From the IMG/VR virus record IMGVR_UViG_3300032245_001822, positions 1 through 34,467 of that record: 34,467 nt of DNA; one strand, given 5' to 3'. Both the position numbers and the translations under genes were made by a program. Positions 1 to 34,467 of this stretch are shown here, piece after piece (within the stretch, counting starts at the first letter, position 1; the number at the start of each line of letters is the position of its first letter). Under the pieces are notes generated by a model that was given only the letters and a program-made list of their open reading frames with translations, did not search any database and was not told the origin of the DNA. This DNA comes from a virus.

Positions 1-73
1 GTCTAACGGGCTCAATGCCCCCACCCTGGGGGTCCATCCCCCCCCCCGGGACGAGCAAAAACGCCCGGATCGC
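1..73. other. non-coding left end of the window
   Basis: No gene is visible before the stop of the sigma-like gene at 74. The stretch carries a run of ten C between about 37 and 46 and short GC-rich inverted repeats. If the molecule is circular or circularly permuted, this stretch plus the last 88 bases of the window forms the gap between the sigma-like gene and the small terminase gene. A late promoter or a packaging site would be expected in that gap, but I cannot identify either. Confidence 0.5.
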
Positions 74-514
74 CTAGTCTTCCTCGCCTCCTTCGCTTTC
101 GCAGATCGCTTCCAGGGGGCTGGGCTGGTCGCGGCGCTCGCGGGTTCGGGCGTACTCTTTGAGATCAGGTTGTTTGCTTCGGAGGATGAGGAGATCGGCG
201 ATGCGGCGGCGAAGGGAGCTGTAGAGGTAGCGGCGGGGGTCGCGGCCATGGGTTCCCAGGAGAACGCCCGCTTTGTTCTTGTAAACCGGGAGCCTGGCAC
301 ACACATGGCAAAGTTCGAGGGTGAGGTCGTTTTCCAGCTCCTCGACATCGAGGCCGTAACGGCGGCCCCACTTGGAAGCGACTTTGGCTGGCAAGTTGTG
401 ATGGAGTTCGCAGAGTTCACGACCGAGCGCCCGCAACGGCACGACCATTCCCTTGGGTCGGCGCGGTGGCGCCGGGGGGTTGGCCGGGTCGCAGAGTGTG
501 GTTTGTTTGCCCAT
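74..514 (-). CDS. sigma-70 region 2-like small protein
   Basis: The 146-residue protein has a proline-rich start, then a helical segment (about residues 33-112) whose pattern resembles sigma-70 region 2: the ELHHNLPAKVASKWG helix, an acidic GLDVEELENDL segment, a long helix, and RRYLYSSLRRRIADLL. No region 4 (-35 binding HTH) is present and the C-terminus is acidic (SEGGEED). It may act as a minimal sigma-like factor or RNA polymerase-binding regulator. This rests on pattern only. AGGGAG lies eight bases before the ATG. It is the last gene of the leftward early block and, on a circular map, lies just upstream of the terminase genes, a natural position for a late-gene activator. An unrelated helical DNA-binding protein is the alternative. 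Confidence 0.5.
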   Translation of the reverse strand: MGKQTTLCDPANPPAPPRRPKGMVVPLRALGRELCELHHNLPAKVASKWGRRYGLDVEELENDLTLELCHVCARLPVYKNKAGVLLGTHGRDPRRYLYSSLRRRIADLLILRSKQPDLKEYARTRERRDQPSPLEAICESEGGEED

Positions 515-628
515 TCAGGTGCTCCCTCGAAAGGTTCACCCGATGAAATACCGAAGCGTGGGGTTGGGCCCGGGCGTGAGATAGGAAGGCGCCGGGTTGG
601 GTTCGACTACAAAATCGACCTTGATCGA

Positions 629-1666
629 TCAGTCTTTGGACTTGGGCGCGATCATGGCCATGAGTTCGCCCGACCTTAAAAGGATCTTGGCATCGGATTG
701 AGCGATCTTGATCTCGACCACCTCCTTGGCCTGGGTGAGCCAGTCGAGGGCGTAATCCGGCGACCAGACCCAGCCGACCAGGGCCTTGGGTTTGGTCAAC
801 AGGTCAAACCTACCCTCATAGGAGCCGATGACGCTGGACGCGCAAACCCAACAGCCACCCTCATCGGTCATGGTCACCTCGACATCGGAACCGCCTTCCC
901 CCTTGGAAAAGGTCTGGGCCCGCTCCAGGTGAATGATCATCTCCTCGGGCGCGAATGACGCCGTAACCTCCTGGGCGTCGAGCTCATCGACCAGGGAAAG
1001 AAGGTTGGGATAATTCCCATCGAGTCCCGAGCCATAGACCGACCAGGACCCATCCATCGCCGCAAACCGCATCCCGTTGGGCGATGAGGAAACCAGGACC
1101 CGCTGGGTTTTGGTCCAGACCTTTTCCAACAATTTCACGGTCGTCGGGTGGATGGTGTTCTCGGGTGGGCTCCCAGGACCAACGGGGGCGATGGCCAACC
1201 GCTTGGCGTCGGTACATTGGACCCAGTTGCGTTTACGCCAATAGGAGAAATGGATCCCAGCCATGATGCGATCGTTCTCGCCGGATTTCCTGGCATGGCT
1301 GACCGAGCCGATCGCCTCCAGAAACCCATGACCATAATCGCCGATGGACTGAAACGGCCCCGATCCGAGGCTGACCGCTCCCCCGGCGATCTTGATCAGG
1401 TCCATCTCGACCCCTGGGGAGGTAACCTGGAAATGTTTCCCCATGTCCAAAAGGGACAGTGCCGGCAGCAACGCCGCCGCGCCAAACCCCTGGGATTGAA
1501 CCGAACCGAGAATGGTCCCCTCGGCAAACGACCCCACATGAAGCACATTGACCCCATCGGTCGCCCCGACCGCGAAACCATGGTCCTCGGCCCGGGCGAT
1601 GGTGACCGCTCCCCGCTTGCCCGCCAGATCACACGCCACCCCGATCCGCTTCCAGTCCGTCTCCAT
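629..1666 (-). CDS. dnaN: divergent DNA polymerase III beta sliding clamp
   Basis: The 345-residue protein is close to the usual clamp length of about 366. Clamp-like landmarks appear in order: HFSYW..NWVQCTDAKRLA at 139-158, matching the clamp strand ending in ATDG-RLA; SGLDGNYPN at 213-221, matching the G-x-YPN turn; and VWSPDYALDWL at 300-310, matching the N-P-x-YLLDAL segment of domain 3. A clamp encircles DNA and tethers the polymerase, so this would support phage DNA synthesis together with the initiator-like protein at 4840-5901. The N-terminal third is very divergent and the C-terminus lacks the usual MPMRL ending. SD GGGAG precedes the ATG by four bases. No phage polymerase is visible, so the host enzyme would have to use it. 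Confidence 0.68.
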   Translation of the reverse strand: METDWKRIGVACDLAGKRGAVTIARAEDHGFAVGATDGVNVLHVGSFAEGTILGSVQSQGFGAAALLPALSLLDMGKHFQVTSPGVEMDLIKIAGGAVSLGSGPFQSIGDYGHGFLEAIGSVSHARKSGENDRIMAGIHFSYWRKRNWVQCTDAKRLAIAPVGPGSPPENTIHPTTVKLLEKVWTKTQRVLVSSSPNGMRFAAMDGSWSVYGSGLDGNYPNLLSLVDELDAQEVTASFAPEEMIIHLERAQTFSKGEGGSDVEVTMTDEGGCWVCASSVIGSYEGRFDLLTKPKALVGWVWSPDYALDWLTQAKEVVEIKIAQSDAKILLRSGELMAMIAPKSKD

Positions 1667-1709
1667 AGTGCTCCCTATTTATTCTGATTTAATCTGATTT
1701 AATTTGTTA

Positions 1710-1967
1710 TTACCCTTGCGGCAACGCGCCGACGCGGCCCGCCCAGACCGCGAAATGATCCCCATCGAATTGGCATCGATCCCGATGAGCCAGGACGATC
1801 GCGGGGAGGCCCCGGTCGGCTCCCCTCCCATCCAGCACCGACTCCCGGATTTTGCAATAGGCGCCGTGGAAATGGCTCGCATCATAGGCCCGTCCCCACT
1901 TGTCGAGGGCGACGGGAAATCTAACCAGCTCATGACCACGGCAACAAAATCGAGGTAGTTTTTTCAC
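1710..1967 (-). CDS. small conserved-looking early protein, function unknown
   Basis: The 85-residue frame opens with GTG, eight bases after AAGGGG and 11 bases after the stop of the upstream gene. The product starts MKKLPRFCCRGHEL and is rich in His, Asp and aromatic residues. A cysteine pair sits near residues 8-9 and one further cysteine follows in the middle, so a small metal-binding fold is possible, but no recognised motif is complete. I prefer the GTG over upstream in-frame codons because it has the only good SD and because tight spacing is the rule in this operon. Function unknown. Confidence 0.6.
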   Translation of the reverse strand: MKKLPRFCCRGHELVRFPVALDKWGRAYDASHFHGAYCKIRESVLDGRGADRGLPAIVLAHRDRCQFDGDHFAVWAGRVGALPQG

Positions 1968-1978
1968 TTGGTGACCCC

Positions 1979-2422
1979 TTAAGAATCCCAGGTTCCAATG
2001 TCGGCCCAACGGCGGAAAAGCGCCGCCAGAGCCTTGTGGCCATGTTGCTCGGCCAGATCGCCCGCCAGCTCCCACCGCTCCCGGGATCGGGACCCGCCCA
2101 ACAGTTCCCAAAGAGGTTGGGCCAGCCTTCCATCACAATGGGCAACAAAATCGACCTCGGCAAAACCGGTCTCGGGTCGGGGCCATGATGCCTTTAAACA
2201 GCCTTGTCGTGGATCACCCAATATTTTGCGGCGCCTCAAATCATCTTCTAAAATTCGCCAAGTGCTTTCGCCCATTAAATGAATATCAATTGTAAGCTCT
2301 TCCAAATTGCTAAAATATTGCGATTGAAATCTGACGCCATGGCATAAAAACCGCCAGTCCCCCATCCGGATCAGCGACATGGGCCCATCGTGCGGGTCGG
2401 TGGTTGGTGTGGATGTGCTCAT
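1979..2422 (-). CDS. hypothetical early protein, 147 residues
   Basis: The ATG overlaps the stop of the upstream zinc-ribbon gene (ATGA) and follows AAAGGAAGG by a few bases, which decides the start over a longer frame from 2446. The N-terminal ~20 residues are Ser/Thr/Pro rich. The body mixes beta-like and helical stretches and ends in a helical W-E-L-A-G-D-L-A segment and a WADIGTWDS tail. No known motif is recognised. Translational coupling with both neighbours argues that it is expressed. Confidence 0.6.
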   Translation of the reverse strand: MSTSTPTTDPHDGPMSLIRMGDWRFLCHGVRFQSQYFSNLEELTIDIHLMGESTWRILEDDLRRRKILGDPRQGCLKASWPRPETGFAEVDFVAHCDGRLAQPLWELLGGSRSRERWELAGDLAEQHGHKALAALFRRWADIGTWDS

Positions 2423-2700
2423 GGGTTTCCTTCCTTTGCCTGGCAAATGATTTGGTTAACCCAAGGCGAAGAAATAAACGGGTCTTCATCTCCCGGCATT
2501 AAATTCATCACGCCTACACTTCCAAATCCACAAAATGGGCATTTGCATAAACCAGCAACCCTCCCAGCAAATTCTCCTGTCTTAATTAATATATTGTCTG
2601 ATAATTCTGATTTGTGTCCCTCAATATAACACTTACAATTCGAGCATTCACCACGAAATATGTGCTTAATACCCAATGGCGACCTCAAAATTTTTGCCAT
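2419..2700 (-). CDS. small zinc-ribbon protein
   Basis: The 93-residue protein carries two cysteine knuckles, GECSNCKC near residues 18-24 and LCKCPFCG near 51-58, the arrangement of a treble-clef or rubredoxin-like zinc ribbon. Such proteins bind DNA, RNA or a protein partner. Nothing here shows which. The ATG overlaps the previous stop (TAATG), with GGGGGA ten bases upstream. Local base composition is more AT-rich than the flanking genes (about 2460-2700), hinting at a more recent arrival. Confidence 0.65.
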   Translation of the reverse strand: MAKILRSPLGIKHIFRGECSNCKCYIEGHKSELSDNILIKTGEFAGRVAGLCKCPFCGFGSVGVMNLMPGDEDPFISSPWVNQIICQAKEGNP

Positions 2701-2960
2701 TATTTCATTCCCCCTTTTGTTTCAATTCCCGGCCCCTGCTTTAATTCGGAAATAACCTTTTCCCTCTCGGAAAATGGCAAATGAACCAATTTGGTAAAGG
2801 CTTCGAGCACCATGGCGGCGATCTGTTTTTCGTTGTCCGTGGGCCGGCCATATTTCATTTTCATGGCGACTTCGGACAATCGCTCGGAGGGAACCGGCCA
2901 GGCGGTCCCATCAAACAACCGATAAAACCGGGGATCGCGCCCCGTAACCGATTCACCCAT
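2700..2960 (-). CDS. hypothetical early protein, 86 residues
   Basis: The start ATG is preceded by GCGGAGGT eight bases away and overlaps the end of the previous gene, so this start is preferred over longer in-frame extensions. The product begins MGESVTGRDPRFYRLFDG and contains a central basic, helical segment (SEVAMKMKYGRPTDNEKQIAAMV in its middle third). It has no recognised domain. The helical, charged composition would suit a small regulatory or accessory replication protein, but this is a guess. Confidence 0.55.
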   Translation of the reverse strand: MGESVTGRDPRFYRLFDGTAWPVPSERLSEVAMKMKYGRPTDNEKQIAAMVLEAFTKLVHLPFSEREKVISELKQGPGIETKGGMK

Positions 2961-3219
2961 GTTGAAACCTCCGCTCGGCCAGGGCAAAGAGCTCGAACAC
3001 ATTAAACCGCTGACCATCAATGATGATCCCATAGCGGCGGGCCTTGCGGAATCGGGTGACACATAGCGACCGCTTTCCCCAAAACGAGTGCCAAACCCTC
3101 CACCGACCAGGGGAGGGAAAGTCCTCGATAGGCCTCCTGGCAAACTTCCAGGTGACCACCCGACCAGCACGAAACCGGGCAGGAACCAAAAGCGCGGCCA
3201 CCTCAGCGGGAGTTTTCAT
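2953..3219 (-). CDS. hypothetical basic early protein (MKTPAE start, copy 2)
   Basis: The 88-residue protein is very basic and aromatic (RRPIEDF, RVWHSFWGKRS, FRKARRYG). It shares its first six residues, its Shine-Dalgarno and the stop codon of the preceding gene with the start of the next gene upstream, as part of a 34-bp repeat (see the repeats at 3203 and 3443). The ATG directly follows the preceding stop (TAAATG) with GGAGG about nine bases upstream. Function unknown. The basic composition suggests nucleic-acid binding. Confidence 0.55.
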   Translation of the reverse strand: MKTPAEVAALLVPARFRAGRVVTWKFARRPIEDFPSPGRWRVWHSFWGKRSLCVTRFRKARRYGIIIDGQRFNVFELFALAERRFQHG

Positions 3220-3236
3220 TTATTCTGCCTCCGCTT
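3203..3236. repeat. 34-bp gene-junction repeat, copy A
   Basis: On the plus strand this block and the block at 3443-3476 match at 31 of 34 positions, with the three differences adjacent to one another. Each copy spans the last codons and stop of one gene, the SD (GGAGG on the minus strand) and the first six codons (MKTPAE) of the next. The two copies start exactly 240 bp apart, a multiple of three. Confidence 0.85.
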
Positions 3237-3459
3237 CGCGGTCAAACTGGGGCCTTGGAATTGGCAGCCAGGCACAAATCAAAGCCTGCTCCCTAAGAAA
3301 CCATCCGCTCGACATGAACCAACAATAAATCCTTATTTTTCCATCAATTCCGAGGGTTAAATATCTTCCCTGTTCAGTTGGTGGTTTATCCTTGGCGCAT
3401 CGCCAACGAAGTTGCTCCCGGAGCCGCTTTAATTCGTCCTTTTCAGCGGGAGTTTTCAT
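3220..3459 (-). CDS. hypothetical small early protein (MKTPAE start, copy 1)
   Basis: The 79-residue protein begins MKTPAEKDELKRLREQ and ends in a Glu/Ala tail (REAEAE) created by the same repeated DNA that forms the downstream start. The centre contains TEQGRYLTLGIDGKIRIYCWFMSS, a beta-rich stretch with a tryptophan cluster after it, reminiscent of small phage proteins of unknown role. The ATG follows the stop of the TGT-like gene directly and has GGAGG upstream. Function unknown. Confidence 0.6.
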   Translation of the reverse strand: MKTPAEKDELKRLREQLRWRCAKDKPPTEQGRYLTLGIDGKIRIYCWFMSSGWFLREQALICAWLPIPRPQFDREAEAE

Positions 3460-3476
3460 TTATTTAACCTCCGCTT
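3443..3476. repeat. 34-bp gene-junction repeat, copy B
   Basis: Second copy of the stop/SD/start repeat described at 3203-3236. It joins the end of the TGT-like gene to the start of the 79-residue gene. Confidence 0.85.
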
Positions 3477-4227
3477 GAAGCTCAAAATCCGGAAAAAGTT
3501 CACTTTGGCAAAAATCAATACCAGACCAAACGGAGGCAGATTGATGAGCCTCCACCCTTTCCGCGATGATACTCATCCTTGTGCTTGCATTGGGTGGGAC
3601 ATAAATCCCAAACCTTTTATGGTTCGAAGAGTTCCGCACGGCATTTGTGCTGTCCGCACTCGACAAGGGCAACCGGGTAAATATTTCTGGGTCAAGCATC
3701 CTCAACCCGTGGAGTCTTGCCACTGGTCTGCCTGCCAGATCACAAGAATGCCTCATAACCTCCGCCATACGCTTCCACCATTCAACCGTCCCCACGGTGG
3801 CGAAGGATCCACTTGACCCCAGAGCCACTCGATCCCACTGGGAAACCAGCCGGCCTAGGCGTTCCAAGGACTCATGGAGATGCCAGACTGGAACCCCATC
3901 AGACTCTCCAAGACGGTCCTCCCACTCAATGATCAGTTCATCATTTTCCTCCTCCGTCCCGTCAATAACATCCGGGATAATAGCCCAATCAAAAGCCGGA
4001 TGCCGGCGCCACTGGCGAACAAAATCGTAATAGCCGTCCCAGTTGATTTTCTCGCCTTGTTTCCATGCAGAAAATGCCCCGTTGTCCAGGCAAAATGATT
4101 GGCAAACCTCAGCGGCTGTGCCGATATCCTCAGGCCGAAAAAAGGAAATCAGGGCGTGTCTTCCTTTCAGAAAACGGGCGACATCCTCCCGCGTAGCCCC
4201 GCATGGCGTTCCGTGGTAATGGATCAT
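3460..4227 (-). CDS. TGT/DpdA-like 7-deazaguanine insertion enzyme
   Basis: The 255-residue protein has the order of motifs seen in tRNA-guanine transglycosylase-like TIM barrels of phage DpdA type: CLDNGAFSAW at 46-55, AIIPDVIDG at 82-90, VPVWHLHE at 112-119, VALGSSG at 134-140, RLHGLRM at 171-177 and SSADST at 189-194. Candidate catalytic or base-contacting acids are D48, D86 and D192. DpdA enzymes exchange guanine in DNA for a 7-deazaguanine, protecting phage DNA from restriction. The C-terminal Cys/His zinc site of tRNA enzymes is not evident. No preQ0 pathway genes are in the window, so the base would come from the host. The ATG overlaps the upstream stop (ATGA). A tRNA-modifying role is the alternative. 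Confidence 0.7.
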   Translation of the reverse strand: MIHYHGTPCGATREDVARFLKGRHALISFFRPEDIGTAAEVCQSFCLDNGAFSAWKQGEKINWDGYYDFVRQWRRHPAFDWAIIPDVIDGTEEENDELIIEWEDRLGESDGVPVWHLHESLERLGRLVSQWDRVALGSSGSFATVGTVEWWKRMAEVMRHSCDLAGRPVARLHGLRMLDPEIFTRLPLSSADSTNAVRNSSNHKRFGIYVPPNASTRMSIIAERVEAHQSASVWSGIDFCQSELFPDFELQAEVK

Positions 4228-4556
4228 TGGGGTTTCACTCCCGCCTTGGTCAGGGCCTTGGTGATCATGGGTAGGGTTTGATGGGCCGAATCCATGAGAA
4301 GTTCAGGCATCCGGACATATCCCAATTCAATCCCGTTTTTGAGAAACTGCTCGGCCTTTTGCAGAGCCTCCAGCATTTGGGGAATGGAGTAGATTTTGGC
4401 CATGGGGAAACCCATGAATGTCAGCGAATTCGATGAGGAAGCGATAGCGTTGGCAAGGCATTCCGCACAAAAACACCGATCAGCCCCAATGGCAACCGTC
4501 AGCTTGGGTAAACAGCACTCTTCGCAAATCATCTGGCGCCAGGCGTAAGTTTTCAT
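4224..4556 (-). CDS. small zinc-ribbon protein with helical tail
   Basis: The 110-residue protein opens with a four-cysteine ribbon, CEEC near residues 10-13 and CFCAEC near 28-33, followed by a helical region of about 60 residues (SIPQMLEALQKAEQFLKNGI). This layout resembles small adaptors that pair a zinc knuckle with a helical interaction domain. The ATG overlaps the upstream stop (ATGA) with an excellent SD, AAGGAGGTG, nine bases before. It sits directly upstream of the TGT-like gene and is translationally coupled to it, so it could be an accessory factor for that enzyme. That link is inference from position only. Confidence 0.6.
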   Translation of the reverse strand: MKTYAWRQMICEECCLPKLTVAIGADRCFCAECLANAIASSSNSLTFMGFPMAKIYSIPQMLEALQKAEQFLKNGIELGYVRMPELLMDSAHQTLPMITKALTKAGVKPQ

Positions 4557-4843
4557 AGTTGCCCCACCTCCTTTGCCTGCTTGATCGCGGCCTGGATTTC
4601 GTCGCAAGCCGTCACCGGAAAATGCCACTCGTCGACATGGGGCTGGATTTCCTCCAAAACCCGGAGCATTTCCGCGTGACTGTTGACCAGGTTTGCGACG
4701 AATTTGGTCAGCCCGGATGAACCCTCGGGCCCCTGGAAAGAGTTGGCCATGATCACGACATTTTCGTTTTTGTCAAAAATGGCCTCAATTTGGCACCATT
4801 CGCCCACCTTCCACGGCAAAGGATTTTTCTTGAAGATGTTCAC
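4553..4843 (-). CDS. hypothetical early protein, 96 residues
   Basis: I choose the GTG that overlaps the stop of the initiator-like gene (GTGA), because four-base overlaps are the operon's habit. A GTG four codons upstream is possible. The N-terminal half is beta-like (PLPWKVGEWCQIEAIFDKNENVV, then ANSFQGPEG) and the C-terminal half is helical (FVANLVNSHAEMLRVLEEI). This is the layout of small phage proteins with an N-terminal beta sheet resembling WPWxV...I.D..G.VVA...G and a C-terminal helix, a pattern common in phage early regions with unknown function. Confidence 0.6.
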   Translation of the reverse strand: MNIFKKNPLPWKVGEWCQIEAIFDKNENVVIMANSFQGPEGSSGLTKFVANLVNSHAEMLRVLEEIQPHVDEWHFPVTACDEIQAAIKQAKEVGQL

Positions 4844-5901
4844 GCCCCCACCCACTTTCCGCTAGCCTTGGAAAATCTCCACCTTGCCCCCGTTGCCTTG
4901 TCCCTCCAGTACCAGTCCTGGCCCTCCCGCATCGGTGACCCGTTGGCCGTGGGGTAGGGGCGTGGGCATTCTCCGCTCCCCTGGCCGCCACTGTCCGGCA
5001 ACCGTGCCGGCGCCTTTTCCGGTCGTCCCCCGCTTGGCCCGTCCAGCGTGTACCAGCCCCGCTCGATCGCTTTGGCGATTAGCTGACTTGATTCCCCAAT
5101 TGGCAAACGATCGATCCTTTGGGCCCAAATGCGGGCCGTTTCCATGGACGGGAGCTCGTTCAGGTCGGCAAGGTGTTGGATCCACTTGGCCCAGGACTCC
5201 GCCAGGGACAGGGAAAGGAGCTGGAGAATCCGATCGCTCCGGCGCTCGTGGCGGCCTGACCGGGTTGGCCGTTGTCCGGAGTTGCTGGGAAAATGAGAAT
5301 CGAGAGGAGGTTTTGGGTCCGCCCCCGGAACGGGGGAGGGGGGGAAAATCTTAGTATTATTATTTGTATTTATATTTATATTTATATTGTCGCCCGTTGC
5401 GTCCATCGTTGCGATGTCCGTTGCGTCGGTCGTAACGATCATCGTTGCGTTGGTCGTTACGATGCCCGTTACGATGTCCTCTCCTTTCTTTTCCTTAATG
5501 GGCGTTTGTTCCGCTTTGGCCTGTTGGGCCGCTTTGGCCGCCGTGGCCTTTCGGGTTTGTTGGCCTTTGTCGTGACGAAACTGTGCGATAGACTTTCGCC
5601 GTCCGCCGTCGTTGTAGCCTGGGAATTCGAGCCACGATTCGCCGACCACCAGCCAGCCGACCCGGACCATCGCCTGGGCCAGACCGGAAAGGCCGGCAAT
5701 CTGGTCCAGCTTTTCGGGGGTGACAAAATTGGCCCGGTCGCTCCCGATGGCGAGCCGATGGGTGGCAAAGCGCCAGACCCGGATCAAGGCGCCCATGATT
5801 TCATTCTCGGATCTGCCCAGGATCATCGACAGCCCGCCGAGCTCTTCACACTCAGGCAGGTCGACATCGATGGGGATGTAGGGTTTGGTTTCCGTGCTCA
5901 T
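4840..5901 (-). CDS. replication initiator-like protein with embedded origin
   Basis: The 353-residue protein has an N-terminal winged-helix-like domain (about 1-110) of the kind seen in phage replisome organisers: GGLSMILGRSENEIMGALI, then a small helix-turn-helix (VTPEKLDQIAGLSG) and VRVGWLVVGESWLEFPGYN. A low-complexity linker follows (110-200), including a tetrapeptide repeat (143-170) and Asn/Ile repeats, then a C-terminal helical domain (about 210-290) that may contact helicase or loader. The linker DNA holds seven 12-bp iterons and an AT-rich stretch, as in lambda O, where the origin lies inside the initiator gene. The ATG overlaps the upstream stop (ATGA). The fold is inferred. The repeats are seen directly. 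Confidence 0.6.
   Translation of the reverse strand: MSTETKPYIPIDVDLPECEELGGLSMILGRSENEIMGALIRVWRFATHRLAIGSDRANFVTPEKLDQIAGLSGLAQAMVRVGWLVVGESWLEFPGYNDGGRRKSIAQFRHDKGQQTRKATAAKAAQQAKAEQTPIKEKKGEDIVTGIVTTNATMIVTTDATDIATMDATGDNINININTNNNTKIFPPSPVPGADPKPPLDSHFPSNSGQRPTRSGRHERRSDRILQLLSLSLAESWAKWIQHLADLNELPSMETARIWAQRIDRLPIGESSQLIAKAIERGWYTLDGPSGGRPEKAPARLPDSGGQGSGECPRPYPTANGSPMREGQDWYWRDKATGARWRFSKASGKWVGA
5349..5388. other. AT-rich putative DNA unwinding element
   Basis: About 40 bases consist almost only of A and T, with repeated TTTATAT units, in a genome of roughly 60% GC. The stretch directly adjoins the iteron array at 5395-5473 and is read as part of the initiator-like gene (Asn/Ile codons). 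Position and composition fit an unwinding element. Confidence 0.6.
5395..5473. repeat. seven 12-bp iterons, putative origin of replication
   Basis: The core CGTTGCG, CGTTACG or CGTAACG begins at 5395, 5407, 5419, 5431, 5443, 5455 and 5467, an exact 12-bp period. The fourth copy, CGTAACG, is the inverse complement of CGTTACG. The period is four codons, so the array is read as tetrapeptide repeats within the initiator-like protein. The array next to an AT-rich element has the architecture of an iteron origin. Confidence 0.7.
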
Positions 5902-6263
5902 GATTTTCCCCCTCCTTTCTCATCCAGCACGGCCCAGAGGGCGAGATCCTCGGGAAGTTGGGTTTCGGGGTGGTCGCCGTATTCGGCCTGTGCGACCGAT
6001 TTGTGGAGGGCGATGGCCGAGCGGAGGCGTTCGACTTCCTGTTCGGCGTTAAATTTGTTTCTGGTTCGCTCCTGGTTGATGATGATTTTGCGGCCCACAT
6101 TTTGGATCTCATCAAGGATCTTGTCGACGACAATGAGGTTGGACCCGTTGATCGCCTGAATCACCCGGGCGTGCCGAAGCTCGCCCCAAAGAAACAACCA
6201 CCAGGCGGACAGGCCCAGCCCGACCGCGCCGCCCGCCATCACCAGCCAGAAAAGAAAACCCAT
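5898..6263 (-). CDS. small membrane-anchored coiled-coil protein
   Basis: The 121-residue protein starts with a membrane segment (about residues 3-26, GFLFWLVMAGGAVGLGLSAW followed by WLFLW) and continues with a helical, heptad-like region (about 35-90, including VDKILDEIQNVGRKIIINQER). It probably sits in the cytoplasmic membrane with a cytoplasmic coiled coil. A holin-like or superinfection-exclusion role is possible, but its place in the replication block, directly before the initiator-like gene and overlapping it by ATGA, suggests an early function. AGGGGGAG precedes the ATG by six to eight bases. Confidence 0.6.
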   Translation of the reverse strand: MGFLFWLVMAGGAVGLGLSAWWLFLWGELRHARVIQAINGSNLIVVDKILDEIQNVGRKIIINQERTRNKFNAEQEVERLRSAIALHKSVAQAEYGDHPETQLPEDLALWAVLDEKGGGKS

Positions 6264-6298
6264 CGTTGCTCCCCCTGATGCCTATCGAGTTCACCCAA

Positions 6299-6397
6299 TG
6301 CGAGCGCCGGGATTTGAACCCGGCTCAGGCCGCTTCCGCCCGAATCCCTGTGACCATCTGTGAGAGTGGCCGGTGAATCGGACTTGGTCCCGCCCGC
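6299..6397 (-). ncRNA. tRNA-like RNA, about 98 nt, non-canonical
   Basis: Read on the minus strand, a perfect T-arm (CCGGG, loop TTCAAAT, CCCGG) is followed by CGCTCGC and a discriminator A. Its partner GCGGGCG at 6391-6397 pairs with it at seven of seven positions with one G-U. Between them the folding is unusual: a small GGAC-CAA-GTCC hairpin, a five-pair GGCCA/TGGTC stem with a ten-base loop, and a CAGG/CCTG stem. No standard seven-base anticodon loop is evident and no CCA is encoded. It may be a degenerate or class-II-like tRNA, or a tRNA mimic. Confidence 0.4.
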
Positions 6398-6405
6398 GAC
6401 TTTTT

Positions 6406-6636
6406 CTAATTTGGTTTGTCGCTTCCTTCCCCGGGGCAGTCCTTAGTGGGCCCGGAGTGGCAATGGTGGCAAAACCCATAGCCACATTTGGCGCACCGCG
6501 GGCCGTTGCAAAACCCCTCTTCAAACCCAAAAATGTTGATTACCCCATCGTCCTTGTTTCGAATCCATACATGGCCCCGGGGATTTTTGACATAAGGCAA
6601 TTGCTCCCCCTTGGATTCAACAATGGTTTCACTCAT
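6406..6636 (-). CDS. small cysteine-rich zinc-finger protein
   Basis: The 76-residue protein has a beta-like N-terminal half (LPYVKNPRGHVWIRNKDDG) and a cysteine/histidine cluster (about 43-68) with CNGPRCAKCGYGFCHHC and a further Cys near the end (KDCPG). The spacing C-x5-C-x2-C-x4-C-x2-C suggests one or two bound zinc ions. The SD GGGAG lies eight bases before the ATG. It stands between the two tRNA-like RNAs and directly after a strong terminator, so it probably needs read-through or its own promoter. Whether it binds these RNAs is a testable guess. Confidence 0.6.
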   Translation of the reverse strand: MSETIVESKGEQLPYVKNPRGHVWIRNKDDGVINIFGFEEGFCNGPRCAKCGYGFCHHCHSGPTKDCPGEGSDKPN

Positions 6637-6654
6637 GGATTCACTCCCACCCGT

Positions 6655-6709
6655 TTAAAGAAAACCAACCCCCTGGTTTGTTCAACTGGATGGCCCCAGG
6701 GGGTTGGAG
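6655..6709 (-). terminator. Rho-independent terminator behind the 135-nt tRNA-like RNA
   Basis: A perfect 12-bp stem (CCAACCCCCTGG at 6665-6676 and CCAGGGGGTTGG at 6696-6707) is followed on the minus strand by TTTTCTTT. It begins within a few bases of the 3' end of the tRNA-like RNA, so it looks dedicated to it. Confidence 0.8.
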
Positions 6710-6845
6710 TGAGGATCCCCGGAGTCGAACCGGGTTACTGGACCTACAGGCGCCCTTTCGGGTAGCCATCCGAAAGCGGTATTGATTCTTAAGGTGCCAG
6801 TTGACAGAACCACTGCTCGCGGGTCACCGTGCCCGCCCGATCCTC
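6710..6845 (-). ncRNA. tRNA-like RNA, about 135 nt, with long extra arm
   Basis: On the minus strand GAGGATC (6839-6845) pairs perfectly with GATCCTC (6711-6717), followed by discriminator A. Next to it is a perfect T-arm (CCCGG, TTCGACT, CCGGG). A D-arm-like hairpin GCGGG-CACGGTGA-CCCGC follows the 5' strand. Then come 17 bases, the length of an anticodon arm but pairing poorly (possible loop GTGGTTC). A long arm ACTGGcACCT/AGGTCCAGT is capped by CTTTCGG/CCGAAAG. A terminator follows at once. A tRNA with a giant variable arm, a tRNA with an insertion, and a tRNA mimic are all possible. Confidence 0.6.
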
Positions 6846-6914
6846 AAACTGTGCGGAGCGATCATCAGCCCGGGATGACCGCCCCGCTCCCCGGGCAACG
6901 CGCCCGGGAAAGTC

Positions 6915-7427
6915 CTAATATCCTTTTTTCTGTTTCCGATCCCAGAGATCCTTGAACCGATTCAGAAAGCTCCTTTCGGCGACATCAATCGTGAGCGGCT
7001 TGAAATCATAGTTCATGGGGGGGCGGGTCCCCCAGATCTCCGCGTCCAAAGCGCGCGCGTCCACTGTTTCGATCAGGTCCTGGGGTGGCGGTTGAATCCC
7101 GAAACTTTTCCAGATGGAATTTTGAACCCGCTTTTCAATCTCCCGATAGTCCGGCAAAAGGGCCTTCAAGGGCGCGGGGATGTCCCGCATCACGCACTCG
7201 CTCGCATCATGCAAAAGGATTCCCAGTTCATGGTCCTGGGGAATCGAGGCAAAGTAGGAGCAAAAAAGAGAGTGCTCCGCGACCGTGATCATCAGCGGGC
7301 TTTGATTACTCCAGCGAAACTCCCGGGACAATCCTCGGGCGATCTGTTCCATGGTCAGCGGAGTTGAATCCGGGTTGAGAAAATCAAACTTTTTCCCGGT
7401 CGAATAATCCAGATAAATAAAACTCAT
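6915..7427 (-). CDS. HD-domain phosphohydrolase (YfbR-like)
   Basis: The 170-residue protein has the HD metal-site pattern: VAEHS (H52), LLHDASE (H73, D74), RDIPAPLK (D82 region) and ETVDARAL (D123). This matches YfbR-like 5'-deoxynucleotidases, which dephosphorylate dNMPs, and phage HD proteins of the same type. During infection it could reshape nucleotide pools, or clear a normal deoxynucleotide when modified bases are used. The DpdA-like gene in the same operon makes that notable but unproven. I choose the ATG at 7427 because the family begins near here and AGAGGA lies about ten bases upstream. The upstream extension has no family-like sequence. Confidence 0.8.
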   Translation of the reverse strand: MSFIYLDYSTGKKFDFLNPDSTPLTMEQIARGLSREFRWSNQSPLMITVAEHSLFCSYFASIPQDHELGILLHDASECVMRDIPAPLKALLPDYREIEKRVQNSIWKSFGIQPPPQDLIETVDARALDAEIWGTRPPMNYDFKPLTIDVAERSFLNRFKDLWDRKQKKGY

Positions 7428-7458
7428 GAATTTGTTTCCTCTTTCGTTGACCCGAACC

Positions 7459-7704
7459 CTATTCGGAAATGACCCCGACCATGACGCCGGCGATCTGTTC
7501 GCCCAGTGGAGCCCGTAATGCCCGGGGACCCTTGAGCCGTGGTTGGATCGGTTCGACCATCGGGCCTTTGGGTCGAACGATCTCGTCCTCAAAAACCTCG
7601 GGGACGATCCGGACTTTTACCCGGGAATCCTTGATGCGGAGGATCTTGACCCGCCCCTTGGGGAAGCTGAGCGGCTCGCCGATTTTCATCCAGACTTCTT
7701 GCAT
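7459..7704 (-). CDS. small beta-rich protein, possibly CsrA-like
   Basis: The 81-residue protein overlaps the upstream stop by one base (TGATG) and has a very strong SD, GAGGAGGGAG. Its first 45 residues read like a divergent CsrA: MKIGEPLSF, then RVKILRIKDSRVKVRI, then VPEVFEDEIVRP. These compare with the CsrA order of GE-x-I, a strand-G-N-x-V-R-L-G-I hairpin, and AP...V-x-R-x-E. The first strand is missing and the C-terminal half has no match. A second copy of an RNA-binding dimer fold would be striking beside the true csrA 700 bp upstream, but the similarity is weak. Confidence 0.45.
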   Translation of the reverse strand: MQEVWMKIGEPLSFPKGRVKILRIKDSRVKVRIVPEVFEDEIVRPKGPMVEPIQPRLKGPRALRAPLGEQIAGVMVGVISE

Positions 7705-8036
7705 CACTCCCTCCTCAGGTTGAGCATTTGGCCGAACTCCTGAAGCGCCACGACGACCGCCTCCCGGCGTTTCGAAGGGGAGCCGATTTTTGGCTTTCCC
7801 TTGGCGGGTGCATCCTGGGTCGCCTGCCACCAGGCGCACACGAGATCAAGGTCCGATTTCCACCGCTCGCCGACCAGAATGGCGGGGACTTTGCGGGTCC
7901 TGGCCAACAGGCGGAGGCGCTTGGCATTTTCCCCCAGCCGGTCGGCGATCTCCCCCATGGTGGAAAGCGCTTCGCCGGATCGCTTTCGCCTCCAGAGCTC
8001 CTCGATCAGCTCGTCCAGATTTTTCCCATCTACCAT
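7704..8036 (-). CDS. small HTH-like DNA-binding protein
   Basis: The 110-residue protein carries a probable helix-turn-helix at about 25-65 (STMGEIADRLGENAKRLRLL, then ARTRKVPAILVGERWKSDLD). This resembles excisionase or MerR-type wings in which a helix pair is followed by a short beta hairpin. The C-terminus is basic. The start has GGGGAGGAG five to six bases before the ATG. It lies in a run of regulatory-looking genes (csrA, an HTH gene, this one, the beta-rich protein), so an early regulatory role is likely. Target unknown. Confidence 0.55.
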   Translation of the reverse strand: MVDGKNLDELIEELWRRKRSGEALSTMGEIADRLGENAKRLRLLARTRKVPAILVGERWKSDLDLVCAWWQATQDAPAKGKPKIGSPSKRREAVVVALQEFGQMLNLRRE

Positions 8037-8087
8037 GTTGCTCCTCCCCGTTGTTCCTGGTGGACCTGGCCCCGGGCCGTTTCCCCT

Positions 8088-8411
8088 TTAAACTCCCCGC
8101 TTCGCTTCCGCTTTGTTTTCTCCCTTGATCTCCTTGATCAGGATGTTGAGATCCTCGGCGACCTTGGTCCGGGGTGGCATCCCCTCCAACAGGGGGAGGT
8201 CGACGCCGATGGCCCGGATCCTGAGCTGGATGTAATTGGCCCGGTGATAGGTCATCCCGTACTCCCGGGCGAATTCGGTCAGCCGATGGCCCGCGTTGGC
8301 GGACCGCATCCAGCACCGCACAAACTCCCGGTCATTGGTCGTGACCAAAAGCGCCGAGCCTTTGGCGGGCCGGCTGGGTTTCTTCGGTGTTTTTTTGGTC
8401 GGGGTTTTCAC
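8088..8411 (-). CDS. HTH protein translationally coupled to csrA
   Basis: I choose the GTG that overlaps the csrA stop (GTGA); AAGGAAA lies eight bases upstream inside csrA. The 107-residue product has a Lys/Pro-rich start, then an HTH-like domain at about 27-75 (DREFVRCWMRSANAGHRLTEF, EYGMTYHRANYIQLRIRAIGV) in which helix 1 plus TEFAREYGMTYHRANY form the reader pair. The RIRAIGVDLP ending is typical of small phage HTH proteins of this shape. The C-terminus is charged. It would be made in fixed ratio with CsrA because of the overlap. Confidence 0.6.
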   Translation of the reverse strand: MKTPTKKTPKKPSRPAKGSALLVTTNDREFVRCWMRSANAGHRLTEFAREYGMTYHRANYIQLRIRAIGVDLPLLEGMPPRTKVAEDLNILIKEIKGENKAEAKRGV

Positions 8412-8578
8412 GCTGCGTTTCCTTGGGTGGTTGTGTGTGCTTCGGGCCGGATAATGGCCTGGTCTTTGGGGGCATCGATCCCCAGGCGGACTTTGTTTCC
8501 ATCGATCTCGATGATGGTGATCCAGATCGAGTCGCCGATCAGGATTTTCTGGTCGACTTTCCTTGAGAGAATGAGCAT
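8408..8578 (-). CDS. csrA: CsrA-family RNA-binding regulator
   Basis: The 56-residue protein is a clear CsrA: MLILSRKVDQKILIGDSI, ITIIEIDGNKVRLGIDAPKD and IIRPEAH. CsrA is a dimer that binds GGA motifs in mRNA leaders and controls translation and stability. L4, R6 and R44, residues central to RNA binding in bacterial CsrA, are kept, while the usual GE at 9-10 is DQ and E45 is P. The ATG follows AAAGGA. The stop overlaps the next gene. In a phage it could reprogramme host translation or tune the phage's own messages. Host homologues are known, so host origin is likely. Confidence 0.9.
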   Translation of the reverse strand: MLILSRKVDQKILIGDSIWITIIEIDGNKVRLGIDAPKDQAIIRPEAHTTTQGNAA

Positions 8579-8618
8579 GTTTGGGAGTCCTTTCCTTGGG
8601 TGTCAAATGGGGTGAAAA

Positions 8619-8978
8619 TCAGTTGGTGGGTAAAATCCGGTCGGCGCTTCCGTCCACAATCAGGTCGGGCCAGCGGCCGCGGTCGAAGCGTATGACGATC
8701 GAAGCCAAAGCCCTGGGCAGGGGGAACTTGATGAACCCAGCCCGGACCCGGTCGGTCCGGATGTCGATCTGTTTATTTCCCACATAGGCCGGCGCTCTCC
8801 AATAGGAGCGGATCCAGCGGGCGACCAGGCAGTGGGCGCAATCGTTGGGGATCCCCTTGATGTTGCGGGCCTTGATGTCGGCCAACACCTCATCGGCGCT
8901 CTTCCAGATTTCCAGCCAGGCCTGAAACCTGGGCCGGGAAAAAACCCGCCGGCCTTTGGTGGGGAGATTTTCCCGCAT
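8619..8978 (-). CDS. conserved-looking early phage protein, 119 residues
   Basis: Only three bases separate it from the previous stop, and GGGGAGGG lies eight bases before the ATG. The centre, IPNDCAHCLVARWIRS, followed by a beta-rich part ending PLPRALASIVIRFDRGRWP, resembles a pattern I know from many phage early regions (x-C-P-I-A-L-A..., then a strand ending F-I-x-x-F-D-x-G). No function is established. Cys47 and Cys50 form the C-x2-C of the first part. The resemblance is from memory and unverified. Confidence 0.6.
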   Translation of the reverse strand: MRENLPTKGRRVFSRPRFQAWLEIWKSADEVLADIKARNIKGIPNDCAHCLVARWIRSYWRAPAYVGNKQIDIRTDRVRAGFIKFPLPRALASIVIRFDRGRWPDLIVDGSADRILPTN

Positions 8979-8981
8979 GGC

Positions 8982-9422
8982 TTAACCCTCCCCGCCGATG
9001 TCGTGGGAGTGGACCGCCGCCGAGGTGGGCGCCGGATGAAAATTGAGGGCTGGAATCCGCTCGACCGCCAGGGAAAACCCATCGAGCAGATAAACCCGGT
9101 GTTGCCAGGCGGAGCCGAGGATCTTTTGGGCAAAGCGGCTGATCGATTCGTGATCCGCCTGGGTCATCGGGCTTGCCTTGGTTAAAACCAACCGCTCCTG
9201 ATCGGCCCAGCGGATGATCTGGACCTCATCACAAAGCCCCTTGAGGCCGTTGCAAAGATGACTGGCCGAGAGATCGCCATCCGGCTGGATGTTTTCGTCT
9301 TCATCATCAAAGGCGCTTAAGGCCTGGGGTGAAGAAGCAACCGGGACAACCTTCTCCAGGGGGGCAAAACCGAGGTACTCCCGGCATTGATTCCATAACA
9401 CGCTGGCTTTGACCATTTTCAT
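8982..9422 (-). CDS. hypothetical early protein, 146 residues
   Basis: The protein has a basic start (MKMVKASVLWNQCREYLGF), an acidic middle (FDDEDENIQPDGD near 38-50), then an alternating helix/strand region (GLKGLCDEVQIIRWADQERLV). No domain is recognised. CGGAGAT precedes the ATG by nine bases. The acidic linker between two halves suggests a short two-part protein. Confidence 0.55.
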   Translation of the reverse strand: MKMVKASVLWNQCREYLGFAPLEKVVPVASSPQALSAFDDEDENIQPDGDLSASHLCNGLKGLCDEVQIIRWADQERLVLTKASPMTQADHESISRFAQKILGSAWQHRVYLLDGFSLAVERIPALNFHPAPTSAAVHSHDIGGEG

Positions 9423-9465
9423 TTGCTGGATCTCCGGTCAGTAAGGAAGGAAAACGAAAGAAAAA

Positions 9466-9636
9466 TCAGAGACTGCGGGCGATGGAGGAATCGATTTCCT
9501 CATCGGAGATAAGAAGGGTCGCGACTCCCAACCCGGTGACCCCGGCCAACCAATCCCGCGCCGCCTTGTTTCTTTGGGCAGATTCCATCGGCGTTTCGGG
9601 AGGTGGCTCGGGTGTATTCCTGTTGTCTTCAGACAT
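9466..9636 (-). CDS. small acidic protein, 56 residues
   Basis: A short open frame begins ATG TCT GAA GAC and ends at TGA (9466-9468). Its product starts MSEDNRNTPEPPPETPME, continues with a helical AQRNKAARDWLAGVTG and ends LLISDEEIDSSIARSL. AAAAGGAG lies ten bases before the ATG. It fills the gap between its neighbours in the same direction as the operon. No function recognised. Confidence 0.65.
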   Translation of the reverse strand: MSEDNRNTPEPPPETPMESAQRNKAARDWLAGVTGLGVATLLISDEEIDSSIARSL

Positions 9637-9642
9637 GGAAAA

Positions 9643-10332
9643 TTACTCCTTTTCAACGGTGGGAAGTTCAGACGCTTCGACGGGTGGCAAATACCCCAGC
9701 TCGATTCCTTTGCGGACCCAGCCGACCGCCTGATTGGTGGCCAGGATCGCCGCGACGGCGGTCTGGGGAACGGAACCGGGTTGGGGTTTGGCCAGCCAAA
9801 GATCCCCGCAAAAGTCCTGATCCAGGCGCATCGCGGAGAGTGAGTAGCGAAGCATGGGGCAACCGTCGTGGGTCACCCGTCCATGGCGAACCAGATGGGA
9901 AAAGGTTCGGGCCGCCCGCGAGAACACCATGTCATGGGACCCGGTGAAGGGGACCAGATCGGCATGGGGCAGGGGGAGGGTGATCTGTTTGGGATCCAGA
10001 CACACCCGGCGCACGGGGCTTTTCGCCTCGATATCGCTGGCGCGGGCCTTGATCCCGGCAATGGAGGAGAGACCATAGTTGGCAACGAAAGAAACCTTGC
10101 CGGCGATCTCGATCTCCTGGAGATGGGGAACCAGTTCGGCCCACTGGTCCCGGTTGCGATTGGCCAACCAGGTATGGGCCCAAACCAGAAACTTCCCTTC
10201 CCGATACCAGCACGCCCCCAATACCAACGGGCCATGCCCATCGGCCCCGGTCACCGAAAGAAAACAGGGGTCACCCGGCGCGGGCTTCATCAGACTGGCG
10301 CATGCGGCCCATTGGTTTTCGGTGATCAGCAT
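9643..10332 (-). CDS. orphan large-terminase nuclease-like protein
   Basis: The 229-residue protein has no ATPase domain but follows the C-terminal nuclease domain of a large terminase: CFLSVTGADGHGPLVLG at 23-39 aligns with the LDLS...DLTA strand; WYREGKFLVWAHTWL follows as in terminases; RRVCLDP at 108-114 matches the strand with the second catalytic Asp; HGRVTHDGCPMLRYSLS at 150-166 matches the G-x-x-H-G-G-x-P-x-L-x-W block. Of the RNase-H-like catalytic acids only D113 seems kept: the first is S26 and the third (IDPLTA in this phage's TerL) reads SVPQTA. It may be a structure-specific DNA-binding paralogue. SD GGAG is six bases upstream. Confidence 0.55.
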   Translation of the reverse strand: MLITENQWAACASLMKPAPGDPCFLSVTGADGHGPLVLGACWYREGKFLVWAHTWLANRNRDQWAELVPHLQEIEIAGKVSFVANYGLSSIAGIKARASDIEAKSPVRRVCLDPKQITLPLPHADLVPFTGSHDMVFSRAARTFSHLVRHGRVTHDGCPMLRYSLSAMRLDQDFCGDLWLAKPQPGSVPQTAVAAILATNQAVGWVRKGIELGYLPPVEASELPTVEKE

Positions 10333-10385
10333 GGAAGGCTCCGGGAATCAGGAAGGGATTTTTCGGGGGATCAGTTGACGACGCT

Positions 10386-10676
10386 CTAAAGAGCGACGAC
10401 TGGGGCAATGCCCCCTTTCGGTACCAGCATTTGACCGAAAGGCGCTGGCACCCGGAAGGAGCTGGGATATTCGCTCGCCTCCCGGATCTTGGCGACGACT
10501 TCATCGGGGGTTTCGACGATTGTTGCGGTTGCGCTTCTGGTGGAAGGGCTAAAGTCCAGAGCGGTATCCCCATCGCTATCGACATAAATCACAAACGGTT
10601 GGCTTTCCGGGAAGTTGATCCACGCCTGTCTGGTCTCGCCGCGTCCTGTCTTTGTTGTCAATTTTACAAGTGCCAT
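10386..10676 (-). CDS. first gene of the long early operon, function unknown
   Basis: The 96-residue protein starts MALVKLTTKTGRGETRQAW and contains a beta-rich core (PFVIYVDSDGDTALDFSPSTRSATATIVE) then a short helix (TPDEVVAKIREAS) and a hydrophobic tail. The strand-strand-helix order resembles small single-domain phage proteins, but nothing specific is recognised. AGGGAG lies eight bases before the ATG. Longer in-frame extensions would run into the operator region, so they are rejected. As first gene it follows the tandem operators at 10731-10771. Confidence 0.6.
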   Translation of the reverse strand: MALVKLTTKTGRGETRQAWINFPESQPFVIYVDSDGDTALDFSPSTRSATATIVETPDEVVAKIREASEYPSSFRVPAPFGQMLVPKGGIAPVVAL

Positions 10677-10730
10677 CGGTTGCTCCCTGTTGTGTCCGGG
10701 TCCCCGGGTTTCGCCCCCGGTCCGGACCCG

Positions 10731-10771
10731 TTTCGTTTCCGGTACGAATCCGTTTCGTAACCGTAACGAAA
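10731..10771. promoter_or_regulatory. two tandem operator-like palindromes
   Basis: TTTCGT-N7-ACGAAT (10731-10749) and TTTCGT-N7-ACGAAA (10753-10771) have the same 6-7-6 layout and their centres are 22 bp apart, two helical turns. They lie between the early operon's first gene and the oppositely oriented regulator gene, the expected place for repressor operators. The second includes CGTAACG, also the core of an iteron at 5431. Confidence 0.6.
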
Positions 10772-10808
10772 ATCTACCCCGGGCCCGTCGGAACGGCAAC
10801 AAAATTCC

Positions 10809-10847
10809 TTCAAAAATTCTTCTAAATCTTTTCAAAAATTTTGAAAA
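10809..10847. promoter_or_regulatory. AT-rich palindrome and half-site
   Basis: A perfect 19-bp palindrome (TTTTCAAAA-A-TTTTGAAAA, 10829-10847) is preceded 22 bp upstream by a half-site TTCAAAAATT (10809-10818 versus 10831-10840). It sits upstream of the plus-strand promoter candidate and of the leftward operon. It could be a binding site or part of a leftward promoter. Confidence 0.45.
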
Positions 10848-10860
10848 CAATTTGTGAAAC

Positions 10861-10891
10861 TTGGCAAAGCGTTTGCGTATGGGCCTAGAAT
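10861..10891 (+). promoter_or_regulatory. candidate rightward promoter
   Basis: TTGGCA at 10861-10866 and TAGAAT at 10886-10891 resemble -35 and -10 hexamers, but the spacer is 19 bp, longer than ideal. Transcription would begin near 10898, giving a short leader to the regulator gene starting at 10926. Confidence 0.4.
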
Positions 10892-10925
10892 GGTTTAATT
10901 ATCCATGAAGGAAAGAGCGTGTACC

Positions 10926-11147
10926 ATGTCACCCAGACGCGAAGATGCCCCGCTAGGGACGAAAGTCCCCATCGCAGAGAGCGAAGCGTTCAATAATTTC
11001 TGTTCGAACTATCCGAGAATCGGGAAGGGAAACATTATCCGATTGGCGATCCAACAATTTATTCGACTAAACGGCCATTTTTACCCCGATATACCAAACT
11101 TGGAACCAATTCAGCTTCCCAAGTTGCCATCGAAACCAAAGAGATAA
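10926..11147 (+). CDS. small ribbon-helix-helix-like candidate regulator
   Basis: The 73-residue protein is one of only two plus-strand genes. It starts with a basic stretch (MSPRREDAPLG), then a strand-like TKVPIAESEAFNNF and two helices (NYPRIGKGNIIRLAIQQFI), the order of a ribbon-helix-helix repressor, and ends in a Pro/Lys tail. I choose the second ATG because AAGGAAAGAG precedes it; the first ATG (10905) would be almost leaderless. It diverges from the early operon across tandem operators, so it is the best repressor candidate, unproven. Its 3' end overlaps the excisionase-like gene on the other strand. Confidence 0.5.
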   Translation: MSPRREDAPLGTKVPIAESEAFNNFCSNYPRIGKGNIIRLAIQQFIRLNGHFYPDIPNLEPIQLPKLPSKPKR

Positions 11148-11280
11148 ACGCCTTACCATTTTTTTCGATCAGTTCCAGAGGCGGGCGAACCCTTGGCCGC
11201 TCCCTGGCCCATTGGAGAATCTTCTCCGGAGGGACTTTCCAGCGGCGGGCGACAGCGGCGATCGTAAGCATTTCAGACAT
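11059..11280 (-). CDS. excisionase/MerR-type HTH protein
   Basis: The 73-residue protein opens MSEMLTIAAVARRWKVPPEK, a helix pair typical of excisionases and MerR-type wings, followed by a beta hairpin (PRVRPPLELIEKNGKAFISL). It is probably the recombination directionality factor or a small regulator. The chosen ATG has a weak GAG-type SD; an ATG five codons upstream has none. It ends antisense to the last 30 codons of the ribbon-helix-helix-like gene (89 bp overlap), so expression of the two is likely to be mutually exclusive. Confidence 0.6.
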   Translation of the reverse strand: MSEMLTIAAVARRWKVPPEKILQWARERPRVRPPLELIEKNGKAFISLVSMATWEAELVPSLVYRGKNGRLVE

Positions 11281-11336
11281 AAAAGATCTCGGCATGGATT
11301 GAGGTGGGAGGGGTTGGGCTTGGCGGAGATACCACT

Positions 11337-11366
11337 AACATAAATATTTCTTCCCCGGACCATCAA
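11337..11366 (-). promoter_or_regulatory. candidate leftward promoter for the excisionase-like gene
   Basis: On the minus strand TTGATG (11361-11366) and TATGTT (11337-11342) are separated by 18 bp. Transcription would start near 11330, about 50 bases before the excisionase-like ATG. Confidence 0.4.
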
Positions 11367-11396
11367 TGTAATTACCGAAAATCTTTTTTTTTTCCG

Positions 11397-11467
11397 GGAT
11401 CTGGTCGGGTTTTTCGATTGTTCCGTACCAGTTCCGTAACACACTCGAACCAGATCCGGATTTTTTT
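11397..11467 (+). terminator. candidate terminator for rightward transcription
   Basis: GGATCTGGT at 11397-11405 pairs with ACCAGATCC at 11449-11457 and a T-tract starts at 11461. The loop is long (43 bases) and contains two GTTCCGTA copies, so it could instead be a regulated structure. Confidence 0.4.
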
Positions 11468-11587
11468 ATCTCTAATTTTTTTACCGTTCCACCGCCAAAC
11501 CCTTCCCGGTTTTTGTTTCGGGCTTTCTTCGGTCCGTCATCCCCTTAGAATCGGATTGGTCCATTTGTGCCACACGAGCCATCTCTC

Positions 11588-12079
11588 ATGAAACCTTATC
11601 CCCGCTGGATTCTCCCCTTTGTTTTGGTTTCCATTGTGGGCCTGTTGGTTTGGTTGGCCGTCCACAATGGTCCCCGGTTTTTCCCGACCCGGATCACCTC
11701 GGCGAGCGATACCATCTCCCATCTGGAGGATGATGTCCTCTATGAGATCACACACTGGGAGATCATTCCCCCAGGACTTGGCGAAAAACCCTCTTTGCGT
11801 TGGCGGGTGACCATCACCAATACCAGCTCGACCCGAATCCACCAGGCGCGGGCGCCCCGTTGGGATATCCGGGACAATTTCGGGAACCCTTTGGCCTGGG
11901 CCCGGGTGAGTGTTCTGGGGCCGATGAGCTGGGAGGTGGACCCAAAGACCCAAAAGGTCGCCGACTTTGCCACCATGATTTTGCCGATCGCCAAGGAGAT
12001 CAGGGGGGAAGTGGAGATCGGATCGAAGATCCTTCCGGTCCGGATCGGGCTTAAGAGCTTGCCTGGATACCCGAAATAA
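11588..12079 (+). CDS. membrane-anchored extracytoplasmic protein (moron candidate)
   Basis: The 163-residue protein begins with a basic start and an uncleaved-looking membrane segment (KPYPRWILPFVLVSIVGLL), then an extracytoplasmic domain of about 125 residues that is beta-rich, including the short motif TNTSSTRI and the strand RWRVTITN. The shape suggests an Ig-like or DUF-type beta sandwich. It is transcribed against the phage operons, is followed by a strong terminator of the opposite strand, and sits between the switch region and the integrase operon. This is a classic position for a lysogenic-conversion gene such as superinfection exclusion. No catalytic motif is seen. A GTG seven codons upstream is a weaker start. 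Confidence 0.6.
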   Translation: MKPYPRWILPFVLVSIVGLLVWLAVHNGPRFFPTRITSASDTISHLEDDVLYEITHWEIIPPGLGEKPSLRWRVTITNTSSTRIHQARAPRWDIRDNFGNPLAWARVSVLGPMSWEVDPKTQKVADFATMILPIAKEIRGEVEIGSKILPVRIGLKSLPGYPK

Positions 12080-12085
12080 TTCCAA

Positions 12086-12125
12086 ATAAAAAGGATCCTC
12101 CGGGGAAGGCTTCCGGAGGATCCTC
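12086..12125 (-). terminator. strong leftward Rho-independent terminator
   Basis: A perfect 11-bp stem (GGATCCTCCGG at 12093-12103 and CCGGAGGATCC at 12113-12123) is followed on the minus strand by TTTTTATTT. It ends the integrase operon and protects the plus-strand gene from read-through. Confidence 0.85.
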
Positions 12126-12175
12126 AGGGTGTCCGTGCGTGCCGATTACATAGGGTTGGCCGAAAACAGGGAGCT

Positions 12176-12221
12176 AAAAAAAAACCGGCCAGTACTCGGG
12201 TGAGGTACCAGACGGTTTTTT
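12176..12221. terminator. imperfect bidirectional terminator
   Basis: ACCG...CGGT and an inner GTAC...GTAC pair are separated by a mismatched internal loop and flanked by a run of A on the left and of T on the right, so it could act in both directions. It backs up the terminator at 12086. Confidence 0.5.
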
Positions 12222-12286
12222 AGAGGTCGCCTTCCTAGCTACCCGACGATGGTTTAGGAACCGTTTCGTAACCGACAAGTTTTTTT

Positions 12287-12508
12287 TCAGATTTTTTCCG
12301 GATCCTTAAGAGCGGCTTTCAAAAATCGAAGTTGCTCCCGGCGGCAAAGGATCGTGTGAGTGGCAGCGGCGGCGGCCACCTCGGATATCCTTTCGATGCC
12401 ATTTTCCCGAACGCTTCTTTCAGCCATGCCGGCTTTGAAACACTCGATCATAATTTGATCAAAGACATCCTCCTCGACATGGTCGCGATTCAACTCATAC
12501 TGTGGCAT
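12287..12508 (-). CDS. hypothetical helical protein, integrase operon
   Basis: The 73-residue protein (MPQYELNRDHVEEDVFDQIM start) is almost entirely helical and alanine/glutamate-rich, with an AAAAATHTIL run and a basic C-terminus. AAAGGAG lies ten bases before the ATG, inside the end of the upstream gene, with a 14-base overlap. No function recognised. Being in the same operon as the integrase, it could be a small recombination accessory protein. Confidence 0.6.
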   Translation of the reverse strand: MPQYELNRDHVEEDVFDQIMIECFKAGMAERSVRENGIERISEVAAAAATHTILCRREQLRFLKAALKDPEKI

Positions 12509-12701
12509 TTTTTCGGCGCTCCTTTTGAATTTCCTGGGCTCTTTTGTTCGCTTCCTTGCGGTAGTGTTTGGCGGTCTCATCATCGGGAAACGCAAAGGCG
12601 ACATCGGTGATGTCACCAAGAATGGCGTAGGCCATCATGGAGATCGTCGCCTCGGACCTCCCCTGGCGACGCTGGCCAAACGGGTTGAACATTAAACTCA
12701 T
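12495..12701 (-). CDS. hypothetical small protein, integrase operon
   Basis: The 68-residue protein starts MSLMFNPFGQRRQGRSEAT and ends in a basic helix (KHYRKEANKRAQEIQKERRK). The ATG has GGGGA about seven bases upstream and follows the integrase stop closely; a TTG overlapping that stop is a weaker alternative. A central hydrophobic stretch (MMAYAILGDITDVAFAF) could be a buried helix. No family recognised. Confidence 0.6.
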   Translation of the reverse strand: MSLMFNPFGQRRQGRSEATISMMAYAILGDITDVAFAFPDDETAKHYRKEANKRAQEIQKERRKNATV

Positions 12702-12724
12702 GTGTGATCCCCAAGTGAAGAAAA

Positions 12725-14023
12725 TCAAACCCCTCGGACCTGCCCGATCGCCTGGCGCGCCTTGGCCCGATCCCGTACGGCATAGATCCGCTTGGTGATT
12801 TCCGGGTGAGTGTGGCCCAAAAGCGCCATGGCGTGATCGATGGACATGGTGTTCAGGATCTCATCGGCGGCGGCCTTTCTCAATTGGTTGGTCGACCAGT
12901 GGGGGACGCCGGCCTTTTCACACGCCACTTTGATACATTTGATGAGGCCCGTCACGGTGTAGGCCTGGCCCGGGCGGCGTTTCGATTGGGGGTTCCTGGC
13001 CTTGGCCAGTTCGCTCGGTGTCCGCTTGGTCTTGCGGCTGGCGGCCCGCTCGGCCCAGAGCTCCTCCATCCGCTCCTGGGGACTGAACAGGGGTTTTCCC
13101 GGATCCGCCCGGAAATAGGGGAGCAATATCTCCTGTTCGGGTTTGCCCAACGGGATGCCCCGACCGCGTCCCCGCCACTTGGTCTTGTGTTGGCCGGGGT
13201 GATACCACCAACAGGCGGGATCGGTCCGGTTGATCTGGCCCATGGTCATGGCGCAAAGCTCGCCGGGTCTCATGGCGGTGCGACGGGCGAGCCGGACCAT
13301 GGCGGCGACCACCCGGGGGAGGTGTTCCAGGGTGGCGCGGAGGTCCTCATCGGAGACGGGGAGGATCTCGTCCTCCTCCTCCTCGATCCCTGGCCTGGCC
13401 CGCTTACTCTTGACCACCTTCCACGACACCAGACACGAGGCGGGGATCAGCTCCTCCTCGATGGCCCAGCTCCAGATCACCCGCAACCGTTTGAGAACGA
13501 TGTTGGCGCCAGTCCGCTTCCTTGGTTTGGAGCTGGTGACCTCCCGGGTCACATAGACCAGCTTCCCATCGGGGCCAATTTCTTTCTCATAGACCCGCTT
13601 CCCGTTGACCTCGGTCCAGACCCTGACCCTTCGGGTCGTGACAATGGGGGCGGCCAGGAGATCCGCCTGGAGTTCCCGGACCCGGCGACTCCCGACCGAC
13701 TCGGCGGCGAAGGTGCCGAACAGCCGGACCAACGGCGCGGCGGCGGCCTTGAAATTGTTGAACTCTTTCCGGCTGTATTCGGCCTTGGCATATTTCAGGA
13801 ACGCGACGACCAGCTCGACGACGGTGATCTCCTGGGACGCCCCGACCGAGGGGGCCTGACCGGAGAACAGCTTGCCCAGGAGGGCCTCATACTGGAGGAG
13901 GATTTTGGCGGGGGCTTTCCGCTCCCCGTCCGGCCAGGTTCCTTCGAAGTAGAGGACCTTGCCCTTAACCGTTATGTAACCGATTTTGTGCTTTTTGTGC
14001 CGGCAAAGTTTCGGAATTCTCAC
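12725..14023 (-). CDS. int: tyrosine integrase, planctomycete type
   Basis: The 432-residue protein has an N-terminal arm domain beginning RIPKLCRHKKHKIGYI, a SAM-like core-binding domain (about 65-200) and a C-terminal catalytic domain with R252 (RRTAMRPGEL), K280 or K282, N379-x2-R382 (STNQLRKAA), H404 (LLGHTHPE) and Y414 (TKRIYAV). The N replacing the usual first H of box II and the PLFSP...R...R block are, as I recall, typical of planctomycete enzymes. It integrates the phage at the attP beside it. The ATG lies close to inverted TTCTGTAGT arm sites at 14050-14069. Confidence 0.92.
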   Translation of the reverse strand: MRIPKLCRHKKHKIGYITVKGKVLYFEGTWPDGERKAPAKILLQYEALLGKLFSGQAPSVGASQEITVVELVVAFLKYAKAEYSRKEFNNFKAAAAPLVRLFGTFAAESVGSRRVRELQADLLAAPIVTTRRVRVWTEVNGKRVYEKEIGPDGKLVYVTREVTSSKPRKRTGANIVLKRLRVIWSWAIEEELIPASCLVSWKVVKSKRARPGIEEEEDEILPVSDEDLRATLEHLPRVVAAMVRLARRTAMRPGELCAMTMGQINRTDPACWWYHPGQHKTKWRGRGRGIPLGKPEQEILLPYFRADPGKPLFSPQERMEELWAERAASRKTKRTPSELAKARNPQSKRRPGQAYTVTGLIKCIKVACEKAGVPHWSTNQLRKAAADEILNTMSIDHAMALLGHTHPEITKRIYAVRDRAKARQAIGQVRGV

Positions 14024-14049
14024 GGCCCACCCCCGACCGACCCATCGAT

Positions 14050-14069
14050 TTTCTGTAGTACTACAGAAA
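14050..14069. promoter_or_regulatory. 20-bp perfect palindrome, putative integrase arm site (P')
   Basis: TTTCTGTAG-TA-CTACAGAAA is an exact 20-bp palindrome and contains TTCTGTAGT in both orientations. The same 9-mer occurs twice on the other side of the tRNA core (14308-14324), the arrangement expected for integrase arm-type sites. Confidence 0.6.
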
Positions 14070-14109
14070 TCAGCCTACGCCCATTGTCCGTGATCTTCCA
14101 CCAGCCAAC

Positions 14110-14134
14110 AAAAAAACCCCTAGTTTCCTAGGGG
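14110..14134 (-). terminator. tRNA-proximal terminator
   Basis: CCCCTAG-TTTC-CTAGGGG (14117-14134) is followed on the minus strand by seven T. It lies just behind the tRNA-Cys 3' fragment and looks like the natural terminator of that tRNA, carried along with the att core. On integration it would end tRNA transcription. Confidence 0.85.
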
Positions 14135-14143
14135 TTTCTTGAG

Positions 14144-14190
14144 AGGGCCCTCCCGGATTCGAACCGGGGAATAACGGTTTTGCAAACCGT
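14144..14190 (-). tRNA. partial tRNA-Cys(GCA), 3' half (attP core)
   Basis: On the minus strand an anticodon arm ACGGT-TTGCAAA-ACCGT (anticodon GCA), a five-base variable region, a perfect T-arm CCCGG-TTCGAAT-CCGGG, AGGGCCC and the discriminator T typical of tRNA-Cys follow in order. No 5' acceptor strand GGGCCCT and no D-arm precede it, so only the 3' half is present. It is the expected identity segment that restores the host tRNA-Cys gene after integration. Confidence 0.8.
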
Positions 14191-14307
14191 CGAACGGTGG
14201 GGGAATTTGAGGCGTGAAATTGTCGTAAGATGTTGGCGTGTCTGGTGTTTGGTGTTACGGTCGAAAAGGACCATTGAGGCGCATGGTCGCCATCATTCCG
14301 GATGGTT

Positions 14308-14324
14308 TTCTGTAGTTCTGTAGT
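14308..14324. repeat. tandem TTCTGTAGT, putative arm sites (P)
   Basis: TTCTGTAGT occurs at 14308-14316 and 14316-14324, overlapping by one base (8-bp period). With the copies at 14050-14069 these flank the tRNA-Cys core. Confidence 0.6.
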
Positions 14325-14336
14325 AAAGCCGAAGCG

Positions 14337-14365
14337 TTTGAAAATTGTTTGAAATTTCTTTGAAC
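14337..14365. repeat. three TTTGAA repeats with 11-bp period
   Basis: TTTGAA begins at 14337, 14348 and 14359, with flanking bases partly conserved. The 11-bp period is one helical turn, so the sites lie on one DNA face. They neighbour the P arm and may bind an accessory factor. Confidence 0.5.
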
Positions 14366-14369
14366 AGAG

Positions 14370-14410
14370 AAAAGCGAACGCGCCCCAGGGGGGAGCAATC
14401 CCTGGGGCGC
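14370..14410 (-). terminator. terminator of the late operon
   Basis: GCGCCCCAGGG (14380-14390) pairs with CCCTGGGGCGC (14400-14410), and GTTCGCTTTTC follows on the minus strand. It separates the late operon from the attP and integrase. Confidence 0.7.
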
Positions 14411-14442
14411 GCGGAGGTAGGAGGATGAGGGGCGACATCCTC

Positions 14443-14574
14443 CTAGCTTGGTTTGGGGGCCGGGTTTGGTTCCGGCTTTGGTTCCGGTTGGCTCATCTGG
14501 GCCGGACGGTCCGAGGTTCGAAGCGACCGGGGAGCGGCGTCGGGAATCGTGAGGTTAAGCTGCTTGGGTTTCAT
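14443..14574 (-). CDS. small Pro/Lys-rich protein (uncertain)
   Basis: A possible 43-residue product (MKPKQLNLTIPDAAPRSLR start, PEPKPEPNPAPKPS end) begins inside the end of the previous gene and has GGAG ten bases before its ATG. The Pro-rich C-terminus would be unusual for a random frame, but no family is recognised and it may not be expressed. Confidence 0.3.
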   Translation of the reverse strand: MKPKQLNLTIPDAAPRSLRTSDRPAQMSQPEPKPEPNPAPKPS

Positions 14575-14908
14575 TGGGCATTGGCTCCGGAGTGGGGTCG
14601 GGTTGGCTTTCCAAATCGGGGAGATCAAGGGCATCCCGGGCCACCTTGTGGACGACCTCCAGATCTCCGGGGAGTGGAGTCGAACCGGGAGTGACAAGGC
14701 GCTCCATCACCTCCAGCTCTCCAGGATGTCCCGCCGTGGAAGGGAGGCGATAGGCGCCGCTCCGCAAACACCAGCCGATCATCGCCCAGCCCGCATGGCG
14801 AAGGGTTGATCTTTCGACGACCACCTCCTGGCGAAGATGGGCCGCCAGGATCCGGGCCTCATCCATGGGAACGGACAGGGGAAACTGGATCGAGGATAGG
14901 GAATTCAT
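14555..14908 (-). CDS. hypothetical protein, end of late operon
   Basis: The 117-residue protein has an N-terminal helical part (SVPMDEARILAAHLRQEVVV), a Trp-containing segment (HAGWAMIGWCLRSG) and an acidic, proline-rich tail. The SD is weak. It follows the small membrane protein in the lysis block, so an accessory lysis or exclusion role is possible. No evidence decides it. Confidence 0.5.
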   Translation of the reverse strand: MNSLSSIQFPLSVPMDEARILAAHLRQEVVVERSTLRHAGWAMIGWCLRSGAYRLPSTAGHPGELEVMERLVTPGSTPLPGDLEVVHKVARDALDLPDLESQPDPTPEPMPNETQAA

Positions 14909-14953
14909 GGGGAAGTTCTCAAAGGGGCGACGAGGAGGGAATACTTGAGGGCC

Positions 14954-15259
14954 TTAGGCCTGAGGCGCGGGCGGCTTTTTGGTAAACGCCGCGATCAGGT
15001 CCGCCTTGGCCTTTTCGGCGGCGGCTTTCTTCTCCGCCTCGTCGTGGGCGTTGAGCTGGTCGAGGATCACTTGGACCCGAGGGTCGACCGAGGCGGGCGC
15101 CGAGCTCGCCGGCATGGCATAACGCCCCCGGAACCAATAGCCCCCATAGGCGAAACCCGCCCAGACCAAAACATGAATCAAAGAAATCGACATGATAAAC
15201 CCCTTTACAAAAAAGTAGATGTAAGCAAAAGGTAAAAAGATGATCCAGAGTTCAGCCAT
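14954..15259 (-). CDS. holin-like small membrane protein with two starts
   Basis: The 101-residue form has two hydrophobic segments (about 4-20 and 25-42: LWIIFLPFAYIYFFV and ISLIHVLVWAGFAYGGYW), then a charged helical C-terminus (about 62-101). AGGGAGGT lies about six bases before this ATG. A second ATG at 15193 (residue 23) has its own AAAGGGG eight bases upstream and would give a 79-residue form with only the second segment. A two-start membrane protein in a lysis block recalls holin/antiholin pairs. A membrane-anchored stalk protein is the alternative. Confidence 0.6.
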   Translation of the reverse strand: MAELWIIFLPFAYIYFFVKGFIMSISLIHVLVWAGFAYGGYWFRGRYAMPASSAPASVDPRVQVILDQLNAHDEAEKKAAAEKAKADLIAAFTKKPPAPQA

Positions 15260-15274
15260 TCAGACCTCCCTGGG

Positions 15275-16156
15275 TTAGCCCGGTTTCAGGGGCGGAGCGG
15301 GTGGCCGCCTCAGGACAATGATCGCCACGACGATAGCCGCGATGATCAGGAGGATGAACTCGACCGGGATATGCAAATTCGAAAGACCAAACCCAGCCAT
15401 CCAGGTGAACGGATTAAACCCGACCGACCAGGAGTTCCAGTTGATCGCGGGGAAGGGGCTGGGGTTTTTGCGTCGGCGAAGCGTGTCCAAAAGTCCGCCC
15501 GCATCCTCCCCCGAATAGAGGAGCTCCCCCTCGGATGTCGTGAGGTAATAGGTCGGCGGGCCGGCAGATTTGTATCCTTTGTCCTTCAGGGCCCAGTGAT
15601 TTGAAGGGTAATCCTTGACCAGGACATTCTCCCCCAGCGTCGGCCAATCGGGGTGCGCGACTAATTCCTTGGCCGCCTTGGCCCGGTCCTTGTCGCCAAC
15701 GATGGTCAGGCGAAGCGCCAACGAATCATCGAGCAACCGGTCGGGGTCTTTCTTGCCTCCGGCCAGGAGGTCCTCCGCCGCGCCCTTGTCGATTTCGGCT
15801 CCATTGAAACTGAAATATTCCCCGCCACTGGCCAACTCGGTTTTGTCAAGTCCGTAGTTAATGCACCCTTTCGGGGCCCCTTTGGTGTCGCCCTTGGGCG
15901 GATCCGCTTTCGTGGCGTCCACTACAGGGGCGGGAGGTATCGGGGTGGAAGGTAGAGGGGGTGCCACTTCGGGAGGGATGGGGATAGGCGGGGCGGCGGG
16001 GGTGAAGATCCTACCATCAAACGCCAGATATTTTCCCGTAAGCGTCGAAACCACGCCCACTTGCTTGCTATCTTCAAACAGGGCTTTTTGGGTGGGGTCA
16101 TCGGTGGGCCTCCAGGTCCAGTCGGAAAGCATCAAGAAAATCAGCATCGAGATCAT
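15275..16156 (-). CDS. thioredoxin-like membrane-anchored protein
   Basis: About 293 residues: a very short hydrophobic N-terminus (MISMLIFLML), a Pro-rich linker (52-88), then CINYGLD (98-104) and a thioredoxin-like domain (about 145-228) with RLTIVGDKD, NVLVKDYPSNHWAL and the cis-Pro-like GPPTYYLTTSEGELLY. A C-terminal membrane segment (about 262-283) follows. No CXXC redox pair is present, so redox activity is unlikely. I start at the ATG with GAGG six bases upstream (16156); earlier TTG and ATG lack a good SD. I recall this fold as a partner of the papain-like protease in planctomycete phages and elements, unverified here. Confidence 0.6.
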   Translation of the reverse strand: MISMLIFLMLSDWTWRPTDDPTQKALFEDSKQVGVVSTLTGKYLAFDGRIFTPAAPPIPIPPEVAPPLPSTPIPPAPVVDATKADPPKGDTKGAPKGCINYGLDKTELASGGEYFSFNGAEIDKGAAEDLLAGGKKDPDRLLDDSLALRLTIVGDKDRAKAAKELVAHPDWPTLGENVLVKDYPSNHWALKDKGYKSAGPPTYYLTTSEGELLYSGEDAGGLLDTLRRRKNPSPFPAINWNSWSVGFNPFTWMAGFGLSNLHIPVEFILLIIAAIVVAIIVLRRPPAPPLKPG

Positions 16157-16198
16157 GGTGGGCCTCATTTCCAAATCGGGCTTAAGCGCTTTTGAATT

Positions 16199-17032
16199 TC
16201 ACTTGATCCGTGGCGGAGGGGGAGCATCGAGCCAGACTACCGCCCAGCCATTGCCCCCATCGGTCCACCGCTCGACAAACGAGTCCTTGTCCATCCAGAT
16301 GCGCCGGGTGGCGTCGTAATTGTTGTCGTAGATGCCCGCCAGACCATCGCGGAAATGCGGGAGGTTGTTCACATGGGCTATGTGTTCCTTGTATTGGACC
16401 CCATCAAATCCCCCGTAGGAGATCGCCGGCATCCGGCCCGTCTTGAGAACGAGCTCCAGGACATTGGGATCTTTGCCGATGTAGAAAAGGTAGTTGGGGA
16501 CATCGATCCCCTTTTCCTTGCAATAGCGGCGGAGCTGGTCGTCGAATTTGCGCGGGCCGCATCCGCCCCGCTCCTTCGCGCACCAATCCCGAAAACCTTT
16601 CATCTGTTCCAGCCCCGCCCAGTCGGCGCTCATCTCGGCGGCGGTGGTGACACACATACCCGCGCCATCGACCTTGGAGCGGATGTTCCTCATGTCCCTT
16701 GAAATGGGGAAATCGATCTGGATTTTGCTCCCATCGGGTGGGTGAATATCCCCCAGGGAGATTTTGGGTCGAGCCTCGGAGCCTTCGCCTTCCGAATCCA
16801 GTTCGCCCCGGAGCCTGGGAAGTAGGCGGGGGCGCTTTTCCTCAGGCTGGGCTTGAGTCTGGGCTGGTGGTTTTTTGGTGATGACCGGGGTCCGATCGGC
16901 CATGTAAATGCCGAAGACTCCAAGGGCCACGAGAAACGCCACCTGGGTGAGATCGATCACAAAGGAAAAGCTCTTTTGCATAATGGCCCGCCCCAGAGAA
17001 GAGAGTAACAAAGTGGCAAAGGTTTTGATCAT
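16199..17032 (-). CDS. membrane-anchored papain-like cysteine peptidase
   Basis: The 277-residue protein has a membrane segment (about 22-44), a Pro/Gln/Glu-rich stalk (48-90) and a peptidase-like domain: C127 in GAGMCVTTAAEMSADWAG, H220 in EHIAHVNNL and N237/N238 in IYDNNYD, followed by RIWMDKDSFVERW, then GWAVVWL. This is the Cys-His-Asn order of papain-like or C39-like folds. It would act outside the cytoplasmic membrane. With no muramidase or amidase in the window it is the best candidate for the cell-wall or envelope hydrolase, cutting peptide cross-bridges or envelope protein. No clear SD precedes the start. Confidence 0.65.
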   Translation of the reverse strand: MIKTFATLLLSSLGRAIMQKSFSFVIDLTQVAFLVALGVFGIYMADRTPVITKKPPAQTQAQPEEKRPRLLPRLRGELDSEGEGSEARPKISLGDIHPPDGSKIQIDFPISRDMRNIRSKVDGAGMCVTTAAEMSADWAGLEQMKGFRDWCAKERGGCGPRKFDDQLRRYCKEKGIDVPNYLFYIGKDPNVLELVLKTGRMPAISYGGFDGVQYKEHIAHVNNLPHFRDGLAGIYDNNYDATRRIWMDKDSFVERWTDGGNGWAVVWLDAPPPPRIK

Positions 17033-17047
17033 GATGTGGAGGAAATA

Positions 17048-17350
17048 CTATTTTCCCCCTTTGAGCCTCCGGCCCTTTCCACGGTTTTCGCGGTAGGTTT
17101 TTTGCGAGTGATGCGGTTTGCAAAGCGCCTGGCTATTGGTCGGGTCCAGATGGGAGCCACCGTTTTCGAGGGGGACAATGTGATCGACCTCGGTGGCGGG
17201 TTGTCCGCAACCCTCGACGGAGCAAAAAGGGTGATTCGAAAGAAACCATGCCCGAAAATTGCGCCACGCGGCACCATATCCCCGGCGACTCGATGAAAGG
17301 CGGGCGCTGTGTACGATCCCCCGGCAAGTCGGTCCCTTGTGGATTTTCAT
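17048..17350 (-). CDS. HNH endonuclease
   Basis: The 100-residue protein has a compact HNH signature: C43 and C48, VDHIVPLENGG (D56, H57), an N72 region, LCKPHHSQKT (C77, H80, H81). The four cysteines/histidine suggest a structural zinc. Free-standing phage HNH enzymes act in cos-type packaging together with the terminase or in homing. Here it is far from the terminase genes, between tail and lysis genes. The start has no good SD but the frame is unambiguous. Confidence 0.85.
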   Translation of the reverse strand: MKIHKGPTCRGIVHSARLSSSRRGYGAAWRNFRAWFLSNHPFCSVEGCGQPATEVDHIVPLENGGSHLDPTNSQALCKPHHSQKTYRENRGKGRRLKGGK

Positions 17351-17358
17351 GGGGAGGC

Positions 17359-17877
17359 TTAATTGCCACCGATCAGGATGGTGTAATTGATGGCGCTGGC
17401 GCCGGGGTTGGATATTTTGAGATTGTCGCCCGTCGCGGCGGTCACCGACCAGCCCGTCGCGCCTGGGTGAATCAGGGGCAGGGCGTAAAAAATATCGATC
17501 GTCCCACCACTGGAGATGGGCCCGTTAAACGGGTTGGTTCCGTTTCCGACTGTTAATTTGTTGGTTCCGTTGACGCTGGCGGTCTCGATGGCGATCACGA
17601 TCAGTTTGACGCCGGTGAAAGTGAGGGTCGCGCCCGACTCATCGGTCAGGCCTCCCGCGAGATCGAGGCTTTCGTTGGCGCCGGCGCCGAGGGCCCGCGT
17701 GTTGCAGTACCACTTGGTGAGGCCGAACTCCCCCGAAGCGTTGATGAATTTGGCGATCGTGGCGGGGAAAGAATTTTGGCCGGACTTGACCGTCGAGGTG
17801 GCGTTGGAGGGTGCGGTCCGGGAGGTATTGGTCCCCTGGACATCGAGGGTTACGGTGCATTCGACATTGGTGGCCAT
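17359..17877 (-). CDS. structural protein, probably distal tail
   Basis: The 172-residue protein is beta-rich and Thr/Ser/Gly/Asn rich (MATNVECTVTLDVQGTNTS; TASVNGTNKLTVGNGTN; NLKISNPGASAINYTILIGGN), the composition of phage surface or tail-tube-like proteins. It follows the tail genes in operon order and precedes the HNH gene. Role not assignable by sequence: tail tip, decoration or receptor binding. Confidence 0.6.
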   Translation of the reverse strand: MATNVECTVTLDVQGTNTSRTAPSNATSTVKSGQNSFPATIAKFINASGEFGLTKWYCNTRALGAGANESLDLAGGLTDESGATLTFTGVKLIVIAIETASVNGTNKLTVGNGTNPFNGPISSGGTIDIFYALPLIHPGATGWSVTAATGDNLKISNPGASAINYTILIGGN

Positions 17878-17948
17878 GGAAAAATTCCCCAGGAAAGGCG
17901 GCGGCGGCTTTCAAGGGGAATACCGATGAGCATGAAAGGACCAGTAAC

Positions 17949-18329
17949 CTAGAAATTTTCTCCGATAAAGACGAAATCTAGCACGGCGTTGGTGGGGAGC
18001 GCGGTCCGGCATTGGGCCCGGATGGAGTGGCTCGTCGAGGGGAGGAGGAAATTGTTGAAGGGGAAAACGATTTGCAAACTGTCTGGCTCCCCATTGCAAA
18101 TGAACGATCGGAGCGCCCGGGAGCTTGATCCGTTGTAGAGCTTGACCACCACGACCGTGCCGGCAGCCGGGGGATATTGCCCCGACATGATCGAGATCTC
18201 TTTGATGCGGCGCCCGTTGGCGGTGCCGGTGATCAGGTCGCCCGTTTCCGTTGTTCCCGAGGAGCTCGTAACCTGGGCGTTTTCGGCCAGCCCGCTTTGG
18301 GCCTCGGCGAGTGTCGAGGAAATGGCCAT
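17949..18329 (-). CDS. small tail-associated beta protein
   Basis: The 126-residue protein starts MAISSTLAEAQSGLAENAQV and alternates short strands (VVVVKLYNG, LQIVFPFNN, VLDFVFIGE). The start lies three bases after the upstream stop, with GGGAGGAG upstream. Composition and place suggest a tail-tip or surface protein, possibly a partner of the 302-residue neighbour. Confidence 0.55.
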   Translation of the reverse strand: MAISSTLAEAQSGLAENAQVTSSSGTTETGDLITGTANGRRIKEISIMSGQYPPAAGTVVVVKLYNGSSSRALRSFICNGEPDSLQIVFPFNNFLLPSTSHSIRAQCRTALPTNAVLDFVFIGENF

Positions 18330-18332
18330 CGA

Positions 18333-19241
18333 TTAGGCTCCTCCCAGTGCGGGGGCGAGAGATGGGGCCATGGATGTGCCCACGATTTCGCGGGGTGATC
18401 CGCCCATGATGATAAAGGGGAATTGGTTGGGTGATGTCGGGAAAGGGTAATTTGTCGGGCAGTACGAAACGGAGACCGCCTTGGGCAGATATCCGGTTTG
18501 GGTGTAAATACCCCGGCAGAGTTTGGCCGGATCCTTCACATACATACTGCCTCCGGCATTTAGCCAGGTGGGCTCGATCCGGACCGTGTCGGCATCCCCC
18601 GCATCGATTGGGCCGATGAAAGTGGGTTTAGCCCAAAAGGAAAACGGGACCACATTGTAAAGGGTGGCGCTTTTGACCCAGACAAATGGCTCGACATTAA
18701 ACTGGGGACCGAGCACCCGGGAGGCTTCGCCGGAGCTGAAAGTCCCGAAGGGGTTTCCTGTCAAGTTTAAAGGTGCCAAAGTCGAGGCGGCATTGGGGCC
18801 ATAGACGGTGATCGATCCGGAGCTGGCGGTTGGCGCGGCTTCCTTGGGAAATTTGTAAAGCTCCCAGGTGCTGGAGGCGGTGGCCGCTCCCCCATTGACC
18901 ACCCAGACATCGGCCAGGAGCATGGCCACCGTCGAAACATTTTGAATCAGGGCGCCGGCAGGGTTGTAAATCCGGATGTCTGAATATGGTTGGATGGTCG
19001 GGGCGGTTCCGTTGATGGCTCCCGGAGCCTTGGCGAATTGAAGGCCGACCAGTTTCCCTGGCTGGGTGCCATCGGGGCCAGCGGCTCCGGTCGCCTGGAC
19101 GATCCCCATCGTGGTCGAGCCCCCCGCCTCGGGCGTGGGAACACCTCCCCCGATCCGGGCGCTTTTCAGGCGGTGCTCATAGTCCAGGAGCATATCCCCG
19201 ACTCTAAGCGCGGTTTCGGTTTCGAGGGTGTAGCCGGGCAT
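18333..19241 (-). CDS. distal tail structural protein, 302 residues
   Basis: The protein begins MPGYTLETETALRVGDML, has a Gly/Pro-rich linker near 30-45 and a long beta-rich body with many Thr, Ser, Ala and aromatic residues (DIRIYNPAGALIQNV; SATLYNVVPFSFWAKP). Two cysteines occur in the last third (LCRG, SYCPTN). It is probably part of the tail tip or receptor-binding apparatus. No known motif is recognised. The start has CGGAG with a slightly long gap. Confidence 0.55.
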   Translation of the reverse strand: MPGYTLETETALRVGDMLLDYEHRLKSARIGGGVPTPEAGGSTTMGIVQATGAAGPDGTQPGKLVGLQFAKAPGAINGTAPTIQPYSDIRIYNPAGALIQNVSTVAMLLADVWVVNGGAATASSTWELYKFPKEAAPTASSGSITVYGPNAASTLAPLNLTGNPFGTFSSGEASRVLGPQFNVEPFVWVKSATLYNVVPFSFWAKPTFIGPIDAGDADTVRIEPTWLNAGGSMYVKDPAKLCRGIYTQTGYLPKAVSVSYCPTNYPFPTSPNQFPFIIMGGSPREIVGTSMAPSLAPALGGA

Positions 19242-19265
19242 AAAGGGAAAAATCTCCGCAAAGGT

Positions 19266-20387
19266 TTAGGTGATGTTGGCCAGGGTGACGCGTTTGCGGG
19301 TTTTGAACACCCGGTAGTAGCTGAGATTGTCCACCGAATAGGGGCCCCGATATTTGACCAGGCGACACGGGACGCCTTGCTCGTCGAGCATGACGGGTTG
19401 GGTCAGCGGGTCCCCGTAGTTGTCCCGGAGGCGATAGGGGACAGCGGTATCGAGCGTGAGGTCCCGGTTTGGTCCTTTGTATGCGGCGCCATAGAGGCCC
19501 AGATTTGCCTTAAAAGTATCCCAAGGGCCGACCTCGGAAAGCGAAGCGGGACCGATAAAGCGCTGGTTTGTTTTGCCGTAAAAGGGTTCACGCTTGGCGA
19601 CCGAGATCGACCAGCGGTAATAGGCCAGCCCCTCCTCGAAGACTCTCGACGAACTGGAGGATTGAATTGATCCACAAAGGGGCTCGATCGTGTGCTCGCC
19701 GATCACCCAGGTGGAAGAGTTGACCGCCCCCTTGGAGTGGAGCCACGAGTCAGGCATGGCGATGGGCATATTCCACGAGGCATTGATCAGGGTTTCGGGT
19801 CGGCTTTGCTCCTCGGCGGGGGTGAAAGGAAACCCCCAGATGTTGGCGATGAAATTCCCCTCGATGTCCGTGTCGTTAAACATGACATAGGAGCCGGAGC
19901 TGGCGTTGATGTCGGCCAGTTTGGCCAGGGGATTCTGGGCCCGCTTTTCCGGAGGGAGTCCCTGGTTTTGATTGGCGGCGGCGGGGTTGCCCCCTCCGGA
20001 TCCGCCTCCTCCTCCACCACCTCCGCCACCATCGCCGGAAACGGGGCCGGGGGTCGCGTCGGGATTTGAGGAAAACGAAAAGGTAACCTTCCAGAAATGC
20101 CCATCGGAGTTGGGCCAATCATCGACCGAGACATTGGCGACGACCGCCGCATCATCGACATCGTGGGGCTGATTGGTGTAGTAGCCAGTATGGATTCCCA
20201 CCGCCGCGCCGACCAGGAAGGGGTCGAGGGCATACTCGGCGATCTGGACGAAAAAGGTCTTGGCGTAGGTGCGGATGAAATCCTTGGTCACATTGGCCGG
20301 ACGCCCGAGCGGCTGCTCCTCACACAAAAGGATTTCGCAGATGTCGCCGTTAAAAACCGATCCGGCGGGCCAGCTTATGATGGGCAT
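19266..20387 (-). CDS. tail tip/baseplate-like protein with glycine linker
   Basis: The 373-residue protein directly follows the tape measure, where distal tail and tail-tip proteins are usually coded. It has two beta-rich domains (about 1-113 and 150-373) joined by a nearly pure glycine linker of about 15 residues near 119-133. The C-terminal half contains ASWNMPIAMPDSWLHS and VGPWDTFKANLGLYG. The flexible linker suggests a hinged structure. No known motif identifies a specific tail component. Confidence 0.55.
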   Translation of the reverse strand: MPIISWPAGSVFNGDICEILLCEEQPLGRPANVTKDFIRTYAKTFFVQIAEYALDPFLVGAAVGIHTGYYTNQPHDVDDAAVVANVSVDDWPNSDGHFWKVTFSFSSNPDATPGPVSGDGGGGGGGGGGSGGGNPAAANQNQGLPPEKRAQNPLAKLADINASSGSYVMFNDTDIEGNFIANIWGFPFTPAEEQSRPETLINASWNMPIAMPDSWLHSKGAVNSSTWVIGEHTIEPLCGSIQSSSSSRVFEEGLAYYRWSISVAKREPFYGKTNQRFIGPASLSEVGPWDTFKANLGLYGAAYKGPNRDLTLDTAVPYRLRDNYGDPLTQPVMLDEQGVPCRLVKYRGPYSVDNLSYYRVFKTRKRVTLANIT

Positions 20388-20427
20388 AGAAAATCAGGCC
20401 CCTTTGGCTGGGTGATGGGTGGGGAAA

Positions 20428-22368
20428 TTAGCGGGGGACGGCCAGAACCATCTGGGCGCCGTTGCGCCCGGAGTTGGCCTGGATCCCCTTAAGGAAGTTC
20501 TGTTGATCCAAAGCGTCGTCGTGGGCCTGCTTCGCGGCGGCGGCGATCGTCTGTTCCAAAGACATTTGGCCCGCGCCAAACCGCTCGGCCAGACGGGCCT
20601 CGACCTCGGCGGAGCTTCCCAGATTCTGGGAGGGGAGGAGCATCCCCTGTTCGACCGACTTGAAATTCTTGACGAATTGGGCCGTGGCTCGTGTCTGGGC
20701 GTCGAGGGTGAAGGCTTGGGCGTCCAGTCCCGCGCCGGCGACCTGGGCGGCCTGGGTCTCGATCGATTCCATCGTCTTGGCGAATTGTCCCAGAGCGCCG
20801 CCCGTGTTGTAGATCCCCTCCAGAAAATCATTGGAGCCTTTTAGCGTGTCGTTTTGCAGCTTGATTTTTGCCTGGGAAAGAAGATAGGCGCCATCGAGGC
20901 CTGTCTTGGCCATCTGGTCGACCACCGTCTGGGCGGTTTTGAGTTGGTCGGTGAAACCCTTGGCGGCCATCGCGGCGGGATTCAAGGTGATGGCAAAATC
21001 ATTGGCGGCGGCGAGTGCCTTCCCCTGGGCGACGGCTTGCGCGGCCTGGGCCTTGGCGGCGACATTGGGATCGAAGGGGAGGTCGACTTTGCCATCGGCG
21101 CCATTGGCGGAGAAATCGCGGAACCCTTTGACCTTGCTTCGCAGGAGTTGACCGAGTTTGTCGGAGTTGAGCGGGTTGTTTCCCGCCATATCGACCAGCG
21201 ACTTTTCCGGGCCGGTTTGCCAGATCGCCGCGCCTATCGCCTCGATGGTCCCTGAAATGGGTCGGGCCAGAATCGCTTTGCCATGATCGACGAACGCGGC
21301 GCCCGCATTGACGACCACCATGAGTTTGTCACCCAAAGCGGCGAGAGCCTTGAGTGTGACCTCCAGCCCCTCGACAAACGCCACGAAAATCTCGGAGCCG
21401 AATTCAAGAGCCGAATCAAACGCGGCCAATCCATTCTCGAACGACCCCTCGATGTTGGCCAGGCCCATGTTGGTCGTGATCGATTCGACCAGGATCCGCC
21501 CACCATCCATGAAACCGCGCACCCATTCGAGCTTGGCGGGGATGTTGAGCGTGGCGGTGATCCCTTCGCCCATTCGGGCAAGCGTGTCCTCCCAGGTGGA
21601 TTTGAGGCGCCCAACGGATCCGGCAAAGGTCTTGTCGGCGGCCATCGCGGCGGCGACCATCTCCGGCATCCGGACCGCACCCGCCAAAGCCCCCTGGGCC
21701 ATATCGCCTGAGACCTTGCCCTGGCTGACCTGAAACGCCGCCTCGGCGACGGAAACCTGGCGCCCCGCCACTTTGCCCAGTTCATTGGCCAGGGCCTGAT
21801 AGATCGGGATCCCATCGCCGGCGAGTTTGTCGAGGGCCTCGGTCGAGGCGATCGTGTTGGAGGCAAACTGGGCCGAGGCATCGACGAGCTTGCCCATCCC
21901 ACCTTCGCCCAAAGCGGTCGCCGCGCTGGCAAAAAGCTCGACATTTTTGGTGGCTTCGGAAAAGGACTGGCCCGCGCTGGTGAGCGTTTTGAGGCTGGAG
22001 GCCAGATTGTCGAGCGGCTCGCCGGTCGTGCGGGCCGATTCCCTGAGCTCGTTAAATCCCGCCCTGGCGAGTTGGGCATTTCCCGCCAAAAGCTCCAGCC
22101 CGCCGGCGGCTTTCTCCTGGGCGATCAGTTGCTGAAAGGGTTGGCCGAAAACATGGTTGATTTTATTTAAGAGTTCGAGCCCCTGATTAAGCGGGGTGAC
22201 CATCCCCGCGACCAGGTTCCCTGGCATTTTGATGGAGCGAAACGAGGTGTTGGCGATCGAGGCGAAGCGTTTGACGCCCGCGCCCACCGACTCCATCCCG
22301 ACCCGGTAGTCGGACGCATCAAACCCCAGGCTAACCAGGGGATAAGCGATAATCCCTTTTTTGGCCAT
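20428..22368 (-). CDS. tail tape measure protein
   Basis: The 646-residue protein is largely helical and rich in Ala, Gly, Lys and Gln with long amphipathic stretches. It begins MAKKGIIAYPLVSLGFDASD and has a tape-measure core in the first 300 residues (LTSAGQSFSEATKNVELFASA; GEGITATLNIPA). At about 0.15 nm per residue the tail would be roughly 95-100 nm. It follows the G/GT chaperone genes as usual. The start has AAAGGA ten bases upstream. Confidence 0.85.
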   Translation of the reverse strand: MAKKGIIAYPLVSLGFDASDYRVGMESVGAGVKRFASIANTSFRSIKMPGNLVAGMVTPLNQGLELLNKINHVFGQPFQQLIAQEKAAGGLELLAGNAQLARAGFNELRESARTTGEPLDNLASSLKTLTSAGQSFSEATKNVELFASAATALGEGGMGKLVDASAQFASNTIASTEALDKLAGDGIPIYQALANELGKVAGRQVSVAEAAFQVSQGKVSGDMAQGALAGAVRMPEMVAAAMAADKTFAGSVGRLKSTWEDTLARMGEGITATLNIPAKLEWVRGFMDGGRILVESITTNMGLANIEGSFENGLAAFDSALEFGSEIFVAFVEGLEVTLKALAALGDKLMVVVNAGAAFVDHGKAILARPISGTIEAIGAAIWQTGPEKSLVDMAGNNPLNSDKLGQLLRSKVKGFRDFSANGADGKVDLPFDPNVAAKAQAAQAVAQGKALAAANDFAITLNPAAMAAKGFTDQLKTAQTVVDQMAKTGLDGAYLLSQAKIKLQNDTLKGSNDFLEGIYNTGGALGQFAKTMESIETQAAQVAGAGLDAQAFTLDAQTRATAQFVKNFKSVEQGMLLPSQNLGSSAEVEARLAERFGAGQMSLEQTIAAAAKQAHDDALDQQNFLKGIQANSGRNGAQMVLAVPR

Positions 22369-22388
22369 CGGGTTGGGGTCCTTTTATG

Positions 22389-23068
22389 TTAACCGCTACT
22401 CATGGGCGTGTTGGCCAGGCGCTCGATAAAGCGGGCAAATCCACTTTGCTGGGCTTCATCGCGGCGTTTGCGGGCCTCGATGGCGGCTTCTCCCCACCAG
22501 TCGGAGACGAACGCCCCGGGCGCGGGCCAGTCCTTTTTGGAGACATTGAGCCGAAAGAGCATTTCGAGCAACCGACCGAAATGGATGTCGGTCCGGGCAT
22601 CGCTCCAGGGCTCGATGTTTTCCAGGGCGAGCCATTCGGAGAACTCGGCGCCGCTCATCCGCTGGCCGAGCTCCTCGACGGTCATCCCCAAGCGGCTGGC
22701 TAGTCGGAATTGGGCGACCCGGAGGGGGTCGGTTCGGAGTTTTTTTCCAGTTCCTCCCGCGCCGTGAAGGTGATTCCGTTGATTTTGTAAAGCTCGGGCG
22801 TGATCCCCCGAACCAGACCCGCATCGAGTTGTCCCGCTTCGCCCAGATCGGTGTCGGGAATTTCCCGGTTTCCGTAGGCGTCCACCAGCGAAGGCGCGAC
22901 GAGGCATTTCCCCACGACCAGCAACCGGTCCTCAGGCGTATCGGCGGCGTTGATGGCGCGGATGGCGGCGGCGTATTCATCGAGTGACAAACGCCGCACA
23001 AAGACCGAGCCAAACCCCTCGACATCGATCGGGGTGGCTTTGGGCTTGCGATACTTTTCAGGGATCAT
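22389..23068 (-). CDS. tail assembly chaperone GT (-1 frameshift product)
   Basis: Slippage of one base at A_AAA_AAC (22739-22745) joins the first 110 residues of G to 116 residues of T, about 226 in all. The T part contains MTVEELGQRMSGAEFSEW, matching the helical MS-x2-EF-x2-W block typical of tail chaperone T domains, then WSDARTDIHFGRLLEMLF. GT and G bind the tape measure during tail assembly in a fixed ratio. No stand-alone start for T is evident, so frameshifting is its only good route. Confidence 0.85.
22700..23068 (-). CDS. tail assembly chaperone G
   Basis: The 122-residue protein directly follows the tail tube gene and precedes the tape measure, the standard place for chaperone G. 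It starts MIPEKYRKPKATPIDVEGFG and is largely helical. Codons GAA AAA AAC near residues 108-110 form a canonical -1 slippery site, after which the zero frame continues for 12 codons to the stop at 22700. GGAG lies ten bases before the ATG. Confidence 0.8.
   Translation of the reverse strand: MIPEKYRKPKATPIDVEGFGSVFVRRLSLDEYAAAIRAINAADTPEDRLLVVGKCLVAPSLVDAYGNREIPDTDLGEAGQLDAGLVRGITPELYKINGITFTAREELEKNSEPTPSGSPNSD
22739..22745 (-). promoter_or_regulatory. -1 ribosomal frameshift slippery heptamer A_AAA_AAC
   Basis: On the minus strand A_AAA_AAC is in the right register (GAA AAA AAC). A -1 shift leads straight into the open T frame. No strong downstream stem is evident to me; a GGA-rich stretch lies just upstream within GGAGGAACTGG and might act as an internal SD stimulator. 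Confidence 0.85.
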
Positions 23069-23143
23069 GGGGGAAACTGCTCCGGGAAGTTGATCAGGGA
23101 AACGGAAAAATCAGGAAGGCGGCGCCAGGAAGATTCAGAAAAA

Positions 23144-23653
23144 TTAAATGAACTCTTCGGTGACCGTTTCGACCTCGGCGTTGATCGTGTACTGGTGGAT
23201 TTTCTGGGCCGAGTCCTCGATGTTGTCCTCGGGCATGTCCGTGATAACGCACCGGAAACCGACCTTTTTGGCCATGGTCGAACCGCTTTCCCCGACACCC
23301 TTGGGAATCTGGACGATGAAATAGATTTTTTTCCCGTAGTCGGCGCTTGCCGTATCGACCTGGTTGTTTTTGATGGTCTTCAGGGCGGCAAACTCCGCCT
23401 TGTCATATTCCATGGTCAGGGCCAAAGCCGGGATGGTTTTCGAACGGGTGGCCAATTTGAGGCGGGTCGGCTCGGTAAGGTTCCCATATTCGACGACGCC
23501 GAGCTTGGGATCGGGGAGCGATGCCCCTTTGATGTTGTAGAGTTCGGTGATTGTGGGAGTTGTCGCATCGACATAATAGCCGATCCGGGCGCCGTAAGGG
23601 ATCGTGGGTTTGAGCGTCGTGGGCGAAGACGATCCAAATGTGGGCAGGGCCAT
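23144..23653 (-). CDS. major tail tube protein
   Basis: The 169-residue protein starts MALPTFGSSSPTTLKPTIPY, is beta-rich and has the helix-and-strand order of tail tube proteins (SKTIPALALTMEYDKAEF; CVITDMPEDNIEDSAQKI; INAEVETVTEEF). AGGAG is eight bases before the ATG. It sits between the tail terminator candidate and the G chaperone as expected. Confidence 0.75.
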   Translation of the reverse strand: MALPTFGSSSPTTLKPTIPYGARIGYYVDATTPTITELYNIKGASLPDPKLGVVEYGNLTEPTRLKLATRSKTIPALALTMEYDKAEFAALKTIKNNQVDTASADYGKKIYFIVQIPKGVGESGSTMAKKVGFRCVITDMPEDNIEDSAQKIHQYTINAEVETVTEEFI

Positions 23654-23707
23654 GGGCGAAACTCCTGGGGTTTGCAGGAGAAATACCTAAGGGCCCCAGG
23701 GGTTGGG

Positions 23708-24136
23708 CTAGCCGGCGACGACAGTCACCTCGATGGTCACGGCCTGCTTTTCGACAAAGTTGTCTCCCCCATCGGCGGCGTCCTCGGCGTCGATCGAATC
23801 GGAGGGGAAACCGACCGCCAGAATTTTCCCGTTGGGGGCGGCCTTGCCCCCCCTGTAGGTTTCCAGCTCAAGCAAAACCGCATCATAAACCGATTGGACC
23901 GATTCGGGCGTGTCGCCTCCGATCTGGATCAGGCAGGTTGATTGAATGTAGGAGGATCTCCCGCCCAGGTTGCGGCCAGGCGTGGTCGGTGGGATCGAAT
24001 AGACGATCGCGGGGCGTGGGTCCTCCTGGGCGATCCGGTTGGGAGAGACGCCACCGGGAGCGAGGGCCACAATGGCCTGGGTGGTCAGGGCGCTGTAGAG
24101 AGTGTTGGCGACATCGGCGGCGGTCAGGGTGGCCAT
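23708..24136 (-). CDS. tail terminator/completion-like protein
   Basis: The 142-residue protein starts MATLTAADVANTLYSALTT, a helix, and continues with alternating strands and a helix (SSYIQSTCLIQIGGDTPESV), ending in a beta-rich EKQAVTIEVTVVAG. This layout and the place between gp10-like and tail-tube genes fit the tail terminator position. The start is the ATG with CCGGAG upstream; a longer in-frame extension is rejected. Confidence 0.55.
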   Translation of the reverse strand: MATLTAADVANTLYSALTTQAIVALAPGGVSPNRIAQEDPRPAIVYSIPPTTPGRNLGGRSSYIQSTCLIQIGGDTPESVQSVYDAVLLELETYRGGKAAPNGKILAVGFPSDSIDAEDAADGGDNFVEKQAVTIEVTVVAG

Positions 24137-24167
24137 GGGGGGAAGTGCTCCGGAAGATTGGGGAGAA

Positions 24168-25202
24168 TTAAAAAATACCCAGAAAGGCTTTTCGGGGTGG
24201 CGGCTTGAGGCCAGGCAAAAGGGCCTGGTATTCGGCGACCACCCGGGCCAGATAAATGGCCGCGACCTTTTCGGCGTTTTGGTCCCAGGCATCCCGGAGG
24301 AAGAATTTTCCCGGGACCCGGGTTTTTTTTTGTCGGGTCATCTTCGAGATGAAGAGGTTTCGCCGTTTGAGTTTGGCCTGGCTTAGTTTGATCCGGGCGC
24401 CCGTGCCCCGTTCAGTTTGGCCGTAGAGGGATTTGTCGAGCTGGGTCTGGGCGGTGGCCAGCTTCGCCTGGGCTTTCGCCTGGGCGGCGGACCTGAGCGC
24501 TTCGCTTTCGTATTGGGCGGCGGCGACTTTTCCCACTTTGGTCTGGGCAGATTTCACGGCGCGGTTCTTTTGGCGCAAGTAACGGATCAGATCATTGGGT
24601 GTGGTTCGTTTGCCCCGGTCGGCCCGCTTGATTTTGCGCCGCCCCACGATGCCCGGCACCCGGGATTTCGCGATGAAACCAAGCTCGACCAGGTGGGCAT
24701 AGAACGCGGGGCGGGAGTTGACGATATCGCGGCCCCGGCGAACCTTCGAGCCGAACTTGGAATCGACCCCGATTTTGGCGCCAGGGTATTCCTTGGCCTT
24801 GTTGGCCGTGATGATGAAGGCCTCAGCAAGGTTCCCCGTCAAACCGTATTCGCCGATTTTGGTTTCGGCCCCTGTGGCCCATTTATGCTTGAACATGCGC
24901 GGAGTCCCCGGACGGGGGATCTTTGCTTTGGCCTGGGCGTGGACGGGGCGAAGGGCGCTGACCAGGGCCCGGGTTTGGGCGGCGTAGAACTTGGGCCCGT
25001 AGGCCATCTCCAAAAGCTGCTTTTGCACCTCGGAAATGATGCCGGGGGCATTGATCCAGAAAAGGGCGGGGTCGGCACGAAACAGGGAGGAGTTGGCCTT
25101 GTAAAGTCCCGAGCCCCGTTTGGGGGCGTCGGGGTTTTTGGCCTTCCTGCCCATGTTGGATTTGGGAGCGGTGCCAATGTCTACCGACATCATGATCGAC
25201 AT
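24168..25202 (-). CDS. enlarged HK97 gp10-like protein
   Basis: The 344-residue protein contains the gp10-like block PAFYAHLVELGF (165-176) and the late GKFFLRDAWDQNAEKVAAIY (298-317), which normally lie a few dozen residues apart. Here about 120 residues are inserted between them (177-297), rich in Lys, Ala and Gln and probably helical. This is about twice the usual gp10 length. It is likely to act at the head-tail joint. GGAGCC lies six bases before the ATG. Confidence 0.65.
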   Translation of the reverse strand: MSIMMSVDIGTAPKSNMGRKAKNPDAPKRGSGLYKANSSLFRADPALFWINAPGIISEVQKQLLEMAYGPKFYAAQTRALVSALRPVHAQAKAKIPRPGTPRMFKHKWATGAETKIGEYGLTGNLAEAFIITANKAKEYPGAKIGVDSKFGSKVRRGRDIVNSRPAFYAHLVELGFIAKSRVPGIVGRRKIKRADRGKRTTPNDLIRYLRQKNRAVKSAQTKVGKVAAAQYESEALRSAAQAKAQAKLATAQTQLDKSLYGQTERGTGARIKLSQAKLKRRNLFISKMTRQKKTRVPGKFFLRDAWDQNAEKVAAIYLARVVAEYQALLPGLKPPPRKAFLGIF

Positions 25203-25247
25203 GGCAGGCTCCGGGGAGGGAAAGAAAAGAAAGAGTGGGGGAATAAT

Positions 25248-25622
25248 TTAGATGAGGCCGGTGGCGTGTTGCTCGGCCTCGATGATGTCGAGAATGCCGA
25301 GGATATGCCCCTCCAGAGCGGGATACTTGGCGAGCATCGCCGGAGAGGTGATGTCGTTCCAGGGCCAGACCCGGACCGGCTGGGGAGATGGCTCGAAGGT
25401 CCCATCGACGCTCCAGATGCCAAACTCGGTCTGGGTGTTGCAGTGGATCGGGATCCGGGAAAACTGGCCATTTTCGATGATGGGGCTATCCCATTGGGGG
25501 ACGATGGCGATGGCCCGGTGCCGGGGGTTGTTGTAGCGTTTCTCAGGGGAGGCGGGCTTGATGTCGCCCTGGTCGGAGTTGTAGGCGGGGCGGGCTTCGA
25601 TTCCGAAAATTCCCTTTGGCAT
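25248..25622 (-). CDS. small structural-operon protein, unknown
   Basis: The 124-residue protein begins MPKGIFGIEARPAYNSDQGD, with AAAGGAG seven bases before the ATG. Upstream in-frame sequence is the shadow of the fibre gene and is rejected. It has Trp/Pro-rich segments (EFGIWSVDGTFEPSP; RVWPWNDITSP) and an amphipathic C-terminal helix (ILGILDIIEAEQHATG). It lies between the fibre-like gene and the gp10-like gene, so a chaperone or joint protein is possible. Unrecognised. Confidence 0.6.
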   Translation of the reverse strand: MPKGIFGIEARPAYNSDQGDIKPASPEKRYNNPRHRAIAIVPQWDSPIIENGQFSRIPIHCNTQTEFGIWSVDGTFEPSPQPVRVWPWNDITSPAMLAKYPALEGHILGILDIIEAEQHATGLI

Positions 25623-25653
25623 GATGGACTCCTTTGGTTGGATGGGTTGCGGT

Positions 25654-26916
25654 TTAGGCGAGAATGCCACTTTGGCGAAGGGCCTTGACGACCTTCGCCA
25701 AAGTGTAGCCATCGTAGGTGTCGTCCTGTTTGGAAGCGGTCCCGGCGCCGTTGACGATGGTCGCCGAGGCAACGGAGGTGGTGGGCTGGACAATCGGCGT
25801 TGCGCCCCAAAGTCCCAGGAGACTGGTGGAAGCTCCTCCGATTTTCAGGCCCCTAAGGGTTCCCGTCCCCAGGGCGGCGGTTTCAATCGTGCAAACATTG
25901 GTGGCCCATTTGATGTCGAGCCGTTCCCAGTTGGAGGCGTCGGTATAGGTGTTGTAAAGGCGTTTGGCCTGGGCATTGGTCCCCCGGCGCTGGGCCCAGG
26001 TATCGGCGGCATCATAGGCGATTTGTAAAGTTTGCGTGTTTCCCTGCCCAGGCGCTCCACCCACCCACGCAAGCACACAAGTCCCACCCAGTTCTATGGC
26101 GTTATTGATTAGGGCGCTTCCACCAGAACCGCCAACACCGCAAATAAAACCACCAGAACTACCGGGGGTTCCCCAGGAATAGACCCCCGTAGCGGTTTTG
26201 AAGAAATAGGCCTTGGTCACTCCACCAATTCTGATATCTAAAATTTTGGAAATGGACGCGCTCGCGGTGTCCGTTATGTCAATAACGCCACCTGTGAAGG
26301 TAACCGCCCCGGCGTTCCAGGTTTGCGAAAAATTGAAAAATGGCGTGGAGGTGGTAACCGTTCCCCCGTTGACGGTCAGGCCGGAAAGGGTCCCGATAGT
26401 GGTAACATTGGTGGAACCCGCCCAGGTCGAAAGGGCGGTGTTTTCCACATTGGCCAAACCCACATCCGTTTTGGTGAGGGTGACCCAGGAGGGGGCCGCG
26501 GCTCCGTTGGATTTGAAAAACTGGCCGGAGGTTCCCGCGGCCAAAAAGGCGGTAGTATCCAGGGCGGATTGGTAGGGGATTTGGCCGATCAGGCCTCCCG
26601 CAAGATTGGTCGATTTGGTAGCTGTCCCTACCAGCGTCGAGGCATCGACCGCCGTGGGAACACCCGACGCCCCAACGGTCCAGACCTGCCCCAGTGTTCC
26701 CGCCGAACTTAAGGCGATCGCCGTACCATCCGAATACGCGAGTTTGCCGGCGCCCTGTGTGATCCCCAAACAGGCATTGATCACCGTCTTGGCCGTGCCC
26801 GGATAGGCGAACCCCGTCGAGGGGTCCATGTAGGGGAGTTGGCTGGTCGCGGCGGGAGCATAGGCGGGCGCCGAGTCGATGTCCTTCAGGAGCGATGGGC
26901 CAGTGGCGCGGGTCAT
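25654..26916 (-). CDS. fibre-like structural protein in the neck gene block
   Basis: The 420-residue protein has the fibre-type repeats ATKSTNLAGGLIGQIPYQS, LAAGTSGQFFKSNGAAAPSW and VGLANVENTALSTW, followed by a beta-rich middle. It ends in a GLWGATPIVQP...YTLAKVVKALRQSGIL motif common at the C-terminus of phage fibre proteins. Fibre genes normally follow the tail genes. Here it lies between head closure and gp10, so it may form neck or collar fibres, or surface fibres on the head. AGGAG is nine bases before the ATG. Confidence 0.7.
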   Translation of the reverse strand: MTRATGPSLLKDIDSAPAYAPAATSQLPYMDPSTGFAYPGTAKTVINACLGITQGAGKLAYSDGTAIALSSAGTLGQVWTVGASGVPTAVDASTLVGTATKSTNLAGGLIGQIPYQSALDTTAFLAAGTSGQFFKSNGAAAPSWVTLTKTDVGLANVENTALSTWAGSTNVTTIGTLSGLTVNGGTVTTSTPFFNFSQTWNAGAVTFTGGVIDITDTASASISKILDIRIGGVTKAYFFKTATGVYSWGTPGSSGGFICGVGGSGGSALINNAIELGGTCVLAWVGGAPGQGNTQTLQIAYDAADTWAQRRGTNAQAKRLYNTYTDASNWERLDIKWATNVCTIETAALGTGTLRGLKIGGASTSLLGLWGATPIVQPTTSVASATIVNGAGTASKQDDTYDGYTLAKVVKALRQSGILA

Positions 26917-26939
26917 GGGGAAGGGCTCCTAAAATAAAA

Positions 26940-27368
26940 CTAGGCGTAAAGAAGGATGGTGTTTTCGGTGGGTCCAAAGAGGAGGATGTCGTCCTCGTTG
27001 GGCCCGTAGCGAAGCGAGTTGTAGACGCGAATGGGCGCGGGTTGCTCGGTCGCCTCGATGGAAAGCAACAGGCGCCGGGCGTCCAGATCGACCGATTTGG
27101 TGATCTCCAGATACCGAACCCCATCGGCATCGTGCCAAAGGATCCGGTGATTGGCCCGAACCCGCCGGTCATAGCGTCCGATCAGTTGGAAAGTGTTTGC
27201 CTCGGTGATCTGGTCGCCGACCAGAATCTCTCCGGCTCCGGTGGAGCGGACCTGAAAATACCCTTCGAGGTAAGTCGACCAGGTGCGGCTCACCCGGCCA
27301 AACGAATCTTTCGAGAGATTGGGGCTTTGAAGCTGGCAAAACTCCTTCATCGGGCCCGCGCGTGGCAT
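26940..27368 (-). CDS. head closure / head-tail joining protein
   Basis: The 142-residue protein has the small beta-barrel pattern of head-tail joining proteins: DSFGRVSRTWSTYLEGYFQV, then RYDRRVRANHRILWHDADG and RYLEITKSVDLDARR. It follows the gp6-like connector by 12 bases. A C-terminal extension of about 30 residues (YGPNEDDILLFGPTENTILL) is unusual. GGGA precedes the ATG by nine bases. Confidence 0.75.
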   Translation of the reverse strand: MPRAGPMKEFCQLQSPNLSKDSFGRVSRTWSTYLEGYFQVRSTGAGEILVGDQITEANTFQLIGRYDRRVRANHRILWHDADGVRYLEITKSVDLDARRLLLSIEATEQPAPIRVYNSLRYGPNEDDILLFGPTENTILLYA

Positions 27369-27380
27369 GGTGTTTTCCCG

Positions 27381-27947
27381 CTAGCGCGGCCCCCAATATT
27401 CGCGCAGCAATGCCGCCGCATCCATCGCCGACTGGGGGACAACCTTGATGTCGATGTTCGATGTGCTTTCCCGGTTTTCGAAGTAGTGGGCGGCCAAACA
27501 TTTAATGGCGTTCTTGGCCATGTCATCGGCGGTGGTGCCGGTGGAGTAGGTCATGCGGAGGTTGCGGGTTCCGTCCGTCGATTCGGTGAAATCGCCCGAA
27601 TCGGTGACGCGCACCGTCGCCGAGGGGAGGAGCTTCCACTTGGTCGAATCGAGCGCGACCCACGAGGCACCGGATTTGTAATAGACGGCGACGGCCTCAT
27701 CGGGGAAATATTCGCAGACGAACTCCGGATCGGTCTTTTGGACATCCAAAACCCGCTCATCGGTCACCGATCGCGATCCAAAGACCCGGTCGGTGTTGAG
27801 TTCAAAAAAGCGCTGGGCGGCCAACAGATACCCATTTAGCTCGGTATCGGTGGGAGCCCCCGGCACGGTCGAGGCCGGGATCCGCGAATGGATCCGAAGC
27901 TCATCGGCGGTGACCGCCTGGGCGGTCGCGGGGGAAAGTGTGGCCAC
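27381..27947 (-). CDS. gp6-like head-tail connector
   Basis: The 188-residue protein has the helical order of gp6-like connectors: VTADELRIHSRIP, DTELNGYLLAAQRFFELNTD, a beta insertion, then MAKNAIKCLAAHYFENRES and the helical end SAMDAAALLREYW. It forms the ring beneath the portal. The start is GTG with a modest AGGG upstream. Confidence 0.75.
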   Translation of the reverse strand: MATLSPATAQAVTADELRIHSRIPASTVPGAPTDTELNGYLLAAQRFFELNTDRVFGSRSVTDERVLDVQKTDPEFVCEYFPDEAVAVYYKSGASWVALDSTKWKLLPSATVRVTDSGDFTESTDGTRNLRMTYSTGTTADDMAKNAIKCLAAHYFENRESTSNIDIKVVPQSAMDAAALLREYWGPR

Positions 27948-27973
27948 CGTGGCAAACCCTCAAGGGTGGGAGA

Positions 27974-28015
27974 AAGAAAAAAGGACCTGGACACCACAAG
28001 GGGCCAGATCCTTTT
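27974..28015 (-). terminator. terminator within the late operon
   Basis: AAGGACCTGG (27981-27990) pairs with CCAGATCCTT (28004-28013) apart from one mismatch; six T then CTT follow on the minus strand. It may trim expression of genes downstream of the abundant capsid proteins. Confidence 0.65.
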
Positions 28016-28027
28016 GGGGTGGGTTGA

Positions 28028-28465
28028 TTAAACCGTCTGGAAGCAGTCGGCGTGCTTGTTGTCGGAGGCGGGGGAAAACCGGGGCTGGAGGCCGATGGCG
28101 ACCAAAGAGACGAGGCCCGCCGTGGCGTTGCTCAAGGTGATCGAGGCGCGAACCCAGCCATAGCCGGTGTTGACGGTCAGGTCGGTATCGTTGACCGAAA
28201 TCACCGCTTGTTTGTTGTCATCGGTCGCGGTGTAGCTGGTGATGGCTTTGCCGGAGAGATCCTGGGCGCCGGTGGCGCTGGAGTCTTTGGCCTCGACCAG
28301 TTTAAAGGCAACCGTGCAATCGGTCGTCCCGACCGACAGAACAAAGGCGGCGGTTTTGAATTTGCTCATGTCCACCCAGTCGGAGGTGAGGGTGGTGTTG
28401 TTGGCGCTCTGCGGGTCGATGGCTCCGACCACGGCGGCGATATCGTGCGCTTTTGTCGCGGGCAT
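28028..28465 (-). CDS. probable head decoration-like protein
   Basis: The 145-residue protein is small, beta-rich and Thr/Ala/Asp-rich (HDIAAVVGAIDPQSAN, SDWVDMSKFKTAAFVLSVG). It is coded directly after the major capsid gene, between two terminator-like hairpins, which suggests an abundance like that of capsid proteins. Decoration or cement proteins have this place and size. No specific motif supports it. SD AAGGAG is ten bases before the ATG. Confidence 0.5.
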   Translation of the reverse strand: MPATKAHDIAAVVGAIDPQSANNTTLTSDWVDMSKFKTAAFVLSVGTTDCTVAFKLVEAKDSSATGAQDLSGKAITSYTATDDNKQAVISVNDTDLTVNTGYGWVRASITLSNATAGLVSLVAIGLQPRFSPASDNKHADCFQTV

Positions 28466-28519
28466 GGATCAAACTCCTTAAGGCTCTGAATTGGATTAAG
28501 AAAGAAATGGACATGAAAG

Positions 28520-28553
28520 AGAAAGGGGGAGAGCCAAACCGGATGGCTCTCCC
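28520..28553 (-). terminator. hairpin after the capsid gene (attenuator or terminator)
   Basis: GGGAGAGCC (28527-28535) and GGCTCTCCC (28545-28553) form a perfect 9-bp stem with CCTTTCTCTTTC behind it on the minus strand. It lies between the capsid and decoration-like genes. Confidence 0.6.
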
Positions 28554-28565
28554 AAGGGGGTGGCC

Positions 28566-30575
28566 TTAGTTCAGGTAGACGTAAGGCGAAACCTGGGTCG
28601 AGGCATCGGCCAGGGTGACCGCGCCTTTCATCCAGGGCTGGCCATCGACGCGGGTCACAAAGCGCCAGGTCGATTGGTTGTTGGTGAACGCGGCGTGTTC
28701 GGAGTATCCGATCTCGACCTGTTTGCGGTCGCCGATCAGATAGTGTTCGAAGTTGGCCAGGAGAACATCGCGAGCGGTTCCCAGAGCGGGGAGCTTTTCG
28801 GTCGGGATCACCGGGATACCGAGCAATTGGAAAAGCGGGGTTTGGGTCGCGCCGCCACCCAGGACCGTTGGGGTCAGGGTGATGTTGTTGTTTCCGGCAT
28901 CGACCATCGTGAGCAGTTGCCCAATGACCGACTGCTGAATGATCCAGGCGGATTTTTGGAAAGAGTAGCCGGGGAGGAACTTGGCCAGCATGGCCACGGC
29001 GTCGACGAATTTGAAGGTGGTAGCCGTGTTGCGCGAAACCGAAAGGGCGGCGGCGTTGTTGGCCGAACCGATGCCCAAAGGTTTGGCGACGCCATCACCC
29101 CGGAGAAACGCGTAGTCCTCGTGGAACATGATGGCTTTCCCGAAGATGGTGATCAGGACCTGTTCGATCCCGATGGCCGAGTCCTCGATCAGCGAGTTGG
29201 CCGCCTTGGAATATCCGGAAAGCTCGTGGGCGGTGAGCTCCAACTGTTTGAAATCGGGCTCGGTTTCGTTGAGCGTCGCCGCTTCACCGGTCCAGCGGGC
29301 GACCAGACCACCATTGAAAGCGCTATCTCCTGCGGTGGGGGTGCTGAAGTGATTCAGATAGGGGACCTGCATCGTCCGCGAATTCATCGGGACGATGGTC
29401 GAACGGGGGCGGGCGATCCCCTGTTCTCCCGCGACCTGGTAGAGGTTGGGCAAATATTCGGTCGGGACCAAAAATCCGCCCAGGGCGCCAGAGCTTCCGG
29501 TCATCGCGGTACGGGTTTGATATTTGCGCTCGATGTAGGCGCGATCGTTGCGGCGAACCGCCAGGGCCCAGTCGCCAAAGCTCCGATCCCGGTTGTGGGT
29601 GTCGGTCTCTTTTTGACCGGCGAACATGCGGCCAAGCATTCCCCGCTGGGAGAGTGCCTGGGCGTTGCCTACGCCCTTGACCAGTTCATCAATCGTTGCC
29701 CGGAGCTTTTGCAGCTCGGCGCTTTGGGCCTCATAGTTGGGTTGTCCCTCGGCGGAAGGGGCCGAGCGGGTGACGACATTGGGGGCGCTCATGCGTTGGG
29801 CCTCTCCTTCGGTGGGCGGGGGTGGGGCGGAAGGCTCCTCGGTCTGGTCCATGGCCTGATCCGCCGAGACGATCGAGAGGATCTGGGAAAGGCCTCCCTT
29901 GATGGCGTCAATCTCGGCCTGTTGTTCGGGGTCAAATGCCCTCGACTGGGTGGGAGCGGCTTTCCCGGCGGCGGGTGCGGCGGGTTTGGATCCGGCGTTC
30001 TGGTTTCCGGGGGTGGACATGTGGCGGGCCTCGGTGTGGGTGGTGTGAGGGTTTGCGGCAAACGGGACTCCCACACTGATTTCGTGGAGGTCGCCGCGTA
30101 TCACACACGAAGTACCAACGCCCTTTGGGTCGACCGTGTAATCCACGATTGTCGACCTCTCAAAATCCTCAAACCCGTAGGAGTTGCGCGGAACGATCCC
30201 CGCCTGGATTCGTTTCCAGGCGTCGCGGTCCGATTCGGTGTCGAGCAACGTCGCCTCAAACCAGATCCCGACTTCATCCTCCCAGACCCGGAGATTTCCC
30301 GCCTCGGTCGCAGCGAGCACCCGGCCCCGGTCGTGGTTCCACATGAGATAAATCGGGTGATTTTTCTGGGCCAAATCAAACGCGCCACGGCGAATGATTT
30401 CGTACATGGGCTCGGGAGTCGGTTCCCCGGGGGTCTCTTCGGGCGTATGGCAGCGAAAGGCGGTGGGGACATCAAACGGAACGCCCAGACCGGTGAGCTT
30501 CATCGGCTGGCCATCGGCTCCGCCCGATGCGGTCAGCCGGTCGGCGGGCATGTCACGATGGCAGAGGACGGGCAT
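28566..30575 (-). CDS. fused prohead protease and major capsid protein
   Basis: A single 669-residue frame joins an HK97-type protease domain (about 25-175) to a capsid domain (about 350-669). Protease residues: H81 in LMWNHDRG, S132 in RNSYGFED and E165 in DLHEISVG. A Pro/Ala/Gln-rich linker with a short coiled coil (185-345) probably acts as the scaffold delta domain. The capsid body starts near MTGSSGALGGFLVPTE, with LEDSA-like spine-helix features and a late FEHYLIGDRKQVEI. In most phages these are separate genes. GGAGG precedes the ATG. Confidence 0.85.
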   Translation of the reverse strand: MPVLCHRDMPADRLTASGGADGQPMKLTGLGVPFDVPTAFRCHTPEETPGEPTPEPMYEIIRRGAFDLAQKNHPIYLMWNHDRGRVLAATEAGNLRVWEDEVGIWFEATLLDTESDRDAWKRIQAGIVPRNSYGFEDFERSTIVDYTVDPKGVGTSCVIRGDLHEISVGVPFAANPHTTHTEARHMSTPGNQNAGSKPAAPAAGKAAPTQSRAFDPEQQAEIDAIKGGLSQILSIVSADQAMDQTEEPSAPPPPTEGEAQRMSAPNVVTRSAPSAEGQPNYEAQSAELQKLRATIDELVKGVGNAQALSQRGMLGRMFAGQKETDTHNRDRSFGDWALAVRRNDRAYIERKYQTRTAMTGSSGALGGFLVPTEYLPNLYQVAGEQGIARPRSTIVPMNSRTMQVPYLNHFSTPTAGDSAFNGGLVARWTGEAATLNETEPDFKQLELTAHELSGYSKAANSLIEDSAIGIEQVLITIFGKAIMFHEDYAFLRGDGVAKPLGIGSANNAAALSVSRNTATTFKFVDAVAMLAKFLPGYSFQKSAWIIQQSVIGQLLTMVDAGNNNITLTPTVLGGGATQTPLFQLLGIPVIPTEKLPALGTARDVLLANFEHYLIGDRKQVEIGYSEHAAFTNNQSTWRFVTRVDGQPWMKGAVTLADASTQVSPYVYLN

Positions 30576-30629
30576 GGGGGAGCCTCCAGACAAAAGGGGT
30601 CTGGAGGGGAAGTACCGGGAGAGGGAAAA

Positions 30630-32186
30630 TTAAACCCCAAAGATCTGGGTGATCTGGTCGGGGCTGAAATTGGGAAAACCCGCCTTGGCGATGGCTTTGG
30701 CCTCATCCTTGGAGATCAGCCCCTGTTTTGCCTGGCTGACCAGTTCGATCAAACTGGCGATCTGGGCGCCATTAAGCGCCGTGCTGGCGACCGAATCGAC
30801 CGCCGGAGCATCGGAGCCGGGGACCAACGGTTTGACCAAAGGGTCGGGCATTTCCGAGCGGGGGAGCTTCGGATCGGCGGGCGGGAGCTTGGGATCCAAT
30901 GGGGGCAATACGCCCAGCTCGGCCATCGATTTCGATTTGTCGGTGGATGGGAGCGGAGCGCCGGGGGTTTGGCCGAGGCTGGAGGTGTTTGAGGGGATGA
31001 TGAGGCGATCGGATCCTTCGACAAAGGGCAAGCCCCGGATCTTGCGCGATTCGGAGGGTTTCATGATCCCCGCCAACACCGCCTGGGCGTGGGCGGTGAT
31101 TTGCGCCAGGAGAAGCGGACGGACCAAAACATCGGTATCAAAGCGGATGCGGGTTCCCGGATCAGTCGAGGGGTGAAGAAGTTTGAGGGTCAGTTCCTCG
31201 GCAGCGGCTTGCGCCAATGGTGAGAGCGCCTGGGAGAGTTCGGCGGATTTGATTTCCGGATTCACCGAGGAGATAGTCGCCGGGTGGGCCAACCACGACA
31301 GGGGGCAACCGGTGATGCGGCTGGCCTCCTCGGCGGCGAAGGTGGCGACATCGGAAAGTTTGGCATCGCCCAGCGAGTAGGGGGTAAATCGGGAGAACTT
31401 CCACCCCCCCTCCAACAGGGCCAGGCGCCCCGCGTTGGCGGCGCCCGCGTATTTATCCCGGAATTCGGCCAGGAGTTTGTCGCGGGTTTTCGGGTCGAGT
31501 TTGCCGGGGACCTCGATGGTCCCGCCCACGGAAAGGCCGTTTTCCAGATAGCTTCGGGCGAATTCGTTGGCCGCCGACATTGTGGAAATGACATCGGAAA
31601 GTTCGGTCGAGGTGCGAAGCGCGTTGTAGCTATCGTGCGGGAACCAGCGGAAATGGAGGATCTGATAGGGATAGAGGTCGGTCGTTCCGCCCCCCTGAGG
31701 GTTGATGATCTTGTAGACCAGTTGGCCGTTTTCATTCATCGGCAAAACGTAACGCGGGGGGATCGGCCAGATGTCGACCGAGCCATCGGGTTGGGGTTCG
31801 ATGTGGGCGTAGGCGGACCCCTCAGTGATGGCGCAAACCGCCGTCCCGAAAAGCCACTGGTACGGGGTCATTCCCGGGCAGGGGGAAAAATCGAATGTCC
31901 GCTGGAACCGGTGGGTTTCGAGTTCGACATAGCCGTGGGGTGTTCGCTTTTCGACCTTGATGGGAAGACAGGCGAAATTGCCCCCCATGACCCGACAGGC
32001 CGCATAGATCGAGGAGATCTGGAGCATTTGCGCGGCGTTATTACGGGCGCCGTTGATCGTTCCCGCCCAGGCGGCGGAGCGATCCCAGATTTGCCGAAAT
32101 GTCGTGACGGATCGCGAAACCAAAGACCGGGCGCCGGAAAGAAACGATCGGGAAAAGGAACGCCCAATCGAAAGAATGGAGGCCAT
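30630..32186 (-). CDS. portal protein (HK97 family)
   Basis: The 518-residue protein has the portal core: a WAGTINGARNNAAQML start segment, SSIYAACRVMGGNFACLPIK, PYQWLFGTAVCAITEGSAYA, DIWPIPPRYVLPM and the long helical EFARSYLENG block, ending with a Pro/Lys-rich C-terminal tail. The portal ring is the DNA gate of the head. I choose the ATG with GCGGAAAAA upstream over a TTG eleven codons earlier. Confidence 0.88.
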   Translation of the reverse strand: MASILSIGRSFSRSFLSGARSLVSRSVTTFRQIWDRSAAWAGTINGARNNAAQMLQISSIYAACRVMGGNFACLPIKVEKRTPHGYVELETHRFQRTFDFSPCPGMTPYQWLFGTAVCAITEGSAYAHIEPQPDGSVDIWPIPPRYVLPMNENGQLVYKIINPQGGGTTDLYPYQILHFRWFPHDSYNALRTSTELSDVISTMSAANEFARSYLENGLSVGGTIEVPGKLDPKTRDKLLAEFRDKYAGAANAGRLALLEGGWKFSRFTPYSLGDAKLSDVATFAAEEASRITGCPLSWLAHPATISSVNPEIKSAELSQALSPLAQAAAEELTLKLLHPSTDPGTRIRFDTDVLVRPLLLAQITAHAQAVLAGIMKPSESRKIRGLPFVEGSDRLIIPSNTSSLGQTPGAPLPSTDKSKSMAELGVLPPLDPKLPPADPKLPRSEMPDPLVKPLVPGSDAPAVDSVASTALNGAQIASLIELVSQAKQGLISKDEAKAIAKAGFPNFSPDQITQIFGV

Positions 32187-32223
32187 AATTTTTCCGCGTG
32201 GGCGGCTCCGGAATTGCAAAAAA

Positions 32224-33909
32224 TCAAAGGATGTGCAATTGAAATTCCGAACCCGACAAAAGCGGGTTGGAGATGAGGGCCCGTTCGACAGCCATGAGCG
32301 ATGCGGTGAGGGGGTCGATCCGGACTCCTGCCGAGCGGTTTTTGGAGGGGAATTTCATCTGGGTATTGGGGTGTATGGTCATCACTACGTTTTCGATGGC
32401 GTGTTTTAAAAGCGGATCGTCATCGTGAAAGATCCGGCGTTCCAGGGTCGCCCGCTCGAAGGTGGCGACGGCGGGGCACATTTGCGCGGGGCGGTTGGGG
32501 AATTTGACCGTTTCGACCCCGGAGAATTCGTTTTCGATTTCGTTGATTAGCGGGCTGGCCGCGTAAGGGTCGAAGATGATTTCCCGAAGGTTTTCGGTCT
32601 CGAAGATTTTGCGGATGTATTCCTTGAGACTTTCAAACGACATGGTCAGGCCGGGGAGGATGGTTAGAGAGCCGAGATCCTGCCAGCGGCGGTAAAGATC
32701 GGGCGGGATCCGCTCGGCCCGCTCCAGGGCGGCGGATGGAATCCATGAGTGTTGGCGCAAAAGGAGGACATCGTCCTGGGTGTAGCATCGGGCGGCGCTT
32801 GTCAAATCGCTCACCCGCGATAGATCCAGACCCAAAAAACAGGGTGCCCGCTCCACCGGGAGGACGGCGGGCATGGCGCACGAGCTCCAATCCATCTGGG
32901 AGAGCCAGCCGGTGATATGCGTCGAATCAAACCAGTTGAGGTAATAGGTGAGAAACGCCGCTTTTTTGGAGGCGGAGTTGCGAGCTTTGGCCGCTTCGCG
33001 GCGCATGTAGGCCAGGGTGACCGATTTGCCCAGGCCGGGCATCGCTTTTTTCCAGTTCTCCTCATCGTCCCAGGGGAGCGAGCGGTCCCCCTCATAGATC
33101 ACGCCGTGATAGTTGGGGGCATCGATCTTGCCGGCCTTGACCGCTTTGGCGTGCTCGACCATTTTCCCGACGACCGATTCCTCATGGGGGCCAGCAGTGG
33201 AAATGTAGATCGAAAGGGGAGCATCACGGACGCCCATCCCCGTCCGGACGGAGTTGATCAGGTCATCGTTTTTGATGGCGACGACTTCATCGAGAATGAA
33301 AACGGACGGATTCAGACCCAAGGCGCCCAGGGCATCGGATGGCAAAACCTTTAAGAGGCCGTTGGTCGAAGGGACGATAATCTCGTCCTTGAGCACCCGG
33401 CAACGCGACGACAAAGCGGGACACCCTTTGATCATCTTGGCGGCGATATCGAAGAGTAACCGGGCCTGGTCCTTGTCGGAGGCGCAAACATAGATTTCGG
33501 GCTGAGGATCGGAGCGGTCGAGGAAAAGAAAATAGAGGGCAAGGATCGCGATCAGGGTGGTTTTCCCCTGTTTTCTGGGCAGAAATAAAAACGCCTCGTC
33601 AATGATCCGGACGCCCGCCTCGTCGCAGTTATCCAAAACGGGCTTGAGAAAACCCTCGACCTGCCACGGATCGAGCTCGATCGGCTTGCCGATCAGTTTC
33701 CCTTTCTGGTGTTTGAGTTTTCTTGCGAAGCGGCGGAAGCGTTCGGAGTGGGGGAGGGAAAGGAGGGCGCCGGGGGGTTTGGCGGGATCCGGTTTAAGCT
33801 GGCCGGGTGCCTGGTCAGGAAGCGAACGGGAGGCGCCGGGCGCGGGACTCAGGGAATGGGCGGGCGCCGGGGAGATCTCCTGGGCAATGGGCCCCGGGTT
33901 CCCGGTCAT
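32224..33909 (-). CDS. terL: large terminase subunit (HK97 type)
   Basis: The 561-residue protein has an ATPase domain with Walker A PRKQGKTT (111-118) and Walker B VFILDEV (203-209), and an RNase-H-like nuclease with D362 (LGLDLS), D448 (IIFDPYA) and D532 (RIDPLTA). It packages DNA into the prohead. The first 50 residues are a Pro/Ala-rich extension beyond the usual start. The ATG overlaps the small subunit stop (ATGA). Confidence 0.95.
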   Translation of the reverse strand: MTGNPGPIAQEISPAPAHSLSPAPGASRSLPDQAPGQLKPDPAKPPGALLSLPHSERFRRFARKLKHQKGKLIGKPIELDPWQVEGFLKPVLDNCDEAGVRIIDEAFLFLPRKQGKTTLIAILALYFLFLDRSDPQPEIYVCASDKDQARLLFDIAAKMIKGCPALSSRCRVLKDEIIVPSTNGLLKVLPSDALGALGLNPSVFILDEVVAIKNDDLINSVRTGMGVRDAPLSIYISTAGPHEESVVGKMVEHAKAVKAGKIDAPNYHGVIYEGDRSLPWDDEENWKKAMPGLGKSVTLAYMRREAAKARNSASKKAAFLTYYLNWFDSTHITGWLSQMDWSSCAMPAVLPVERAPCFLGLDLSRVSDLTSAARCYTQDDVLLLRQHSWIPSAALERAERIPPDLYRRWQDLGSLTILPGLTMSFESLKEYIRKIFETENLREIIFDPYAASPLINEIENEFSGVETVKFPNRPAQMCPAVATFERATLERRIFHDDDPLLKHAIENVVMTIHPNTQMKFPSKNRSAGVRIDPLTASLMAVERALISNPLLSGSEFQLHIL

Positions 33910-34379
33910 TCATTCTCCATCTCTTCGAGGAGGTCCTCTTCGGGCCCCGGGGAGGTGCCCCCACCCTCGACCCCCTTCCCGGAGGTGTTGGGAGCCTTGG
34001 CCCCGGCCGCCGACTTGAACTTCTCCTCGGCGGAAGTCCGGGAGCTTGATCGGGTTTTCGGGGTCAGGAGGAGTTGGGCCAGAACATTGGCGAACTGGGT
34101 CTCGGCGGCGCGGAGAGCGGCGTGGGCGGTGAAGTAGATTTTCGGGGCCGACTCCGCCTCCGGGAACCGGGCATCCATCGCCGCGACTTTGCGCTCCCAG
34201 TCCCGAACCCGGAACCGGGCACGAGCGGCGCACGAAACCACTTCGCGGTCGAGAGCGTGGATTAGGCCGGAGTCCTGGGCGCTCTTGATGATGGCCACCC
34301 AGTCGCAGGCCTCGAACCCGCGCATGTCGGCGGGCGGCTCCGGAGGCAGCGGCGTTTCAATTACTGTTCGTCTTCCCAT
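33906..34379 (-). CDS. terS: small terminase subunit (candidate)
   Basis: The 157-residue protein directly precedes TerL and overlaps it by four bases. It has a Pro-rich start, two helical blocks (WVAIIKSAQDSGLIHALDRE; RVRDWERKVAAMDARF) and an acidic, Gly/Pro-rich tail, compatible with a small DNA-recognition subunit. The sequence is too divergent for motif-level assignment, so the call rests on position. I choose the ATG at 34379 over a TTG seventeen codons upstream. Confidence 0.65.
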   Translation of the reverse strand: MGRRTVIETPLPPEPPADMRGFEACDWVAIIKSAQDSGLIHALDREVVSCAARARFRVRDWERKVAAMDARFPEAESAPKIYFTAHAALRAAETQFANVLAQLLLTPKTRSSSRTSAEEKFKSAAGAKAPNTSGKGVEGGGTSPGPEEDLLEEMENE

Positions 34380-34467
34380 GTTCCCTAGTTCCCCAGTGTC
34401 GCCCCGTTTGGCTGGGCCGACCGGCCCCAAAAAAACCTAAAAACTGGCAAATAGAACGATTTCAAAC
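34380..34467. other. non-coding right end of the window
   Basis: No complete gene lies to the right of the small terminase start. Weak promoter-like elements on the minus strand (TTGAAA and TTTTAG spaced 17 bp) may drive the packaging genes if the ends join. This is a faint signal. Confidence 0.3.

Follow-up and report, generated by a model that had tools for sequence, protein, structure and literature searches.

To our knowledge, RNAs that mimic tRNA are usually known one at a time. Bacterial Y RNA (YrlA) is a noncoding RNA with a tRNA-mimic module, its ends forming the Ro-binding stem and the tRNA-like module being internal, and tmRNA joins a tRNA-like end, in Escherichia coli with a TTCAACT T-loop, to a middle that is not tRNA. 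In biotechnology, a tRNA scaffold is used to stabilise inserted RNAs. Phages often carry the 3′ halves of tRNAs. An RNA antitoxin that neutralises the Abi protein owes its activity to abiF motifs (RF03085; PMC12373285). Here we describe, in very different phages, a previously uncatalogued family of tRNA-like RNAs in which the tip and elbow of tRNA are kept and the decoding part is replaced, starting from one element (element A) in a stretch of viral DNA of 34,467 nt (the window). We are highly confident that such a family exists.

The family resembles several described systems in part. With class II tRNA and tRNA-Sec it shares a 7-bp acceptor, a D-like arm and a T-arm at tRNA spacing, and tRNA-Sec (RF01852) was the nearest model in an Rfam search of one member (L102), at 27 bits and under the cut-off of that model; however, the family has no anticodon arm, carries GG at positions 8–9 and A before the T-stem, and has interiors that are unrelated to each other. 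Like tmRNA, it has the acceptor and T-arm of a tRNA, a similar T-loop and an anticodon domain that has been swapped out, but it is far shorter (103–150 nt), has a paired and near-invariant D-hairpin, lacks a conserved tag frame and pseudoknots, and is unmatched by tmRNA models. YrlA also has a tRNA-mimic module, whereas here the RNA ends themselves form the tRNA acceptor, and no Rfam match to YrlA appeared among the searches of element A and other members. tRNA halves at phage attachment sites likewise place a tRNA T-arm and acceptor strand inside a phage genome, yet these are host copies without a 5′ acceptor of their own (element C below is one), whereas element A is self-contained and was not found in the host genomes searched. 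The abiF RNAs are small structured phage RNAs too, with a fold different from that of the family, and the link is one neighbourhood only, in which an abiF motif directly precedes a member.

Element A reads, on the minus strand from 6845 to 6711, GAGGATC-GG-GCGGGCACGGTGACCCGC-(84 nt)-CCCGG-TTCGACT-CCGGG-GATCCTC, then A and a terminator (Table 1). A preliminary description had reported a 7/7 acceptor, a consensus T-arm, a 5-bp D-like hairpin and a terminator directly behind, and all are present: the acceptor strands GAGGATC/GATCCTC are 7/7 Watson–Crick, the hairpin GCGGG-CACGGTGA-CCCGC begins two bases past the acceptor, and the 50 nt downstream outfold 99.7% of this phage's stretches. The acceptor and the T-arm with its consensus loop are traits of tRNA, and the description was also right that this is not a normal tRNA: ARAGORN at default settings called neither tRNA nor tmRNA, the RF00005 tRNA model gave no match at E 10, and no Rfam family, tmRNA included, matched element A above threshold. 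Strict T-arms number three in the window, compared with 0.04 expected from shuffles; the chance of a 7/7 Watson–Crick acceptor partner in range is ~1.3% for element A, and the whole element folds modestly better than its shuffles (z −1.9). The hairpin upstream may be a leader or the end of an upstream transcript, and upstream hairpins are weakly enriched across the family (combined p 0.02).

Table 1 Features of the window. Positions are those of the window; all features lie on the minus strand.
Feature	Position	Strand	Description
Element A, whole tRNA-like RNA	6711..6845	−	135 nt; sequence, R1/R2 covariance models and 8 homologues
Element A acceptor 5′ strand, GAGGATC	6839..6845	−	7/7 with 6711–6717; family-wide, 7/7 pairs covary
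GG linker (positions 8–9)	6837..6838	−	Replaces usual U8-A9; family: GG 6/9, GT 2/9, CG 1/9
D-like hairpin, GCGGGCACGGTGACCCGC	6819..6836	−	Near-invariant; same in 9 members except loop G/T and last-base C/T (G-C/G-U)
Hypervariable interior	6735..6818	−	84 nt at anticodon-domain position; family 52–99 nt; 9+7 bp arm in element A
Base preceding T-stem, A	6735	−	A in 9/9 members
T-arm, CCCGG-TTCGACT-CCGGG	6718..6734	−	5/5 paired; 3/5 pairs covary on both sides; loop TCRACT 9/9
Element A acceptor 3′ strand, GATCCTC	6711..6717	−	Directly 3′ of T-arm
Element A discriminator, A	6710	−	CCA not encoded
Intrinsic terminator	6657..6705	−	10-bp stem AACCCCCTGG/CCAGGGGGTT, then TTTTCTTT; directly behind element A; sequence and fold
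Strong hairpin upstream of element A	6853..6887	−	14 bp, 7-nt loop; ends 7 nt before element; fold in top 0.3% of phage
Element B, tRNA-like	6300..6397	−	T-arm CCGGG-TTCAAAT-CCCGG; acceptor 7/7 with one G-U; family hairpin absent
Element C, attP, tRNA-Cys(GCA) 3′ half	14142..14190	−	Matches tRNA-Cys of three planctomycete genomes exactly over up to 49 nt
Tyrosine integrase	12725..14023	−	432 aa; phrog_1, 4.7e-24
Queuine tRNA-ribosyltransferase-like protein	3460–4227	−	phrog_887, 1.3e-77
Terminase-like protein	9643–10332	−	229 aa; resembles large terminase C-terminal half (phrog_9, 6.8e-11)
Head protein	28566–30593	−	C-terminal part: 44–57% relatives in ~22/102 genomes of host's order

Searches through the neighbouring rep, small zinc-type protein and terminase gave no relatives or only distant ones, which left the RNA itself as the source of covariation. 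A covariance model built from element A alone (R1) was run on 102 genomes from the order of the host and gave a single strong match (L066:1501–1603; 48 bits, E 2.9e-6). This match lies in a planctomycete prophage, with a RecE-type nuclease, a RusA-like protein, CsrA, large terminase and portal as neighbours and a tRNA-Leu gene beginning two bases further on; its hairpin differs from that of element A at a single loop base, and its acceptor, CCACACG/CGTGTGG, is perfectly paired and completely unlike element A's. Scanning viral contigs with the hairpin alone found 26 stretches, five of which (L095 among them) have a T-arm and a 7/7 acceptor at element A's exact offset, against none of 10,400 shuffled versions. 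Element A is a real feature, and this recurrence in other phages is the decisive evidence that it did not arise by chance. A relaxed hairpin and T-loop pattern added two members, L102 and L111, which brings those reached through the hairpin, all from uncultivated phages, to seven; its chance matches have no acceptor, and the two classes separate cleanly. With L066 and element A itself, the family has at least nine members, which a covariance model of all nine (R2) scores at 83–98 bits, the best non-member reaching 31.5 bits.

Other searches returned little. R2 and a gapped pattern gave weak or chance matches only in 392 planctomycete genomes (R2 scored eight candidates per genome), blastn of two members against isolated phages yielded only chance or ordinary tRNA fragments, and the literature searched contained no description of this family. 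A match at L068 to the D-hairpin region resembles a coding start. At L152 (3104–3181, +), in a phage (G499) that also has a family member, a 78-nt tRNA-like stretch has a perfect acceptor, GCCCGCC/GGCGGGC, and a T-arm, and ARAGORN makes no call on it.

Each of the nine members has a 7-bp acceptor of a different sequence. Across the 17 pairs of acceptor, D-hairpin and T-stem, all 153 helix cells of the nine sequences are paired, among members whose calling used acceptor pairing. The pairs show 37 two-sided changes; both sides vary at every one of the seven acceptor pairs and at three T-stem pairs. The covariation score is 0.711, whereas shuffles give 0.171 and slid partners no more than 0.11. 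The family hairpin GCGGGCACG(G/T)TGACCCG(C/T), two bases after the acceptor, is near-invariant, changing only at one loop base and from G-C to G-U at the last pair, a constancy that is partly a search product, given that only the search that reached L066 was looser, and that one used a model of element A. No search imposed the A immediately before the T-stem or the C in the T-loop at the equivalent of position 59, and both occur in 9/9 members. The T-loop is TCRACT throughout, the discriminator is A in six members and C in three, and CCA is not encoded. Element A has the full set: the 7/7 acceptor, a 2-nt linker, GCGGGCACGNTGACCCGY, A before the T-stem and a TCRACT T-loop. Comparison of the members shows acceptor, D-like hairpin and T-arm to be an RNA-level structure under strong selection.

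The interiors behave otherwise. Over 36 pairs they show no sequence similarity (mean z −0.05), conserved structure was looked for in them and not found, their minimum free energies are at random level, and none of the nine members has a canonical anticodon arm (5 bp, 7-nt loop, after the D-arm) with 5/5 pairs. In element A the interior folds into a bulged 9-bp helix followed by one of 7 bp, at the 42nd percentile of stability among random same-length stretches of the same phage. Because the interiors have no shared sequence, excess stability or anticodon arm, the 9+7 bp arm and the terminator belong to element A and not to the family. Two candidates were tried and rejected: an antisense payload against the own phage is unsupported, the longest interior matches to the own phage genome being at chance level, and a shared reading frame from the D-loop GTG (MTREQWFCQLAP* in element A) has no common peptide or stop.

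Seen against the preliminary description, element A has become stronger in one respect and weaker in another. The proposal of a tRNA mimic has gained a family with covarying acceptor and T-stem and a D-hairpin that hardly varies. The giant 9+7 bp arm does fold in element A, but it is not conserved, is of random-level stability and is incidental. A tRNA with an extreme variable arm, or an insertion in a tRNA, is not supported: removing the interior leaves no tRNA, and interior sequence and fold differ in every member.

Judged from these sequences, element A is rather likely to be a free-standing noncoding RNA gene in a tRNA-mimic family outside Rfam, its elbow a handle and its middle a phage-specific insert. 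It is unlikely to be a true but aberrant tRNA, either of class II or with an intron in the anticodon region whose removal gives a decoding tRNA. Acceptor, D-like arm and T-arm do stand in tRNA order and spacing, and ARAGORN, with its threshold forced down, suggests a tRNA of 97 nt containing a 40-nt intron. Against this, default ARAGORN and RF00005 found nothing, positions 8–9 are GG rather than U8-A9, the D-stem is followed by a canonical anticodon arm in none of the members, and the interiors are without common sequence or splice signals. Decoding by element A, or charging by one synthetase, would also be unlikely, given the missing canonical anticodon arm and an acceptor whose sequence changes from member to member.

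A reduced tmRNA-like RNA that acts with SmpB and the ribosome, possibly through a short frame from the D-loop GTG/TTG, is quite unlikely. Besides the composite build and similar T-loop of tmRNA, both hairpin variants preserve a start codon (GTG/TTG) and an Arg codon (CGC/CGT), and start-Thr-Arg is possible in all members. However, ARAGORN found no tmRNA, no tmRNA family of Rfam scored above threshold, the frame is 12 codons long in element A and runs far beyond the element in the others, with no peptide in common, and 52–99 nt is too short for the known pseudoknots. We find it very improbable that the conserved unit works as DNA, for example as a palindromic protein site: the hairpin is near-palindromic and could be an operator, but a fully changing acceptor with pairing kept has no reason in a DNA site, and a T-arm in tRNA geometry with a conserved 7-nt T-loop is equally unexplained. 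Least probable of all is an origin from the 3′ end of a host tRNA, as a relic or copy (an attP or old attachment site) with a chance 5′ acceptor match, for although element C is exactly such a copy and tRNA halves are common in phages, the T-arm and acceptor of element A are absent from 199 planctomycete genomes (≤2 mismatches) and from the three closest host genomes (≤3 mismatches), the attP sites of these phages lie elsewhere, and the architecture recurs with different acceptors in eight other elements, where the offset is constant and the pairing 7/7 every time. The 3′ end of element B was absent from 149 planctomycete genomes (≤2 mismatches), and T-arm/acceptor patterns of elements A and B found nothing in viral contigs and planctomycete genomes.

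For element A as the gene of a tRNA-mimicking RNA, we can propose a role only tentatively. As in tRNA, the T-arm would stack on the acceptor to form a 12-bp acceptor/T helix of the kind recognised by RNase P, the 3′ processing machinery and the CCA-adding enzyme, and the D-like loop would dock on the T-loop as in the tRNA elbow. Given a helix and elbow of tRNA type, host tRNA enzymes would mature the RNA, trimming and stabilising it like tRNA. The elbow may then be a stability or recognition handle that presents the phage-specific insert, which is the least certain step, and the insert RNA might act in trans early in infection; speculatively, it could be a decoy that draws off tRNA-directed host defence, or it could be regulatory. 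The likeliest function seems to be that of a trans-acting or counter-defence RNA. A broader scheme, which we consider doubtful, would make the conserved elbow a chassis for fast-changing inserts: host enzymes would mature the RNA, the D-hairpin would bind a conserved host partner, and the inserts would neutralise or redirect varied host targets, such as tRNA-directed or RNA-toxin defence.

With covarying ends, a near-invariant D-hairpin and unrelated middles, such a family goes unnoticed by Rfam and by finders of tRNA and tmRNA. Were it expressed, it would amount to a natural counterpart of the tRNA scaffold of biotechnology, and it would open a direct way to study the use of RNA against the host by phages of little-studied bacteria, planctomycetes for example. 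The family model is simple enough for one search across all viral data.

The early region, with its genes for replication and recombination, is where most members are found; the one at L089 lies among tail genes. No protein family is common to all the phages, and an integrase was detected in four of the nine. Among these phages, G498 (L095) alone shows broad relatedness to the window phage (portal 27%, other genes 24–58%), and between these two the chassis is the same and the interiors are unrelated. Eight nucleotides upstream of the L089 member, in a contig of 7.4 kb that shows no AbiF gene, is an abiF RNA motif (RF03085, 48.3 bits; 5946–5982, +). This neighbour, found for one member of nine, hints at RNA-based counter-defence, and the motif is possibly an anti-AbiF antitoxin mimic. 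Elsewhere in G498 (L150, 15220–15640, +), degenerate GGCAGGCGAGGC-like repeats end in a T-arm, where ARAGORN makes a dubious call of a 90-nt tRNA-Ala. In phage G494 (L142, ~15141, −), a tRNA-Cys 3′ half with encoded CCA is probably the attP, which suggests a host different from that of the window phage.

The window phage is temperate, and its genes include integrase, major head protein, portal and large terminase. Element C, whose T-arm at 14163 is the third in the window, adjoins the integrase and is a separate feature outside the RNA family; at L004 the same tRNA-Cys half occurs without the 5′ part of the tRNA, as after the integration of another element. The three planctomycete genomes that match element C also contain the closest relatives of the head protein (54–57%), and the closest integrase is likewise in one of the three. 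A planctomycete is therefore very probably the host. The acceptor of element B has a ~6% chance of accidental origin, and element B was rejected as a family member, having no R2 match. Some match to the C-terminal part of the head protein occurs in 32 of the 102 genomes of the host's order. No homologue of the window phage's terminase or portal was seen in the stretches read beside the relatives listed in Table 1, which may be domesticated or come from other prophage types. The queuine-type protein is perhaps concerned with 7-deazaguanine modification of DNA or tRNA. Besides the 229-aa terminase-like protein, the window encodes a full large terminase at 32224–33909.
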